NCBI GenBank assembly: GCA_001767455.1
Contig: MELC01000073.1
Location: forward strand, 23,324-87,323
Direction of reading: 5' to 3'
Origin: Acidobacteria bacterium RIFCSPLOWO2_12_FULL_66_21
Lineage (GTDB): Bacteria > Acidobacteriota > Vicinamibacteria > Vicinamibacterales > 2-12-FULL-66-21
DNA length: 64,000 nucleotides
In this document: in pieces, positions 1 through 64,000 of the stretch
How the letters are laid out: every line of letters starts with the position of its first letter
Numbering within the stretch: position 1 is the stretch's first letter
Position numbers and translations under genes: made by a program
The notes under the pieces: generated by a model
Told to the model about the DNA's origin: nothing
Database searches by the model: none
The model's input: the letters and a program-made list of their open reading frames with translations, nothing else

Positions 1-2
1 CC

Positions 3-230
3 GGGTTGAAGGCGGGAATGACCGGGACGCGCGAGACGCCGATGGGGTCCATCACGGCAACCCAGATGCAGTCGGACTACAGGAAGTTCGGCGATCTGCT
101 GCAACCGACGACCCTCAAGCAGCGTGCGATGGGCGTCGAGCACGTGTTCTCGATCACGTCCGTCGAGTACGACAAGGTCGATTCCTCGACGTTCCAGCCG
201 CCGCCGGAAATAAAGGCGCTCATCAAGTGA
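3..230 (+). CDS. C-terminal end of an outer-membrane/lipoprotein-sorting-like protein (5' truncated by window edge)
   Basis: The reading frame is open from the window edge, so only about 75 C-terminal residues are visible. The segment SDYRKFGDLLQPTTLKQ followed by FQPPPEIKALIK resembles the last strands of DUF-type proteins of the LolA/outer-membrane lipoprotein-sorting fold, which end with a 'DYRDFGGVKVPTK ... FEPPAEIKALL' pattern. This is recognition by eye, so the family is tentative. Its TGA stop overlaps the GTG start of the next gene (GTGA), so the two are probably translated from one message. The true start lies outside the window. Confidence 0.6.
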   Translation, partial: GLKAGMTGTRETPMGSITATQMQSDYRKFGDLLQPTTLKQRAMGVEHVFSITSVEYDKVDSSTFQPPPEIKALIK

Positions 231-1654
231 TCCGACGCCTCCAGGCGATTGCCGCGCTCGGTCTTCTTGCGGGCCCGCTCGTCTTCGCGCAGGCGCCTCG
301 CGGCGCCGAGACCTTCGACGCGGCGTGGACGATCATCCGGGACACGCATTTCGACAAGTCGTTCAACGGCCTGGACTGGAACGCCGTCCGTGCCGAGCTC
401 GCGCCCCGCGCCGCCGCGGCCCAGACGCCCGGTGAGCTGCGTGCGGTCATTCGCGGCATGCTCGAGCGGCTCGGCCAGTCGCATTTTGCGTTGGTTCCGG
501 CGACCGCCGATTCTCCCGCGGCGGCCGCGACCGAGAAGGACGGGCGCGTCGGTTTCGACGTAAGGCTGGCCGGGCGCGATCTGCTTGTGACGCACGTCGC
601 GGCCGGCAGCACCGCTGAGAAGGCGGGCGTGCACGCCGGGTGGCATCTCGTCGAGATCGACGGGGCGAGCGTCGCGGCCGTGCTCAAGGCCCTTTCCGAT
701 GGAGCGAACGACCGCCTGCGGAACGTCGAAGCGTGGCGGCTCGCCGAAACGCGGCTGCGCGGACCCGCCGGGTCGACGGCGAAGCTGTCGTTCGAGGACG
801 GCCGCGGCCGGACGGTGAAGTTGGAGGTCGAGCGCCGGCACGAGACCGGCGAACCCGTCAAGGTCGGCAGTCTACCGACGATGTACGTCCGGGTGGGGAG
901 CGAGCGGCGGCGCACGCCCGCGGGCGCCACTGTCGGGGTGATTGGCTTCAACGTGTGGATGACCGCCGTCGATCTGCCGTTCCAGAAGGCGGTGGACGAG
1001 TTCCGGAACGCCGACGGCGTCGTCCTCGACCTTCGGGGAAATCCGGGCGGCCTGGCCGTGATGGTCATGGGCATCTCCGGCCACTTCGTCGCCGAGCGCA
1101 AGGCGCTTGGCGTGATGAAGACGCGCGACAACGAGCTGCGCTTCGTCGCGAACCCACGCCTCGTCAATCCCGCCGGCGAACGCGTGTCGGTGTACGGCGG
1201 ACCGGTGGCGATACTCGTGGACTCGATGACCGGAAGCGCGTCGGAGTGCTTCGCCGGGGGCATGCAGTCACTCGGGCGCGCGCGCGTCTTCGGGCAGACT
1301 TCCATGGGCCAGGCGCTGCCTGCCTTGTTCGACCGCCTGCCGAACGGCGACGTGCTGATCCACGCGTACGGAGATTTCGTCACGGCCGACGGCACGAGGC
1401 TCGAAGGCCGGGGCGTCGTCCCCGACGAGATCGTGCCTCTCGGCCGCGAAGCGCTCCTCGCCGGAAAGGATCCGACGCTCGATGCCGCGCTGGCCTGGAT
1501 CGACTCGGCGCGGCGGCCGGCTGTTCGCAACCTGCCGCCGGAGTGGGACTTGCGGGAATTACTGTTGCGCTTCGCCGGGCCGTCTGGTAAACTCGCAAGA
1601 CCTACGCCGACGGCCTCTTTCCAGCCACATCACGGACAATCGGGAGAGTTTTGA
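227..1654 (+). CDS. Secreted S41-family (C-terminal processing) peptidase with PDZ domain
   Basis: The 475-residue protein begins with a signal peptide (LGLLAGPLVFA). A helical N-terminal domain is followed by a PDZ-like segment (about residues 100-190: HVAAGSTAEKAGVHAGWHLV), then the S41 core with VLDLRGNPGG and a nucleophile motif SMTGSASECFAGG. In canonical C-terminal peptidases a lysine follows about 25 residues after the serine in a GEKTFGKG-type motif. Here that stretch reads GQTSMGQALP and has no lysine, so catalysis may differ (tricorn-like) or be lost. Start GTG overlaps the previous stop, and its own stop overlaps the next ATG (TGATG). Extracytoplasmic protein turnover is the likely role; the substrate is unknown. 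Confidence 0.88.
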   Translation: MIRRLQAIAALGLLAGPLVFAQAPRGAETFDAAWTIIRDTHFDKSFNGLDWNAVRAELAPRAAAAQTPGELRAVIRGMLERLGQSHFALVPATADSPAAAATEKDGRVGFDVRLAGRDLLVTHVAAGSTAEKAGVHAGWHLVEIDGASVAAVLKALSDGANDRLRNVEAWRLAETRLRGPAGSTAKLSFEDGRGRTVKLEVERRHETGEPVKVGSLPTMYVRVGSERRRTPAGATVGVIGFNVWMTAVDLPFQKAVDEFRNADGVVLDLRGNPGGLAVMVMGISGHFVAERKALGVMKTRDNELRFVANPRLVNPAGERVSVYGGPVAILVDSMTGSASECFAGGMQSLGRARVFGQTSMGQALPALFDRLPNGDVLIHAYGDFVTADGTRLEGRGVVPDEIVPLGREALLAGKDPTLDAALAWIDSARRPAVRNLPPEWDLRELLLRFAGPSGKLARPTPTASFQPHHGQSGEF

Positions 1655-2307
1655 TGGAGCAGCGCAGGCTGCGTCTCGGTGACACATTGGACGACTACTG
1701 TCCGCGCGAGCGGCGCGTGACCAACCATGCGATCGTTGCGATGATCGAAGACGCCATCAAGCAGACGCGTTGCACGACCTGCGACGCCGAGCACGCCTAC
1801 AAGGGCGGCAAGCTGCCACGCCGTCGAAAGAAGGAAACCATCCCCGGCGCGCCCGTGCTCGCGCCCTCCGCTCCTGAAACCGACACCGAGATCGACGAGC
1901 CCATGCCCCATCAAGAAGAACCCGCGCTCGAAGCGGCGCAGCGCGACGGCGACACCGCGCCCGCTGACGACCGCGCGAGCGGCGAGGACGACGTCTATCC
2001 CGAGCTGGCGCCGGATCCTGTCGAAGAAGGTCCCGTGCACCGGCCGCTCATTCGTGCCACGCTGCCGAGGCCCGAGGGGCAGAAGGAAGAGCGCCGGGCG
2101 CCCGAGTTCACCATCCGGCAGCCCGGCGGCCGGGGCGGACACTTCCGGGGCGCCGGCATGAAGCGGCAGGGCCAGGCCGGCGGCAACGGCAACACGGCAC
2201 GGCCGCACGGCGGCCCCCGCTTCGCGGGCGCGCGTCCTGCGCCGCCGGGACGCGGCGCGTTTCGCGGCGGTCCGCCGCGTCACGGCGGCAAGAAGCGGTC
2301 GCGCTAA
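1654..2307 (+). CDS. Conserved hypothetical protein, N-terminal Cys motif and disordered Arg-Gly-rich tail
   Basis: The 217-residue product has two unlike halves. The first 50 residues are ordered-looking (LRLGDTLDDYCPRERR ... TRCTTCDAEHAYKGG) with three cysteines that could form a small zinc or redox site. Residues 55-140 are acidic and low complexity. The tail is rich in Gly, Arg and Pro (GGRGGHFRG, RGAFRGGPPRHGGKKRSR), like RGG nucleic-acid-binding tails. I chose the ATG that overlaps the upstream stop (TGATG), with GGGAG about 9 nt upstream; an in-frame TTG lies one codon earlier. The family appears to recur in related Acidobacteria, but I know of no assigned function. RNA binding is only an inference from composition. 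Confidence 0.72.
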   Translation: MEQRRLRLGDTLDDYCPRERRVTNHAIVAMIEDAIKQTRCTTCDAEHAYKGGKLPRRRKKETIPGAPVLAPSAPETDTEIDEPMPHQEEPALEAAQRDGDTAPADDRASGEDDVYPELAPDPVEEGPVHRPLIRATLPRPEGQKEERRAPEFTIRQPGGRGGHFRGAGMKRQGQAGGNGNTARPHGGPRFAGARPAPPGRGAFRGGPPRHGGKKRSR

Positions 2308-2393
2308 GGTCTCCTCATTCAATTCCCCGCCAGGTTTCGTGATTAAATCGGCAGGATGCGCGCGGCTGCGCGCGTATCAGGGAAGGTGGAGGA

Positions 2394-3167
2394 ATGACCG
2401 ATCTCCAGGGGAAGACCGGCCTGATCGTGGGCGTGGCCAACAAACGATCGATTGCGTGGGCAATCGCGCAGGCGGCCGCTGAAGCAGGTGCGCGCCTGGC
2501 CATCACCTACCAAGGGGAGCGGCTCGAGGAGAACGTCCGCGAGCTCGCCGCGACCCTCGTCAACCCGCTCATCCTCCCGTGCGACGTCACCGACGATGCG
2601 CAGATCGCGCATCTGTACGAGGCCATCGACGGGGAGTTCGGCGGGCTCGATTTCCTCGTGCATGGCGCGGCCTTCGCGCCGCGCGAAGAGCTTTCGGGGC
2701 CCTTCGTCCAGACCAGCCGCGAAGGATTCCGGCTGTCGCTCGACATCAGCGCGTACTCGCTGGTGGCGCTGGCGCGCGGCGCGCTGCCGCTCATGGAGCG
2801 CCGGGGCGGCGGCAGCATCCTCACCCTGACGTATCTCGGCAGCCAGCGGGTCTTCGACAACTACAACGTGATGGGAGTGGCGAAAGCGGCGCTGGAGGCC
2901 TGCGTCCGCTATCTGGCGGCGGACCTGGGCCCGAAGGGCATCCGCGTGAACGCCATCTCGGCCGGTCCCATCAAGACGCTCGCTGCGTCCGGCATCTCGG
3001 GCTTCTCGGCCATCCTCCAGCACTACCGCGATCGTGCGCCGCTGCATCGCACCGTTGAAACGGCTGAGGTTGCGGATGCCGCGATGTTCCTGCTGGGTCC
3101 CGCCGGACGCGCCGTCACCGCTGAAATCCTGATGGTCGACGGCGGCTATCACGCGACCGGCATGTGA
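2394..3167 (+). CDS. fabI: Enoyl-[acyl-carrier-protein] reductase (NADH)
   Basis: A 257-residue short-chain dehydrogenase of the FabI type, which reduces trans-2-enoyl-ACP in the last step of each fatty-acid elongation cycle. Visible signatures are the FabI nucleotide-binding start GLIVGVANKRSIAWAIA (GxxxxxSIAxG variant), the catalytic pair in LTYLGSQRVFDNYNVMG (Tyr147 and Tyr157) with Lys164, and AISAGPIKTLAASGI in the substrate-binding loop. Length matches E. coli FabI (about 260). A strong GGAGG sits just before the ATG, and an 86-bp leader with a GC-rich inverted repeat (GCGCGCGGCTGCGCGCG) precedes it. The gene stands alone. Confidence 0.96.
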   Translation: MTDLQGKTGLIVGVANKRSIAWAIAQAAAEAGARLAITYQGERLEENVRELAATLVNPLILPCDVTDDAQIAHLYEAIDGEFGGLDFLVHGAAFAPREELSGPFVQTSREGFRLSLDISAYSLVALARGALPLMERRGGGSILTLTYLGSQRVFDNYNVMGVAKAALEACVRYLAADLGPKGIRVNAISAGPIKTLAASGISGFSAILQHYRDRAPLHRTVETAEVADAAMFLLGPAGRAVTAEILMVDGGYHATGM

Positions 3168-3214
3168 CCGACCGGCACACGGCTTGCTAAAGGCTGAGGC
3201 GGAGGCGTTCCATC

Positions 3215-3523
3215 ATGAAGAGATTCTCGAAGTCTTCGTCACTGTTGATCGTCATCGCGCTCGTCGCGCCGCTGCTCCTTGCGGCGTGCGGCAAGACGAT
3301 CGGCGAAACGATCGACGACGCGACCATCACCACCCGTGTGAAGACCGCGTTCATCAACGACCCGACCGTGGGCGCGTTGCGCATCGACGTCGATACGTTC
3401 AAGGGCGTCGTCACCTTGTCCGGACGCGTCAAGAGCAAGGACGAGGAAGCGAAGGCGATTCAGCTCGCGCGCGCCATCAAGGGCGTCACGGACGTGAAAT
3501 CCACGCTCCAGATCCAGCCCTGA
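3215..3523 (+). CDS. BON-domain lipoprotein
   Basis: The 102-residue protein has a lipoprotein signal with lipobox LLLAAC (Cys near residue 26) followed by one BON domain: DDATITTRVKTAFINDP, then DTFKGVVTLSGRVKS and a final GVTDVKSTL strand. BON proteins such as OsmY bind or stabilise the envelope under stress; the domain is thought to contact phospholipid. Predicted site is the outer membrane, periplasmic face. GGAGG lies 10 nt before the ATG. Family is clear; the specific role is inferred. Confidence 0.88.
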   Translation: MKRFSKSSSLLIVIALVAPLLLAACGKTIGETIDDATITTRVKTAFINDPTVGALRIDVDTFKGVVTLSGRVKSKDEEAKAIQLARAIKGVTDVKSTLQIQP

Positions 3524-3530
3524 ACACGTG

Positions 3531-3586
3531 CAGCGGGACAGCGGGATCCACTGCCTACTGCCTACTGCCCGCTGCCTGCTGCCGAG
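3531..3586. repeat. Heptamer repeat array (CTGCCTA type) with conserved flank
   Basis: Five tandem 7-nt units (CTGCCTA, CTGCCTA, CTGCCCG, CTGCCTG, CTGCCGA) follow a flank containing GACAGCGGGATCCACTGC. Almost the same flank and unit recur at 4380-4428, on the other side of the flavin reductase gene, so that gene sits between two copies of one element. Confidence 0.85.
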
Positions 3587-3590
3587 CGGG

Positions 3591-4304
3591 TTACGCGAAC
3601 CACCATTCCTCCACTCTGACTCGCGCGGCTTCGACCCCGAGGCTGCGCAGCATCGGCGGGACATCGTCTATCATGGCGGCGGGCCCGCACACGAAATACA
3701 GCGTAGCGGGATCGCCCAGGAGTGGTGCGAGATGGCTCGTGCCAATCCGTCCCCTGGCGCCGCTCCACCGCGGCGTTCGCTCGCGCGTCGCGGTCAGAAT
3801 GAGCTGGATTTCGCCTCTCCGCGCAAGCGCGCGCAACTCTGAGAGGTAGGCGAAATCGCTCGGCGATCTTGCGCTGTAGAGAAGATGCCGAGTGCCGGGC
3901 GGGTGGCCGGTGAGAATCGCGTGCTGAATCATGGCACGCAGCGGCGCGATACCCGTGCCGCCGGCGATGAACACGAAGCGTCGCTCTCGCGGATGTTCCG
4001 GCAGCACGAACGATCCATACGGGCCGTCGACCACCATCGAGGATCCGCGCGCCAGCGGACCAAAGTGCTCGCCCCAACGTGCGCTGCTGTCCACCTTGAT
4101 CAGGAATTCGAGCTGGCCGCTCTCTGAGGCTTCCTTCGGCGCACCTGAGATCGAGTACGGCACGCGCACGTCCGTGCCGCCGGGCCCGATGAGGACCGAC
4201 TGTCCCGCCTTATACTTGAAATCTGCACCGAGGAGATCAACACGGACGATCCGCGCTGACGGCGTCGCGCGTCTCACGCTGACGATACGGCCCGTCACCT
4301 CCAC
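3591..4304 (-). CDS. FAD/NAD(P)-binding oxidoreductase (ferredoxin-NADP+ reductase family)
   Basis: A 237-residue flavoprotein reductase. The FAD-binding barrel carries RVPYSIS (the RxYS motif that holds the flavin diphosphate), and the NAD(P) half carries GGTGIAPLRAM, CGPAAMIDDV and a C-terminal aromatic end (EEWWFA). This is the short two-domain layout of ferredoxin/flavodoxin reductases and phenol-hydroxylase-type reductases, without a fused [2Fe-2S] domain. Partner and physiological electron acceptor are not evident from the neighbours. Start GTG is tentative because no clear Shine-Dalgarno precedes it. Repeat arrays bound the gene on both sides. Confidence 0.9.
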   Translation of the reverse strand: MEVTGRIVSVRRATPSARIVRVDLLGADFKYKAGQSVLIGPGGTDVRVPYSISGAPKEASESGQLEFLIKVDSSARWGEHFGPLARGSSMVVDGPYGSFVLPEHPRERRFVFIAGGTGIAPLRAMIQHAILTGHPPGTRHLLYSARSPSDFAYLSELRALARRGEIQLILTATRERTPRWSGARGRIGTSHLAPLLGDPATLYFVCGPAAMIDDVPPMLRSLGVEAARVRVEEWWFA

Positions 4305-4317
4305 AGTCGGATCTTAC

Positions 4318-4428
4318 TCCGCGGCTCGGGGCTCGGCGCCGGGACTCGGGGTTCGGCGCTCGCCGAGTGACGGCGTGCAGCGCGACAGCGGGATCCACTG
4401 CGTGCTGCCTGCTGCCTACTGCCTGCTT
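4318..4428. repeat. Two short repeat arrays: GGCTCGG-type and CTGCCTG-type heptamers
   Basis: An irregular array built on GGGGCTC/GGACTCG units (4320-4370) is followed by GACAGCGGGATCCACTGC and four CTGCCTG/CTGCCTA heptamers (4398-4428). The last units run into the stop codon of the neighbouring HD-GYP/GGDEF gene. The second array and its flank copy the element at 3531-3586. Confidence 0.8.
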
Positions 4429-6920
4429 CAGATGACCCCGGCCGCCGCCCGCTGGATGTCGCTCTCGGTGATGTGGGGGAATTCCGAGGCGGCGATGACA
4501 TCGTTGCGCATCGCCGGCTCGCGCGAGCTGCGCCGCTTGCGCGTCGCCTTGTCCTGATACATGCGGCTGTCGGCCGTCGCCAGCAGCGACTCGTAGGATT
4601 CGCCGTCCTGCGGGAAGACCGCCGCGCCGACGCTGATCCCGAGCTGCACGCGTTTGCCCGGCCGCGCCTCGAAGTAGACCTCGTCGATGTTCTTCTGCAG
4701 CTCCTGGCGCTTGTGCTCCGCCTCGTCGGCGCCGCAGCCCGACAGCACGACGATGAACTCGTCGCCGGCGTACCGGACGCAGATGTCGTACGGCCGGATC
4801 GCGGTACGGAGCACGCGCGCGACCTCGCACAGCGCGCGGTCGCCGACGTGGTGGCCGTGGCTGTCGTTGATGTCCTTGAAGTTGTCGAGGTCCATCACCA
4901 GCAGCGACACCTCGGACTTCAGGCGCTCGGCGCGCGCGAGCTCGCGCGTCAGGTGCATGAACAGGAAGCGCGTGTTGGGCAGGCCCGTCAGCGGATCGGT
5001 CAGGGAATCCTCCTGCGTCTGCTCGAAGAGCATCGAGTTGTTGATGACGGCGGCGGCCTGCTCCGACACGCGGTCGAGCAGCCGCCGGTGGTCGTCGCGG
5101 TAGAACGCGGCATCCACGTGGTACACCGAGAGCGTGCCGATGAAGCGATCGTTGAACAGCAGCGGACAGACGAGCGCGGACTGGAGGTGCGTGTAGAGCG
5201 ACACCAGGCCGGCCGCCTCGAGATCCGCGCTCGGCCGCGCGTTCACGAGCGCGCGGCGGTTGCGCGCGACCCATCCGGTCAGCCCCTCGCCCGAGTGCAC
5301 GGCAATCTGCTGGATCACCTCGGCGTCCACGCCGGTGGCGAACCGGCAGCGGAGCGTCTCGGTCTCCTCGTCGAACAGGAACAGTGCCGCGCACGAGAAC
5401 GGGACCAGGTTGCTCAACTTCGCCGTGATGAGCGCCATCGTGTCGGACACGCCGAGGCTGGTGCCCATGGCCTGCGCGATCTCGTACAACGCGTAGATCT
5501 CGCGGTGGGCGAGCGCGATGTCGTCGAAGACGTTCTTCTTCTGCGCGTCCGGCAGCAGGCCGGTCGCGGGCTGCCCGACGACCGGGCCGGTGTCGGGCAC
5601 CGGCCGCCGGATGACCTGCTCCAGTTTCGCCGCCTCGATCTGCAGCGAGGGCAGCGAGTCGATGAACTTCTCGACCACCGCCGGATCGAGAGCCTTGCCC
5701 GCTTCCTGCTGCAGCAGGCCGATGGCCGCCTCGAAGCTCATGGCCTTGTGGTACGGCCGCTCCGCCATCAGCGCGTCGAAGTAATCGACGACCGACAGGA
5801 TGCGCGCGCCGAGGGGGATCTCCTCCCCTTTCAAGCCGGCCGGGTATCCCTTGCCGTCCCATCGTTCGTGATGGCTCAGGATGAGCGGCGACACGGGATA
5901 CGGGAACGGCACGGCGCTGATGATGTCGGCGCCGACCTTCGGATGCGCCCGGATCTTCTGGAACTCTTCGGGCGTCAGCGGCCCCGGTTTCGACAGGATG
6001 TGCTCCGGCACCGCCAGCTTGCCGATGTCGTGCAGCAGCGCGGCGGTCTTGACGCCCTGGATGTGGTTCTCGCTCATGCCGAGCCCGCGCGCGAGCGCGG
6101 CGGCGTACAACTGGACGCGGCGGATGTGCGACTGCGACGTCTGATCCTTGGCGTCGATCGCGAGCGCCAGCGCCTCGATCGTCGCCAGGTGCAGGTCGGC
6201 CATCTCCCGCACGTGCCGCTGCTCGTCGTCGATGCGCCCGAGATAGACCTTGTAGCTGCGATAGGTCGCGTAGAGCGGCGCGGCGAGAAGCGGCACGAGC
6301 CACTTCAGCGAGATCGTCGTCACCCAGACCGCGCCCGCGGCGACGAGCGCGCCGACGAAATAGCTCGGCGCGCTCCACAGGAAGTTCTCGTTCCAGACCT
6401 TGAGGATCTTCTGGCGCGTTGACAGCGCGATCGCCGCCGCGACCATCGCCGTGTTGATGACGTAGTAGGTCGTCGCCGCGCCGACCAGCGGCTTCGGCAG
6501 CGTCCAGATGTCGAAGTGCCCCGGATTTCCGCCGAGCGCGATGTACACCGCGCCGGCCGCCTGGACGGTGATGACCAGGCACATCATGCTGAACAGCGTG
6601 CGGTAGACGGGGTTCCGTTCCTTGATCCGGAACGTGCACTGGCTCCACGCGCTGATCGCCGCGACCACCATCGTCTCGTGCGGCCCGAGCAGCAGCAGCG
6701 ACGCGAAATCCACGGCGTAGGACACGGACATCGTCGACCCGCTGCGCGCCAGCGGCAGGTTGACCTTGAATACCGAGGTCACCGACGACAGCGCCATCAG
6801 CAGCAGGAAGAGCCAGGGCGAAGCCGGCGAGGGAAACGGGAAGAACTTGACGAAGAGAGTCAGGCCGAGCCCTATCACCGCGCAGACAACAAGGCGCGCG
6901 CCGATGGGGAGGGTCTTCAT
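4428..6920 (-). CDS. Membrane HD-GYP / GAF / GGDEF cyclic-di-GMP signalling protein
   Basis: An 830-residue membrane sensor. The N-terminal 220 residues contain about six hydrophobic segments and no cleavable signal. Next comes an HD-GYP phosphodiesterase domain (about 240-420) with HDIGK and HHERWDGKGYP intact. A GAF domain follows (about 470-620), then a C-terminal GGDEF domain (about 640-790) with the active variant AGDEF. The protein therefore has parts for both making and degrading c-di-GMP; the balance cannot be read from sequence. Its ATG lies 4 nt after the stop of the S8 peptidase gene, implying translational coupling. Confidence 0.93.
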   Translation of the reverse strand: MKTLPIGARLVVCAVIGLGLTLFVKFFPFPSPASPWLFLLLMALSSVTSVFKVNLPLARSGSTMSVSYAVDFASLLLLGPHETMVVAAISAWSQCTFRIKERNPVYRTLFSMMCLVITVQAAGAVYIALGGNPGHFDIWTLPKPLVGAATTYYVINTAMVAAAIALSTRQKILKVWNENFLWSAPSYFVGALVAAGAVWVTTISLKWLVPLLAAPLYATYRSYKVYLGRIDDEQRHVREMADLHLATIEALALAIDAKDQTSQSHIRRVQLYAAALARGLGMSENHIQGVKTAALLHDIGKLAVPEHILSKPGPLTPEEFQKIRAHPKVGADIISAVPFPYPVSPLILSHHERWDGKGYPAGLKGEEIPLGARILSVVDYFDALMAERPYHKAMSFEAAIGLLQQEAGKALDPAVVEKFIDSLPSLQIEAAKLEQVIRRPVPDTGPVVGQPATGLLPDAQKKNVFDDIALAHREIYALYEIAQAMGTSLGVSDTMALITAKLSNLVPFSCAALFLFDEETETLRCRFATGVDAEVIQQIAVHSGEGLTGWVARNRRALVNARPSADLEAAGLVSLYTHLQSALVCPLLFNDRFIGTLSVYHVDAAFYRDDHRRLLDRVSEQAAAVINNSMLFEQTQEDSLTDPLTGLPNTRFLFMHLTRELARAERLKSEVSLLVMDLDNFKDINDSHGHHVGDRALCEVARVLRTAIRPYDICVRYAGDEFIVVLSGCGADEAEHKRQELQKNIDEVYFEARPGKRVQLGISVGAAVFPQDGESYESLLATADSRMYQDKATRKRRSSREPAMRNDVIAASEFPHITESDIQRAAAGVI

Positions 6921-6924
6921 GCGA

Positions 6925-8733
6925 TCAGAGGTCCCTCAGCCTCAGGAGGACCTGGCGACGCCTGGACCGCGGCCAGACGATCTCCTCGCACGTCGGCGTG
7001 CGCGCTTCGCAGCTCGACGCCTCCACGCCCGCCGCGTCGAAGGGCATCGCGGTGAATCCCCAGAACGTGTTGCCGCAATCGCCGCCGTCGCACGTGGCGC
7101 CCCAGACGATGTTCACGTCTTCGCTGGTGCCCCACGCGACGCTCTGGCAGGCGTCGTCCGCGCAGGTGGTGCCCCACACGTCCTCGCGGCTCCCTTCAGG
7201 AGCCCAGATGACGTCGGTGCAGTCCGCGCCGGAGCAGACCGACCCCCACGTCACGCGGTCGCCGGTCGCCGTTGTCGCCGCGCCCCACGTCACGTCCGTG
7301 CGCCAGGCGGTCGCGCCGGACTTGAGCATGCCGCCCCCCAGGCGATGGTTCCCCCAGTTGATGTGGCGGTTCCACTTCGTCGGATCGGCAGGCACGGGGG
7401 AGGCCGTGCGGTCGCCGAGGACGCGGGCGAGCTGCACGGCGCCGCGCGCGTTCAGGAAGCCGGCCCCCTGCGTGAGATCGTCGAGGCCCGCGTGATGTTC
7501 CGCCGTGTACTGGAGGATGGCCTTGACCAGGTTCGGCGACAGCGCGGGATTGGCCTCCAGCATCAGCGCCACCGTCCCCGCGACGACAGGCGCCGCCATG
7601 CTCGAGCCCGTGAGGCTCAGGTACGGCTGCGTTGCCGTCTGCACCGTGCCCGACAGACGCGCGGACGCGTGGACGGTGAAGAGCAGCGTCGAGGCGTCGG
7701 TGAGCGACTCGATGCCGACGCCAGGCGCGACCAGATCGGGCTTGGCCGCGTAGTCGATGGCCGCGGGGCCGCGGGAACTGAACGGGGCGATGATGTCGTC
7801 GGCGCGCGACACCGTGCCGTTGTGGCTGTTGGCGCCGACGGTGAGCACCCACGGGGCATTGCCGGGCGCCGTGATGCCGCCGTACTGCGGATGTCCGGCG
7901 GCATTGCGTCCGAAATTGCCGGAGGCGCAGACCACGACGATGCCCGCCTCGACGGCGCGCTTCGCCGCGAGGGTGAGCGGGTCCGTGTCGTACGATTCGT
8001 ACACGCCGGCGGCAACCGAGAGGTTGACAACGCGGATCTTGAGCTCCGCACGATGCTGCACCGCGTAGTCGAGCGCCGCGATGACGTTGCTGATGTACCC
8101 GTCGCCGGCGCCGTCGAGCACCTTGAGCACGACGAGGCTCGCGGCAGGGGCAATCCCGCGCCGCGCGCCGCCCGAATCGTACCCGGTGCCGCCGATAATC
8201 CCCGCCACGTGCGTGCCGTGCCCGTAGTCGTCGTACGGCATCGGCAGGAAATCCACGAAATCAACGAAGCGCGCCACGCGGTCGGGCCCGAGGTCGTCGT
8301 GCCACGACGCGACGCCGGAATCGATGAGCGCGACGCCGACGCCGGTGCCGTCGAGACCGAGCGTCTCGCGGACCCAGGACGCTCCGACCGTGGCACCCGT
8401 CCGCTCCATCGTCCCGCTCACCCGGCGGTCCAGGCTGACACCGAGAACGGACGGGGACGCGGCGAGATTCTCGAGCGAGGCGTCGGGCATCAGCGCCACG
8501 CGCGCGTGGAGCGCCGGCAGGTCCCGTCCGGGCTTGCCGTGCAGCGAGCGGATCAGCGCGCTGGCGTCCGATCCCTCGCGCGTGCGGACGATGACGCGAG
8601 ACCACCCGCGCGCCGCGTGCGCGCGCTGGCGCACGACGCCGTCGAACTTGTCGTCAGCGGCATGGCTCGCCGCCCAGGCGGGTGCCGCCGTGACGACCAG
8701 TAACGTGAGCGCGGCAAAAAACCGTTGGACCAT
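6925..8733 (-). CDS. Secreted S8 (subtilisin-like) serine peptidase with C-terminal Trp-Gly/Cys repeats
   Basis: About 602 residues from the ATG that opens a good signal peptide (MVQRFFAALTLLVVTAAPAWA); an ATG 23 codons upstream is possible but would bury the signal. Inhibitor-like propeptide (HARVALMPDASLENLA), then the triad: Asp in GVGVALIDSGV, His in DYGHGTHVAG, Ser in LTGSSMAAPVVAG. From about residue 470 the protein has spaced WG motifs (HINWGN, VTWGA, VTWGS, VWGTT, VAWGT, IVWGA, FWGF) and four paired cysteines spaced 4-6 residues apart (CSGADC, CADDAC, CDGGDC, CEARTPTC). The tail is probably a disulfide-knit repeat domain. It is the upstream gene of an operon with the c-di-GMP protein. 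Confidence 0.92.
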   Translation of the reverse strand: MVQRFFAALTLLVVTAAPAWAASHAADDKFDGVVRQRAHAARGWSRVIVRTREGSDASALIRSLHGKPGRDLPALHARVALMPDASLENLAASPSVLGVSLDRRVSGTMERTGATVGASWVRETLGLDGTGVGVALIDSGVASWHDDLGPDRVARFVDFVDFLPMPYDDYGHGTHVAGIIGGTGYDSGGARRGIAPAASLVVLKVLDGAGDGYISNVIAALDYAVQHRAELKIRVVNLSVAAGVYESYDTDPLTLAAKRAVEAGIVVVCASGNFGRNAAGHPQYGGITAPGNAPWVLTVGANSHNGTVSRADDIIAPFSSRGPAAIDYAAKPDLVAPGVGIESLTDASTLLFTVHASARLSGTVQTATQPYLSLTGSSMAAPVVAGTVALMLEANPALSPNLVKAILQYTAEHHAGLDDLTQGAGFLNARGAVQLARVLGDRTASPVPADPTKWNRHINWGNHRLGGGMLKSGATAWRTDVTWGAATTATGDRVTWGSVCSGADCTDVIWAPEGSREDVWGTTCADDACQSVAWGTSEDVNIVWGATCDGGDCGNTFWGFTAMPFDAAGVEASSCEARTPTCEEIVWPRSRRRQVLLRLRDL

Positions 8734-8965
8734 GAACGCAGGTGTCGCCAAAGCGCCGAATGGACGCACCTGTGCAAAGGCACTGCCCATCCATTCCGGC
8801 ATGCGGGAAACGTGCGTATTCTACTGTGTTACAGCCAGTTAGTGCGCACCGTTATCGACGGGGAATCCGCCCGTATGTCAGATTCTTGCACAGGGCCGTG
8901 TGCCGTTTTGGGACACTAATTACCAAAGAGGGCACTAAGTCGTTACGTTTGAACGATATAGCTCG
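8734..8965. promoter_or_regulatory. Upstream region of the S8 peptidase operon with direct repeats
   Basis: This 232-bp gap lies between the start of the S8 gene and the stop of the sigma-54 activator. On the minus strand it holds two near-identical boxes, TTAGTGCCC and TTAGTGTCC, starting 19 nt apart (around 8907-8938), and a third GCACTAA-like core in the opposite sense near 8838. They could be regulator sites; I see no sigma-54 GG-N10-GC pair of good quality. Confidence 0.35.
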
Positions 8966-10312
8966 TCAGTTAGCGTGGCTGCCCGAGGGGGTGGAAGTGC
9001 CGCCAGCAGGCCGGGGCTCGAGGCCATATTCGAGGATCTTGCGATACAGGGTGCCGCGGCTGATTTCGAGCACGCCGGCCGCCTGTTTCTTGTTCCACCG
9101 CACCGCTTCCAGGACCCGGAGGATATGCGCGCGCTCGGCTTCCGCCAGCGACGGCAGCCGCTGATTGCCCGGATCGGAGGGCTGTTCGCTCGCGTGCAGG
9201 AACTGGACGTCGGCGGCGTTGATGATCCGCGACGACGACGAGAGGGCGGCCCTCGAGACGGTGCTTTCGAGCTCGCGGATGTTTCCCGGCCAGTGGTACT
9301 GCATCAGCGCATCGGTGGTTTCTTTCGCGAAGGCCTTGCCGTCGAGCGGCAGGCCGTTGGCGGCGCAGTACCGGGCGAGGAAGCGCTGCGCGAGGACGGG
9401 GATGTCGCTCGCGCGCTCGCGAAGGGAAGGCAGGCGGATTGAGAACGCGTTGACGCGGTAGTACAGATCCTCGCGGAAGCGCGCGTCGCGCACGAACTGA
9501 TCGAGCGGCCGGTTGGTCGCGGAAATCAGCCGGAAGTTCACTTCGATCGACTCGTTGCCGCCGAGCCGCTCGAAGCGGCGCTCTTCGAGCGCGCGCAGCA
9601 GCTTGGCCTGCGCGACGAGGGCCAGATCGCCGATCTCGTCGAGGAACAGCGTGCCGTTGTTCGCCATCTCGAGCCGGCCGGGCTTGCGGTCGTGCGCGCC
9701 GGTGAACGCCCCCTTTTCGTAGCCGAACAGCTCGGACTCGAAGAGTGTATCCGGCAGCGCCGCGCAGTTCACCGCCTGGAAGCGGTTCGTTCCGCGGCGG
9801 CTCAGCTCGTGGATCATCCGCGCGACGACTTCCTTGCCCGAGCCGGTCGGACCGAGGATGAGAACCGAGATGTCCGACTTGGCCGCGGTCCGGATCCATT
9901 CGAAGACGACGAGCATCTTCTCGTCGCGCCCGATCATCTCGCGGAAGCGCTGGACGGCGGGGGAGCGGTCCTCGTGCGTGACCGTCGCGCGCAGCTCCAG
10001 GAATTCGTCGAGCAGCTCGCGCACCGGTTCGACCGTCGGCTGCCGGAACTTGTAGCGTGGGATCCCGGGGCCGGTGACTGGTTCGGCCAGGCCGAAGCCG
10101 ACGAGCTCTCGCAGGCAGTTCTCGATGTCGAGCCGCATCCGGCCGAACGTCTGCATCAGCGCTTCGACGTCGAACGATTCGTCGGGCCGCGCGCAGAGGA
10201 AGCGCAGGAGACCGGCGCGCAGCGGCGACTGCACGAGCGCCAGGAACCGTCCCTGGATGTCGTCGGGAGCGAGCCGCCGCGGCGTGACGGCGCGGTCGGC
10301 GTTCGCGCTCAT
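8966..10312 (-). CDS. Sigma-54-dependent transcriptional activator with N-terminal winged-helix-like domain
   Basis: A 448-residue bacterial enhancer-binding protein. The N-terminal 120 residues look like a winged helix ([15 protein letters not shown] ... [13 protein letters not shown]) rather than a receiver domain. The AAA+ core has Walker A GPTGSGKE, the sigma-54 contact loop GAFTGA, Walker [12 protein letters not shown] and the arginine-finger region. A Fis-type DNA-binding helix pair ends the protein ([19 protein letters not shown]). The start ATG overlaps the TGA of the preceding membrane-protein gene (ATGA), so both are co-translated. The membrane partner may pass a signal to it; that is inference. 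Confidence 0.93.
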
Positions 10313-10749
10313 GAGGCCTGCGACCCGCCCGGTCCGCGCTGACGGTAGTAGTCCGACTGGAACTGCTCGATGAGCCGCTTCATCTCCACGGCGTCCCGCT
10401 TGCGATGGCCGTGGCACCGGACCGGTTCCGCGCCGCCGGAGCTCTCGATCATGACGTCGGAGAAGAACAGGTTCCGATCGACGAGGACCGAGGCGATGTG
10501 CGCCACGTGGATCGACTGCTCGCGCCCGCCGAAGAACTCCGGCGTGTAGTGCACGACGCTCGTCGGGGTGACGCCCACCTGCGTCGGAAACAGCAGGTTG
10601 CCGCGGCTCAGTCGACTCGCGCGGAAGACGTGCTCGCCGGGCATGCGCCGGCCCTTGTGCCAGAAGAACACGAGGATCAGCACGACCACCGCGGCGACGG
10701 CCACGATCCACACGGTGGGGTTGCCGGGACTGAATCCGGACTCAGACAT
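10309..10749 (-). CDS. Single-pass membrane protein with PH-like domain
   Basis: A 146-residue protein with one N-terminal transmembrane helix (WIVAVAAVVVLILVFFW, about 14-30) followed by a basic stop-transfer and a cytoplasmic domain. Alternating strands such as LLFPTQVGVTPTSVVHY and IASVLVDRNLFFSDVMIES plus a C-terminal helix (DAVEMKRLIEQFQ) fit a bacterial PH-like fold. No catalytic motif is seen. Its stop overlaps the start of the sigma-54 activator, suggesting the two act together, for example as a membrane sensor and its regulator. The fold assignment is by pattern only. Confidence 0.7.
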   Translation of the reverse strand: MSESGFSPGNPTVWIVAVAAVVVLILVFFWHKGRRMPGEHVFRASRLSRGNLLFPTQVGVTPTSVVHYTPEFFGGREQSIHVAHIASVLVDRNLFFSDVMIESSGGAEPVRCHGHRKRDAVEMKRLIEQFQSDYYRQRGPGGSQAS

Positions 10750-10913
10750 GTTCGGGCTCGAATTGACTGGGAGGCAGCCTACGTTCGCTCCGGAAGGCGT
10801 CAGGTGTCAAGGCATTTCCCGTGTCCGGGCGCGGAACTGATGCTAATCTTAGCGGAGTTGCGGACCGCCCGGATCGTCCACAGGTCCGCTTGCAGAACGC
10901 CGGAGGTCCGTCA

Positions 10914-12071
10914 GTGCCCCACCGCGCGCCCGGCTCTTCGGGCAAGAGCGCCAGTCAGTATCTCGGCGGGAAACCCATCAAGTATTACAGGCCGCGGGGG
11001 AGCGCCGAGGTCCGGCACCTGATCGACGGCGGATTCCAGGCCTTCAACGCCGGCCGGCTGTCCGAAGCCTGCCACATCTTCAGCGACAAGATGCTGGCGC
11101 CGGACAACGACACGACGATCGGCCTGACCCTGGCCGGGGCGCTCACGCCGGCGGGGCTGGGCGGCTGCGTCATCGAGCTGATGGACCGCGGCCTCGTCGA
11201 CTTCATCATCAGCACCGGCGCGAACCTCTATCACGATCTCCATTACGCGCTGAATTTCACGCTGCACCGCGGCTCGCCGTTCCTCGACGACGTGGACCTG
11301 TACGACCAGGGCATCATCCGGATCTACGACGTACTGTTCCCGGCGACGGTGCTGCTCGAGACCGACGCGTACATCCGGGATTTCCTGGCGCGCTCGAAGC
11401 TGGCCGGGCCGATGCCCACCTCCGAGTTCCACTACCGCCTGGGCGTCGATCTGCTGGAGCGGCACCCCGGCTGTGACGAGTACTCCGTCGTCGCCCGCGC
11501 GGCGAAGGACGGCGTGCCGATCTACACGTCGTCGCCCGGCGACAGCTCGATTGGGATGAACATCGCGTACCACGAGCTGATGAACGGCGGCACGCTGATG
11601 ATCGATCCGAACCGCGACGTCAACGAGGTCTGCGCGATCATCCTTGCCGGGAAGAAGAACGGCTGCGTGATTCTCGGCGGCGGGTCGCCGAAGAACTTCT
11701 ACCTCCAGGGGCAGCCGACCCTGTGGGAGGTCTATGGGATCCCCAAAGGGGGCAACGACTATTTCATCCAGATCACCACCGACCAGGTCGTCTGGGGCGG
11801 GTTGTCCGGGGCGACGCCGGCCGAAGCGGTGAGCTGGGGCAAGGTGAACCCGGGTGTGCTGCCCGACACGGTCGTCGCCTACTGCGATTCGACCATCGCC
11901 TTCCCGCTCTTCTGCGAATACGCGGTCGGTTCGCCGCACGGCCGGCGGGCGCGCCGGGAGCTCGTGCACAAGCGCGACGCGCTCGTCGCGGACCTCCGCC
12001 GGCAGGCCGTGGAGAAGCGGCCGCCGCCGGACCCCGTGCAGGAGCCCGCCGGGATCGACCGCCACCGGTGA
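10914..12071 (+). CDS. Deoxyhypusine-synthase-like protein
   Basis: A 385-residue member of the deoxyhypusine synthase family (NAD-dependent transfer of the aminobutyl group of spermidine to a lysine or amine). Typical blocks are present: LTLAGALTPAGLGGC, FIISTGANLYHDLHYAL, GDSSIGMNIAYHELM, ILGGGSPKNF, and TPAEAVSWGKV, which holds the lysine that is aminobutylated in eukaryotic enzymes. Bacteria lack eIF5A, so bacterial homologues are thought to make homospermidine or to act on unknown targets. I start at GTG 10914 because GGAGG lies 9 nt upstream; an upstream in-frame GTG has no such site. It begins a tightly packed set with a PIN-like gene, a ROK kinase and nagA. Confidence 0.88.
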   Translation: MPHRAPGSSGKSASQYLGGKPIKYYRPRGSAEVRHLIDGGFQAFNAGRLSEACHIFSDKMLAPDNDTTIGLTLAGALTPAGLGGCVIELMDRGLVDFIISTGANLYHDLHYALNFTLHRGSPFLDDVDLYDQGIIRIYDVLFPATVLLETDAYIRDFLARSKLAGPMPTSEFHYRLGVDLLERHPGCDEYSVVARAAKDGVPIYTSSPGDSSIGMNIAYHELMNGGTLMIDPNRDVNEVCAIILAGKKNGCVILGGGSPKNFYLQGQPTLWEVYGIPKGGNDYFIQITTDQVVWGGLSGATPAEAVSWGKVNPGVLPDTVVAYCDSTIAFPLFCEYAVGSPHGRRARRELVHKRDALVADLRRQAVEKRPPPDPVQEPAGIDRHR

Positions 12072-12072
12072 G

Positions 12073-12483
12073 ATGGGCACGTTGTCGTCGGAGTTGAGCG
12101 CATTCGCCGGGCGGCTGGTGGAAGGGCCGCGCATCTATGCGGACGCGAACATGCCGAACGGCCTCGTCACGTTCATGCGGACGCGCCTCGGCTGGGATGT
12201 CCTGTTCGTCCTCGAGCACGACGATCTGCGGCGGGCGCGGGACATCGAGCACTACCGGCTGGCGCGGCAGCTCGGGCGCACGCTCGTGACGCTCGATCAC
12301 GACTACATCGACGATCGCGAGTTTCCTCCCGCGGAAGGGGCCGGCGTGATCGTGTTTTCCGCGCCCGACGAGACACGGCTGCGCGGACTTCTCGAGAAGG
12401 CGGACGAGACGGTGTTCCGCGCCGAAGGGGCGACGGCCTTGCCGCTTGAAGGGCGCAAGCTCCTGTGGCAGATAGGCGAGTAG
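12073..12483 (+). CDS. DUF5615-type PIN-like domain protein
   Basis: A 136-residue protein starting 1 nt after the preceding stop. The core IYADANMPNGLVTFMRTRLG and later RTLVTLDHDYIDDREFP match the Mut7-C/DUF5615 version of the PIN nuclease fold, where acidic residues bind metal: Asp at DAN, Asp/Glu around LEHDD, and Asp at LDHDY. These proteins often behave like toxin-side nucleases, but no antitoxin-sized partner is beside it. It is sandwiched in an operon with the deoxyhypusine-synthase-like gene and amino-sugar genes. Whether it is an active RNase cannot be told. Confidence 0.75.
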   Translation: MGTLSSELSAFAGRLVEGPRIYADANMPNGLVTFMRTRLGWDVLFVLEHDDLRRARDIEHYRLARQLGRTLVTLDHDYIDDREFPPAEGAGVIVFSAPDETRLRGLLEKADETVFRAEGATALPLEGRKLLWQIGE

Positions 12484-12488
12484 AGCCA

Positions 12489-13340
12489 ATGCACGCACTC
12501 GGTCTGGATGTGGCCGGCCCCGCGGTGACGGCGGTGGTCGTTGACGCGCGGGGACAAATCGTTCGCCGCGGCGCGACCTCCACGGGCGCGCCCCGTGCCC
12601 TCATCGCGGAGCTGACGCGCGGCCTGTCGATCGGGGCGATCGGCATGGCGCTGGAAACCGGCGTGAACGAGCTCGCAGGCGCCATCCCTGAAGGGATGCC
12701 CGCTCCGGTGATGTGCACGCCGGGCGTGGCCGCCGTGACGGCCGAAACGTGGACCGGCACGGCATCCGGCGCGCGCCACGTCGTGTGCCTCGCGATCGGG
12801 GAGCGCGTGCTGGCCGGCATCCTGCTCGACGGCCGTCCCTGGAACGGGGCGCACGGGCTGGCCGGATCGGCCGCGTGGCTCGCGCTCAATCCCGTGGAGC
12901 GCCAGGACTACCGCAAGTTCGGCAGCCTCGCCGCGGAGGTGAGCAACAAGGGGATCGCGCGGCGCCTCTCGTGGCGCATTCAGGCCGGCGATCATTCCGC
13001 CGTGCTCGAACGGGCGGGGGATCTCGAGTCGATTACCGCGGCGCACGTGTTCGCCGGCGCCCGAAGCGGGGATGGAGTCTCCATCTCGGTCGTCCGCGAC
13101 ACGGCCAAGTACATCGGCATGGCGATCGCGAATCTCGCGACGACACTCGATCCCGAAATCGTCGTGCTGGGCGGCGCGATCGCGGACGCGGGCGACCTCC
13201 TGCTCGAGCCCGTCCGCCAGGAAGCCGCGCGCCGCATGCCGTCGGGCATGATCGACCGCGTCCGCATCGAGATGTCACCGCTCGGCGTGGACGCCATCGC
13301 GATCGGCGCCGCGCGCATCGCGTTGCTGGCGCAGACATGA
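12489..13340 (+). CDS. ROK-family protein (sugar kinase/N-acetylglucosamine kinase-like)
   Basis: A 283-residue protein with ROK features: an N-terminal phosphate loop (MHALGLDVAGPAVTAVVVD), a central GHxxG-like area replaced by GAHGLAGSAAWLALNP, and ATP-binding C-terminal blocks (IANLATTLDPEIVVLGGAIADAG). The CxCGxxGC zinc motif common in ROK kinases is absent, so it belongs to a zinc-free branch or has lost activity. The stop overlaps the ATG of nagA (ATGA). That supports a role in phosphorylating an amino sugar before NagA deacetylation, but the substrate is inferred from context. Start chosen at the ATG 5 nt after the preceding stop; an upstream in-frame start would overlap that gene. Confidence 0.82.
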   Translation: MHALGLDVAGPAVTAVVVDARGQIVRRGATSTGAPRALIAELTRGLSIGAIGMALETGVNELAGAIPEGMPAPVMCTPGVAAVTAETWTGTASGARHVVCLAIGERVLAGILLDGRPWNGAHGLAGSAAWLALNPVERQDYRKFGSLAAEVSNKGIARRLSWRIQAGDHSAVLERAGDLESITAAHVFAGARSGDGVSISVVRDTAKYIGMAIANLATTLDPEIVVLGGAIADAGDLLLEPVRQEAARRMPSGMIDRVRIEMSPLGVDAIAIGAARIALLAQT

Positions 13341-14521
13341 TCCTGCTCTCGGGCGGCGACATTGTGCTTCCCGATCGCGTGCTCGGCGGCGGAACGCTCG
13401 TCCTCGACGGCGATCGCATTGTCGAGGTCGACCGTGCGACGCGGTCCCCCGGCGGAACGGATCCCCACTTCGATCTCCGCCGCCACTACATCCTGCCCGG
13501 CTTCATCGACGTTCACGTGCATGGCGTCGAGGGCATCGACGCGCTCGACGGCGGCGACGCCATCGGCCGACTGGCCGAACGGCTGCCGCGATTCGGGGTC
13601 ACCGCCTTCTGTCCGACGTCGATCGCGTGCGCTCCGCCGGCCTTGCGCGTGATGCTCTCGGCAGTGCGGGCCGCGAGGACGTCCGCCCCGGCCGGGGCGC
13701 GGGTCCTGCCCGCGCACCTCGAGAGCAACTTCATCAGCGCGGAGTACAGAGGGGCGCAGCCGCTCGAGTGCATCCGGACGCCGCGAGCGGCCGGCCGGCA
13801 GGGGGACTTCTCCGGCGATCAGATCCTGGCGGAGATCGCCGCGGCGCGGCCTGACGTGGGCATCGTCACGCTCGCTTCCGAACTCGAGGGCGCGCTGGAT
13901 CTCATCCGCGATCTGACGGCGCAGGGCCATCACGTCTCGCTCGGACACTCCGCGGCCACCTACGAACAGGCGATGGCCGGCTTCGACGCCGGCGCGCGCC
14001 AGGCGACGCACCTGTTCAACCGCATGCCGCCCCTCGGGCACCGGGCGCCCGGACTGGCCGGCGCGGCGCTCGAGCACGACGACGTGATTGCCGAGCTCAT
14101 CTGCGACGGCGTGCACGTGCATCCGGCGATGGTGCGGGTGGCGCTCTCGGCCAAACAGCCGTCGGGCGTGATGGCGATCACCGACGGGACCGCCGGATCG
14201 GGACTTCCGCCTGGCACGCGTACCCTGCTCGGCGGCCGGCCGATCACGGTCCGCGATACCGCGCGGCTCGACGATGGCACGATTGCAGGCAGCGTCCTCA
14301 CGATGGATCGCGCGTTCGCGAAGCTGGTGACCGTCATGGGGTTAGGCCTCGTCGACGCGGCCACAATCTGCGCGACCACGGCGGCTCGGGCGCTCCGGCT
14401 GCAGGGTTTCGGCGCGATCGCGCCTGGCGCGGCCGCCGACCTGGTCGTGCTCGACGCGGATTTCGGGGTCGTTCACACGTTCGTCGCAGGCTCGCCGGTA
14501 TGGTCCAGGCCACGGCGGTAA
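13337..14521 (+). CDS. nagA: N-acetylglucosamine-6-phosphate deacetylase
   Basis: A 394-residue amidohydrolase that removes acetate from GlcNAc-6-phosphate. Metal and substrate motifs are all visible: LPGFIDVHVHGVEG (first metal His pair), LPAHLESNF (the Glu ligand region), HVSLGHSAATYEQ and ATHLFNRMPPLGHRAPG (His ligands and substrate loop), and VMAITDGTAGSG with the catalytic Asp. It overlaps the ROK kinase gene by 4 nt. Together they form an amino-sugar or cell-wall recycling module; a secreted family-3 beta-N-acetylhexosaminidase-type enzyme lies at 56.8 kb. Confidence 0.94.
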   Translation: MILLSGGDIVLPDRVLGGGTLVLDGDRIVEVDRATRSPGGTDPHFDLRRHYILPGFIDVHVHGVEGIDALDGGDAIGRLAERLPRFGVTAFCPTSIACAPPALRVMLSAVRAARTSAPAGARVLPAHLESNFISAEYRGAQPLECIRTPRAAGRQGDFSGDQILAEIAAARPDVGIVTLASELEGALDLIRDLTAQGHHVSLGHSAATYEQAMAGFDAGARQATHLFNRMPPLGHRAPGLAGAALEHDDVIAELICDGVHVHPAMVRVALSAKQPSGVMAITDGTAGSGLPPGTRTLLGGRPITVRDTARLDDGTIAGSVLTMDRAFAKLVTVMGLGLVDAATICATTAARALRLQGFGAIAPGAAADLVVLDADFGVVHTFVAGSPVWSRPRR

Positions 14522-14552
14522 TTCACCAATTCACCAATTCACTAATTTGGTG
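14519..14552. repeat. Octamer repeat array (ATTCACCA type), left of the DUF4097 gene
   Basis: Three to four 8-nt units (ATTCACCA, ATTCACCA, ATTCACTA) start right at the nagA stop codon and end in an inverted ATTTGGTGGG. Copies of the same unit flank the other end of the following gene. Confidence 0.85.
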
Positions 14553-14587
14553 GGAACGGAGCCCTCCAGGCGGCCGTCTATGGGGGT

Positions 14588-15475
14588 ATGAAGTTCACGT
14601 ACGCGGCTGGCCTGGTCGTGTCGGCGCTCGCCGCCGGCTGCGTCACCGTCGATTCGCAGGGCCAGATCGTCCACGACGAACGGCGCTACACGGTCACCGG
14701 CATCCCCGATGTACGGGTCACGACCTTCGACGGCTCCATTCAAGTCCGGTCGTGGGACAAGCCCGAGGTCCTCGTGGAAATCGAAAAGCGCGGCGCGACC
14801 CGCGAGGCGGTCGAGGCGCTCGAGATCACGAGCCGGCAGCACGGCAACACCATCGATTTGGAGGTACGCCGGCCGCGGAAGGAAACGCTGGAGATCGGCG
14901 TCTTCGGAACACACCGAAACGCCACGGCGAGACTCATCGTCACCGTGCCACAGCGCGCGAACCTTCGCGCGCGCAGCGGCGACGGCTCGATCCGTGTCGA
15001 GCGCGTCGAAGGCGGCATCGATCTGCGTTCAGGCGACGGCGGCATCCGTGCGATTGACGTCACCGGCGAGCTGACGATCGATACAGGGGACGGGTCCGTT
15101 GTTGTCGACGGACTGGCAGGCAGTCTCGCGCTGCAGACCGGCGACGGCGGCATCGACGTGACCGGCAGGCCGACGGCGATTCGGCTGCACACCGGCGACG
15201 GATCGATTGTCGTGCGCGCGCAGCCGGGCACGGAAATGACCGGCGACTGGGATATCTCGTCGGGTGATGGTGGCGTCTCGGTGTATCTGCCGTCGGATTT
15301 CGGCGCCGACCTCGACGCGCACACCGGCGACGGCGTCATTCACAACGACCTTGGCCTGTCCGCCGAAAAGGGTGGCGAGGAGAGCCGGCGCACCCTGCGC
15401 GGCCGGCTCGGGACCGGCGGCCGCTCGCTGCGCATCCGCACCGGCGACGGCTCCATCAGGCTGCGCGCCTCGTGA
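14588..15475 (+). CDS. DUF4097-type beta-helix lipoprotein
   Basis: A 295-residue putative lipoprotein with lipobox SALAAGC. The rest is a beta-rich repeat: SGDGSIRVERV, SGDGGIRAIDV, TGDGSVVVDGL, TGDGGIDVTG, TGDGSIVVRA, SGDGGVSVYL, TGDGVIHND and TGDGSIRLRAS, roughly every 19-22 residues. This is the DUF4097 (LiaX-like, putative adhesin) pattern, which forms a beta-solenoid. Envelope localisation is expected; ligand unknown. The stop codon is part of an octamer array and the same octamer array lies just upstream of the gene. Confidence 0.85.
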   Translation: MKFTYAAGLVVSALAAGCVTVDSQGQIVHDERRYTVTGIPDVRVTTFDGSIQVRSWDKPEVLVEIEKRGATREAVEALEITSRQHGNTIDLEVRRPRKETLEIGVFGTHRNATARLIVTVPQRANLRARSGDGSIRVERVEGGIDLRSGDGGIRAIDVTGELTIDTGDGSVVVDGLAGSLALQTGDGGIDVTGRPTAIRLHTGDGSIVVRAQPGTEMTGDWDISSGDGGVSVYLPSDFGADLDAHTGDGVIHNDLGLSAEKGGEESRRTLRGRLGTGGRSLRIRTGDGSIRLRAS

Positions 15476-15590
15476 ATTGGTGAGTTGGTGAATTAGTGAA
15501 TTGGTGAATTAGTGAGTTGGCTGGGACCGTCCGTCCGGACGATCCGAGCTGGTTGCCCTCAATTCACCAATTCACCAATTCACCAATTAC
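15472..15590. repeat. Inverted pair of octamer arrays right of the DUF4097 gene
   Basis: Six TGAATTGG/TGAGTTGG/TGAATTAG units (15473-15520) are followed by a 40-nt spacer and then about three AATTCACC units in the opposite sense (15561-15590). The two arms can pair into a long hairpin between the convergent DUF4097 and queC genes, so it may act as a terminator as well as a repeat. Confidence 0.85.
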
Positions 15591-15596
15591 AGACTC

Positions 15597-16286
15597 TCAT
15601 CTCGCCGGCGTGTTCTGATAGCGCGTCGGATCCACGATCCCTGCCTCGAGAAACCCGTCGCGCCGTTCCCGGCACTTGCTGCAGCGGCCGCAGTGCAGTC
15701 CTTCGCGGGGCTGCATGCACGACAGCGTCGCGTCGAAGGGAACCTCCAGCGAGCGGCCGAGGCGAATGACGTCGGCCTTGCGCATGCCGGCGAGCGGCGT
15801 CTCGACGCGAATGGTCCACGCCAATCCGAGGGACAACGCGCGCTCGATCGCGCGGAAGAACGCGTCGCTGGCATCCGGAAACGGGTTGCCGGCGAGCGGG
15901 CCGAGCATCACGCGCGAGATCTTCGCGCGCGCCATGTACACCGCCGCCTTCGAGAGCAGGACGATGTTGCGCCCCTCGAGATAGACATCTTCGTCCGGCG
16001 TGTCAAAGCCGGGGGCCTCGCCGCGGATGGCCCAGTGGTCGGCCGGATAGACGTCCTGCATGTCGAGCCGCAGCGGAACGAGCGGGCGCACCCGGCTGCC
16101 GAACGCGCCGCGGGCGAAGAGGCGCATCGCCGCGGCAAGCTCTTCGCGTTCCCACGCCAGCCCGACGCTGACGTAAATAGGCTGCACCGCCGACTGCGTC
16201 GCCGCGTGCGCGACGAGCACCGCGCTGTCGAGCCCGCCGGAATACATCACGGCAACGGCCGGATCGCCGGCGGCGTCCTGGGTCAT
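15597..16286 (-). CDS. queC: 7-cyano-7-deazaguanine synthase
   Basis: A 229-residue PP-loop ATPase that converts 7-carboxy-7-deazaguanine to preQ0. The ATP pyrophosphatase motif SGGLDSAVLVAH is near residue 17. The C-terminal zinc site is complete (LSCMQPREGLHCGRCSKCRER: four cysteines). LEGRNIVLLSKAAVYMA is the QueC helix. Divergent from queD with about 47 bp between starts, so both can be driven from one small control region. No queE or queF is in view. Confidence 0.93.
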   Translation of the reverse strand: MTQDAAGDPAVAVMYSGGLDSAVLVAHAATQSAVQPIYVSVGLAWEREELAAAMRLFARGAFGSRVRPLVPLRLDMQDVYPADHWAIRGEAPGFDTPDEDVYLEGRNIVLLSKAAVYMARAKISRVMLGPLAGNPFPDASDAFFRAIERALSLGLAWTIRVETPLAGMRKADVIRLGRSLEVPFDATLSCMQPREGLHCGRCSKCRERRDGFLEAGIVDPTRYQNTPAR

Positions 16287-16333
16287 CGCGGGTCGTTCCT
16301 CATCGCGCGCGGCTCGGGGTAATATCGGTGGAC

Positions 16334-16738
16334 ATGTATGTCGTCACCAAACGCATCGATTTCTGCTACGGCCACCGGCTGCTCGACTACGACGGGATCT
16401 GCAAGCATCCGCACGGCCACAACGCCGTGGTCGAAGTCGACGTGCGCACCGACCACCTCGACAAGCGCAACATGGTCGCCGACTTCAGCGACATCAAGCG
16501 CATCGTCAAAGGCTGGATCGACCGCGAGCTGGATCACAAGATGATCCTGCGGCAGGACGATCCCCTCGTGGCGCCGTTGAAGACGCTCGGCGAGCCGATG
16601 TTCCTGCTCGAGAGCAACCCCACCGTCGAGCGCATCGCGCGGCTGATCTTCGACAAGGCGCGCGAGCACGGCCTCGACATCGTGAGCGTCCGCGTCTGGG
16701 AGACGCCCACGTCGGTCGCCACGTACAACGGCGAATAA
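16334..16738 (+). CDS. queD: 6-carboxy-5,6,7,8-tetrahydropterin synthase (6-pyruvoyltetrahydropterin synthase family)
   Basis: A 134-residue T-fold enzyme. Zinc ligands are visible at YGHRL and HPHGHN, and a cysteine sits just before the second His pair (ICKHPHGHN) as in QueD. A later VWETPTS block carries the substrate-anchoring Glu. It makes the second intermediate of preQ0/queuosine synthesis from 7,8-dihydroneopterin triphosphate. The ATG is preferred over a GTG two codons upstream because the protein start MYVVTKRIDF matches the family. Its divergent neighbour is queC. Confidence 0.9.
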   Translation: MYVVTKRIDFCYGHRLLDYDGICKHPHGHNAVVEVDVRTDHLDKRNMVADFSDIKRIVKGWIDRELDHKMILRQDDPLVAPLKTLGEPMFLLESNPTVERIARLIFDKAREHGLDIVSVRVWETPTSVATYNGE

Positions 16739-16745
16739 CGCCGCC

Positions 16746-17561
16746 TCAGCGATCGAACGGCAGCTCGTAGGACGCGTACAGGAACGCGCCCGCCCCGCGT
16801 CCGTCCTGCCACGTGACCGGCACGGCAAACCCGAGCACCACCTGCCGGTCGCCGATGGTCCATCCGCCCCGCAGACCCGGCGACATCGTCACCGCGCGAT
16901 CCCGGGCCGTCCCCGCCGCGGCGATTGACTCGTCGAACGAGACGACGGTTTCGAGCATCAGGTGGAGCATCGGGCGGACGCGCACGATGGCGCTGCCGGC
17001 GACGAACGGCGTCACGAGATTCTCGCGGCGGGCGGCGGCGCCCTCCGCGCGGGCGCGGGGCAGCCACGTCAGGCCCGCATTCCAGTGCCAGTACCAGTCG
17101 CTCGTCCGCTTGCTGAACGGAAGGTTCACCTGAAGGCCCGCCGATCCGTCCCCCATCCCGCGGCTGGAGCTGCCGGTCGGCAGGATCAGGCTCGCGCGAG
17201 GAGAGAACGCGGGGCGCCCCGCACCTTCCATCATCGCCTGCCACCGGTAGTTGAGCAACGTGTCGCCGAAGCCGCGGCGCCCCGTCGCCGTCATCCACGC
17301 GAGCGTGTAGGAAAACTGGTGGCGCTGCGACACGACGGGCCATTCCTGGGTGAAGGTCGCGGCCCAATCGCCGTTCATGCGCGTGGCGCCGAAGATGTTC
17401 TGGAAGACGCCCTTCTCCTGGTTGAAGGCTTCCTCCACCAGGAAGGAGTTGTCCGAGATCCTGAAGGGTCCTGGCGCGGGCGCGGACTGCGCCGCCGCTT
17501 CCGCGGACACCAGCAGGGTCGTGGCGAGGGTTCCGGCCGCCAGGCGTGAGGCGATGTGCAC
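16746..17561 (-). CDS. Secreted transporter/beta-barrel-like protein of unknown function
   Basis: A 271-residue protein starting at GTG 17561, where AGGAG lies 9 nt upstream, and beginning with a signal peptide (LAAGTLATTLLVSAEAAAQ). The mature part is made of alternating amphipathic strands with many Trp, Tyr and Gly (WATFTQEWPVV, WYWHWNAGLTWLP, LYASYELPFDR ending in a terminal aromatic/basic pattern). This looks like an outer-membrane beta-barrel of the 'putative transporter/MetA-pathway phenol degradation' type. No ligand can be named. It runs convergent with queD and divergent from ubiE. Confidence 0.65.
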   Translation of the reverse strand: MHIASRLAAGTLATTLLVSAEAAAQSAPAPGPFRISDNSFLVEEAFNQEKGVFQNIFGATRMNGDWAATFTQEWPVVSQRHQFSYTLAWMTATGRRGFGDTLLNYRWQAMMEGAGRPAFSPRASLILPTGSSSRGMGDGSAGLQVNLPFSKRTSDWYWHWNAGLTWLPRARAEGAAARRENLVTPFVAGSAIVRVRPMLHLMLETVVSFDESIAAAGTARDRAVTMSPGLRGGWTIGDRQVVLGFAVPVTWQDGRGAGAFLYASYELPFDR

Positions 17562-17619
17562 GGGTGCTGTCTCCTGGTCCGGCCGAGCCGGAATCCGGGG
17601 GCAGAGCCCCCGTCCGATT

Positions 17620-18366
17620 ATGATTGCAGAGAATACGATGATCTCGCGCGTTCGTTTACCGCAGGCGCTGAGTTCTCCCGAGACCAAACGGTCGTACGTC
17701 CGCCGGCTGTTCTCTACTATCGCCGGCCGGTACGATTTCATCACGGTGCTCCTGTCGTACGGCCGGGACCGCCACTGGAAGAGAACCGTGGCGGACGCGA
17801 CGAGCGCGACCGACGAGACGAAAGCGCTCGATCTCGCCTGCGGCACCGGCGACATCGCCTTTGCACTGGCCGCGCGCGGCGCGCGTGTGACCGGCCTCGA
17901 CATCACGCTTCGGATGCTCGAGCTGGCGCGGACCAAGCCGCACGAGCGAGACCGCGTCTCCTTCGTCCTGGGGGACATGATGGCGCTCCCGTTCGGCGCT
18001 GCCGGATTCGACGTCGTCACCACCGGTTACGGGCTGCGGAACGTGCCGGACATCACGGCGTCGATCGCCGAAATCGCGCGCGTGCTCGGTCCCGGCGGCG
18101 TGTTCGTCTCGCTTGATTTCAACAAGCCGGCGAACCCCTTCGTTCGCGCGATCTATCTGACATACCTGACAGCGGTCGGATCGACGCTGGGATTCATCCT
18201 CCATCGGGACCCGGACACTTATCGCTACATCCCTGAATCCATTCGACGCTACCCCGGCGCCGAGGGAGTCGTCGCGCTTTTGCGGAACCACTTCGCGGAA
18301 GTCGAGTACCGGCCCGTCCTTGGCGGTCTCATGGCCATTCATGTCGCACGGAAACATAGAACGTAG
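17620..18366 (+). CDS. ubiE: Demethylmenaquinone/ubiquinone methyltransferase (UbiE/COQ5 family)
   Basis: A 248-residue class I SAM methyltransferase. Motif I is LDLACGTGDIAFAL, the UbiE signature VTTGYGLRNVPD is present, and the family-typical FNKPANPFVRAIYLTYL and DTYRYIPESIRRYP follow. In an organism with futalosine-route genes (mqnD and mqnE in this window) it should methylate demethylmenaquinone to menaquinone. An in-frame ATG six codons later is an alternative start; neither has a strong Shine-Dalgarno. A GC-rich hairpin (17597-17611) lies just upstream. Confidence 0.92.
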   Translation: MIAENTMISRVRLPQALSSPETKRSYVRRLFSTIAGRYDFITVLLSYGRDRHWKRTVADATSATDETKALDLACGTGDIAFALAARGARVTGLDITLRMLELARTKPHERDRVSFVLGDMMALPFGAAGFDVVTTGYGLRNVPDITASIAEIARVLGPGGVFVSLDFNKPANPFVRAIYLTYLTAVGSTLGFILHRDPDTYRYIPESIRRYPGAEGVVALLRNHFAEVEYRPVLGGLMAIHVARKHRT

Positions 18367-18443
18367 AAGCCAGGTTTTTGTCGACCGAGGTTCTCCCGGA
18401 ACCACGTCAGGACTCGCGCCTGCTCTGGGCTGTTCCGTACAGT

Positions 18444-18595
18444 CTTCGTGAACTTCGCGAGCTTCGTGGTCTTCGTGCGTTGAGAGCCGTCGGCGCGCGC
18501 AGCGGGACACGACCGCTGGACATCTCGACACGCCAAACAGAGACGAAGGTAGAACGGGGAAGGCCCTGAGCCGCGAGCTGCGAACTGCGGGCTGC
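18444..18595. repeat. Nonamer array (CTTCGTGGT type) plus heptamer array (GAGCTGC type)
   Basis: Four 9-nt units (CTTCGTGAA, CTTCGCGAG, CTTCGTGGT, CTTCGTGCG) occupy 18444-18479. Four 7-nt units (GAGCCGC, GAGCTGC, GAACTGC, GGGCTGC) occupy 18568-18595. The rest of the 260-bp gap between ubiE and the next gene shows no convincing gene. The same nonamer, in reverse, lies inside the btuF-like gene at 41233. Confidence 0.82.
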
Positions 18596-18626
18596 GTCAC
18601 GTTCGAGCGTCTGCTACGATCGCGCG

Positions 18627-19061
18627 ATGGAGGTCGATCGATCCGGATGGTCCGGCGACGGGGACTTCACCGCCCGGCTCATGGAGGTCATCGGCGCGCT
18701 TCCCTCCGTCCGCATGCTGAAGGTGGAGGATGCGCCCGCCTCGCGCGCGGATTCGGGGTTCAGCTTCATCAGCAACGAGCTGTTCGTGGTCTTCACCTCC
18801 AGCTCGCGTGTCGTCCGGACGCGGAAACTGGGCCTGATCCCCTCGTCCACGACCGTCGCGGAGCAATCGATGACCATCGCCGGACTCGGATCGGTGCTGG
18901 CCGGGACACCGGATATCGGCGAGCCGGATTATGCCGACGAGGGAATGTTGCAGTACCTGCGCGCGGAGCGGATCATTCCGCCATACCAGACGCGCGGGTA
19001 TAAGCTCGTAGAGCTGGTCCGTATCTACGAGGCCGGCACGGCACCGCGCCGCGACGGCTAA
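18627..19061 (+). CDS. Conserved hypothetical protein
   Basis: A 144-residue cytoplasmic-looking protein. No signal peptide, membrane segment or cysteine pair is seen. The centre (SGFSFISNELFVVFTSSSRVV) could be two beta strands, followed by a helix and an extended region ending in basic residues. I do not recognise the family. It precedes a PilT-like gene in the same direction, separated by 58 bp, so a link to pilus or secretion functions is possible but unsupported. Codon use and base composition match its neighbours. Confidence 0.6.
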   Translation: MEVDRSGWSGDGDFTARLMEVIGALPSVRMLKVEDAPASRADSGFSFISNELFVVFTSSSRVVRTRKLGLIPSSTTVAEQSMTIAGLGSVLAGTPDIGEPDYADEGMLQYLRAERIIPPYQTRGYKLVELVRIYEAGTAPRRDG

Positions 19062-19119
19062 AGCCTGAGCCTCGAGGAACCGAAAGATCAGCGGATACCT
19101 GCATTCAGCCATAACGCCT

Positions 19120-21258
19120 GTGACCCTGCTCGACACCCTGCTCGACGCGATCGTCCGCCTGGAAGGCGAGGCGCTCGTCATGCATGTCGGCGAGAAGCCG
19201 TATGTCGTGACGTCCGGCTCGATGAATTCGCTGCGGGGGCCGCTCTCGTGGGGGCAGGTCGAGCTCTCGTCCCGAGCGCTGACCTCGGACGCCGTGCTCG
19301 GCATGCTCGGGCAGATGCTGCCGGCTGACCAGTGGCGGCTGCTCGACGAGATCGGTGCCATCGAGCACGAGATCGACGCCCCGGGCCAGGGGGGCGAGCG
19401 TTTCGTCGTCACGGCCGCAAGGGGCGGCGAGGATGTGTGGGTGGAGGTTCGGCGCAAGGTCGAGCGCCCCGCCGTCGAAGCGCAGCCCGTTCCAACCGAC
19501 GAACCGGCTGTCGTCGTCCAGCCCGAGCCGATTGCGCCGGAGCCCGAAGTCATCGCCGCCGCCGAGGCCGAACCAGTCGCGGCGGAGCCTGCGGTCATCG
19601 ACTCCACCGAACCCGAGTCAGTCGCGCCTGTCGCTGAAATCGTCGTCGCGGAATCCGAGGCGGAGCCGCCGGTCGAATTCGAGACGCCCGTGTTGCTCGA
19701 GCCGGAACCCGCGGCCTTCGAGGAGCCCGAGCGCATCACCCTGGTCGACCCGGAAGCCATCACGATTATCGAACCGGAGGCGCAGGCATTCGCCGGCCCG
19801 GATCCGATCGCGCTCGCCGAAGCGCAGCCGATTTCGGTCGTGCCCCCGGAGCCGGTCGCGGAAACCGACGGGGACATCGTGTTCGAGCTGCGGGCCGACG
19901 CGGTCGAGAACTTTACGTGGACGCCGGAGTTCGACGAGGACGAAACGGCGGATTCAGCGAATGTCGCCGCCAGGTCCTGGGAGCAGGGGCACACGCTGCC
20001 GGCCGGCGACACGTGGGACGAGATTCCGCTGCCGGATGCGCCGGCCCCGGCCGCGCCGGTGGCCGCAGCGCCCGCGGCGAGCCCGATATCCCCGCCGGAG
20101 ACAACCGCGGCGGTGCTGCCGATCAGCCGGCCCGCGCTCAAGCTGCAGCCCCCGCCGCTCGCCGCTCCCGTGAGCGAGGGCTCGCTCGTCGAACTGGTGC
20201 GCGCCGCGGCAGCGCGCGGAGCTTCGGCGCTGTACGCTGTTGCGGATTCGCGGCCGATGGTCCGTGTCGACGGAGGCATCGAGCTGCTCGGAACCGAGCC
20301 ATCGGTGGCGACCGGGGACGTCGAACGGTTCGCTTTCGAGTACGCGCCGCGCGATCACGTCGAGGAGGCGCCGGCCGAGTGGACGTGTTCCATTCGCGGC
20401 GTCGGCCGCGTGCGGTGTGTCGCGTTTCACGACGATTCGGGCGCCGGGCTGATCGTCCACCTGCCGTCCGCGGACGTCAGCACGGCGGACGAGCTGGGAC
20501 TGAGCGAGCGCGTGCAGGCGCTCTCCGCGGAGGCGGACGGCCTGGTCGTGGTTGCCGGTCCGCGCGCGAGCGGGAAGTCGACGCTGCTCGACGCGTTCGT
20601 CGATCTGATCGACCGCACCCGCAACGATCATGTCATCACGATCGAGTCGCAGGTCCGGACGGTGCACGAGAAGCGGCACTCGTTCATCAGCCAGCGGCAG
20701 GTTCGCGGCGATGGCGAGGCGGTCGCGACCGCAGTCCGCGCGGCGCTGCGCGAAGGCCCCGACGTCATCGTCATCGAGGACCTGAGCGCGCCCGAGGCCA
20801 TTGCGGCCGCGCTCGACGCGGCGCGCGCCGGGCGGCTGGTGTTTGGATCGATTGCCGCTCCGTCGGCGCCCGTCGCGGTCGAGCGCCTCATCGGCGCGTT
20901 CCCAGCCGATCGGCGGGCACAGGTGCGGGCGCTGCTGGCAGGATCGCTGCGCGCGGTGCTCGCGCAGACGCTCGTCAGGAAGGCAGCGGGGGGCCGCGCC
21001 GCCGCGCGCGAGCTGCTGCTCGGCACCCCCGGCGTCGCGAACCTGATCCTGGATGGCGCGACCGCCCAGCTGGCCATTGCCATCGAGGGAGGCCGTCGCC
21101 TCGGCATGAACACGCTGATCGATTCGCTGGGCGCGCTCGTGCGCGAAGGCTCCGTGCAGGTGAGCGAAGCGTGCCGCGTCGCGCCGGATCGCGCAGCGCT
21201 CGTGGCCGCGCTGGAACGCGACGGCATCCAGGTATCCGACGCGGAGAGGCGCGCCTGA
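19120..21258 (+). CDS. PilT/PilB-like ATPase with duplicated N-terminal domain and long acidic linker
   Basis: A 712-residue protein. Residues 1-110 look like the N-terminal domain of PilT (IVRLEGEALVMHVGEKPYVV). Residues 120-345 are a low-complexity Pro/Glu/Ala linker. Residues 350-450 are a second PilT-like N-domain (AARGASALYAVADSRPMVR). The ATPase follows, with Walker A GPRASGKST, an Asp-box-like TIESQVRTVHE, and Walker B GPDVIVIEDLS. The His box normally found as THTN reads VFGSIAAPS and lacks histidine, so turnover may be weak or regulatory. It may modulate type IV pilus retraction; no other pil genes are in view. Start GTG. Confidence 0.78.
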   Translation: MTLLDTLLDAIVRLEGEALVMHVGEKPYVVTSGSMNSLRGPLSWGQVELSSRALTSDAVLGMLGQMLPADQWRLLDEIGAIEHEIDAPGQGGERFVVTAARGGEDVWVEVRRKVERPAVEAQPVPTDEPAVVVQPEPIAPEPEVIAAAEAEPVAAEPAVIDSTEPESVAPVAEIVVAESEAEPPVEFETPVLLEPEPAAFEEPERITLVDPEAITIIEPEAQAFAGPDPIALAEAQPISVVPPEPVAETDGDIVFELRADAVENFTWTPEFDEDETADSANVAARSWEQGHTLPAGDTWDEIPLPDAPAPAAPVAAAPAASPISPPETTAAVLPISRPALKLQPPPLAAPVSEGSLVELVRAAAARGASALYAVADSRPMVRVDGGIELLGTEPSVATGDVERFAFEYAPRDHVEEAPAEWTCSIRGVGRVRCVAFHDDSGAGLIVHLPSADVSTADELGLSERVQALSAEADGLVVVAGPRASGKSTLLDAFVDLIDRTRNDHVITIESQVRTVHEKRHSFISQRQVRGDGEAVATAVRAALREGPDVIVIEDLSAPEAIAAALDAARAGRLVFGSIAAPSAPVAVERLIGAFPADRRAQVRALLAGSLRAVLAQTLVRKAAGGRAAARELLLGTPGVANLILDGATAQLAIAIEGGRRLGMNTLIDSLGALVREGSVQVSEACRVAPDRAALVAALERDGIQVSDAERRA

Positions 21259-21262
21259 TCTG

Positions 21263-21691
21263 ATGGAGATCTCGGGCATCCGCCGCCGGCTTCGCGCGGC
21301 AATCGACCACGCGAAGGTCCAGGCCGCCGAACGCCGTGCCCGCGTGGACACCGCGGCGCGCGATTACGAGGAGTTCCTGGCCCAGCGCGCGGTGCCGCTC
21401 TTCCACCAGTTCGCGACCGCGCTCGGCGCGGAGGGCCACCTGTTCAAGGTCTTCACGCCCGCCGGATCCGTCCGGCTCGCCTCGGAGCGGTCGCCGGATG
21501 AGTTCATCGAGCTCTTTCTCGACGACAGCGCCGATCCCCCGGAGGTTCTCGGGCGCACCAGCCGCGGCCGCGGCCGCCGCATGGTCACGTCCGAGCGCCC
21601 CGTCCGCGAGCACACGCCCGTCGTCGCGCTGTCCGAGGACGACGTCCTCTCGTTCCTGACAACCGAGATCCTGCTGCTTCTCGAGCGCTGA
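21263..21691 (+). CDS. Conserved hypothetical protein
   Basis: A 142-residue protein whose ATG lies 4 nt after the PilT-like gene, so it is in the same operon. The N-terminal 60 residues are predicted helical and basic (RRRLRAAIDHAKVQAAERRARVD in part), followed by strands (HLFKVFTPAGSVRLAS) and an acidic C-terminal helix (EDDVLSFLTTEILLLLER). No known domain is recognised. Coupling suggests it assists the ATPase, which is inference only. Confidence 0.62.
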   Translation: MEISGIRRRLRAAIDHAKVQAAERRARVDTAARDYEEFLAQRAVPLFHQFATALGAEGHLFKVFTPAGSVRLASERSPDEFIELFLDDSADPPEVLGRTSRGRGRRMVTSERPVREHTPVVALSEDDVLSFLTTEILLLLER

Positions 21692-21696
21692 AGGCG

Positions 21697-21720
21697 GCAG
21701 CCCTGAAGGGCTGCGCTACC
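21697..21720. repeat. REP-like palindrome (GCAGCCCTGAAGGGCTGC)
   Basis: An 18-nt interrupted palindrome followed by GCTAC lies between two convergent genes. Related copies occur at 31370-31435, so this is one member of a dispersed REP-like family. It can fold and could help end transcription from both sides. Confidence 0.75.
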
Positions 21721-21746
21721 GCGATCTTCGAGCCGCGAGCTGCGGT

Positions 21747-22964
21747 CTATCGGCTGCCGCCAACGACACCCTGATCGCGAAGCGTCGCGATCTGATCGGC
21801 GGACAAGCCAAGATCATGAAGGACTGCGCCGGTGTGCTGCCCGAGCGTGGGCGGGGCGTGGCGCACGGCGCCGGGGGTGCGTGAGAGCTTGACAGGAACG
21901 CCGAGCAGCCGGATCGTGCCCGCGACTGCGTGTTCGACTTCCGCAATCATGTCGCGCTCGTGCAGGTGCTCGTCCTGCAGCACTTCGCCGATGTCGCGGA
22001 CCGAACCGCAGGGGACGCCGGCGTCCTTGAGGCGCCGCACCCACTCGTCGCGCGTGCGTCTGGCCAGCCGCTCCACAATGAGCGGCCGCAGCCCGTCGTA
22101 ATTGCGCACGCGATCGCGGTTGGTGAGGAACCGCGCATCGTCGCCGAGCGCGCCCGCCTCGATGACCTCGCAGAACCGCCGCCACATCTCGTCGTTGCCG
22201 ACGGCAACCACGAATTCCCCGTCGGAAGCCGGAAGCGTCTCGTACGGCACGATCGTCGGGTGCCGGTTGCCCATGCGCCGCGGCGTCTCGCCCGTCGCGA
22301 AATAGATGCCCGCCTGGTAGGTGAGGAGCGCGACGGTCGCGTCGAGCATCCCGATGTCGACGCGCTGTCCGGCGCCCGACCGCTCCCGCGCGAGCAGGGC
22401 CATCGCGATCCCCTGCGCGGCGAACAGGCCGCTGACGATGTCCGAGATGGCGACGCCCAGCCGGAACGGCGATCCGCCGGCCGCGCCGGTGATGCTCATC
22501 AGTCCGCCTTCTCCCTGCATGACCGCGTCGTATCCCGGTTCGTCGCGCCGGGGCCCCGTCTGTCCGAACCCCGAGATCGAACAGTAGACGATCCGCGGCC
22601 ACCGCGCGGCCACCGCGTCGTAGCCGAGTCCGAGCCGCTCCATCGTGCCGGGACGGAAGTTCTCGACGAGCACATCCGCGCGATCGAGCAGTGCGTCGAG
22701 AATCGGCCGCGACTCCGGGCGCTGGAGATCGAGCGCGAGGCTTTCCTTGTTGCGATTGATGCTGAGGAAGTACGCGCTTTCTCCTCCGGTGAACGGCGGG
22801 CCCCACGCGCGCGTGTCGTCCCCGTGGCCTGGATGCTCGATCTTGATGACGCGCGCCCCCATGTCGGCGAGCTGCATCGTGCAGTAGGGGCCCGACAGCA
22901 CGCGGGTGAAATCGATCACGGTAAGTCCGCTGAGCGGTGCGTCCATCGAATCGGTTGCCATCAT
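21747..22964 (-). CDS. CaiB/BaiF family (class III) CoA-transferase
   Basis: A 405-residue CoA-transferase. Hallmarks are the N-terminal LTVIDFTRVLSGPYCTMQLADMG, the CoA-contact region LSINRNKESLALDL, and VLVENFRPGTMERLGLGY, where Asp/Glu chemistry is expected in this class. The ATG overlaps the stop of the homoserine dehydrogenase gene (ATGA), so it is the third gene of an aminotransferase-dehydrogenase-CoA-transferase operon. Family members move CoA between carboxylic acids such as formyl/oxalyl, carnitine or succinyl pairs. The substrate is not predictable from sequence, but an amino-acid-derived acid is suggested by the operon. Confidence 0.9.
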   Translation of the reverse strand: MMATDSMDAPLSGLTVIDFTRVLSGPYCTMQLADMGARVIKIEHPGHGDDTRAWGPPFTGGESAYFLSINRNKESLALDLQRPESRPILDALLDRADVLVENFRPGTMERLGLGYDAVAARWPRIVYCSISGFGQTGPRRDEPGYDAVMQGEGGLMSITGAAGGSPFRLGVAISDIVSGLFAAQGIAMALLARERSGAGQRVDIGMLDATVALLTYQAGIYFATGETPRRMGNRHPTIVPYETLPASDGEFVVAVGNDEMWRRFCEVIEAGALGDDARFLTNRDRVRNYDGLRPLIVERLARRTRDEWVRRLKDAGVPCGSVRDIGEVLQDEHLHERDMIAEVEHAVAGTIRLLGVPVKLSRTPGAVRHAPPTLGQHTGAVLHDLGLSADQIATLRDQGVVGGSR

Positions 22965-24001
22965 GTGCTGCGGGATCTGCTGCTTCCCTTCTCCCGTTGC
23001 CGCCTGCGTATCGTGACGACGTCGCTCAGGAGCGCGTACGCCGTCTGTGTGAGGCTGCCGTCGAGTTGACAGATGGCGATCTCGCCCAGAAGGTCCGTCT
23101 GCAGCACCAGCGCGTTGGCCTGGCCGCGAAGCCCCGCCAGCAGATCGTCCGCGGAAAGTTCCACCGGCCCGACGCGCGCCTCGATGCGTCCATCGGCAAG
23201 ACGCCGCGCGGCCGCGACGAGGCGCAGCCGTTTGCCGCGCTCGACGGCTGAAAGCGCCGCGGCTCCCGACGCCTCTGTCAGGCCGGTACGCTCGACCGTC
23301 TGCGGTGTGATGCGCGCGTCCATCAGCACGTTGGCGAGCGCCGCGGTCTTCGCCGCAGCGTCCCAGCCGTCCACGTCCAGCGACGGATCCGCCTCGGCGA
23401 TGCCGAGCGCCTGCATGCGCGCCAGCGCCGGCCCGAACGCCTCGCCATCCTCGAGCGCTGACAGGATGTGATTGGTGGTCGCGTTGACGACCCCGCGAAA
23501 CCCCAGGACGTTCACGGCCGGCAGCGTCTCGCGCACGAGGTTGAAGATGGGAACGCCGTCCATGACGGCCCCTTCGAACAGGAACGACACGCCGGCCCGC
23601 TCCGCCTCGGCGTGCAAGGGCGCATACGCGAACGCCGCCGGGCCCTTGTTGGCGGTCACGACATGGCACCCCGCCGAGATGGCGGCGCGCACGTGGTCGA
23701 TCGCCGGCTGTCCGGCGGCGATGTCGAGCGTGGTCGTCTCGACGACGACACGCAGGTCCGCGGTCGAGGCGCGAAGGCGATCGATGAGGTCGATGGCCGA
23801 TCCACCACCGTCGGCGAGCGCCACGACCGCGCCGTCGATCCCCTCGGGCCGCCACAGGGAGCCGTGGCGGCGTGTCGAGATCCCGACCGCGCGGCACACG
23901 AGATCATGGTCGGCGGCGAGCCTGGCGCCGTGCTCCTCGAGGAGCCGCAGGAATCGCCGCCCGACATGGCCGAATCCAATCAGAACGAGATCAGCCCGCA
24001 T
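22961..24001 (-). CDS. Homoserine dehydrogenase (short form, no ACT domain)
   Basis: A 346-residue NAD(P)-dependent dehydrogenase. The Rossmann start is LVLIGFGHVGRRFLRLL, the conserved HVVTANKGPAAFAY block holds the active-site Lys region, and GVVNATTNHILSAL and LGIAEADPSLDVDGWDAAAK are the typical homoserine dehydrogenase motifs. The C-terminal ACT domain seen in Thr-feedback-controlled enzymes is missing, so it is probably not inhibited by threonine. It interconverts aspartate semialdehyde and homoserine. It overlaps the aminotransferase gene by 11 nt and the CoA-transferase gene by 4 nt, a context more suggestive of a special pathway than of standard Thr/Met synthesis. Confidence 0.88.
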   Translation of the reverse strand: MRADLVLIGFGHVGRRFLRLLEEHGARLAADHDLVCRAVGISTRRHGSLWRPEGIDGAVVALADGGGSAIDLIDRLRASTADLRVVVETTTLDIAAGQPAIDHVRAAISAGCHVVTANKGPAAFAYAPLHAEAERAGVSFLFEGAVMDGVPIFNLVRETLPAVNVLGFRGVVNATTNHILSALEDGEAFGPALARMQALGIAEADPSLDVDGWDAAAKTAALANVLMDARITPQTVERTGLTEASGAAALSAVERGKRLRLVAAARRLADGRIEARVGPVELSADDLLAGLRGQANALVLQTDLLGEIAICQLDGSLTQTAYALLSDVVTIRRRQREKGSSRSRST

Positions 24002-25118
24002 CGCCAATCCCGTCCAGCACCTCTCCGACGAGCGCGAGCGCCGCGCCGACGTGCGCGGGATTCGACCCGAACCCAATCCGCAGGTAGCCGTCCATGTCGA
24101 AGTGATCCCCGGGGACGACCAGCACACTTCGCTCGTCGCGCAGCCGCTCGGCGAGCGCGGTGGAGTTGATCGCGTGGCGATACCGAACGAAGGCGATCGC
24201 GCCGGCTTCCGGCGCGACGTTCGCCAGCCGCGGCGACCGCTTGTCGATCCAGCGGCGGACGACCGGGTAGTTGGCGCGGACGATGCCTCGCGTCCGCGCG
24301 AGCAGCCGGTCGCGCCTCGAGGGCGCGAGCGCGACGCGCGCGAGGCAGTCGCTCAGCGCGCCAGGCGCGATCGTCGTGTAGTCGTGCACGCCCCACAGCG
24401 ATTCGATGGTCTCCGGCGGACCCGCGACCCAGCCGATGCGCAAGCCGGGCAGCCCATACGCCTTCGACAAACCGCTGGTGACAAGGACGCGCTCGTACCG
24501 TCCCCAGGCGCTGGGCGACTCGACGCCGTCCAGCTCCGCGCCGCGGTAAATCTCGTCGGAGACGACCCACGCGCCCGACGCCGCGGCGACGCGGCAGATG
24601 GCATCGAGCTCGTCCCCGGTCAGCCGCGCGCCGGTCGGATTGTTGGGCGTGCAGATGAATACGACCTTCGTCCTGTCCGTCACGAGCGTCTGGAGCGCGG
24701 CAAGATCGGGGCGCCATCGAGTATCCCCGGCCACCAGCGGCCACGCGCGAACCGTTGCCCCGAGCGCCCGAAGCAGTCCCGGCGCCTGCATGTAGTTCGG
24801 CACCATCACGACAGCCTCGTCGCCCGGCTCGATGAGGTGCCAGAGCACGATGCAGTTGGCCTCCGAGCCCCCGTTGGTGACCTGGATGTGAGCGGCCGAC
24901 GCGCCGGGATACGACGCGGCAATCAGTCCTCGCAGCTCGCCGCTGCCGTTGGTCTGCGTGTAGCCGAGCGGCTGCGTAAGCAGCGCCGTGCGGTCCTCCG
25001 CCGTGTCCGCCAGCTCCTCCAGCCGGAGCGGTTCGACGCCGCTCTCCGACAGATTCCACGCGACCCGGTGTTCCCAGGTGGATTGGAGACGCTCCATCGC
25101 AAACGGGTCGAGCCTCAT
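23991..25118 (-). CDS. PLP-dependent aminotransferase, class I/II (fold type I)
   Basis: A 375-residue aminotransferase. Landmarks: SGELRGLIAASYPG with the NGGSEAN turn (PLP phosphate contact), FICTPNNPTG, DEIYRGAEL with the Asp that pairs with the PLP pyridine nitrogen, and SGLSKAYGLPGLRIGW with the Schiff-base lysine. The C-terminal Arg-bearing YLRIGFGSN is in place for binding the substrate carboxylate. It is the first gene of an operon with homoserine dehydrogenase and a CoA-transferase, and is divergent from the FGE-like gene with about 57 bp between starts. Confidence 0.9.
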   Translation of the reverse strand: MRLDPFAMERLQSTWEHRVAWNLSESGVEPLRLEELADTAEDRTALLTQPLGYTQTNGSGELRGLIAASYPGASAAHIQVTNGGSEANCIVLWHLIEPGDEAVVMVPNYMQAPGLLRALGATVRAWPLVAGDTRWRPDLAALQTLVTDRTKVVFICTPNNPTGARLTGDELDAICRVAAASGAWVVSDEIYRGAELDGVESPSAWGRYERVLVTSGLSKAYGLPGLRIGWVAGPPETIESLWGVHDYTTIAPGALSDCLARVALAPSRRDRLLARTRGIVRANYPVVRRWIDKRSPRLANVAPEAGAIAFVRYRHAINSTALAERLRDERSVLVVPGDHFDMDGYLRIGFGSNPAHVGAALALVGEVLDGIGDAG

Positions 25119-25175
25119 GCCAGGGAAGTGTACCCCGAAAAAAGTGCGCTATCCTGTTGCCTGTTACATGCGCGC

Positions 25176-25967
25176 ATGAGTGACCTGCTCCCGGAACTGG
25201 CGCTCGTCCCAGCGGGCGAGTTCGTGATGGGCTCGGATGATGCCGACGACGACGAACGCCCGGCGCACCGCGTGTTCGTGGACCTGTTTTCAATCGGGGT
25301 GCATCCGGTCACCGAGCGCGAGTACGCGCGCTTCGTGCGGGCGACGGGGCACCGCGTTCCCGCCGTATACGAGCTCCCTCTGGTCGTGACCGCGGGCGGT
25401 CGCGAGCGCGAGCGCAACTTCCGATCGATGGGCCACCCATATGTCTGGATGGACTCCGAGCCCCCCGCAGCCCGCCTCGATCACCCCGTAACGCTCGTGC
25501 GCTGGGACGACGCGTTCGCCTACTGCGCGTGGCTGTCGAACGAGACCGGCCGGCTCGTCCGTCTGCCGACGGAAGCGGAGTGGGAAAAGGCCGCGCGGGG
25601 CGGATTGGAGGGCAAACGCTACCCGTGGGGCGATCGCCTCGACCGGAACATGGCGAATTTCCTCACGGATCCCTCGCAGAAGAACTCGCAGGGGACCACG
25701 CAGTGCCGCACGTACCCGCCCAACGGGTACGGCCTGTTCGACATGGCGGGCAACGTCTGGGAGTGGATCTCGGACTGGTACGATCCGCACTACTACGACA
25801 TCTCGCCCCTCACCTCGCCCGCGGGCCCGCGCGAGGGCAACCTCAGGCTGCTCCGAGGGGGAAGCTGGCTGGTGGCCGACGTGCGGATGCTCGCCTGCAG
25901 CCATCGCCACAAGGTCCCGCCGGATACATACTCGTACGGGATAGGCTTCCGGATCGTCTGCGGGTAG
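25176..25967 (+). CDS. Formylglycine-generating-enzyme/SUMF1-fold protein
   Basis: A 263-residue protein of the FGE-sulfatase/PvdO/EgtB-C fold. Motifs: PAGEFVMGSDDADDDERPAH, PVTLVRWDDAFAYCAWL, RLPTEAEWEKAARGG, FDMAGNVWEWISDWYD and LRGGSW, in order along the full length. True formylglycine-generating enzymes use a cysteine pair near the C-terminus; here one cysteine (ACSHRHKVPP) remains in that area, so a non-FGE role is more likely. No sulfatase gene is nearby. Start ATG at 25176 keeps the conserved ELALVPAGEF at the N-terminus. Confidence 0.86.
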   Translation: MSDLLPELALVPAGEFVMGSDDADDDERPAHRVFVDLFSIGVHPVTEREYARFVRATGHRVPAVYELPLVVTAGGRERERNFRSMGHPYVWMDSEPPAARLDHPVTLVRWDDAFAYCAWLSNETGRLVRLPTEAEWEKAARGGLEGKRYPWGDRLDRNMANFLTDPSQKNSQGTTQCRTYPPNGYGLFDMAGNVWEWISDWYDPHYYDISPLTSPAGPREGNLRLLRGGSWLVADVRMLACSHRHKVPPDTYSYGIGFRIVCG

Positions 25968-26003
25968 GCGACCGGCCGTCAAGCCAGGAATCGGAGGGTC
26001 ACC

Positions 26004-26711
26004 GTGAAAGCTCGTGTCAACGCGCTCCTTATGGCGCTCGCCGTCACCGCGGTTCCCGCCGCGGCGCAGCCCGCATCGCCCGTGAACCTGCCGGTGGTGG
26101 TGACGACCGGACAGGGCGTGGTCAAGCACGCGCCCGACCGCGCGTGGGTGAGGATTCTGGCGGAGTCGCGTGCCCGCAGCCCGCGCGACGCGCAGCGCGC
26201 CAACGCGGACGCGATGTCCGCGGTCATGCAGAAACTGAAAGGCGCGGGACTGCCTGGCGATGCGATCAAGACGACGACTTACGATCTGCAGCCGGAATTC
26301 GACTACAACAACGGGCGCCAGACGCTGCGTGGCTACGTCGCGCGCAACGGCGTCGAGGTGCGGCTCGACGACATCGCGCGCGTGGGAGAGATCGTGGACA
26401 TGGCGGTGGGCTCCGGGGCGACCTCCGTCGGTGGCGTGAGGTTCGATCTCAAGGACCGCGCCGGAGCGGAGCGCGAGGCGCTGCGGCTTGCCGTGGCGGA
26501 CGCGAAGGCGCGGGCGGAAGCCGCGGCCTCCGGGGCGGGCGGGCGGATCGAGCAGGTCATCCGCATCGAAGAGCAGCGCGTGTTCGGCCCCGAGCCGCGT
26601 CCGATGGCGATGATGCGGACGGAAGGGGGGATGGCGGAACAGGTCACGCCGATCGCGCCCGGGGAGGTCGAGATCAGGGCGACCGTTACGCTGACGGCGG
26701 CCCTCAGGTAG
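26004..26711 (+). CDS. Periplasmic SIMPL (DUF541) domain protein
   Basis: A 235-residue secreted protein with signal peptide (LLMALAVTAVPAAAQ) and a SIMPL domain: VVTTGQGVVKHAPDRAWV, then the helix DAQRANADAMSAVMQKLKGA, and YDLQPEFDYNNGR with RGYVARNGVEVRL. SIMPL proteins (YggE-like) form oligomeric rings in the envelope; some protect against oxidative stress, but the biochemical role is not settled. GTG start with GGAGG 9 nt upstream. The 3' end overlaps the convergent rmuC gene by 8 nt. Confidence 0.86.
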   Translation: MKARVNALLMALAVTAVPAAAQPASPVNLPVVVTTGQGVVKHAPDRAWVRILAESRARSPRDAQRANADAMSAVMQKLKGAGLPGDAIKTTTYDLQPEFDYNNGRQTLRGYVARNGVEVRLDDIARVGEIVDMAVGSGATSVGGVRFDLKDRAGAEREALRLAVADAKARAEAAASGAGGRIEQVIRIEEQRVFGPEPRPMAMMRTEGGMAEQVTPIAPGEVEIRATVTLTAALR

Positions 26712-28059
26712 GTTCGGCGCCCGGCGGATCGGCGGGCACGAGCACCTCGGCGTCGATGAGCGACTCCTGCGTCGGCACCTGCAACTCCGGCGCCCGGGGC
26801 TCGCGCACCTCCAGGTGAATCGGCGAGAGGTCGGGCAGCTCTTTCGTGGCGCTGACGCCAAGCTCGCGGAAGCGGCGCGCCGACACGAGCACGCGCGCGT
26901 CGAGCGAGCCGACGAACTGATCGTAGGCGGCCCCGGCCCGTCGCAGCGACGTCCCCACGTCCGCCACGTAGTCCGCCATCGTCACGAGGCGGTCGTACAG
27001 CTCCATTCCGAGCGTGTGGATCACTTCCGCGTTCTGTGCGAGCCGCTGCTGCTGCCAGGCCATGGCGACCGTGCGAAGCAGCGCGACCAGCGTCAACGGC
27101 GAGGCCGGGATGACGCGCTGCTCGACGGCGTATTCGAACAGCGTGGGATCCATCTGGAGGGCCGTGCCGAGCAGCGGATCGCCCGGCAGGAACATGACGA
27201 CGAGTTCCGGCGCCGGGGAGAATCGCGCCCAGTAGCTCTTGGCGCCGAGGGCCCTGATGTGATCGCGCACCTGCCTCGCGTGGTCGCGAAGCAGCCCCTC
27301 GCGTACCGTGTCGTCCGCGGTATCCGCCGCATTCAGGTAGGCGTCAATCGGGACCTTCGAGTCGATCACGATACAGGAGCCATTCGGGAGCCGCACGATC
27401 ATGTCCGGCGTGAGACGCCGTCCGTCCGCTTCCGTGGATTCCTTCTCCACGTAATCGCAGTACGCGATCATCCCGGCGCGCTCCAGCACGTTGGCGAGCT
27501 GAACTTCGCCCCACCGGCCGCGCTGGTTCGGCGAGCGGAGGGCGCGCACGAGCTTGTTCGTTTCCTGCTGGAGCGAGTCGTGCGTCCGCGCGAGCGCGCG
27601 AAGCTGCTCTTCGAGCTTCGCGTGCGAGCCGGCGCGCACTCTCTCCACTTCATCCAGCGATTTCCTGAGCGGCTGCACGAGCTGTTCGATGGCCTGCTGG
27701 CGGCCCGCCAGATCGACTTTTGCGGTCTCCTGGAATTCGGCGAGCTTCGTGCTGGCGAGCTCGAGAAACGACTGGTTGTTCTGCCGCAGCGCGTCCGACG
27801 AGAGCGCGGCGAACGCCTCGCGCAGCTTGGCTTCGGCGTCGGTGAGCATCGCGAGCTTGTCGGCCGCCGCGCCGCGCTCGGCCGCGAGCTCCGCGCCGAG
27901 CCGGGCGCGTTCCTGCTGAGCCTGTGACAGCTCCTCCTGCAGTCGGGCGTTGTCGGCCTTCCGCTCCGCGGCCGTGCGGGCGAGCGCCCATGCCAGGGCG
28001 CCGAGCGCCGCGCTCAGGCCGAGGCCCGCGCCGAGGACCACCAGGGAGGCTGAATCCAC
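26704..28059 (-). CDS. rmuC: DNA recombination protein RmuC homologue
   Basis: A 451-residue protein. An N-terminal membrane segment (LVVLGAGLGLSAALGALAWALA) is followed by a coiled coil rich in Glu, Ala and Gln (residues 30-160), then the PD-(D/E)XK-like nuclease core with RGRWGEVQLANVLERAGM, RLTPDMIVRLPNGSCIVIDSKVP and KSYWARFSPAPELVVMFLPG. RmuC limits inversions at short inverted repeats in E. coli, which is notable in a genome loaded with inverted repeat arrays. Convergent with the SIMPL gene. GTG start. Confidence 0.93.
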   Translation of the reverse strand: MDSASLVVLGAGLGLSAALGALAWALARTAAERKADNARLQEELSQAQQERARLGAELAAERGAAADKLAMLTDAEAKLREAFAALSSDALRQNNQSFLELASTKLAEFQETAKVDLAGRQQAIEQLVQPLRKSLDEVERVRAGSHAKLEEQLRALARTHDSLQQETNKLVRALRSPNQRGRWGEVQLANVLERAGMIAYCDYVEKESTEADGRRLTPDMIVRLPNGSCIVIDSKVPIDAYLNAADTADDTVREGLLRDHARQVRDHIRALGAKSYWARFSPAPELVVMFLPGDPLLGTALQMDPTLFEYAVEQRVIPASPLTLVALLRTVAMAWQQQRLAQNAEVIHTLGMELYDRLVTMADYVADVGTSLRRAGAAYDQFVGSLDARVLVSARRFRELGVSATKELPDLSPIHLEVREPRAPELQVPTQESLIDAEVLVPADPPGAEPT

Positions 28060-28118
28060 GATGCACGAAGTTTAGGCGAAAGGTCGGGAGACCTCAAGGT
28101 TTATGATGGCGATTGGCC

Positions 28119-29264
28119 ATGTCCCTGCCCGAGCTCACGCGCGACGAGGTCCTCCGCTACTCGCGCCACCTGTCCCTGCCGGAAGTCGGCGTGGATGGAC
28201 AGCGCCGTCTCAAAGCCGCGCGCGTGCTGCTCGTGGGCGCTGGAGGACTCGGTTCACCCGCGGCGCTGTACCTCGCCGCTGCCGGCGTCGGCACGCTCGG
28301 CCTCGTCGATTTCGACAACGTGGATGTCACCAACCTGCAGCGTCAGATCCTGCACGGCACGCCCGACGTGGGCCGGCCCAAGCTGGATTCCGCGTGCGAC
28401 CGGCTTCACGCGCTCAACCCCGCGGTCACGATCGAGCCGCATGCGAAGGCGCTCGACGCGAACAACGCCCGCGATCTCGTCGCCGCCTACGACGTCGTCG
28501 TGGACGGCACCGACAATTTTCCCACGCGGTACCTGGTGAACGACGCCTGTGTGCTCGTCGGCCGCCCGGACGTCTACGGCAGCATCTTCCGGTTCGAAGG
28601 GCAGGCGTCGGTGTTTGCCACCGAGAATGGCCCCTGCTACCGCTGCCTCCATCCGGAGCCGCCGCCGCCTGGACTGATTCCCAACTGCGCGGAAGGAGGC
28701 GTCCTGGGCGTGCTGCCGGGGATCATCGGCACGATCCAGGCGACCGAAGCGATCAAGCTGATTCTCGGTGTCGGCGAGCCGCTCGTCGGCCGCTTCCTCG
28801 TGTACGACGCCCTCGCCATGCGCTTCCGAGAACTGAAGCTGCGCAAGGATGCCGGCTGCCCCGTGTGCGGCGCGCATCCCACGATCCGTGACCTGCGCGC
28901 GTACGAGCAGTACTGCGCGCCGGCCGCGCCCCCGGAGGACCCGCGCGACATGGACATGACCGTCGTCGAATTGAAGGAACGAGTGGATCGCGGAGAAGCG
29001 CCGCTGCTGATTGACGTGCGCGAACCGCACGAGCATGCCATCTGCCGCATTCCGGGCGCGACGCTCATTCCGATGGGTGAGCTCCCGGGTCGGCTCGCCG
29101 AGTTCAATCCGCGGCGGGAGGTCGTGGTCCTCTGCCGCTCCGGCGCCCGCAGCGCCAGCGCGGTCGCCATGATGCGGCGGCAGGGGTTCGAGCGCGCGCG
29201 CAACCTCAAGGGGGGCATCCTCGCCTGGATCGATCAAATAGACCCGTCCCAGCCTAAATACTGA
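28119..29264 (+). CDS. Sulfur-carrier adenylyltransferase fused to rhodanese (MoeB/MoeZ-like)
   Basis: A 381-residue two-domain protein. The E1-like domain (1-270) has LLVGAGGLGSPAALYLA for ATP, VDGTDNFPTRYLVND, and zinc cysteines in CYRCLHPE and CPVCGAHP. A rhodanese domain follows (285-375) with the catalytic cysteine in VLCRSGARSAS. This layout (MoeZ, MOCS3) adenylates a ThiS/MoaD-type carrier and loads sulfur on its C-terminus, so it could serve Moco, thiamine or cysteine synthesis. moaB and moeA are in this window at 55-56.7 kb. I start at ATG 28119 rather than the TTG two codons earlier. Confidence 0.92.
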   Translation: MSLPELTRDEVLRYSRHLSLPEVGVDGQRRLKAARVLLVGAGGLGSPAALYLAAAGVGTLGLVDFDNVDVTNLQRQILHGTPDVGRPKLDSACDRLHALNPAVTIEPHAKALDANNARDLVAAYDVVVDGTDNFPTRYLVNDACVLVGRPDVYGSIFRFEGQASVFATENGPCYRCLHPEPPPPGLIPNCAEGGVLGVLPGIIGTIQATEAIKLILGVGEPLVGRFLVYDALAMRFRELKLRKDAGCPVCGAHPTIRDLRAYEQYCAPAAPPEDPRDMDMTVVELKERVDRGEAPLLIDVREPHEHAICRIPGATLIPMGELPGRLAEFNPRREVVVLCRSGARSASAVAMMRRQGFERARNLKGGILAWIDQIDPSQPKY

Positions 29265-29281
29265 ACACTCGGCCGTGGCTC

Positions 29282-29366
29282 GTTGCTCGCTGCTCGTTGC
29301 TCGCAGTTCCCGAGCCCCGAGCCCCGAGCCCCGAGCCCCGAGCCACGAGCCACGAGCCACGACTCC
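29282..29366. repeat. Heptamer array (CCGAGCC / ACGAGCC type)
   Basis: Twelve or so 7-nt units: four GTTGCTC-like units, then five CCGAGCC, three ACGAGCC. The two unit classes are near-complements, so the array can fold on itself. It fills the gap between the MoeB-rhodanese gene and the iscA leader. Confidence 0.9.
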
Positions 29367-29473
29367 CCGTCGGGCCAAAGCTTGATTCGTGGCGGCGCTG
29401 CGCGGTAATATAGGACTCTTCTGGTCGTAGATAGGCGCCGTGAACTCGGCAGCTCATCCGCAGGCGCAGGAAT

Positions 29474-29800
29474 ATGGTGCAAATCAGCGAAAACGCGGCC
29501 CGGCTCATCAGGAAGATGACCCAGAAAAACGGCATTCCTGACGGCGGACTGCGCATCGGCATCAAAGCCGGCGGCTGCTCCGGGTTGAGCTACACCTTCG
29601 CCTGGGAAGCCGAGCCGAAAACCGGAGACCACGTGTTCGAAGGGGCCGAAGGATCCCGGATCTTCATCGATCCGAAGAGCTTCAGGTTCATCGACGGCAC
29701 CACGCTCGATTACGACACGAGCCTCGTCAGCAAGGGGTTCATCTTCAGCAACCCGAACGCGAAGTCGACGTGCGGGTGCGGGACATCGTTTAGCGTGTAG
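29474..29800 (+). CDS. Iron-sulfur cluster carrier (IscA/SufA/ErpA family)
   Basis: A 108-residue HesB-fold protein. The three conserved cysteines that hold Fe or an Fe-S cluster are in GGCSGLSY and STCGCGTSF. MVQISENAARLIRKM is a typical A-type carrier N-terminus. It heads the suf cluster and is separated from sufB by a heptamer array. A-type carriers deliver clusters from the SufBCD scaffold to targets. Confidence 0.93.
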   Translation: MVQISENAARLIRKMTQKNGIPDGGLRIGIKAGGCSGLSYTFAWEAEPKTGDHVFEGAEGSRIFIDPKSFRFIDGTTLDYDTSLVSKGFIFSNPNAKSTCGCGTSFSV

Positions 29801-29810
29801 TGTCCAGTCG

Positions 29811-29913
<103 letters not shown>

Positions 29914-29917
29914 TTCA

Positions 29918-31363
<1,446 letters not shown>

Positions 31364-31369
31364 AAAAAG

Positions 31370-31435
31370 GCAGGCCTGAAGGCCTGCGCTACGGGCGACA
31401 CCCGTGGCGTCTGTAGCGCAGCCCTTTAGGGCTGC
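31370..31435. repeat. Inverted pair of REP-like palindromes between sufB and sufC
   Basis: GCAGGCCTGAAGGCCTGCGC and, 20 nt on, GCGCAGCCCTTTAGGGCTGC. The outer ends (GCTAC / GTAGC) are complementary, so the two copies can form one long BIME-like structure inside the operon, where it could tune mRNA stability. Related to the copy at 21697. Confidence 0.82.
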
Positions 31436-31447
31436 TTACAAGGAAAC

Positions 31448-32209
<762 letters not shown>

Positions 32210-32213
32210 GGGC

Positions 32214-33539
32214 ATGCCGCAACTCGCCGAGCGAATTCGGCCCTGGCTCACGGCGGTCGACGAGCGTCCCCAGGGGGCGCCGCGCTGGCTCCAGGATCTG
32301 CGCGATCGTGCCGCGTCGCGCTTCGGGGCGCTCGGCTTCCCGACGGTCCGCGATGAGGACTGGCGGTTCACGAACATCTCGCCGATCGTGGCGGGGGAGT
32401 TTCGTCCCGCGGGTCCCGCGCCGGCGGCCGCGGGGGATCTCGCCTCCATTCCGCACGCCGGCGTCGGCCATCGCATCGTGCTCGTCAACGGGCGGTTCGC
32501 GCCGGAGTTGTCGCGGCTCGGGTCGCTGCCCCGCGGCGTCCGTGTCGCGTCGCTCGCCTCGGCGGTGACCGAGCAGGCGGACGTCGTCCAGCGCTATTTC
32601 GGCCAGCTCGCGGATTTCGGGAGCCGCTCGTTCGCCGCGCTGAATTCCGCGCTCGCCTCGGACGGCGCGTTCGTGCACATCGCGGACGGCCTCATCCTCG
32701 AGGAGGCGCTGCAGATCATCTTCGTCGCGGCCCCCTCGGGAGACGCGCGGCCCATGACGAGCGCGCGGGTGCTCGTCGTCGCCGGCGAGCGCGTCCAGGC
32801 CCGCATCGTCGAGACCTATGCCGGACCGGCCGACATGGCGTACTTCACGAACGCCGTCACCGAGATCTTCGCCGGCGAGAACGCCGTCGTCGATCACTAC
32901 AAGGTGCAGCAGGAGGGGGCGCGCGGTTTCCACGTGGCGAGCATGCACGTCCACGCTGCCCGCGCGGCCTCGTTCACATCCCACTCCTTCTCGCTCGGCG
33001 CTCGCATCGCGAGGAACGACGCGATCGTGCTGCTCGACGGGGAAGGGGCGGAGTGCACGCTGAACGGGCTGTACCTCGCGGACGGCGAGCGGCTGGTCGA
33101 CAACCACACGATGATCGATCACGCCAGGCCGCACTGTCCCAGCCACGAGATCTACAAGGGGATCCTCGGCGGCAGCGCCCGCGCGGTGTTCAACGGCAAG
33201 ATCGTCGTCCGGCCGGACGCGCAGAAGACCGACGCCAAGCAGACCAACCGGGCGCTGCTGCTGTCGGACAACGCGTCCATCAACACCAAACCGCAGCTCG
33301 AGATCTTCGCCGACGACGTCAAGTGCACGCACGGGGCGGCGATCGGCCAGCTCGACGACGACGCGATCTTCTACCTGCGGTCGCGCGGGCTGCCGTACTT
33401 CGAGGCGCGCGACATGCTGATCCGCGCGTTCGCCGGCGACATCCTCGACCGCGTGAAGATCCCGGAACTGCGTGCGGGGCTCGAGCAGGAGCTGTACTCG
33501 CAGCTTGCGAAGGACCTGGAGGAGATCGACCGCCAGTGA
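32214..33539 (+). CDS. sufD: Fe-S assembly protein SufD
   Basis: A 441-residue partner of SufB. It has the SufD-type N-terminal helix set (FGALGFPTVRDEDWRFTNIS), the beta-helix core, and the C-terminal CTHGAAIGQLDDDAIFYLRS with a conserved His, followed by ARDMLIRAFAGDILDRV. Directly downstream of sufC, and its TGA overlaps the GTG of sufS. Confidence 0.95.
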   Translation: MPQLAERIRPWLTAVDERPQGAPRWLQDLRDRAASRFGALGFPTVRDEDWRFTNISPIVAGEFRPAGPAPAAAGDLASIPHAGVGHRIVLVNGRFAPELSRLGSLPRGVRVASLASAVTEQADVVQRYFGQLADFGSRSFAALNSALASDGAFVHIADGLILEEALQIIFVAAPSGDARPMTSARVLVVAGERVQARIVETYAGPADMAYFTNAVTEIFAGENAVVDHYKVQQEGARGFHVASMHVHAARAASFTSHSFSLGARIARNDAIVLLDGEGAECTLNGLYLADGERLVDNHTMIDHARPHCPSHEIYKGILGGSARAVFNGKIVVRPDAQKTDAKQTNRALLLSDNASINTKPQLEIFADDVKCTHGAAIGQLDDDAIFYLRSRGLPYFEARDMLIRAFAGDILDRVKIPELRAGLEQELYSQLAKDLEEIDRQ

Positions 33540-34828
33540 CGACCACCACGCCGCTCCGATCCGCGTCCGCCTCCATGACGCCTCCCCGTGGGGAGGCCGC
33601 GGTCCGGCGTGCGTTCGACGTGGAGCGCGTGCGCGCGGATTTTCCCATCCTCCGGCGCCAGGTCCACGGCCATCCGCTGGTGTATCTCGACAACGCCGCC
33701 ACGCCGCAGAAGCCGCAGGCGGTGCTGGACGCGATCGTCTCCTATTACACGGAAATCAACGCGAACGTGCACCGCGGCGTGCACGATCTCAGCGAGCGGG
33801 CGACCACCGCGTTCGAGGCGGCCCGCGAGAAGGTGCGCGGCTTCTTCAACGCGCGCGAGGCGCGCGAGATCGTCTTCACGCGCAACGCCACGGAGAGCAT
33901 CAACCTGGTCGCCTGGACGTTCGGCCGCACGAATGTCGGCAGGGACGACGAGGTCGTGGTCACGGCGATGGAGCACCATTCGAACCTGGTGCCCTGGCAG
34001 ATGCTGTGCGAGGCGGCCGGCGCACGGCTGCGGGTCGCGCCGATTGACGATCGCGGCGAGCTTCTGGTCGACGAGCTCGAACGGCTGCTCGGGCCGAGGA
34101 CGAAGCTGCTCGCCGTCACCCACATGTCCAACGCGCTCGGGACGGTGAACGCGGTCGAGGACATCGTGCGGATCGCCCACGCGCACGGCGTGCCGGTGCT
34201 CATCGACGGCTCGCAGGCGGCGTATCACATGAAGGTCGACGTGCAGGCGCTCGACTGCGACTTCTACGCGGCCACCGGTCACAAGCTGTACGGGCCGACC
34301 GGCATCGGCGTGCTCTACGGCAAGGCGGCGCTGCTCGAGTCGATGCCGCCGTTCATGGGCGGCGGCGACATGATCGCGTCGGTGACGCTCGAGAAGTCGA
34401 CGTGGAACGTGCTGCCGTACAAGTTCGAGGCGGGCACGCCGCACATCGCCGGGGCGATCGGCCTGGGCGCGGCCATCGACTACATCACGGGCATCGGCTT
34501 CGACGCCATCGGCGCGCACGAGGCGGCGCTGCTGGCGTACGGCACCGAGGCGCTGTCGTCGGTGCCCGGTGTGCGGCTGATCGGGACCGCGAGGCGAAAG
34601 GCGAGCGTGCTCTCGTTCGTGATGGAAGGCGTGCACCCGCACGACATCGGCACCATCGTCGATCGCGAGGGTGTCGCGATTCGGACGGGCCATCACTGCG
34701 CGCAGCCCGTGATGGCGCGGTTCTCGGTGCCGGCGACCGCGCGCGCGTCGCTCGCGATGTACAACACGCGCGGAGAGATCGACACGCTGGTGCGGGCGCT
34801 CGAGCGCGTCCGCGAGGTGTTCGCCTGA
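33536..34828 (+). CDS. sufS: Cysteine desulfurase SufS (type II)
   Basis: A 430-residue PLP enzyme that strips sulfur from cysteine. DFPILRRQVHGHPLVYLDNAAT starts the core in the usual place (quoted in part: LVYLDNAATPQKPQAV). The PLP lysine is in TGHKLYGPTGIG and the catalytic cysteine in RTGHHCAQPVM, the type II arrangement. Start GTG overlaps the sufD stop (GTGA); an ATG 13 codons later is possible. It works with SufU just downstream. Confidence 0.95.
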   Translation: MTTTTPLRSASASMTPPRGEAAVRRAFDVERVRADFPILRRQVHGHPLVYLDNAATPQKPQAVLDAIVSYYTEINANVHRGVHDLSERATTAFEAAREKVRGFFNAREAREIVFTRNATESINLVAWTFGRTNVGRDDEVVVTAMEHHSNLVPWQMLCEAAGARLRVAPIDDRGELLVDELERLLGPRTKLLAVTHMSNALGTVNAVEDIVRIAHAHGVPVLIDGSQAAYHMKVDVQALDCDFYAATGHKLYGPTGIGVLYGKAALLESMPPFMGGGDMIASVTLEKSTWNVLPYKFEAGTPHIAGAIGLGAAIDYITGIGFDAIGAHEAALLAYGTEALSSVPGVRLIGTARRKASVLSFVMEGVHPHDIGTIVDREGVAIRTGHHCAQPVMARFSVPATARASLAMYNTRGEIDTLVRALERVREVFA

Positions 34829-35271
34829 TGTCGGATCTGCGCGACCTGTACCAGGAAGTGATCCTCGACCACAACAAGCGGCCGAGGAACTTCCGCGCGA
34901 TCGACGTGCCCACGCATTTCGCGGAAGGGTACAACCCGCTCTGCGGCGATCGCCTGAAGCTGTACGTCAAGGTCGACGGCGACGTGATCACCGATTTGGC
35001 GTTCCTGGGATCCGGATGCGCCATCTCGAAGGCGTCCGCGTCGCTGATGACCGACGCGCTGAGGGGGCGCACGGTGGCCGAGGCGCAGGCGCTGTTCGAG
35101 CGGTTCCATCACGTGGTCACGACGCCGCCGGATCAGCCGGTCGAGGATCTCGGAAAGCTCTCGGCGCTCGCCGGCGTGCGCGAGTTTCCCGTCCGCGTGA
35201 AGTGCGCGAGCCTCGCGTGGCACACCCTCAAGGCGGCGCTGGACCGGACGACGCTGACGTCGACGGAATGA
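34828..35271 (+). CDS. sufU: Sulfur-transfer protein SufU
   Basis: A 147-residue SufU/IscU-fold protein. Zinc and sulfur-acceptor residues are visible: NPLCGDRLKLY, GSGCAISKASAS and VKCASLAWHTL, giving the three conserved cysteines plus Asp. The GFxG-type insertion that marks SufU over IscU fits the length. The ATG overlaps the sufS stop (TGATG). It accepts persulfide from SufS. Confidence 0.95.
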   Translation: MSDLRDLYQEVILDHNKRPRNFRAIDVPTHFAEGYNPLCGDRLKLYVKVDGDVITDLAFLGSGCAISKASASLMTDALRGRTVAEAQALFERFHHVVTTPPDQPVEDLGKLSALAGVREFPVRVKCASLAWHTLKAALDRTTLTSTE

Positions 35272-35273
35272 CC

Positions 35274-35301
35274 GTAGGGGCCGTTCGCGAACGGCCCCTA
35301 C
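35274..35301. repeat. Perfect 28-nt palindrome after sufU
   Basis: GTAGGGGCCGTTCG is followed at once by its exact reverse complement. It starts 2 nt past the sufU stop and lacks a T-run, so it may be a REP element or an mRNA-stabilising hairpin more than a classical terminator. Confidence 0.8.
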
Positions 35302-35311
35302 ACAAATATCT

Positions 35312-35707
35312 ATGAAACCGTTACTTATGGTTCCCAACGATGTTCCCGAGCCGCCGATGCCCACGAACGCGACCGCGTCGGTCGTACCCGACGCGGCGAA
35401 GACGGAGGAGCTGAAGCCGGCCATCGTCCAGGCGCTGTCCACCGTGTTCGATCCCGAGATTCCCGTGAATATCTGGGAGCTCGGGCTCATCTACGACATC
35501 GCGGTGAGCGACGCCGGCGTGGCGGCGATCAGGATGACGCTGACCGCTCCGGGCTGTCCCGCAGCGCAGTCGCTCCCGGTCGAGGTCGCCGCGAAAGTCA
35601 AGGCGGTTCCCGGGATCGCCGACGCCGTCATCGACATCGTGTGGGAGCCGCCATGGGACAAGGATCGGATGTCGGACGCGGCGAAGCTGCAGCTTGGAAT
35701 GTGGTGA
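35312..35707 (+). CDS. sufT: SufT-like (DUF59/MIP18) Fe-S assembly factor
   Basis: A 131-residue protein whose C-terminal 95 residues are a MIP18/DUF59 domain: LSTVFDPEIPVNIWELGLIYDI with the conserved DPE and WELGL, then LTAPGCPAAQSLP with the conserved cysteine. The last 10 residues (DAAKLQLGMW) match the aromatic tail of suf-linked members. The N-terminal 30 residues are poorly ordered; ATGs at 35327 and 35357 are alternative starts. It is thought to help mature Fe-S proteins under high demand. Confidence 0.9.
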   Translation: MKPLLMVPNDVPEPPMPTNATASVVPDAAKTEELKPAIVQALSTVFDPEIPVNIWELGLIYDIAVSDAGVAAIRMTLTAPGCPAAQSLPVEVAAKVKAVPGIADAVIDIVWEPPWDKDRMSDAAKLQLGMW

Positions 35708-35741
35708 CGCGCGTGCACACCCGGCCCGCGCCTGAACGAAC

Positions 35742-36188
35742 ATGTTGAGACTCTCGAAAAAATCCGATTACGCGCTCATCGCCATGAAGCACCTGGCGAC
35801 GCGACCCGGCGCCGCCTCGGCGAGCGCCCGCGAGATCGCGGAGCAGTACGACATTCCCATCGAGCTGATGGCGAAGGTGCTCCAGCGGCTCGTGCGTCGC
35901 GGGCTGCTCGCGTCGCACCAGGGCACGCGCGGCGGGTACCGCCTCTCGAAACCCTCGCGCGACATCTCCGTGGCCGACATCATCCAGGCGATCGACGGGC
36001 CCTTGACGGTCACGGCCTGTTCGACCGAGGCGGAGAACTGCGGCCAGTTCGCGAAGTGCAGCGTCCGCGATCCGCTGTGGCGCATCAAGGATCGCATCCT
36101 CGCGTCGCTCGCGACGTGCTCTCTCGCGGAGGTCGCGGCCGACGCGGTCGAGGTCCCGCCGGCGCCGCTCGCCTTTACGCGCAAGTAG
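35742..36188 (+). CDS. Rrf2-family Fe-S-sensing transcriptional regulator (IscR/SufR-like)
   Basis: A 148-residue winged-helix regulator. The DNA-binding part is KKSDYALIAMKHLATRPG ... GTRGGYRLSKP. The sensing loop CSTEAENCGQFAKC carries three cysteines spaced 7 and 6, as used by IscR-type proteins to bind [2Fe-2S]. It lies inside the Fe-S cluster locus between sufT and a second cysteine desulfurase, so it most likely senses cluster status and controls one or both units. Promoter targets are not identified. Confidence 0.92.
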   Translation: MLRLSKKSDYALIAMKHLATRPGAASASAREIAEQYDIPIELMAKVLQRLVRRGLLASHQGTRGGYRLSKPSRDISVADIIQAIDGPLTVTACSTEAENCGQFAKCSVRDPLWRIKDRILASLATCSLAEVAADAVEVPPAPLAFTRK

Positions 36189-36192
36189 CCCC

Positions 36193-37413
36193 GTGGACCC
36201 ACGCCGCCCCCTCTACCTCGACTACCACGCCACCACTCCGGTCGATCCGCGCGTTCTCGACGCGATGCTGCCGTTCTTCTCGGAGCGGTTCGGCAACGCG
36301 GCGAGCCGCCAGCACGCGTACGGCTGGGAGGCGCAGAAGGCCGTCGACGACGCGCGCGGGGAGGTCGCCGCGCTCATCGGCGCCTCCCCCGGAGAAATCG
36401 TCTTCACGAGCGGCGCGACCGAATCGAACAACCTCGCCATCAAGGGGGCGGCGCAATGGCTGCGCGATCGCGGCGATCACATCATCACCGTCGCGACCGA
36501 GCACAAGTCGGTGCTGGATTCGTGCAAGCGGCTCGAGAGCGAGGGCTGCCGCGTCACGGTGCTCGGCGTGAACGCCGAGGGCTTCATCGACCTCGATGAA
36601 CTCCGCGCGGCCATCACCGATCGCACCGTCCTCGTGTCCGTGATGGCGGCCAACAACGAGATTGGCGTGATCCAGCCGCTCGCGGCGATCGGCGCCATCG
36701 CGCGCGAACGCGGCGTGCTGTTCCACACCGACGCGGCCCAGGCGGCCGGCAAGATCCCGATCGATGTCGCCGCGATGGGCGTCGACCTGTTGTCGCTGAC
36801 CGGCCACAAGTATTACGGGCCGAAAGGGGCCGGCGCGCTGTACGTGCGCCGCGCGAAGCCGAAGTTGAAGCTCGCGTGTCAGATTGACGGCGGCGGCCAT
36901 GAAAACGGCCTGCGCTCCGGCACCCTGAACGTTCCCGGCGTCGTCGGGCTCGGCCGCGCGGCCGCGATCTGCCGCGAGACGCTGCCGGAAGAGAGCGCCA
37001 GGCTCCGGCGCCTGCGCGATCGCCTCCTGGCGGGGCTGCGTCGGATGGATGGCGTCCGCGTCAACGGTCCCGAGGGCGATCGCCGCCTGCCGCACAACCT
37101 GCATGTCAGCGTCGACGCGATTGAAGGGGAAGCGCTGCTGATGGCGCTCGGCGATCTCGCGGTATCGACCGGCTCCGCGTGCAGCTCCGGCAGCCAGGCC
37201 CCGTCGCACGTGCTCCAGGCCATCGGTGCCGTCAACCCGCCTTCGCCGCCGGCTTCGGCGAGGCAGGGTGATGTCGCAGCGTCGATCCGCTTCGGTCTCG
37301 GCCGCACGACCACTGAAGAGGAGATCGACTACGCGATCGACCGCGTGACGACAGTCGTGCGCTCGCTTCGCTCACGCCGACGCCCTGACGAAAGAGCGAA
37401 GAGCGACGGGTGA
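36193..37413 (+). CDS. Cysteine desulfurase (IscS/NifS type I)
   Basis: A 406-residue PLP enzyme distinct from SufS. YLDYHATTPVDPRVLDAM opens the fold, the PLP lysine is in LTGHKYYGPKGAG, and the catalytic cysteine is in STGSACSSGSQ, the type I loop. GTG start 5 nt after rrf2. Two additions stand out: a Pro/Ser/Ala insert VNPPSPPASARQGDVA just before the conserved IRFGLGR, and a basic tail (SLRSRRRPDERAKSDG). Both are encoded by GC-rich stretches that look like invaded repeats. It gives the cell two cysteine desulfurases in one locus. Confidence 0.94.
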   Translation: MDPRRPLYLDYHATTPVDPRVLDAMLPFFSERFGNAASRQHAYGWEAQKAVDDARGEVAALIGASPGEIVFTSGATESNNLAIKGAAQWLRDRGDHIITVATEHKSVLDSCKRLESEGCRVTVLGVNAEGFIDLDELRAAITDRTVLVSVMAANNEIGVIQPLAAIGAIARERGVLFHTDAAQAAGKIPIDVAAMGVDLLSLTGHKYYGPKGAGALYVRRAKPKLKLACQIDGGGHENGLRSGTLNVPGVVGLGRAAAICRETLPEESARLRRLRDRLLAGLRRMDGVRVNGPEGDRRLPHNLHVSVDAIEGEALLMALGDLAVSTGSACSSGSQAPSHVLQAIGAVNPPSPPASARQGDVAASIRFGLGRTTTEEEIDYAIDRVTTVVRSLRSRRRPDERAKSDG

Positions 37414-37484
37414 AGGTGGGGCCCTTCAGCCGCGCGAATCGGCTTTTCAGGTAGCATGAGCACTTCGGTCGAGGCAGATCGCTC

Positions 37485-38324
37485 ATGAGTCACACCCGTA
37501 TCACGGTCGCACACAGCCCGGACTCCGACGACGCCTTCATGTTCTACGGGCTGGCGAGCGGCAGCGTCGAAACCCACGGCATCGGCGTCGATCAGGTCCT
37601 CGCGGACATCGAGACGCTGAACCGCGCGGCGTTCGAGGGACGCTACGAGGTGACGGCGGTGTCGTTCCACGCGTACGCACACCTGAGCGACAAGTACGCG
37701 CTGCTGCCGCACGGCGCGAGCATGGGCGACAAGTACGGACCAATCGTTGTCGCTCGTCATGACAGCGGCCCGTCGGCGGTGAAGGGCAGCCGCATCGCCA
37801 TCCCCGGCACCCTGACCACGGCGTATCTGGCGCTGCGGATCTACGAACCGGAGTTCGAGTACGTGGTCGTTCCGTTCGACGAGATCCAGCGGGCGGTCCT
37901 CGACGGCAAGGCGGAAGCGGGCCTGCTCATCCACGAAGGGCAGCTCACGTATCAGGACGAAGGGCTGCGAAAGATCGTGGACCTCGGGGAATGGTGGGCG
38001 GAGCGCACGGGCGGCCTGCCGTTGCCGCTCGGCGGCAACATCATCAGGCGCGATCTCGGTCCGGAGATGATCGCGCGCGTGTCAAAGATGCTGCACGACA
38101 GCATCGCCTACGCGCTGTCGCACCGGAGGGAGGCCGTCGACTATGCGCTGCGGTTCGGGCGCGGCCTCGACCGCGCGAGGACGGACACGTTCGTCGGGAT
38201 GTACGTGAACGACCTGACGCTCGGCTACGGCGAACGCGGCGTCCAGGCCGTGCAGCGGCTGTTCGACGAGGCCCGGGAGCGGCGGCTCATCCCGAAAGCG
38301 ATCCAGGTGGAGTTCAGCGCCTGA
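37485..38324 (+). CDS. mqnD: 1,4-dihydroxy-6-naphthoate synthase (futalosine pathway)
   Basis: A 279-residue MqnD. The family signature is VAHSPDSDDAFMFYGL; later SFHAYAHLSDKYALLPHGASMG and EAGLLIHEGQLTY line the substrate pocket with the catalytic His of LLIHEGQ. It releases 1,4-dihydroxy-6-naphthoate from cyclic dehypoxanthine futalosine. mqnE is at 46.3 kb and ubiE/menG at 17.6 kb, so the menaquinone genes are scattered. Confidence 0.93.
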   Translation: MSHTRITVAHSPDSDDAFMFYGLASGSVETHGIGVDQVLADIETLNRAAFEGRYEVTAVSFHAYAHLSDKYALLPHGASMGDKYGPIVVARHDSGPSAVKGSRIAIPGTLTTAYLALRIYEPEFEYVVVPFDEIQRAVLDGKAEAGLLIHEGQLTYQDEGLRKIVDLGEWWAERTGGLPLPLGGNIIRRDLGPEMIARVSKMLHDSIAYALSHRREAVDYALRFGRGLDRARTDTFVGMYVNDLTLGYGERGVQAVQRLFDEARERRLIPKAIQVEFSA

Positions 38325-38467
38325 GTGGAAACAAGAGAAGGGGAGAAGAGCAGAGCGGGAGTCCGCCAGGAGCGGGTCCGAGTACGACCCGCTCCGAGGC
38401 GCGCACGGCGCGCCTGCGAGGGAGCGGCGCGGGGCTCAGGGGCCCCCGCAAGCGACCGAGCCGGGGT

Positions 38468-38484
38468 GTGGGGCGGAGCCCCAC
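38468..38484. terminator. GC-rich hairpin between convergent mqnD and alanine racemase
   Basis: GTGGGGCGGAGCCCCAC folds into a tight stem between two converging genes. Related G5/C5 hairpins are at 17597-17611 and 47506-47522. The rest of the 166-bp gap is GC-rich with other inverted repeats (GGGGCTCAGGGGCCCCC) and has no convincing gene. Confidence 0.45.
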
Positions 38485-38490
38485 GTAAAC

Positions 38491-39705
38491 CTAGATCACG
38501 CGCCGCGGCAGGTCGGCGTGAAGGTGCATCAGGAGATCGTAGACGGAGCTCTTCGACGCCGCGGCGAAGTCGTCGGGCCGCGAGCCATCCCGCCCGTCGA
38601 AGATCGTGACCTCGTCGCCGATGTTGACGCGCGGCTCGCTGCCGATTTCGACGATGCAGTGGCTGGCCGATATCGAGGCGACGATCGGGTACGACGCGCC
38701 GCCGATCCGGACGCGGCCGCCCTGGGCCGCGCTTCGCGGCACGCCGTCCGCGTGGCCGACGGGAATCGTGGCGATCCACACCGGCCGGTCCGTCCGGTAC
38801 GCGCGCTCGTAACCGGCGCTGTCGCCCGCCTCGAGCTGTTTCACGTACGCCACGCGCGCTTTCAGGCTGACGGCCGGCGTCAACTTCATGATGCCCATCG
38901 TCCGGAACTGCGGCTCGGAGTACGCGCCGTAGATCGCCATGCCCGGCCGGACCATGTCGAGGAATCCGTCCGGATGCTGGAAGAGCGCAAAGCTCGAGGC
39001 CGCGTGACGGCGGCCCGGATTGATGCGGTTGGCTTTCAGCTCCTGTAACAACGCTTCGAACCGCCGCAACTGCTCCTCGTCGAACGCGGCGTCCTCGGTG
39101 AAGGTCATCATCGTCCCGGCGATCCGGACCGACCGGCGCGCCGCGAGATCGCGGAAGAGCGGCGCCGCCTTGCGCACCGGGACGCCGACGCGGCCGATGC
39201 CGGTGTCCACGCAAACGTGCAGGGTGACCGGCCGTCCGGCACGCCCCGCGACAGCGTCCAGCGCGTCGCCAATCGGCGTGTAGACCATCGGCATGATCCG
39301 CCGCGCGGCGACGTCGCGGAGCTCGCGCACGTCGAAGGGACCCATCAGCAGGACCGGCTTCGTGATGCCGGCGTCGCGCAGCGTGACGGCCTCGTGCAGC
39401 TTCACGACCGCAAAGCCGTGAATGGCCTCGAGGCGCTCGAGCGCGCGAGCGATGTTCACGACTCCGGTTCCGTAGCCGTTGTTCTTGATGACCGCGAGGA
39501 TCGGGCGGCCACTGACGCGCCGGTGAATCTCCGCCGCGTTGTCCCGCAGACGCGCCGTGTCGATCTCGATCCACGGGTCGACCGATGAATCGCGGATCTG
39601 AGGGGACACACGCTGCGCGGCTGCCGGCCGACCGGCCTCCCGAACCGAGCCGAGCGCGGGAACGGCGGACGCCGCCTTCAGAAAACCGCGGCGCGACGTG
39701 ATCAC
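38491..39705 (-). CDS. Alanine/broad-specificity amino-acid racemase with Tat signal
   Basis: A 404-residue fold III PLP racemase. The barrel starts at WIEIDTARLRDNAAEIHRR, and the PLP lysine is in AVIKNNGYGTG (AVVKANAYGHG in housekeeping Alr). The C-terminal domain supplies the Tyr of SAGYERAYRTDRP. The N-terminus VITSRRGFLKAASAVPALG is a twin-arginine signal, so the enzyme is exported folded. Housekeeping alanine racemase is cytoplasmic; export fits a role in making or recycling D-amino acids outside, as with periplasmic broad-spectrum racemases. Start GTG 39705 places SRRGFLK at residue 4. Confidence 0.88.
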   Translation of the reverse strand: MITSRRGFLKAASAVPALGSVREAGRPAAAQRVSPQIRDSSVDPWIEIDTARLRDNAAEIHRRVSGRPILAVIKNNGYGTGVVNIARALERLEAIHGFAVVKLHEAVTLRDAGITKPVLLMGPFDVRELRDVAARRIMPMVYTPIGDALDAVAGRAGRPVTLHVCVDTGIGRVGVPVRKAAPLFRDLAARRSVRIAGTMMTFTEDAAFDEEQLRRFEALLQELKANRINPGRRHAASSFALFQHPDGFLDMVRPGMAIYGAYSEPQFRTMGIMKLTPAVSLKARVAYVKQLEAGDSAGYERAYRTDRPVWIATIPVGHADGVPRSAAQGGRVRIGGASYPIVASISASHCIVEIGSEPRVNIGDEVTIFDGRDGSRPDDFAAASKSSVYDLLMHLHADLPRRVI

Positions 39706-39745
39706 GCGGCTCAGTATACGCGAGGTATGGTCACGCGGATTGAGG

Positions 39746-40426
39746 TCAGCGAATGGACAGAGAATCGCCGGCGCAGGCGACGTCTCGCCAAACGAAGCCG
39801 TCGCGTGCGACGGTCTCGCCGGTCTCCAGGACGAGCGCGCGCCGGAACATCGGCCCGTCGTAGACACAGGTGTGGAACTCGCCGTTCTCGCCGCAGGGAT
39901 CGACACCGGCCGGCAGCTCGTCGAGCAGCGTGCGATCGAATTCCCGTCCGGCGAACTCCGCCGGGAGCGCGCGCGTATCGACGCATGTGATGCGGGCGCG
40001 CAAGCCTGACGAGATCATCCGCGCGGCGAGCTCCGCCGTGGGTAGTCTCCACACAGGAAACAGCGGCGTGAGTCCGGTGCCGGCGAGCTGGCGCTCGCGG
40101 TATTGCCTAACATCTTCGAGGAACAGATCGCCGAACGCGACGTGGGTGAACCCTTCCGCGACCGCGCGCGTCGCGGCTGTCTTCATGCGGGCTTCGTAGA
40201 CGTCGTTGGCGCACGGGTGAGGCAGCGGTATCGTCCACAGCGGCAGCCCCGCGGACGCCGCCTGGGCTTCGGCAATCGCCCGCCTGACGCCGTGCATCGC
40301 CACCCGATCGACGGTCTCGTTGATCGTGGTGAGCAGCGCCGACACCGCACGCGGATATTGCTGGTTCAGCAGATGAAACGCCCAGGCGCTGTCCTTGCCG
40401 GTGCTCCAGGAGAGGAGGATCTTCAT
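39746..40426 (-). CDS. DUF71 (COG2102) PP-loop ATPase, B12-operon type
   Basis: A 226-residue N-type ATP pyrophosphatase: LLSWSTGKDSAWAFHLL is the PP-loop, and GENGEFHTCVYDGPMF the DUF71 C-terminal motif. One branch of this family is Dph6 (diphthamide), which bacteria do not need. Another is found in B12 operons and has been proposed by comparative genomics to act in cobamide salvage. Its ATG overlaps the stop of the btuF-like gene (ATGA) in a riboswitch-controlled B12 operon, which strongly favours the second role. Activity is not established here. Confidence 0.88.
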   Translation of the reverse strand: MKILLSWSTGKDSAWAFHLLNQQYPRAVSALLTTINETVDRVAMHGVRRAIAEAQAASAGLPLWTIPLPHPCANDVYEARMKTAATRAVAEGFTHVAFGDLFLEDVRQYRERQLAGTGLTPLFPVWRLPTAELAARMISSGLRARITCVDTRALPAEFAGREFDRTLLDELPAGVDPCGENGEFHTCVYDGPMFRRALVLETGETVARDGFVWRDVACAGDSLSIR

Positions 40427-41376
40427 CGGGCCTTGTCCAATCGGTTCGCGATGATCTCGACGCCTTCCGCGACGCGAGGGCCTGGCACCACTGTTCGGTC
40501 GTCCGCGATCAGGTGGACATGCCGGTTCTTCACCGCTGGGACGCTGTTCCAGGCGCTCCACACGTTCATTTCACGTTTCAGCATGTCGGGCGAGAGCGGA
40601 TCGGCGCGGAGCTCGATGATCACGTCGGGCCTCCGCGACAGGATCAGCTCCGCCGTGGCCTGGACCGCTTCCTTCTTCACGTCCGCGAACACGTTCGTGC
40701 CGCCGGCGGCCTCCACCATGTCGTGGATGAAGCCGACGCCGCCGCTCGCGTAGATGCCCCGCAGCGAGAGCGCCTCGCGTCCCATGACGATCAGCGTACG
40801 CGGGTGAGGGCGCCCGGCGTTGCGCGCGCGAATGGCGGCGAGCCGTGTCTCGATGCCGCGCGCGAGAGCCGCCGCCGCGTCGGCGTGCCCGACGCGCGCC
40901 CCGAGCTCGCGGATCGTTGCGGGAACATCCGCGAGCCCCGCATGCCTGTACACATACACGGGTATCCGCGCCCGCCCCAGTTGCGTGCGCAGGTCGGTCT
41001 GGCTGCCATAGATCGCGACCAGGTCCGGTCGCAGGGAGAGAATCCGCTCGACGTCGGGATCGACGAGCGCGCCCACGCTTGGAAGCCTGCGAACCTGAGG
41101 CGGGAAGTGATCGAAGCTGCTGACGGCGACCACCTGCGGCCCGGCGCCGATGGCGAACAACATTTCAGTGACCGCGGGGATCAGGGACACGATGCGAGTG
41201 GGCCTCTCCGATGAACGCGCCGACGGCTCCAGCACGAAGACCACGAAGCACACGAAGGTCACGAGGACGGTCAATAAAATTGCCCCGAGCCACACGCCTT
41301 CGCGCCACCTGACACGGCGCGCTTCGGCGCGGCAAGCTGCGAGCCCCGAGCTGCGAGCTGCGATGTCCTTCGTCAT
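40423..41376 (-). CDS. btuF: Cobalamin ABC transporter substrate-binding protein (BtuF-like), membrane anchored
   Basis: A 317-residue type III binding protein: PTRIVSLIPAVTEMLFAIGAG, SSFDHFPPQVRRLPSVG, then DLVAIYGSQTDLRTQL and later GGVGFIHDMVEAAGG. The ATG overlaps the permease stop (ATGA). The N-terminus is unusual: residues 4-16 (DIAARSSGLAACR) come from a heptamer array and residues 38-49 (LVTFVCFVVFVL) from a nonamer array. The latter forms most of the single membrane helix, so repeats built the anchor. No lipobox is seen, so it is probably held by this helix. Confidence 0.9.
   Translation of the reverse strand: MTKDIAARSSGLAACRAEARRVRWREGVWLGAILLTVLVTFVCFVVFVLEPSARSSERPTRIVSLIPAVTEMLFAIGAGPQVVAVSSFDHFPPQVRRLPSVGALVDPDVERILSLRPDLVAIYGSQTDLRTQLGRARIPVYVYRHAGLADVPATIRELGARVGHADAAAALARGIETRLAAIRARNAGRPHPRTLIVMGREALSLRGIYASGGVGFIHDMVEAAGGTNVFADVKKEAVQATAELILSRRPDVIIELRADPLSPDMLKREMNVWSAWNSVPAVKNRHVHLIADDRTVVPGPRVAEGVEIIANRLDKAR
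41233..41366. repeat. Nonamer and heptamer arrays inside the 5' end of btuF
   Basis: Four 9-nt units CACGAAGAC, CACGAAGCA, CACGAAGGT, CACGAGGAC fill 41233-41268. Five 7-nt units GCAAGCT, GCGAGCC, CCGAGCT, GCGAGCT, GCGATGT fill 41332-41366. Both are read through in frame by the btuF-like gene on the minus strand. The nonamer is the complement of the one at 18444. Confidence 0.92.
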
Positions 41377-42380
41377 CGTTTCCTCACGAGCAGCCATAAG
41401 AAAAACGGTCCTCCGATGAGCGCCGTGATCACGCCCACCGGCAGCTCGATGGGTGCCATGACGGTTCGCGCGACGAGGTCGCACGCAATCAGGAACGCGG
41501 CGCCGAAGAGCGCCGAGGCGGGCAGCACGATCCGGTGATCCGATCCGACCAGCAGCCGCACGAGGTGCGGAATGATGATGCCGATGAAACCGATCGGACC
41601 ACCCACCGACACGGCCGCCCCCGTCGCGAGCGACGCGCTGAAGAACGCCGCCCGCTGCGCCCGCGTCACGTCGAGGCCGTGCGTCTCGGCGCTCTCGGGT
41701 CCCAGGCTGAGCAGGTTCAGCGGCCGCGCGAGCCAGGCGAACACCGCGAGCGACACGACGGCGAGCGGCAGCGCCGTGACGAGCGGCTCGTAGCTGCTGA
41801 TGTCGAGGTCTCCCATGAGCCACCGGAGGATGCGATAGGTCTCGGCGAAATTCGCGAAGTACTGCACGAACAGGATGAGCGCCGAGAAGAACGCGTTCAT
41901 CGTCACGCCGGCCAGCAGCAGGACGTTGGTGGAGATGCCGCGGTGCCGCGCGCGCGCGAGCGCGTAGACCACCCCCACCGCCGCCATCGACCCGATGAAG
42001 CTGGCCGCGGGCGCGGCCGGCACGCCGAGCCACGCAAAGCTCCAGCCGAAGGTGATCGCGAGCATCGCGCCGAGCGCCGCCCCGGCCGACACCCCCAGGG
42101 TGAATGGCGTGGCCAGGGGGTTCCGCAACAGTCCCTGGAGGACGACGCCGGCCGACGCCAGCATGGCGCCGACGAGGGCACCCGCAAGCGTCCGCGGCAG
42201 CCGCGCGATGAAGAAGATCTGCGCGTCGGTGTTGTCGGCGAATGGCACGTGGAAATCGAAGGCGCGGCCGAGACTGATCGACGTGGACCCGACCAGGGGC
42301 GCGAGGACGATGGCACCGACCGCCATCAGGCCGAAGATGGCGACAGTCGTGACGAGCCGGCGTCCGAGCGGCGTGGTCAC
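41373..42380 (-). CDS. btuC: Cobalamin ABC transporter permease (BtuC/FecCD family)
   Basis: A 335-residue permease with about ten hydrophobic helices. Family motifs: LPRTLAGALVGAMLASAGVVLQGLLRNPLA (shown in part: GAMLASAGVVLQGLLRNPLA) and GPIGFIGIIIPHLVRLLVG, the BtuC/FepD consensus that contacts the ATPase. GTG start overlaps the ATPase stop (GTGA), and its stop overlaps the btuF start. It imports B12 with btuD and btuF. Confidence 0.95.
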   Translation of the reverse strand: MTTPLGRRLVTTVAIFGLMAVGAIVLAPLVGSTSISLGRAFDFHVPFADNTDAQIFFIARLPRTLAGALVGAMLASAGVVLQGLLRNPLATPFTLGVSAGAALGAMLAITFGWSFAWLGVPAAPAASFIGSMAAVGVVYALARARHRGISTNVLLLAGVTMNAFFSALILFVQYFANFAETYRILRWLMGDLDISSYEPLVTALPLAVVSLAVFAWLARPLNLLSLGPESAETHGLDVTRAQRAAFFSASLATGAAVSVGGPIGFIGIIIPHLVRLLVGSDHRIVLPASALFGAAFLIACDLVARTVMAPIELPVGVITALIGGPFFLWLLVRKR

Positions 42381-43288
42381 GGTTTGGCTCCAACCGGCGA
42401 ACGGCCCGTCGGAACGATGACGAGGCGTCCCGTCGGACCGTGACGGTGGACGTCGGCTTCGACGCCGTAGAGGGTGCGGATCCGGTCCGGTGTGAGGACG
42501 TCCTCGGTCGCGCCGGCCGCGATCACTTGCCCCTCCTTCAGCAGGACGAGCGACCGGCACAACCCCGCCGCGAAATTCAGGTCGTGGGTGGAGATCACGA
42601 TTGCCATCGGCTGCTGCTCCTGGAGCGCGCGGAGCAGCGACGCAACTTCAAGTTGATAAGCGAGGTCCAACGCCGCTGTTGGTTCGTCAAGAAGCAGAAC
42701 GGGAGTTCGTGGGTCGCAGGTCGCGTCTCTCGGCTCGGCAGACGAGCCGTGAGCCGCGACCTGCGCCCCACGAGCTGCGAGCTGCGAGCCGCGAGCTGCG
42801 ACGTCCAGGGCGCGAGGATGAACCTGAGCGAGCGCCGCGGCAATGATGACTCGCTGTTTTTCGCCGCCGCTCAGCGTCTCGAACGGCCGGTCCTCGAACT
42901 CCAGCGTGCCGGTGGCTGAGAGCGCCTCGCGCGCGATAGCCACGTCTTCCGGCCCTTCGATTTCGAACGCCGCGAGGTGCGGGTAGCGTCCCATCAGCAC
43001 GACTTCGAGCGCGGTGTAGTCGAAGGCGAGATGGGTTTCCTGCGGGACGACGGCCATGCGCCGGGCGATTGCGGCGCGCGGCTGACGCGCGAGATCGGCA
43101 CCGTCCAGGGTCACCCGTCCGCTCGATGGCTTCACCGTCCCCGACAGCACCCGCAGCAGCGTCGACTTGCCGGAGCCGTTCGGTCCGAGAATGCCGACGA
43201 GGCCGCCTTCGGCGACCTGCATCGACACTCCGCGGAGAACCGGCCGGCCGCCGCGATACGCGAAGCTGACGTCAGCGGCTTGCAGCAA
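42377..43288 (-). CDS. btuD: Cobalamin ABC transporter ATPase (BtuD-like) with a repeat-encoded insert
   Basis: A 303-residue ABC ATPase: Walker A GPNGSGKST, Q-loop VVPQETHLAFDY, signature LSGGEKQRVIIAAALAQ, Walker B LLLDEPTAALD and H-loop STHDLNF are all intact. Between the signature helix and Walker B, where homologues have about 5 residues, this protein has about 38 (DVAARGSQLAARGAQ, then VAAHGSSAEPRDATCD). The insert is encoded by heptamer repeats, and read in three frames they give a 7-residue peptide repeat (AARGSQL, AARGAQV, AAHGSSA). TTG start at 43288 overlaps the receptor gene by 17 nt and follows GGGA. Confidence 0.88.
   Translation of the reverse strand: MLQAADVSFAYRGGRPVLRGVSMQVAEGGLVGILGPNGSGKSTLLRVLSGTVKPSSGRVTLDGADLARQPRAAIARRMAVVPQETHLAFDYTALEVVLMGRYPHLAAFEIEGPEDVAIAREALSATGTLEFEDRPFETLSGGEKQRVIIAAALAQVHPRALDVAARGSQLAARGAQVAAHGSSAEPRDATCDPRTPVLLLDEPTAALDLAYQLEVASLLRALQEQQPMAIVISTHDLNFAAGLCRSLVLLKEGQVIAAGATEDVLTPDRIRTLYGVEADVHRHGPTGRLVIVPTGRSPVGAKP
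42712..42804. repeat. Heptamer array inside btuD
   Basis: Clear units ACGAGCT, GCGAGCT, GCGAGCC, GCGAGCT, GCGACGT lie at 42770-42804, with more diverged, partly inverted units (GGCTCGG, GGTCGCG) at 42712-42765. The stretch resembles the intergenic arrays but sits inside the ATPase coding frame. Confidence 0.9.
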
Positions 43289-45530
43289 TGCGGATCCCGG
43301 CCATCGCGCCGCGGCCGAGCGCGGGGAAGCCGAAGACCTCCTCGTAGCGCCGGTCGAACAGGTTCTCGACACGGCCGAAGAGTTCGAGCCGGCGCGCGAT
43401 CTTCCAGGAGGCGCCGGCGTTCCACACGCTGTAACCGGCGGCCGTGAAGAGACCGCCGTACGTGCCGTAGGTGGGTTCGACCGCGAGGACCCGGCCGCGG
43501 CCGCCGCCGCGGGCCCACGCGTTCCACCGTCCGTGCGCGGCGCTCAGATCGACCGACCACTGACGGCGGGGACGCTGGAGCAGCGGCTGGCCCGCCTCGA
43601 AGGGGTCGGGCGCCGAACCGGCATCGTCGACAGCGAGAATCTCGGTGTCGAGGAAGGTGTACGCGACGCGCGCCTGCACGTCGACGCCGCGCGCGCGCTG
43701 CCGGAGCGTCGTGGCGAGCTCGACCCCTTTCGCGCGCGCGTTCGAGATGTTGTCGGTGCGATAGCGGCTGGACTCGACGAACCGGCCGACGGCCACGATC
43801 AGATCGTCGAACCTGTTGGAGAACCAGGTCGCCTCGACGAGCGCGCGGCCTCCGCCCAGCGTCTGGTCCACGCCGGCCTCGACGCTGCGGCTGCGCTCCG
43901 GCTTCAGCGAGGGGTTGTCCGTGTAGGCGATGTCGAAGCCGTCCGGAGGACGAATGCCGGTTCCGGCGGCAGCGCGGACCTTCGTCTGCGAGCCGGGCAC
44001 GGCCCGGAGGTAGTACGAGGCCCCAATCCGCGGGTTCACCGCCACCACGTCGTCGGCAGCCATCGCCGGCCGCGGGCTGTACGGATCGCTCAACGGTCCG
44101 ACGGGATCGCGATGGATGTCTTCGATCCGGAGACCGCCCGTCACGAACAGCCGTCCGGCCGCGCTCCATCGCGCTTCGCCGAAATAGCCGGCCACGCTGC
44201 GTTTTACGGGAATGGGCCCGGAGTTGTCGGTGATGTAGGTGCTCGTGACCTCTTCGCGCTCGAATTCGACGCCCGTCGAAACATCGAGGCCCTGCCGCAC
44301 GGCGATGTCCGCCTGCGCGCGCGCCGTGACGCGCCGCGACCCGGAATGGGATACGACCTCGTCGGTCGAATAGAACGATGGCGCGACGAACGTTCCATCG
44401 ATGCCGTTCCAGGCGACCGTGCCGTGTGCGCGCACGCGTCGTCCCGACGGGATCGTCGCGCCGATCGATCCGCTCCACCGGTCGTCCGTCCCGCGCGAGA
44501 CGGTGTCTATTCCGGAGAAGATGCCGGCCGGGTTGGATCCGAACGCCCCTGGAAATCCGCGGTCGTCGTGCTCGAAGCGCAGCTCGCCGCGGACCGATGC
44601 GCCGGCGGCGCTGCGCCAGCCGCCGCTCCCTCCTGCTTCGTTGCGCATGTATCGGTCGTTGCGAATCTCCTCGCCGGCTGACGTCGCGCGGCCGTTGAAC
44701 CCGTCGCTCGCGAAGCGCTCGGCGCCGCCGCCCCAGAACCATCCCTGGGAGCTGCCCGACGACGAGGCGGCGAGGCGGGTCGTGCCGAAGCTGCCCGTTT
44801 CGAGGATCGCATCGCCGCGCGGCGGACCTGCCTGCCGCGTCACGATCCGCACGACCGCGCCGATGGCATTCGATCCGTAGAGCGCGCTCTGCGGGCCGCG
44901 GACCACTTCGATCCGATCGATGGCGTTCGCCGACAGGTGCGAGAAGTCGAAGCCGCCGCCGAACGCGTTCACCTGGATGCCATCGACGAAGACGAGCGTG
45001 TAGTTCGATTCGCCGCCCCGCGGGAACACGGCGGTGAGCGAGCCGTAGCCGCCGTTGCGCGCGACGGTCAGTCCCGGCACCGCGCGCAGCGCGTCGGCGA
45101 CCGAGTGAACCTGCCGCGCCTCCAGCTCCGATCCCGGGATCACCGTGACGGAGGAGGACGCCTGCGACAGCGGAATCTCGACCTGCGCGGCCGAGACGAC
45201 GAGCGATTCGGAGAACGCGCTGACGGTCAGCTTGACCGCGCCGATGTCGTGCGGTTCCGCGGACCCGTCGACCGTGACGGCGTCCGCGCGGAAACCGTCG
45301 AGCGCGACGCGCACCTCGCAGCGCCCGGAGTCCGGCGCGTCGATGGCGAACTCACCGCGTGCGTTCGTCACCGACGAGGCGATCGATGACCCGCCCCGAA
45401 GGAGGAACACCTGCGCCCCGGGGACCGCGTGTCCATCGGGATCGATCACGCGGCCGGTCAGCGGCCCGGCGAAGGCGGACGCCGCGATGAGGGTGGAGAG
45501 AACGAACAGGCAGGACGATCGAAGGGCCAC
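43272..45530 (-). CDS. TonB-dependent outer-membrane receptor, BtuB-like
   Basis: A 752-residue receptor. Signal peptide (SCLFVLSTLIAASAFA), then a carboxypeptidase-regulatory-like domain (GPLTGRVIDPDGHAVPGAQV), the plug domain (VTVIPGSELEARQVHSVADALRAVPG and VEVVRGPQSALYGSNAIGAV, each quoted in part elsewhere), and a 22-strand-type barrel ending in NLFDRRYEEVFGFPALG. The TonB box is not obvious by eye. Start GTG 45530 is fixed by AGGAG 8 nt upstream. It is first in the riboswitch-led B12 operon, so cobamide uptake is the likely role. Confidence 0.92.
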   Translation of the reverse strand: MALRSSCLFVLSTLIAASAFAGPLTGRVIDPDGHAVPGAQVFLLRGGSSIASSVTNARGEFAIDAPDSGRCEVRVALDGFRADAVTVDGSAEPHDIGAVKLTVSAFSESLVVSAAQVEIPLSQASSSVTVIPGSELEARQVHSVADALRAVPGLTVARNGGYGSLTAVFPRGGESNYTLVFVDGIQVNAFGGGFDFSHLSANAIDRIEVVRGPQSALYGSNAIGAVVRIVTRQAGPPRGDAILETGSFGTTRLAASSSGSSQGWFWGGGAERFASDGFNGRATSAGEEIRNDRYMRNEAGGSGGWRSAAGASVRGELRFEHDDRGFPGAFGSNPAGIFSGIDTVSRGTDDRWSGSIGATIPSGRRVRAHGTVAWNGIDGTFVAPSFYSTDEVVSHSGSRRVTARAQADIAVRQGLDVSTGVEFEREEVTSTYITDNSGPIPVKRSVAGYFGEARWSAAGRLFVTGGLRIEDIHRDPVGPLSDPYSPRPAMAADDVVAVNPRIGASYYLRAVPGSQTKVRAAAGTGIRPPDGFDIAYTDNPSLKPERSRSVEAGVDQTLGGGRALVEATWFSNRFDDLIVAVGRFVESSRYRTDNISNARAKGVELATTLRQRARGVDVQARVAYTFLDTEILAVDDAGSAPDPFEAGQPLLQRPRRQWSVDLSAAHGRWNAWARGGGRGRVLAVEPTYGTYGGLFTAAGYSVWNAGASWKIARRLELFGRVENLFDRRYEEVFGFPALGRGAMAGIRIAASR

Positions 45531-45594
45531 GGTGCTCCTTTTCGGCGTGCATTCGCGCCGAAGCCCCGTCCGGTGAGGACGAGGCGGAAAGGAC

Positions 45595-45792
45595 GGGCCC
45601 GGCGTCAGGTATCCTGGCTTGCGGATTGGTGCGCGAATCCCCGGCCTTCCCATGGACCCGCATGGTCCACAGTGGCCGCCGGCCGAGCCGGCGCGGGGGA
45701 TTCGTCTTTCCGCTTACAGTGGCGGCACCGCGTGGGCTTCACACCCACTTCGCATGACCGCCGGGCAGAGCCGGCTCTCGCAAGCCGGCTCG
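45595..45792 (-). promoter_or_regulatory. Cobalamin (AdoCbl) riboswitch
   Basis: Read on the minus strand this leader has the cobalamin aptamer landmarks in order: GAGAGCCGGCTC, GCGAAGTGGGTGTGAAGCCC, GCCGCCACTGTAAGCGG, GGCCACTG, GGGAAGGCC and finally AAGCCAGGATACCTG. Downstream, TTCGGCG and CGCCGAA pair just before the AGGAG of the receptor gene, and CCCGTCC/GGACGGG forms another stem. The expression platform could therefore act on translation start or termination. The operon behind it encodes receptor, ABC importer and a DUF71 protein. Confidence 0.93.
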
Positions 45793-45809
45793 CGTCGGTT
45801 GTTCGGGCG

Positions 45810-45837
45810 AGTATAGCACGGTAAAATTATGTGTTTA
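45810..45837 (-). promoter_or_regulatory. Candidate sigma-70-type promoter of the B12 operon
   Basis: On the minus strand TATACT (45815-45810) is preceded 16 nt upstream by TAAACA (45837-45832). It lies just before the riboswitch and overlaps the start codon of the divergent yjbQ gene, so the two units share the control region. Confidence 0.5.
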
Positions 45838-46289
45838 TGACCTCGACCGCCGGCGGCCTCGTCGTCCACGCGGAGACGATCACGTTCGACACGATCGACC
45901 GGATCGAGCTGCGGGACATCACGGATCGCGTCGCGGCCATCGCGCGTACGTCGGGCGTGCGCGAAGGCACGCTGAGTCTGTGGTCCCTGCACACGACCTG
46001 CGCGGTCTTCATCAACGAGACGCAGAAGGCGCTCCACGCCGACATCAAGCGCTTCCTCGAGACGATCGTGGCGCGCGACGCCGACTGGATGCACAACGAT
46101 CCGGCTCACTCGGATTGCGACCGGTCCAACGCCGATTCGCATCTGCGGACCATGCTCCTCGGACAAAGCGTCACGCTGCAGATCAGCGGCGGCGAGATCG
46201 TCCTCGGACAGTGGCAGCGCCTGCTCCTCGGGGAGCTCGACGGCCCGCGCGCGCGCACGCTCCGCGCGCAGGTTATGGGCATCACCTGA
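45837..46289 (+). CDS. UPF0047/YjbQ family protein
   Basis: A 150-residue protein with the YjbQ pattern: FDTIDRIELRDITDRVA, SLWSLHTTCAVFINE with the conserved His and Cys, NADSHLRTMLLGQSVTLQI and GQWQRLLLGELDGPR. YjbQ proteins have weak thiamine-phosphate-synthase activity in vitro; their real role is unclear. An upstream GTG two codons earlier is possible. The stop overlaps the mqnE start (TGATG). Confidence 0.9.
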   Translation: MTSTAGGLVVHAETITFDTIDRIELRDITDRVAAIARTSGVREGTLSLWSLHTTCAVFINETQKALHADIKRFLETIVARDADWMHNDPAHSDCDRSNADSHLRTMLLGQSVTLQISGGEIVLGQWQRLLLGELDGPRARTLRAQVMGIT

Positions 46290-47419
46290 TGCGTCAGCGT
46301 CTCTCCGCCCTCGGCCTCGCCGATATGTCACAGAAGCTCGACGCCGGCGAGCGGCTGTCGTTCGACGACGGCGTGCGCCTGTTCGATTGCCCCGATCTGC
46401 TGGCGCTCGGCTGGCTGGCGAACCGCGAGCGCGAGAAGCGGCACGGCGGGCGGACCTACTACAACTTCAACATCCGTCTCGAAGCGACGAACGTCTGCGT
46501 CGCGAGCTGCCTGTTCTGTTCGTTCGCGCGGCTGAAACCCGGCGACGCGGGCTCGTACACCATGTCGCTCGAACAGGCGTGGGACAAGCTCCGGCAGCGC
46601 GCCGATCAGCCGCTGACCGAAATCCACGTGGTCAACGGCCTGCATCCCGATCTGCCGTTCGACTATTACCTGGATCTGCTGCGCGGCTTCAAGCGGATCC
46701 GTCCTGACATTCACCTCAAGTGCTTCACCGCGGTCGAGATCGCGTTCTTCGCGGATCTGTACGGCATGAGCGACGAGCGGGTGCTTCGCGAGCTGCGCGC
46801 GGCCGGCCTCGACTCGCTGCCCGGCGGCGGAGCGGAGGTGTTCGCGGAGCGCGTGCGCCGGAAGATCTGCCACGACAAGTGCGGGACCGATCGGTACCTG
46901 GACATTCACCGCCAGGCGCACGGCATGGGCATGCGATCGAACATCACGATGCTCTACGGCCACATCGAGACGCCGGCCGAGCGCGTCGATCACATGCTGC
47001 GCACGCGCGCGCTCCAGGACGAGACGGGCGGGCTGCAGGCGTTCATCCCCCTGGCGTTCCATCCCGACAACAACCAGATGCGGAAGCTGCCGCCGCCGAC
47101 CGCCGCCGATTCGCTTCGTGTGCACGCGGTGTCGCGCCTGATGCTCGACAACATCCCGCACGTCAAGGCGTTCTGGATTGCGACCGGCGTCGAGGTGGCG
47201 CAGCTCGCGCTGTGGTTCGGGGTGGACGACCTCGACGGCACCGTCCAGGAAGAGAAGATCTACCACATGGCCGGGGCGCGCACGCCCGAGGCGATGACGA
47301 CCACGGCCATTCGCCGCCTCATCCGTGCCGCCGGCCGCGACCCCATCGAGCGCGACACCCTCTACAACGTCATCACTGGCGCCGACGCCCCCGATGTCAC
47401 AGTCGCACTGGTACAATGA
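46289..47419 (+). CDS. mqnE: Aminofutalosine synthase (radical SAM)
   Basis: A 376-residue radical SAM enzyme. The cluster motif is ATNVCVASCLFCSFAR (CxxxCxxC). HVVNGLHPDLPFDYYLDLLR and CFTAVEIAFFADLYGMS are MqnE/MqnC family blocks, and LPGGGAEVFAERVRRKICHDK favours MqnE. It joins 3-enolpyruvylbenzoate-derived substrate and SAM-adenosyl to make aminofutalosine, an early step of menaquinone synthesis. Coupled to yjbQ; nadA follows after a GC-rich hairpin gap. Confidence 0.92.
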   Translation: MRQRLSALGLADMSQKLDAGERLSFDDGVRLFDCPDLLALGWLANREREKRHGGRTYYNFNIRLEATNVCVASCLFCSFARLKPGDAGSYTMSLEQAWDKLRQRADQPLTEIHVVNGLHPDLPFDYYLDLLRGFKRIRPDIHLKCFTAVEIAFFADLYGMSDERVLRELRAAGLDSLPGGGAEVFAERVRRKICHDKCGTDRYLDIHRQAHGMGMRSNITMLYGHIETPAERVDHMLRTRALQDETGGLQAFIPLAFHPDNNQMRKLPPPTAADSLRVHAVSRLMLDNIPHVKAFWIATGVEVAQLALWFGVDDLDGTVQEEKIYHMAGARTPEAMTTTAIRRLIRAAGRDPIERDTLYNVITGADAPDVTVALVQ

Positions 47420-47530
47420 AATCTGAGATAGAGCGCGCGTAAGCGCGCCCCGCCGGAGCGGCACGGGGCGACGGGGTCCCCGTGGGCGACGGCGCAAGGG
47501 GGTCCGGGGGACGAAGTCCCCCGGTTGAGA

Positions 47531-48688
47531 ATGGACATCCAGCTCCTGACCGACGTCGAGAAGGCCAGCATCGGAGAGCGGCAGCCGCTCCCCGAGCGAT
47601 ACCTCGGCCTGTCTGACGACGAGATGGACGAGCGCATCGGCGCGGCAAAGCGCACGCTCGGCGAGCGGGTGGTCATCCTTGGCCATCACTACCAGCGCGA
47701 CGAGGTCATCAAGTTCGCCGACTACACGGGCGACTCGCTGAAGCTCTCGCGCGCGGCCGCCAGCCGCGGCCGTGCGGAATACATCGTCTTCTGCGGCGTG
47801 CACTTCATGGCGGAGAGCGCCGACATCCTGCGCGGACCGCACCAGAAAGTCGTCTTGCCCGACCTCGCCGCGGGCTGTTCCATGGCCGACATGGCGGCAC
47901 CGGATCAACTCGAGATCTGCTGGCGCGAGCTGAGGGAGATGGGGCTCGACACCCTCGCGCGCACTGACGGGCGCCTCGGCGTGCTGCCGGTCACCTACAT
48001 CAACTCATCCGCCGCGGTGAAGGCCTTCGTCGGCCGTCATGGCGGGGGCGTCTGCACGTCGAGCAACGCGGCGTCCGTGATGACGTTGGCGCGGGAACGG
48101 GGCGAAAAGCTGCTGATGCTCCCTGACGAGCACCTGGGCCGGAATACGGGCTACAAGCTCGGCATCCCGCTCGAACAGATGGTCGTGTGGGATCCCAACG
48201 AGGTCCGGGGCGGCCTCCAGCCGGAAGCAGTGAAGGCAGCGAAGCTGATTCTGTGGAAGGGTCACTGCTCGGTGCACACGCGCTTTACCGTGCCGCAGAT
48301 CCAGGCCTTCCGAAAGAAGTACCCGGCCGGCAAAGTCGTCGCGCATCCCGAGTGCACGTTCGACGTCGTGCGGGCCGCCGACGAGAGCGGGTCCACGGAG
48401 TACATCCTCGGCACAGTCCGCAACAGTCCTCCCGGAAGCATCTGGGCGGTCGCCACGGAGATTCACCTCGTGAACCGGCTCATGCACGAGGTAGCGCCCG
48501 ACAAGACCGTCGTCACGCTCGATCCATTCGGCTGTCTCTGTTCGACGATGTTCCGCGTATCCCCGAATCATCTGCTCTGGGTCCTGGAGGGGCTGGTCGA
48601 GGGGAAGATCTACAACCAGATCGTCGTCCCCGACGATGACAAGCGGGACGCGAAGCTGGCGCTCGATCGGATGTTGCAGGTCGTCTGA
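47531..48688 (+). CDS. nadA: Quinolinate synthase
   Basis: A 385-residue [4Fe-4S] enzyme that makes quinolinate from iminoaspartate and DHAP for NAD. The three cluster cysteines are in FCGVHFMAES, GGVCTSSNA and DPFGCLCSTM. Other motifs are ILGHHYQRDEVIKFADYTGD, LPVTYINSSAAVKAF and HPECTFDVV. The 110-bp gap upstream holds several hairpins (GCGCGCGTAAGCGCGC, and G5/C5 at 47506). A short broken copy of the YINSSAAVKAF region occurs at 50957-51014. Confidence 0.96.
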   Translation: MDIQLLTDVEKASIGERQPLPERYLGLSDDEMDERIGAAKRTLGERVVILGHHYQRDEVIKFADYTGDSLKLSRAAASRGRAEYIVFCGVHFMAESADILRGPHQKVVLPDLAAGCSMADMAAPDQLEICWRELREMGLDTLARTDGRLGVLPVTYINSSAAVKAFVGRHGGGVCTSSNAASVMTLARERGEKLLMLPDEHLGRNTGYKLGIPLEQMVVWDPNEVRGGLQPEAVKAAKLILWKGHCSVHTRFTVPQIQAFRKKYPAGKVVAHPECTFDVVRAADESGSTEYILGTVRNSPPGSIWAVATEIHLVNRLMHEVAPDKTVVTLDPFGCLCSTMFRVSPNHLLWVLEGLVEGKIYNQIVVPDDDKRDAKLALDRMLQVV

Positions 48689-48697
48689 TTCAGCCTT

Positions 48698-49021
48698 TCA
48701 TTGGCAGGACAGTCGCACCTGGAGGAGCTGATTGGTGCTGGCTGCGCTGCATGAATAGCAGCAGTCCTTGCAGCCGCGCCTGCTGCCATCCAACCCGACG
48801 CCCCAGTGCCTGCGACCCCTGGGGAACCGCCAGACATCATTGTCTTCGGCGCCGTAACATACCTGCGTTCCACTGGCACAGACCGTGTCGGCGGTCCCTG
48901 ACGCCCGGGGCTTGAAATAAAAGTGGCGGTCTTCGCCGGGCCATTTCCGGCCCTTCAAATCGTGGAGGCTTATCCAGGCGTTATGGTCGCAACTGTTCAC
49001 CAGGTTCCATACCAGGCGGAT
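48698..49021 (-). other. Cys-rich open frame continuing in phase after the TAG of the upstream gene
   Basis: After the TAG at 49024-49022 the frame stays open for 107 codons (IRLVWNLVNSCDHNAWISLH onward) and ends in a run of cysteines (CASGTQVCYGAED, GCKDCCYSCSA, RLSCQ; eight in all). A GTG at 49000 could start a separate protein, but no Shine-Dalgarno or signal peptide precedes it. The composition looks like an exported disulfide domain, so it is best explained as the C-terminal domain of the preceding protein, cut off by a nonsense codon or reached by readthrough. Confidence 0.55.
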
Positions 49022-49591
49022 CTAGCCCTTGCCCTGATCGCGCGCGTATTCCCAGTCCCAGATCTTTCCCTTTAGATCATGTTTCGACTGTGGGCTCTCC
49101 CCGGCGGCGAGGAAGTCCAGGTAGAGCGCCATGTTTCCCGCTGCCGCGCTGAACAGGCCGATCCTGGACTGGGCGATTGCGAGATTGAACGTGGCGGGGC
49201 CCGACCAGGGAGCCATGCGCACCGCGCGCTGGAGTTCCCGCTCAGCGTCCCAGAATCCGCTCTCGTCGCGCGCCTCGCGGACGGCAATCTCGGCCCGGTA
49301 CGCCATGCGAACCGCATCCTCAGGGACCGGCCACGAGGTGTTGCCAAACGACAAGATGTCGCGCCTCAAGTGCAGATCGAGTCCGTCCGGCGCGGGCAGA
49401 GGGAGCGCCTGGAGCGCGGACCACACCAGATCGACTGCCTCTTGGCCACGACCTTCCCTGGCCGCACGGTGCGCGCGGTCATCCGGCGATGCGGTCTGCG
49501 GCGCACCGCCGGCGTCGCCGTACCCGGTCATCAACACGGCGGACACGAGCGTTGCGGCTGCCATCGCGACGTGCCGTCGATGCTGACTCAT
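49022..49591 (-). CDS. Secreted TPR-like hypothetical protein (truncated by in-frame TAG)
   Basis: A 189-residue protein. N-terminal signal-like helix (AMAAATLVSAVLMTG) then helical repeats with TPR character (AAREGRGQEAVDLVWSAL, FNLAIAQSRIGLFSAAAGNM). ATG overlaps the upstream gene's stop (ATGA). Its TAG stop is followed in the same frame by a Cys-rich domain, so the natural protein may be about 297 residues. Function unknown. Confidence 0.68.
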   Translation of the reverse strand: MSQHRRHVAMAAATLVSAVLMTGYGDAGGAPQTASPDDRAHRAAREGRGQEAVDLVWSALQALPLPAPDGLDLHLRRDILSFGNTSWPVPEDAVRMAYRAEIAVREARDESGFWDAERELQRAVRMAPWSGPATFNLAIAQSRIGLFSAAAGNMALYLDFLAAGESPQSKHDLKGKIWDWEYARDQGKG

Positions 49592-50754
49592 CGCTTCGGC
49601 CCTTGCTTGTCGATCAGATCGAGCGCAGGCAGCACGCGCGACTCGAACAGCTGCCAGCTCCTGAAATACACCCGGATATCGGTTCCCTCCCCGAGGGGTG
49701 AGGCTTTCGCGCGCTGCTCCAGTTCCTGCAGCGCCTTCTGCCGCAGGGCGTCGAGCGTGGCTTTCGAGGGATTCATGTTCGGATTGGGATAGAGGCCCCA
49801 CGCGCGAGCGGCCATGGCGAGCTCGCGGAGCATCGGCTCGGGCAGCGCGCCCGGCAGCTGTCTCGAGATACGCAGCGCCGCCTCGGCGCGGACCTGCCGG
49901 ATGGCGGCGCCGTTCGGATCGAGCAACTCGTCGGCGATCGCGGCATCGAGGTCGGGATCCGATCGGTCATCCACCTTGGGCGGCGCAGCAGGCGGCAACG
50001 CGATGTCCCCCTGAACTGTCGGCGCGGGTCGCACCGGCTTGAAGGGCGTCTCGGCGGCCATCGCCCCGCCATCCGGTTGTTTCGGCGCTGCCGGTTCGCT
50101 GGCCTGCTGCGGCGAGGACGCCGGCGACGGAGAGCCGTCTGACGCCGATCGTCGGATCGGTTTGAACTGCTGCAAGGTCTTCCGGCGCTCCTCCTCCCAT
50201 TTGCGCTGCGTGTCGGACGGCTGCAGGGGCTTCCGGCCGCTGATGGTGTTGTCGAGGCTCCAGTCGTTGCCGACGGGAAGCGGCGCCGTGCTGCCGCTCG
50301 TCGTGGAGGCTGGCGCCGTCTTTCCACCGGAGCCCGCGTTCGAGGAGGTGGTGGGTGACGCCGCGCGCGCGAGACATGCCGCGGCGCACTGCGCGCTCGC
50401 GGTGGCCTGACCCATCGTGGCCTGCGCCCTGATAGAGGCGAGGCGGCCGCGTATCGACGCCTCCTCGGATTTCGACAGCGTGCAGTCCGTGTACTTGTAG
50501 GTGCCAGGTTTCGCGTCGAAGCACGAGATCAGCTTGGCCGCCAGCGTGCTCAGACGGCTGTTCAGCGAGTCGTACTGCTGCCATGCGATCGCGACGCCCG
50601 GCGCGACGATGGGACCGGCGTTCCGGCCATCCGCGCACGTGCAGGAGTACATGCCCGCGCGCTCGTTGATCGCTGTCGCCGTCTGTGCAGCCGCGGGATC
50701 CGGTCCGAAAACGCCCGCCATACACACGAGGAGAACGCGCCATCCGTATCTCAT
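49588..50754 (-). CDS. Secreted hypothetical protein with low-complexity middle
   Basis: A 388-residue protein with signal peptide (VLLVCMAGVFGPDPAAAQ), an N-terminal domain with cysteines (MYSCTCADGRNAG, LISCFDAKPG, TDCTLSK, QCAAACLARA), a Ser/Pro/Ala/Gln-rich middle, and a C-terminal helical domain (LRISRQLPGALPEPMLREL). GGAGG precedes the ATG. I do not recognise the family. It is the first gene of a pair with the TPR-like protein and is led by the phased-box promoter region at 50860-50921. Confidence 0.7.
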   Translation of the reverse strand: MRYGWRVLLVCMAGVFGPDPAAAQTATAINERAGMYSCTCADGRNAGPIVAPGVAIAWQQYDSLNSRLSTLAAKLISCFDAKPGTYKYTDCTLSKSEEASIRGRLASIRAQATMGQATASAQCAAACLARAASPTTSSNAGSGGKTAPASTTSGSTAPLPVGNDWSLDNTISGRKPLQPSDTQRKWEEERRKTLQQFKPIRRSASDGSPSPASSPQQASEPAAPKQPDGGAMAAETPFKPVRPAPTVQGDIALPPAAPPKVDDRSDPDLDAAIADELLDPNGAAIRQVRAEAALRISRQLPGALPEPMLRELAMAARAWGLYPNPNMNPSKATLDALRQKALQELEQRAKASPLGEGTDIRVYFRSWQLFESRVLPALDLIDKQGPKR

Positions 50755-50859
50755 CGAGGACCTCCCAGTCCGGTGCGGCTTCACAACTGGACGAGCGCGC
50801 GCAGGACGGCCACGCGGAGGCTGCCGCGGGCCGCGTGCTTTCGCGCAGACGAAGTTGGT

Positions 50860-50921
50860 GAGGTAAGCTACTCGCTTCGACACAACCTCGGCCATTGGCA
50901 ATCGTTTGCAATTCGTGGCAA
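50860..50921 (-). promoter_or_regulatory. Phased TTGCCA boxes, copy 1
   Basis: Read on the minus strand: TTGCCA, TTGCAA, TTGCCA with 10-bp spacing (50921-50895), then about 25 nt on GTAGCTTACCTCA. The same layout occurs at 52717-52790. Boxes on one helix face suggest a cooperative regulator or a promoter-proximal operator. Confidence 0.5.
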
Positions 50922-50956
50922 ATGGCGGTACCGGTCCGTTTCTTTTGCGAGTAGCT

Positions 50957-51014
50957 GGCCTGCCGATCACCTACATCAACTCGTCAGCGGCGTTAAGGCG
51001 TTTGTCGGCAGCCG
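50957..51014 (+). pseudogene. nadA fragment (YINSSAAVKAFVG region)
   Basis: CTGCCGATCACCTACATCAA and the following bases match the intact nadA at 47986-48040, giving LPITYINSSA and, after a one-base loss, VKAFVGSR. Only about 19 codons are left, with no other nadA sequence around, so it is a non-functional scrap. It may be an old duplication or a piece left by recombination. Confidence 0.7.
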
Positions 51015-51021
51015 TCCTGTC

Positions 51022-52683
51022 TCACTGTTTCACGTACACGTTCATCGTGATCGATACCGCCGGTCCGTTCGCGCGCGGAAGCGACTGCTTCATGCTTCCG
51101 ATCAGCACGAAGCCGGACGGCGCCGGCGAGCCCTGCGTCAGGAACAGGACCGAGCCGGGTGGGAACTGCGCGGGGTCTCCCTTGTCTCCCTTGTCCCCCT
51201 TCAGACCCTGAACGCCCTGGGCTCCTGCGGGTCCCGTTGCTCCAGTCGGTCCGGTATCGCCCTGCGGGCCCTGCGGCCCGACCGGTACGATGGCGCCTTG
51301 AGGTCCCTGGCCACCTGTCGCGCCCTTCTCACCGGCATCACCCTTCGCACCCTGCGAGCCCGTGTCGCCCTTGTCCCCTTTGGGCCCCTGCGGACCGGCT
51401 GGTCCCGGATCGCCCTTGTCCCCCTTCGGGCCTTGCGGGCCCGCGATTACCGGGAGCTGGACTCCGACGCTGATCGTGTCGGCCGCGACGTTGCCGACCG
51501 CGTCGGTCACAGCAAAGGTGAATGAGTACGTGCCCAGCGCCAGCGCGGTGGAGAGTGTCGGCGTGGTTGCAACCAGGAGCCCATCCGACGACCAGCTGTA
51601 CGTGTAGGGAGCGACGCCTCCCGTCGCAGACCCGGTTGCGGTGAACTGCGCGACGCCGAAGAGATCGGACGTGAGCGTCGCGTCCGCGCCCAGGGTGGCG
51701 GTGAGCACCGGCGGCGCGAGCATGTGATGCAGCGCCGAAGGCGCGCCGCTGCCATCGGACTGGCCCGCGACGACGTGGAGTCCGCTGCCGAGCACACCAC
51801 TCGCGCCCCATGAGTGCGCAGTGGGCATGTCGTCGGCGATGCTCCACGTGTTGGCGGCCGGATCGTATACCTCGACGACGTTCAATTGCTCGTACGCGTC
51901 TCCGCCACCCGCAACGTAATGACGGACGCCGCCGATGGCGTACACCCGTCCGTTGTACTCGGCCAGCTGCAAGGCATGCCTCGGCGTCGGCATCGGCGCC
52001 AGCGTCGTCCATGAGTTCGTCGCGACGTCGTAGGCTTCGACCGTCGCCAACGACTGGTTGTTGTACTGGCCCCACGCTCCGCCTACGACATAGATCCTTC
52101 CGCCGACACCCACCGCTCCAGCACCCATTCGCGCCGTCGGCATGGGAGCCAGATCGGTCCACGTGTTGCCTGTCGGGTCGTACACACGGAGCTTTGCGAT
52201 CTTTGCAGTGTTGGAGGCACTCATGCCGCCCGCGACGTACAACCGGCCACCGAGAGTCGTCGCTGCCATTCCGGCTCCCGGCTCGGGCAAGGATTTGCCA
52301 GCAGACCAGGTGTTGGAAACGGGATCGTAGATCTGCAGCAGAGCAATGTTGGAGTACGGGGCGGCGCCACCCGCGACGTACAGCTTGCCGAGCAACACGC
52401 CGCAGCCGGCCGCATAAAGCGGCGTCGGTATGTCAGCGATGCGCGTCCATGTGTCGGTGGCAGGGTCGTATGAGTACCCCGTCGGCGTCCGGTTGATCGA
52501 ATCGGCCAGTCCACTTGCGACATACAGCTAGCCGTCGATCACGCCCGACACGGGGCCCGTACTTGGCGAGGGTAGCGGCGCGGCGGCGGTCCACGTCTGC
52601 GCTGCCGCGGGCCGGGCGAGCGCAATTACTGCGGCCACGGCCACTACGAGTGTTTTCGCACCCGAAAAGTGTGCAGTCGGCAT
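51022..52683 (-). pseudogene. Secreted Kelch-PKD-collagen-like protein, interrupted by in-frame TAG
   Basis: The frame runs 553 codons with one TAG at codon 52 (52530-52528). Before it: signal peptide (TLVVAVAAVIALARPAAAQ) and the start of a Kelch blade ending GVIDG; after it LYVASGLAD continues the blade, where homologues have Lys (AAG). Then five Kelch repeats ([20 protein letters not shown] motifs), a PKD-like domain ([11 protein letters not shown]), a Gly-X-Y collagen-like stretch ([19 protein letters not shown] and more) and a C-terminal tail-collar-like end ([18 protein letters not shown]). Either a nonsense mutation killed it or the codon is read through. The phased boxes at 52717-52790 lie upstream. 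Confidence 0.75.
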
Positions 52684-52716
52684 GGGAGGCCCTCTCGATT
52701 GAAGATGTGTGCTCGA

Positions 52717-52790
52717 ATTCTCAGCCCTGAGGTAAACTACCCGCTCCCCCGACAGCCCGGCTATTGGCAATCGATGGCAATTCGTGGCGA
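52717..52790 (-). promoter_or_regulatory. Phased TTGCCA boxes, copy 2
   Basis: Minus-strand reading gives CGCCAC, TTGCCA, TTGCCA on a 10-bp period (52790-52764) and then GTAGTTTACCTCA, matching the first copy. It sits between the Kelch gene and the broken helix-turn-helix gene, the usual place for a divergent autoregulated operator. Confidence 0.5.
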
Positions 52791-52818
52791 AGCGCCGCTT
52801 CCCGACGATTGAATACGA

Positions 52819-53586
52819 ATGACAGGCATGTCCGACCCGGAACGTCTGGACTCGTGGAAGGAGATCGCGCGCCACCTGCGTCGCGACGTCACCACGGCGA
52901 TCCGATGGGAGCGCGACCGCGGCCGCAATGGACCGGCTGCACCGGTTTTCCCCTGACGGGCGGCTGCTCTGGTCGTACGCGCCCGAGGATCGCCTGTCGT
53001 TCCGCGGCGGTGGCCGAGCATGCTGATCACGTTTGACGGCGCCGGCCGCCGGCTCGGGACGTTCGTCAACTCCGGCTGGATCGCCGTTTCGGCCGGCACT
53101 CCCGACGGACGGCACCTCGTGCTCGCCGGCATGAGCAACGCCCATCGGTCCTACTTTCTCGCGGTGCTCGACGCGGAACGGCCGACGGGAACCTCGCCCG
53201 AGGCGGCAGGGTCGAGCACCGAGTGCGTGGGCTGCCCGCCCGGCGGCCCGCTGCATTACTACGTATTCCCGCGGGCGGACATCAGCGCCCAGTTCGCGTA
53301 CCCGCTCGACCCGCCAAGTCTGGTCCTGTTCGGCGACGGCCGGATCCAGGTGCAGGTCCTGGAGACGTCGGGCCCGGCGGTCGGCGCCACGATCTACGAC
53401 TTCGGGAGCGACTTTGACGTTGGTCGCGTGCGCGTCAGCGACTCGTTCGATGAGTGGCATCGCCGCCTCGAGTCTGCCGGCACGCTGCGCCATCCGGTGC
53501 GCGAGTGTCCCGATCGGCAGCATCGCGAGATCCGCCACTGGACGCCGGACGCGGGGTGGCGGATGGTGCGCACGGACGTGAGATAG
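52819..53586 (+). pseudogene. Degraded helix-turn-helix regulator of the SWKEIA family
   Basis: The start MSDPERLDSWKEIARHLRR and DVTTAIRWERDRG is the N-terminal helix-turn-helix of a family common in Acidobacteria (normally SWKEIAxHLxRDVRTVQRWE). The frame ends after 45 codons, then a piece MDRLHRFSPDGRLLWSY in another frame, then a longer piece with ITFDGAGRRLGTFVNSGWIA through AIREI-like C-terminal WTPDAGWRMVR. So at least two deletions or frameshifts have destroyed the gene. It would have encoded a DNA-binding protein with a C-terminal propeller-like domain. Confidence 0.75.
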
Positions 53587-53689
53587 GCGGCGGACTCTTC
53601 TCTGACCTGCGCCTGGCTGGACGGGGTGACCCTGCGGGGGCTTTCATGGTAAAAAGGCTGGTGGCCTTCAAGGAGAAGGGAGCCTACTG

Positions 53690-54289
<600 letters not shown>

Positions 54290-54292
54290 ACA

Positions 54293-54470
54293 GTAGGCAG
54301 CAGGCAGCCGGGCAGGCAGCAGGCAGCGGGCAGCAGGCAGTGAGTCACACTGCAAGTGGCTATGTGTCTGTGCTGTCCCCTGATGCAGCAGGCAGGAAAA
54401 GTTCGTGGCTCGCAGGTCGCGACTCGCAGCTCGTCTGCCTAGCTGCGAGGCGCGAGCGGCAAGCCACGAA
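54293..54470. repeat. Heptamer arrays (GCAGGCA type and GCTCGCA/GAGCCAC type)
   Basis: GTAGGCA, GCAGGCA and related units fill 54295-54352. A second, partly inverted array of GTGGCTC, GCAGGTC, GCGACTC, GCAGCTC with GAGGCGC and AAGCCAC complements fills 54402-54468. Between them is a unique-looking 50 nt. No gene is seen in the 190-bp gap between convergent sod and the selenoprotein gene. Confidence 0.87.
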
Positions 54471-54480
54471 CATCCCGCGG

Positions 54481-54963
54481 CTAACTTCCGTCTCCGAGTT
54501 CCTGTATCGCGCGGTCGATCTCTTCGGGCGAGGGATATTCGTCCTGCCGTTCCGCGACGAACGAGTAGCGGATCTTCCCTGACCGATCGATCAGGAACAC
54601 CGCCGGGTGCGCGGTGTTCCAAGCATCGAGGCCGATCCGGCGCCACACTCCGTACGCTTTCAGCACCTTGCGCGACTCGTCGACGAGGATGTTGAACCTC
54701 AGCCCGGTTTCCTCGATGTAGCGCTTCACCGCCTCCGGCGACTGTGCCACGACGGGGACGATCTGCACGCCGCGGGCGGCGTATTCAGCGGAGCGGTCTG
54801 CCAGTTCACCGAACCGGCGGCGGCAGTTCGGTCACCATGTGCCGCGATGAAACGCGAGCAGCACCGGTCCTTTCTCGAGCAGCCGCGCGAGCGACCACAC
54901 GTCCCCCTTCTGTGTGGGCAGCTCGAACATCGGCGCGACGGCGAGGGGGGAAGGGTGAGACAT
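54481..54963 (-). CDS. Selenoprotein: peroxiredoxin-like thiol oxidoreductase with UGA-encoded Sec44 (UxxC)
   Basis: Read with TGA as Sec the gene encodes 160 residues: FELPTQKGDVWSLARLLEKG, then VLLAFHRGTW-U-PNC, then GVQIVPVVAQSPEAVKRYIE, GLRFNILVD, TAHPAVFLIDRSGKIRY. This is an AhpC/TSA thioredoxin-like fold where RGxWCPxC is expected and the first Cys codon is TGA (54834-54832). Sec44 replaces the peroxidatic cysteine; Cys47 resolves. Both halves are coding and match one fold, so the TGA is not a normal stop. The ATG overlaps the moeA stop (TGATG). No selABCD gene is in the window, so the decoding machinery must be elsewhere. Peroxide or thiol reduction is the likely role. Confidence 0.9.
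54800..54834 (-). promoter_or_regulatory. Bacterial SECIS element of the selenoprotein gene
   Basis: On the mRNA, UGA is followed by 13 nt, then GCCGGUUC, loop GGU, and GAACUGGC: an 8-bp stem with one G-U pair and a G-first triloop. The loop starts 21 nt after UGA, within the spacing used by SelB in bacteria. A competing 6-bp pairing CCGAAC/GUUCGG is also possible. Confidence 0.85.
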
Positions 54964-56183
54964 CAGAACAGCTTCACTTCCACCATCTCGCCCGCTTCGA
55001 CGATGTCGGTCTGCGCGGGGATCTCGATGTAGCCGTCGGCGTGCGCCATGCTCGTGATGTCGCCGGAGGCCTTGAAGACCGGCTCTGCGGTGCCGCCGAC
55101 GATGCGCACCGTGTAGAACTGATGACGTCCGGTCGTCGAGACGATCCGCCGGGAGAGCGGCACATTGACGGTGTGCGGCCGGTACTCCGGAAGACGTGCC
55201 ATGCGGCGCAGCAGCGGCACGAGCAGCATGTACGCGTTCGACAGGCATGAGGTGGGATAGCCCGGCATGCCGAGCACCGGCTTGCCGCCGACGCGTCCAA
55301 ATACGGTCGGTTTGCCCGGCTTCACCGCGATGCCGTGGAAGACGACCTCGCCGATCTGCTGGAGCGCATCCCTGATGAGATCGCGCTCGCCGACCGAGCT
55401 GCCGCCGGAGAACACGATGACGTCGTTCGACGCCGCGCGTTCGATGGCCGCGGTCAGCTCCGGCAGGGTATCGGGAGCGATCGGACCGGTGACCGCCAGG
55501 CCCCCGTGCGCCTCGATGATGGCGGTCAGCGTGAAGCGGTTGATGTCGTAGATCTGGCCCGGCCCCAGCCTCTGGCCGGGTTCCACGATCTCGTTGCCGG
55601 TCGACAGGATCGCGACGCGCGGTTTCGCGAACACCTCGACGTCGACCGATCCGGTGGCCGCAAGCGCGCCGATGCGGCTGGCGTTCAGGACGTCCCCCTT
55701 CGCGAGCACCGTCTGTCCCTCGACCATGTCGGCGGCGCGCCGGCCGACGTTCTGCCGCGGGTAGACCGGCGTGAAGATCCGGACGTCGTCCTCGCCCGGG
55801 CCCTTCCCGGTCTCCTCGACCATCACCACGGCGTCGGCGCCCGACGGCATCGGCGCGCCGGTGGCAATCTCGACGCACTCGCCGGACGACACACGGCGTA
55901 CGCCCACCTGTCCCGTGTACACCTTCTCGATCGATCGCAGCACGCGCGGGTCGTACTTGCCGGCGCCGAACGTGTCCTCGGCGATCACTGCGTAGCCGTC
56001 CATCGCCGCGCGATCGAACGGCGGCACGTCCGAGGTGGCATGCGCATCCCGCGCCAGCACGCGGCCGTTCGCCTTCTCGATCGCCAGCCGCTCGACACGG
56101 TCGATCGCCACTGCCTGCTCGAACAGCAGCCCCAGGGCCTCGTCGAGGGAGATCGTTTCGCGAATCGGCCGCATGGTGGTCAT
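54963..56183 (-). CDS. moeA: Molybdopterin molybdotransferase
   Basis: A 406-residue MoeA. Signatures: DVPPFDRAAMDGYAV, IATGAPMPSGADAVVMVEE, VAILSTGNEIVEPGQ, VFSGGSSVGERDLI and GKPVLGMPGYPTSCLSN. It inserts Mo into adenylated molybdopterin. Overlaps moaB by 4 nt (ATGA) and the selenoprotein gene by 1 nt. Confidence 0.96.
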   Translation of the reverse strand: MTTMRPIRETISLDEALGLLFEQAVAIDRVERLAIEKANGRVLARDAHATSDVPPFDRAAMDGYAVIAEDTFGAGKYDPRVLRSIEKVYTGQVGVRRVSSGECVEIATGAPMPSGADAVVMVEETGKGPGEDDVRIFTPVYPRQNVGRRAADMVEGQTVLAKGDVLNASRIGALAATGSVDVEVFAKPRVAILSTGNEIVEPGQRLGPGQIYDINRFTLTAIIEAHGGLAVTGPIAPDTLPELTAAIERAASNDVIVFSGGSSVGERDLIRDALQQIGEVVFHGIAVKPGKPTVFGRVGGKPVLGMPGYPTSCLSNAYMLLVPLLRRMARLPEYRPHTVNVPLSRRIVSTTGRHQFYTVRIVGGTAEPVFKASGDITSMAHADGYIEIPAQTDIVEAGEMVEVKLF

Positions 56184-56677
56184 CGCGTGAGCTCCCTCAC
56201 CACGTGTCCCACCTCGGGGAGGATGAGCTTCTCCATGGCGAGCCGGACCGCCTGCTCGGCGCCGGGGAGCGAGAACACGGCGGTGTGCGCGATCGAGCCG
56301 GCGCACGCGCGGCTCAGCATAGCCGCGGAGCCGACCGCCTCGTAGCTGAGCATGCGGAACAGCTCGCCGAAGCCGTCGAGCCGCTTGTCGACGGCCGACA
56401 TGATGGCTTCGTAGGTGCTGTCGCGCGCGGTAATCCCCGTGCCGCCGGTGGTGATGATCACCTGGACCGCCGTGGCCTGCCTTCGTACGATCTCGCGCAC
56501 CGCGCCGGGGTCGTCGTGCACGATGGCGCGTCCAGCGACCTCGTGTCCCGCCGTCGTCAGCATCTCCACGATCGCGTTGCCGCTCGCGTCGGTCTCCGGC
56601 GTGCGCGTGTCGCTGATCGTGAGGACAAAGCACGTCACCGACGCGGGGGCTGCTTTCCGGTGGAGGGCCACGGACAT
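56180..56677 (-). CDS. moaB: Molybdopterin adenylyltransferase (MoaB/Mog family)
   Basis: A 165-residue protein with FVLTISDTRTPETDASGNAI, VIITTGGTGITARDSTYEAI and FSLPGAEQAVRLAMEKLILP, the MoaB/MogA consensus. It adenylates molybdopterin before MoeA. First gene of the moaB-moeA-selenoprotein operon. The upstream gap to the family-3 glycosidase is filled with heptamer repeats. Confidence 0.94.
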   Translation of the reverse strand: MSVALHRKAAPASVTCFVLTISDTRTPETDASGNAIVEMLTTAGHEVAGRAIVHDDPGAVREIVRRQATAVQVIITTGGTGITARDSTYEAIMSAVDKRLDGFGELFRMLSYEAVGSAAMLSRACAGSIAHTAVFSLPGAEQAVRLAMEKLILPEVGHVVRELTR

Positions 56678-56698
56678 TGGTGGATTATATGGACGTTA

Positions 56699-56812
56699 AC
56701 TCCCAACCTCCAACTCCCAACTCCCAACCCCGGCGTTGGGAATTGGGCGTTGGGAATTGGGCGTTGGGAGTTTGCCCTTGGGCGTTGGGCTTTGGGAGTT
56801 GGGAGTTGATAA
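56699..56812. repeat. Heptamer array (AACTCCC / AATTGGG / CGTTGGG type)
   Basis: Four or five AACTCCC-type units are followed by about ten complementary GTTGGGA/AATTGGG/CGTTGGG units, so the array folds back on itself. It lies between divergent moaB and the family-3 glycosidase, ending 10 nt before the latter's ATG. Confidence 0.92.
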
Positions 56813-56821
56813 GATCCCCCC

Positions 56822-58660
56822 ATGCACTCCTTCAAACCTCTGTTTTCAGCGTTCGCCCTGGCGCTCCTGGCGGGCGCGCTCGTGTTCGCCCAGCAGAAAC
56901 CCTCCCCGCTGGCGCTCGACAAGGACGGCGAGAAATGGGTCCAGGCGACGCTGAAGAAGATGACGCTCGACGAGAAGGTCGGGCAGATGCTCGTGTCGTC
57001 GTTCCAGTCGAGCTTCATGAGCACGGAGTCGAAGGAGTTCGACGCCCTGGTCAAGGTGGTGCACGAGTATCACATCGGTGGGTTTCACGTCTTCGGCGCG
57101 TCGGAGCGGGTGCCCGGCGTCCTGCTGAACCCGACCTACGGCAGCGTCACGCTCGGGCAGCCGCTCGAGGCCGCGTCGCTCCTCAACCGTCTCCAGGCGA
57201 TCGCGAAGGTGCCGCTGCTGAACACGGCGGACTTCGAGACCGGCGTCGGGTTCCGCATCATGGGCGCGACGGACTTTCCGCGCATGATGGCGTTCGGCGC
57301 GGCGCGCGACGAGAAGCTCGCGTTCGAGGCCGGGCGCGTGACGGGCGAGGAATCGCGCGCGCTCGGGGTGCAGCTGAATTTCGCGCCGGTGGTCGACGTC
57401 AACAACAACCCGCGCAACCCCGTCATCAACACGCGATCGTTCGGCGAAGATCCGGATCTCGTCGGCCGTCTTGGGTCCGCCTGGGTCCGCGGCATGCAGG
57501 CCGGCGGCCTGATGGCGACGCTGAAGCATTTCCCCGGCCATGGCGACACCGACGTGGACTCGCACCTCGGCCTGCCGATCATCAACCAGCCGCGCGCGCG
57601 GCTCGACAGGATGGAGCTGCCGCCGTTCAAGGCCGGCATCGCCGCCGGAGTGGACGCGATCATGACCGCGCACATCGAGATGCCCGCACTCGATCCGGCG
57701 CCCAACACGCCGACGACGCTGAGTCAGCCCATCGTGACGGGACTGCTCCGCAAGGAGCTGGGATTCAACGGACTCATCTACACCGACTCGATGGGCATGG
57801 CGGGCGTGAACGCGATGCACAAGCCGGGGGAGGCCGCGGTGCTCGCCGTCAAGGCGGGCAACGACGTCGTCCTGCACTCGCCCGACGATGCGGCGGCGTT
57901 CGCGGCGATTCGCGACGCGGTGAAGTCGGGCGAGATCGCGCAGGCGCAGATCGACGCGTCGGTCGAGCGCATCCTGCGCGCCAAGGCGCGTGTGGGCCTG
58001 CACCGCAACCGGATGGTCAATCTCGAGGCGATCGGCAACATCATCGGGACGCGGGCGAACGAAGCGGTCGCCGACGAGGTGAGCGCGCGATCGATCACGC
58101 TCGTCAAGGACGAGCGGAACCAGGTGCCGCTCCGCCTGCCGGTTGACGCGCAGATCCTGTACCTGTCCGTGCTCGACTATCCGTCCGGCTGGCGCATCGC
58201 GGCGCCGAGCCGCACATTCATCCCGGAACTGCGCCGGCACTGGCGCAACGTGACGTCGATCGAGCTGTCCGATCGCACAACGCCGGGGGAGCTGGAGCTG
58301 GTCCGTGCGATGGCGCCGCGCTACGACGCCGTCGTCGCGTCCGTGTTCGTGCGCGCGGCGTCGGCCAGCGGCCGGATGGATCTCGCGGAGCCGATCCAGC
58401 GGCTGCTCCAGGGCATCGGCCGCTCGCGCAAGCCGTTCGTGACGGTGTTCTTCGGCAACCCGTACGTCGCGACGTTCATGCCCGATCTGCCGGCGGTGCT
58501 GCTGACCTACGATTTCTACGACCGCGCCGAAGGCGCCGCGGTGCACGCGATCGCGGGGGATGCGGCGATTGGCGGGCTCCTGCCGATCGCGTTGCCCGGG
58601 TTCGCCGCCGTCGGTTCGGGGCTGGACCGCCCGGGGCCCCGGCAAGGCTCGACGCGCTGA
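56822..58660 (+). CDS. Secreted glycoside hydrolase family 3 protein (beta-N-acetylhexosaminidase-like)
   Basis: A 612-residue protein with signal peptide ([13 protein letters not shown]). The GH3 barrel is complete: [61 protein letters not shown] with the NagZ-type catalytic Asp-His loop, and [12 protein letters not shown] with the nucleophile Asp. A second C-terminal domain (about 430-600) follows, longer than cytoplasmic NagZ (about 340). Probably releases GlcNAc from peptidoglycan or chitin outside the cytoplasm, feeding nagA and the ROK kinase at 12.5-14.5 kb. Confidence 0.92.
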
Positions 58661-58705
58661 GTACCCGGCTGGCACGTCCCGCTTGCGTCCGCCAGGGCAC
58701 TTGAT

Positions 58706-58731
58706 ATAGAACTTCGATATTGGAGTTCTAT
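58706..58731 (+). promoter_or_regulatory. Inverted-repeat operator of the padR-permease operon
   Basis: ATAGAACT and AGTTCTAT are perfect inverted repeats with a 10-nt centre (TCGATATTGG). They lie 5 nt before the padR ATG and overlap the likely promoter, the usual site of PadR autorepression. Confidence 0.75.
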
Positions 58732-58735
58732 TTCA

Positions 58736-59065
58736 ATGGCCGATCACCCGACGGAGCTGCTGAAAGGCACGCTCGACCTGCTCATCCTGCGAACGCTCCA
58801 GCTGGCGCCGCTGCATGGAGCCGCGATCGCCGACCGGATTGCGCAAACCACCCGTGGAACGTTTCGGGTCAAGGCGGGGTCGCTGTTCCCGGCGCTCCAC
58901 CGGCTCGAGCAGAAAGGGTGGCTCGACGGGGTGTGGGAGACGTCCGCTGACGGCCGCCGCGTGAAGTCCTACGCGTTGACACGCTCGGGACGGAAGCAAC
59001 TCGAAGCCGAGAAAGCGAACTGGCGTCGGATCGTCGGCGCGATGTCGCAGGTGCTCGAGGGCTAG
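58736..59065 (+). CDS. PadR-family transcriptional regulator
   Basis: A 109-residue PadR: LLKGTLDLLILRTLQLAPLHG, the recognition stretch FRVKAGSLFPALHRLEQKGW, and a C-terminal dimer helix (KQLEAEKANWRRIVGAMSQV). The permease gene follows after 3 nt. It is a typical repressor of an adjacent ADOP-type permease; the ligand is not known. Confidence 0.94.
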   Translation: MADHPTELLKGTLDLLILRTLQLAPLHGAAIADRIAQTTRGTFRVKAGSLFPALHRLEQKGWLDGVWETSADGRRVKSYALTRSGRKQLEAEKANWRRIVGAMSQVLEG

Positions 59066-59068
59066 CCC

Positions 59069-61696
59069 GTGCAGCCCTTCAAGCGCGTCGCCAGGATGTG
59101 CCGAACGCTTTTTCGCGCGCGCGAGCTCGACCGCGACCTGGACGAGGAGCTTCGTGCCTATGTTGACGATCGAATCGCAGCCCGTGTCGCGGGAGGCGCG
59201 AGTCCGGCCGAGGCGCGTCGGCTCGTGCTCGCCGAGGAAGGCGGTTTCGAGTCAATCAAGGAAGACACGCGGGACACTCGCGCCGGCTTCGGCGTGGCCA
59301 CCCTTGCGCAGGATCTTCGATACGGGTGGCGGACGCTGCGCCGCTCGCCGGGGTACGCGGCAGTAGCCTGCCTGGTACTGGGTCTTGGCATCGGCGCCAA
59401 CGTTGCCATGTTCACGGTCATGCGGTCGGTGCTGTGGCGTCCGCTTCCGTACCCTGCGCCCGACCGTCTCGTCGTGCTCGAAGCCGACGTTCAGGGCGTA
59501 CGCAATGCGGGTCCCTCGTCGCGTGAAGTGCACGATCTGCGGATCCGCAGCCGCGCGCTGACCGAGCTCGCCGTCGTCAATGGCGTGGATGCGCACGTCG
59601 AGATCCACGGCGAGATCGAGCGTGTCGCGGCTGCGAGCGTGAGCGCCGATCTGCTCCCCGCTCTTGGCGTCCGGCCGGCGCTCGGCCGGTTGTTCGATCC
59701 GCGTGACGGTTCCGTCAATGGGCAGGTGCGCCGCGTCATCATCAGCGATGCGCTGTGGCGCCGCCGTCTCGGTGCGGATCCCGCGGCGGTCGGAAGCTGG
59801 ATCACCGTCAACAACACTCCCCGCGAAGTGATCGGCGTGCTGCCGCCCGACTTTCCCGTGTTCCTGCCGGCCTCGACGGGCGTTCAGGAAGAGACACACG
59901 TCTGGTTTCCGACCGGCATCGCGGAAACGAGCGACGCGAGGGGTGAAGGCGTCATCGGACGGCTGGCCGGGCACGCCAGCCTGGCGGACGCGCAGCGCGA
60001 GATAGACCTGCTGGCGGCGCAATTCGCCGCGGAACGTCCAACGGTTTATCGCGACGCGGTGCGGTTCCGTCTCGCCGGCATGCGTGAGGCGGTCGCCGGG
60101 AATGTCGACGCCGGCTTGCGCGCGCTCGGCCTGGCCGTGGCGTTCGTGCTGCTCGTGAGCTGCGTCAACGTGGCGAACCTGACGCTGGCTCGCGCCTCCG
60201 GCCGCGTGCGGGAACTGGCGGTGCGGCGCGCGCTCGGTGCCGGACGTGGCCGCATTGTCCGGCAACTCCTGACGGAGAGCCTTCTGCTCTCGGTTATTGG
60301 CGGGGGCATCGGGCTCCTGCTCGGGCACTGGGGCGTCCAGCTCCTCGAGTGGCTGCGCCCGACGCACCTTCCGCGTCAGTCGGAGGTCGGCATGGACGCC
60401 ACCATCGCGCTCTTTTCGGTCGCGATCTCGCTGGCCGCCGGCGTGCTCTTCGGGATTGTGCCGGCGTTCCGATTCGGCGGGGCTGACGCGCAGGCGCTGC
60501 GCGCCGGGCGTGCTGACTCGCCCGCGCGCGGCTCGCGCAGGCTTCAGCGCGCGCTCGTGGTTGTCGAGATCGCGCTCTCGATCGTGCCGCTCGTGGCGGC
60601 GGGCCTCATGCGGCGTTCGTTCGTGAATCTCTCGCGCGCGCCGCTCGGGTTCAACCCCGACCGGGTGGTGACGGCGTGGATGCCGGTCAGCTTCCGGCAG
60701 TTTCCTGACGTCCAGGCGCGCTGGCGACTGCATGCCGACGTGCTCGCGCGGGTCCGTGCGGTGCCTGGCGTCGAGGCGGCGAGCGCGGGCAGTCCGCCTC
60801 CGTTTCATCAACTGCAGTTCACGCGCAGATACGGTCGATCGGGAGAAGCCACGCGGGCGGGACGCGCGACGCAACAGACCGTCACCCCGGGTTACTTCAG
60901 CGTGATGGGCACGAAGCTGGTGGCGGGCCGTGACGTCACCGCCGACGATATCGTCCAGAGGCGGCCGGTGGTGATCGTGGATGCGCGCATCGCCCGTGAA
61001 TTGTGGCCCCGGGACGCGATCGGTCAGCGGCTGGCGATCCAGTCGGGCCAACGCGTGACCGATCTCGAGGTCATCGGTGTGACCGAGCCCGTCCGCGTCA
61101 AGGACATCCGCGATGCAGGCCTCCCGACGCTCTTCGTTCCCTATCACCTGTTTGCGATTGAGATGGCGCTCGTGATCGAGACGGATCTGCCGGCCCCCGC
61201 GCTCGAGCCGGTACTCAGGACGATCGTCCAGGAGGCCGGAACCGGGCGCGCCGTGTTCGACGTGTGGCCCCTTGCGGTCTATGTCGAGAGGTCGATGGCG
61301 GATACCCGGTTCATCATGCTCGTGCTCACCGCCTTCGCCGTTGTCTCACTGCTCCTGGCCGGGATCGGACTGTACGGCACTCTGACGTATCTCACGATGC
61401 GGCGGTCGCGGGAGTTCGGTGTGCGGCTGGCGCTCGGCGCGAGCGGCTGGCAGATTCTCGCGCTGGTCGCCCGTGAGGGTCTCGTGCTCACCGCGGTCGG
61501 AACAGTCGCGGGCATGCTGGGCGCGCTGGCGGCGGCGCGCGCGATCCGCGGCCTGCTCTACGGCGTTGATGCCATCGATGCCGGGACACTCGTGAGTGTT
61601 GCCGCCCTCGTCGGTGTATTGTCGATCGCGTCGTGCCTCAAACCGGCGTGGGCGGCGGGAAGAACAGATCCGACGACCGCGCTCCGTGCCGAGTAG
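59069..61696 (+). CDS. MacB/ADOP-type ABC transporter permease
   Basis: An 875-residue protein with an N-terminal ADOP stretch (ELDRDLDEELRAYVDDRIA), a first transmembrane helix at about 100-120, a large periplasmic domain (about 125-350), three helices (RELAVRRALGAGRGRIVRQL region), a second periplasmic domain, and three C-terminal helices (RSREFGVRLALGASGWQIL). This is the duplicated FtsX-like layout common in Acidobacteria. It lacks an ATPase domain. GTG start. Confidence 0.93.
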   Translation: MQPFKRVARMCRTLFRARELDRDLDEELRAYVDDRIAARVAGGASPAEARRLVLAEEGGFESIKEDTRDTRAGFGVATLAQDLRYGWRTLRRSPGYAAVACLVLGLGIGANVAMFTVMRSVLWRPLPYPAPDRLVVLEADVQGVRNAGPSSREVHDLRIRSRALTELAVVNGVDAHVEIHGEIERVAAASVSADLLPALGVRPALGRLFDPRDGSVNGQVRRVIISDALWRRRLGADPAAVGSWITVNNTPREVIGVLPPDFPVFLPASTGVQEETHVWFPTGIAETSDARGEGVIGRLAGHASLADAQREIDLLAAQFAAERPTVYRDAVRFRLAGMREAVAGNVDAGLRALGLAVAFVLLVSCVNVANLTLARASGRVRELAVRRALGAGRGRIVRQLLTESLLLSVIGGGIGLLLGHWGVQLLEWLRPTHLPRQSEVGMDATIALFSVAISLAAGVLFGIVPAFRFGGADAQALRAGRADSPARGSRRLQRALVVVEIALSIVPLVAAGLMRRSFVNLSRAPLGFNPDRVVTAWMPVSFRQFPDVQARWRLHADVLARVRAVPGVEAASAGSPPPFHQLQFTRRYGRSGEATRAGRATQQTVTPGYFSVMGTKLVAGRDVTADDIVQRRPVVIVDARIARELWPRDAIGQRLAIQSGQRVTDLEVIGVTEPVRVKDIRDAGLPTLFVPYHLFAIEMALVIETDLPAPALEPVLRTIVQEAGTGRAVFDVWPLAVYVERSMADTRFIMLVLTAFAVVSLLLAGIGLYGTLTYLTMRRSREFGVRLALGASGWQILALVAREGLVLTAVGTVAGMLGALAAARAIRGLLYGVDAIDAGTLVSVAALVGVLSIASCLKPAWAAGRTDPTTALRAE

Positions 61697-61769
61697 GCAT
61701 GCGGCGATTCGGCGGGCTTGCACTGGCCGGCGTTGCCGAGCGTGTTGTATACTTCTTGTTTGCCCCCGT

Positions 61770-61846
61770 GCGCCCTTAGCTCAGTTGGATAGAGCGTCTG
61801 GCTACGAACCAGGAGGTCGCAGGTTCGAGTCCTGCAGGGCGCGCCA
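61770..61846 (+). tRNA. tRNA-Arg (anticodon ACG)
   Basis: Full cloverleaf by eye: acceptor GCGCCCT/AGGGCGC with discriminator G, D-arm TAGCTCAGTTGGATAGAGC, anticodon loop CTACGAA, and T-arm GCAGG/CCTGC around TTCGAGT; CCA is encoded. It reads CGU codons after A34 deamination. The 3' end is the likely attachment site of the element to its right. Confidence 0.97.
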
Positions 61847-61860
61847 CAATCCTTAGCATT

Positions 61861-63105
61861 TCAGTGAATTGACGCCCCGGAGTCCTCCGGCCGGTGAACA
61901 ATTGTGAACAATTCGCCGCCGACCTTGTCGACGGCGGCCCGCAGCGCTCCGTCGAGCACCTGCGTGTACACGTTGAGCGTCGTGTCAACGTTGGCGTGTC
62001 CCATCAGCTGAGCGACCACCTTGCCCGGCACCCCTTTGTCGTGCGACCACGACGAGTAGGTGCGCCGAAAGGTCAGCCACGTGGCGTGCGGCAGTCCGAG
62101 CCGTTCGCATGCCGGGAAGATCTCGCGCCTCAGGACATTATTGGGCGAGATGACCTTGCCCGTTCGCGTCGAGAACACGAGCATATCCGGCTCTGTTCGG
62201 CCGGCACGCTGCTTCCAAACGCGGATGAACCCCAACGCGGCCTCTGACAACGGGATCTGGCGCAGCCCTGCTTCGGTCTTCGGCGTGCCGAACGTCCCGT
62301 CATAGACCGCCTCGCGCACGGTCAGCACGCGCGCCTCCTCGTCGATGTCCTGCCACCGCAGCGCGAATAGCTCGCCGCGGCGGAGGCCCGAGAGGATTGC
62401 CAGTCCTGCCATCGCTTTGCCCAACGGCGGCAGCGCCGCCAACAGCGCCGCTGCTTGCTCGCGCGTCAGCGCCCACTTCGGACGCACGGTCCTCAGCTTT
62501 GGCAGGTCGACGCCACGCGCTGGATTCTCCTGGAGATGTCCCCACTTCACCGCTGTCCGAAGTACCGCGCTCAGCACATCGTGGATGTGATCGATCGACT
62601 TGGGCGCGTACCCTTCGTGCGTGAGATGAGCGACGTACACCTGGATCTCCTGTCGCGTGATCTCCGACACCGCCTTGTCGCCAAATCGTGGCAGCAAGTG
62701 TTTCTTCAGCATGAAGCGCCGATGCTTCTGCGTCGAGTGCTTGTACATCGGCAGCACCGACGCCTGCCACTCGTCCGCCAACGTGCGGAACGTCACGCGC
62801 GACCGCGTTGGCGTTCCGCGTCCGGCTGCCGCCAGCTTCTGGGCGAGGATGTCGGCCGCTTCGCGGCGTGGCATCGGCCCCAGCGTCTCATAGTGCAGCA
62901 CCCGTTTTCGTGTGCCGTCGGGAGCGATTTCCAACTCCCGCCAGCGAATCGCCCACCCCTTTCCTTTCGCGAGCAGACACCCCCTTCCGTACTGTCGTTT
63001 GCGTCGAGCCATTCGAGAGACTGCCTTTCCTCTCGTTGGCTCTTCGCGGTTCAGCCCTGCCCCGATTGTAACCGGCGCGGGGAACGGGATCACGTTGTCC
63101 GGCAT
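61861..63105 (-). CDS. Tyrosine-type site-specific integrase
   Basis: A 414-residue integrase. Core-binding SAM-like domain (TFRTLADEWQASVLPMYKHS, FGDKAVSEITRQEIQVYVAH) and catalytic domain (LAILSGLRRGELFALRW for Arg I, GTPKTEAGLRQIPLSEAA, GHANVDTTLNVYTQV with His III and the Tyr nucleophile). The HxxR box reads LTFRRTYSS, so the first His is replaced by Leu, as in some family members. ATG at 63105 overlaps the excisionase gene by 16 nt. Confidence 0.9.
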   Translation of the reverse strand: MPDNVIPFPAPVTIGAGLNREEPTRGKAVSRMARRKRQYGRGCLLAKGKGWAIRWRELEIAPDGTRKRVLHYETLGPMPRREAADILAQKLAAAGRGTPTRSRVTFRTLADEWQASVLPMYKHSTQKHRRFMLKKHLLPRFGDKAVSEITRQEIQVYVAHLTHEGYAPKSIDHIHDVLSAVLRTAVKWGHLQENPARGVDLPKLRTVRPKWALTREQAAALLAALPPLGKAMAGLAILSGLRRGELFALRWQDIDEEARVLTVREAVYDGTFGTPKTEAGLRQIPLSEAALGFIRVWKQRAGRTEPDMLVFSTRTGKVISPNNVLRREIFPACERLGLPHATWLTFRRTYSSWSHDKGVPGKVVAQLMGHANVDTTLNVYTQVLDGALRAAVDKVGGELFTIVHRPEDSGASIH

Positions 63106-63377
63106 TGTCGTTCGATGAACGCGCGGACGGCCCGCGGATCGAAGCGTACGTACTTGCCGATTTTGATGTGCGGCAGGCGCTCGGATCGCGGCATGCCGCG
63201 CGAGCGCGTGCGTTCGTACACCCAGCTGCGGCTGACTTTCAGGAGCGCCGCAACTTCGGCGACCGTCAACAGCTCGTGCAGATCGGCATCGGATCTCTCC
63301 TGCTGATCGCGGCGGACGAGAGTGTTGTCGCGGCCGACAGGCTCTGAGCTCTCGGCCTCGCTTGACCACGTGTTCAT
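63090..63377 (-). CDS. Excisionase-like helix-turn-helix protein
   Basis: A 95-residue protein with a MerR/HTH_17-type domain: LLTVAEVAALLKVSRSWVYER and IKIGKYVRFDPRAVRAFIE. GGAGGG lies before the ATG at 63377. It directly precedes the integrase gene and overlaps it, the usual xis-int arrangement. It may control direction of recombination. Confidence 0.82.
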   Translation of the reverse strand: MNTWSSEAESSEPVGRDNTLVRRDQQERSDADLHELLTVAEVAALLKVSRSWVYERTRSRGMPRSERLPHIKIGKYVRFDPRAVRAFIERQCRTT

Positions 63378-64000
63378 GGTTCCCTCCGCGCGTGCTCGCC
63401 AGACGGCAAGTCCAGTGATTGTGTCGTGGTAGGTAACGCGCGCGGGCGCGCCGACCATGATGGCCGGCGCGCGCTTGCAGGGCGCGGACGAGGGCATGAT
63501 GCCGACATCAGACCGCGTGAAGCGAGTTGCTCCGCGCGGTGTGGCAAACGATCTCAGCGATCGTCCTGGTCCACCATCAGCGTTTTGGCGTGCGTCAAAC
63601 CTTGAGCCGACACCGCCGAACGCCGTCGTCGGCTCCCGCTCGTCTTGAAGACGAACGGTGCTGAGTGCCGACGGTCCTGTGCTGAAGTTCTGACGTGCGG
63701 AATGACGGCGCTGCGCGCGATCACGACCGCACCGGACTTCAGTCTGCTGTTGCGTTGGATCGTGCCCTGAGGGCGAGGATCGGAAACGCGCTCCGGATGC
63801 ACTGGGTGCGAGGCGGAGGGTGGTGTCGTGTGACACCGACGCGATATCCGCAGCATACGCCGGCGCGGACACCACGTCAAACTCAACCATCTGTTGTTCC
63901 TGTACGCAGGTCTGCTGCCGGCCATCACGTAAGTGCAAACCCGGAGCTGCGCGCAGGCGCGGTCAAGGCCCGAAGCCGCGCACATTCACACGCGAGGTCG
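63378..64000. other. 620-bp stretch with no convincing gene
   Basis: Both strands were read. Several open frames exist, but none has a good ribosome site or recognisable domain. The region may be the promoter side of the integrase unit or the start of more element sequence beyond the window. Confidence 0.5.

Follow-up and report, generated by a model that had tools for sequence, protein, structure and literature searches.

A peroxiredoxin-like selenoprotein gene with a conserved in-frame TGA codon, located after moeA in a Vicinamibacterales genome

Selenoproteins of the peroxiredoxin-like (Prx-like) thiol:disulfide oxidoreductase kind with a UxxC motif have been described since 2005, judging from the available text of PMC1088965. 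In the accessible parts of three papers (PMC1088965, PMC13188914, PMC9312934) this kind of protein carries the Pfam domain PF00578 and a UxxC or UxxU motif, and the family forms a table row in the excerpt of PMC5029168; the portion available of the deep-Sep paper (PMC12013277) does not name it. Selenocysteine (Sec) peroxiredoxins are given as TxxU, not UxxC, in the excerpted lists. Similarly, excerpts of published lists give UHxP as the motif of Sec formate dehydrogenases and already include a Sec form of MoeB among the selenoproteins. Among openly licensed papers, we found none on the selenoproteome of Vicinamibacteria and none joining moeA, a selenoprotein and a peroxiredoxin, and only titles unrelated to the gene described here were found for selenocysteine in Vicinamibacter.

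The window analyzed in this study, a stretch of 64,000 nucleotides, carries on its minus strand a gene for a Prx-like protein (54481..54963), here called prxU, which encodes 160 residues when read through an in-frame TGA and ends with TAG. This TGA, at codon 44 (54832..54834, minus strand), is the sole interruption of the frame from 54963 to 54481, and the peptide around it reads FHRGTW-U-PNCRRRFGEL, with the motif W-U-P-N-C. The original prediction had placed a TGA at 54834-54832 within an AhpC/TSA-type frame, and these coordinates were verified. The read-through protein matches AhpC-TSA (PF00578) over residues 10-133 with 103.4 bits (cut-off 26) and the Pfam family Redoxin with 77.9 bits, both matches spanning the TGA, and none of its 11 NCBIfam matches is at or over its own cut-off. 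As had been anticipated for gene callers, the standard ORF list splits the frame in two: a 95-aa ORF starting from GTG 54768 and a 348-aa ORF ending at the TGA, the latter continuing the prxU frame through the moeA region, where moeA itself is read in a different frame. Cys47 (TGC, 54823..54825, minus strand) is the only Cys of prxU, and the residue is the sole Cys in 17 of the 19 read-through proteins.

The residues around the active site suggest which chemistry the protein performs. In the alignment with peroxiredoxins (2ywn/4g2e), U44 faces the Thr and C47 faces the peroxidatic Cys, with Cys47 invariant in all 66 aligned rows; aligned with ResA, U44 and C47 face both Cys of the CxxC motif, U44 the first. 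Pro120 (codon 54604..54606, minus strand), at the cis-Pro place of thioredoxins, stands where peroxiredoxins have their catalytic Arg, and is Pro in 66/66 rows; the use of Arg versus Pro at this place as a criterion comes from the available text of PMC2757866. Neither the Thr/Ser three residues before the peroxidatic residue nor the Arg at the cis-Pro place is present in prxU, and the peroxiredoxin fold is. These alignments contradict the original identification of U44 with the peroxidatic Cys. The related proposal that prxU is a true Sec peroxiredoxin, whose main activity would be peroxide reduction through attack by U44, is quite unlikely because U44 occupies the Thr column, Pro replaces Arg and the published Sec peroxiredoxins, as far as the excerpted lists go, are TxxU. 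The overall fold of the predicted structure is nearer to peroxiredoxins than to ResA, so that the protein may have peroxidase activity. The model is poor near Pro120 (mean pLDDT 60 for residues 111-120).

We consider it very probable that the conserved UGA is read as Sec44, yielding a small Prx-like W-U-P-N-C protein that is likely a thiol/selenol-disulfide oxidoreductase. In the mechanism that we propose, SelB would use a hairpin, with its loop 21 nt past the UGA, to deliver the Sec-tRNA. Sec44, as a selenolate located where the active-site helix begins, would attack a disulfide (or a peroxide). Cys47 would then resolve the intermediate into a selenenylsulfide between U44 and C47, to be reduced in turn by thioredoxin or a similar reductant. 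Inspection by eye shows no apparent export signal, and the protein is therefore probably cytosolic.

The TGA codon is strongly conserved among relatives. A search with query P0001 gave matches at E<=0.001 in 97 of 100 genomes, with a strong group at 54-69% identity that comprises 18 other single-piece loci and two pieces from genome G011. TGA is present at codon 44 in all 20 loci covering the codon, one per genome in 20 genomes including our own. In the 19 loci L020-L038 (own included) the motif is always W-U-P-N-C; in G011, where the gene is in two pieces, the piece holding the codon (L073) has TGA and W-U-R-N-C, and the other piece (L039) starts past the codon. Each of the 18 single-piece relatives has exactly one internal stop, which is always TGA. 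With segments compared without gaps, dN was lower than dS both before and after the TGA in all 11 pairs tested from these 18 relatives. Together with the AhpC-TSA match that spans the TGA, this agrees with the original statement that both sides of the codon are coding and share one fold.

Larger scans gave the same picture. At 1e-30 the gene was found in 20/162 genomes of the order, with a Cys form in none, and in 20/193 genomes of the class, again without a Cys form; a draw from the phylum found it in 4/396 genomes, with TGA in all. Two rows of the order scan additionally hit a TAG close to their end. When Cys-form DNA was sought with three Cys homologues in the same sets (162 genomes of the order, the phylum draw of 396 and 193 of the class), only TGA forms were found, the G011 piece that starts past the codon being the exception. 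The original prediction had named a base error at this codon, with Cys in relatives, as the finding that would count against it; the relatives keep TGA. A further scan, over genome contigs, returned four distant loci. Distant paralogs in other genomes of the order (L042-L047 and L049; 26-30% identity) have open frames of about 340-417 aa with the motif W-U-P-[YW]-C.

Among protein database homologs the situation is reversed, with Cys at the codon-44 position in 119 of the 120 homologs listed (of 831) and Trp in the remaining one, a share of Cys forms that is biased because the database consists of predicted proteins, from which Sec forms would largely be missing. The alignment of the TGA with Cys, which the original prediction had called for as a check, is thus borne out. 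Cys and TGA forms share 64-74% identity. On the question of a single origin of the Sec form, a quick tree with the 120 listed of the 831 homologs needs six changes. The homolog with Trp at residue 44 (P0102, GTWWPNC) perhaps owes this residue to gene calling that translated TGA under a Trp code.

The genome (6.48 Mb in 91 contigs, 100% complete, 2.62% contamination) contains the set of genes needed for Sec decoding. We found selA (426.6 bits, over its cut-off), selB (347.8 bits, cut-off 242.25), selD (359.6 bits, cut-off 125) and one tRNA-Sec with anticodon tca (59.5 bits, cut-off 47), on which ARAGORN and Rfam agree. This removes the possibility, raised with the original prediction, that selB and tRNA-Sec are absent. 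A second tRNA-Sec candidate with 49.8 bits was rejected, as ARAGORN calls it tRNA-Ser. The genome's selD (L017:1468-2529) is itself TGA-bearing, with YSSCAGUASK. Within the order, selA was detected in 124 of 162 genomes: 19/20 genomes with the prxU gene and 105/142 without it (p 0.046, relatedness ignored). This co-occurrence says little. G001 carries the prxU gene, and no selA was found in it. Overall, the conserved TGA, the Cys homologs and the Sec-decoding gene set back the original assignment of Sec44, and U44 is almost certainly selenocysteine.

The same data bear on two other readings of the codon. UGA could be decoded as Trp or another residue, or the region could encode two separate short proteins, as the Trp of P0102 and the 95-aa ORF from 54768 might suggest. 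However, the adjacent moaB and moeA genes themselves terminate with TGA, the tRNA-Trp met in passing rather than in a dedicated search has anticodon cca, all 120 listed homologs are single proteins of 137-170 aa, and the Sec machinery is present, which together make this very improbable. That prxU is a pseudogene or contains a sequencing error, so that translation truly stops at the TGA and the remainder is decaying, as the split in the standard ORF list might suggest, has practically no probability left and is refuted by conservation, given the identical TGA in 20 genomes and purifying selection downstream of it.

Downstream of the Sec44 codon there is a predicted bacterial SECIS hairpin (54800..54818, minus strand; 8 bp, loop GGU, -11.8 kcal/mol) with the sequence GCCGGUUC-GGU-GAACUGGC, the distance from the UGA being 13 nt to the stem and 21 nt to the loop. 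The bSECIS model, as given in the available text of PMC13188914, has a loop of 3-9 nt with a G in its first two bases, a stem of 4-16 bp, a spacing of 16-37 nt and an MFE <= -7.5, and the predicted prxU hairpin agrees with it on every count. An 8-bp hairpin occurs at the same place in 12/19 loci, with loop GGU in ten and GGC in L023 and L030; in four of the 19 the hairpin is shifted, with 7 bp and loop GUU, and in L028, L033 and L038 the stems are only 5-6 bp. In all 19 loci the 27 nt that follow the motif have a folding energy of -8.9 or lower. In all seven distant TGA paralogs (L042-L047 and L049) a perfect hairpin of 7 bp follows the TGA at 21 nt, and the best hairpin of L040, a distant TGC paralog and the only natural Cys control, has 3 bp (L041 and L048 are left out of this comparison).

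Coding sequence can produce such hairpins by itself. Across six genes of the window, with 2589 codon positions, 4.6% of the positions are followed by a stem of at least 8 bp that obeys the loop rule. For prxU, 11% of 2000 synonymous recodings were at least as stable as the natural sequence, a share that ranged from 3 to 34% between loci; when 400 recodings were drawn for each locus, 2 to 70% of them reached the natural stem length. Folding energy was rejected as decisive proof of a SECIS, since synonymous recodings fold equally stably. When the stems of all 19 loci are added up, they total 141, versus a maximum of 121 in 400 synonymous recodings (relatedness ignored). The 8-bp helix shows one compensatory cell, with 120 of 500 shuffles as high; for the shifted 7-bp hairpin 9 of 500 shuffles are as high, but only 74.4% of its cells are formed. 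Once coding constraint is taken into account, the hairpin has modest support and almost no covariation. Of the SECIS originally proposed, the 8-bp stem, the GGU loop, the spacing and the agreement with the published model hold, but covariation is slight and the hairpin taken alone does not reach significance. Because the SECIS evidence is weak, it is chiefly the conserved TGA and the Sec-decoding genes that support the Sec call.

The neighborhood of prxU is also conserved, as the coupling to moaB-moeA in the original prediction had implied. The moeA gene (54963..56183, minus strand; Pfam MoeA_N, MoCF_biosynth and MoeA_C) ends in a TGA that overlaps the prxU start ATG (TGATG), and its own start is overlapped (ATGA) by a moaB-type gene (56180..56677, minus strand; Pfam MoCF_biosynth). 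These overlapping start and stop codons would couple production of the prxU protein to that of MoaB and MoeA. Directly upstream on the same strand, moeA is found in 18/19 loci from five families and is missing in L038; in the 18 loci its match ends 128-252 bases before the TGA. The moaB gene was found in 14/19 loci, with flanks that end at about 1500 bases. On the other side lies a convergent Fe/Mn superoxide dismutase gene (53690..54289, plus strand; Pfam Sod_Fe_N and Sod_Fe_C), an arrangement seen in 10/19 loci. Between it and prxU, at 54300-54480 of the window, lie repeated CTGCCTGCTGC-like units.

The molybdenum-cofactor neighborhood is the most interesting part of the prxU case. Judging from gene order, a role of prxU in cofactor assembly is plausible, and as a guess the protein might restrain thiols or peroxides during that process. 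The genome has 12 molybdopterin oxidoreductase matches, two of them with an in-frame TGA followed by His: L098 (U-H-A-P) agrees with the UHxP motif known from Sec formate dehydrogenases, and L104 (U-H-S-S) agrees with it only in part. A more specific idea, which we regard as rather unlikely, is that prxU is a dedicated partner of MoeA that would keep the molybdopterin dithiolene or MoeA itself reduced during Mo insertion, e.g., for the two TGA-bearing oxidoreductases. If true, selenium and the Mo cofactor would be linked in a second, redox-type way, besides Sec MoeB. More generally, the data describe a clade of selenoprotein genes that are split by standard-code ORF listing, in an order with selA in 124/162 genomes. 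The conserved place after moeA offers a testable lead, i.e., a Sec redox protein serving molybdenum-cofactor assembly, and the Cys and TGA forms, given their identity, lend themselves to studying within one family the reasons for retention or loss of Sec.

Compared with known systems, prxU is a real selenoprotein gene belonging to an already known kind of protein. The original description as an unannotated selenoprotein is right as to the gene and overstated as to its novelty, UxxC Prx-like selenoproteins having been in print since 2005 (PMC1088965, available text). SelL-related redox protein NF040769 is the best NCBIfam match of prxU (62.9 bits over residues 10-106), which does not reach the cut-off of 120; the four scanned of the 120 listed homologs score 54.5-60.4. 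With ResA-type oxidoreductases prxU shares the alignment of its U44/C47 pair with both CxxC cysteines and a Foldseek TM-score of 0.70-0.74 by model length, but it has no apparent export signal and its NCBIfam ResA score is 59.3 against a cut-off of 170. With Sec peroxiredoxins (TxxU) it shares the Pfam domain and the overall fold, whereas its Sec stands three residues earlier, in the Thr column, and Pro replaces Arg. The closest described kind is that of the Prx-like thiol:disulfide oxidoreductase selenoproteins, with WP_010940744.1 as reference member, in which prxU is placed by its features: as far as the available descriptions go, it shares with them the AhpC-TSA domain, a UxxC motif instead of TxxU, the existence of Cys homologs and a downstream hairpin, and differs in its moeA neighborhood, which is absent from those descriptions.
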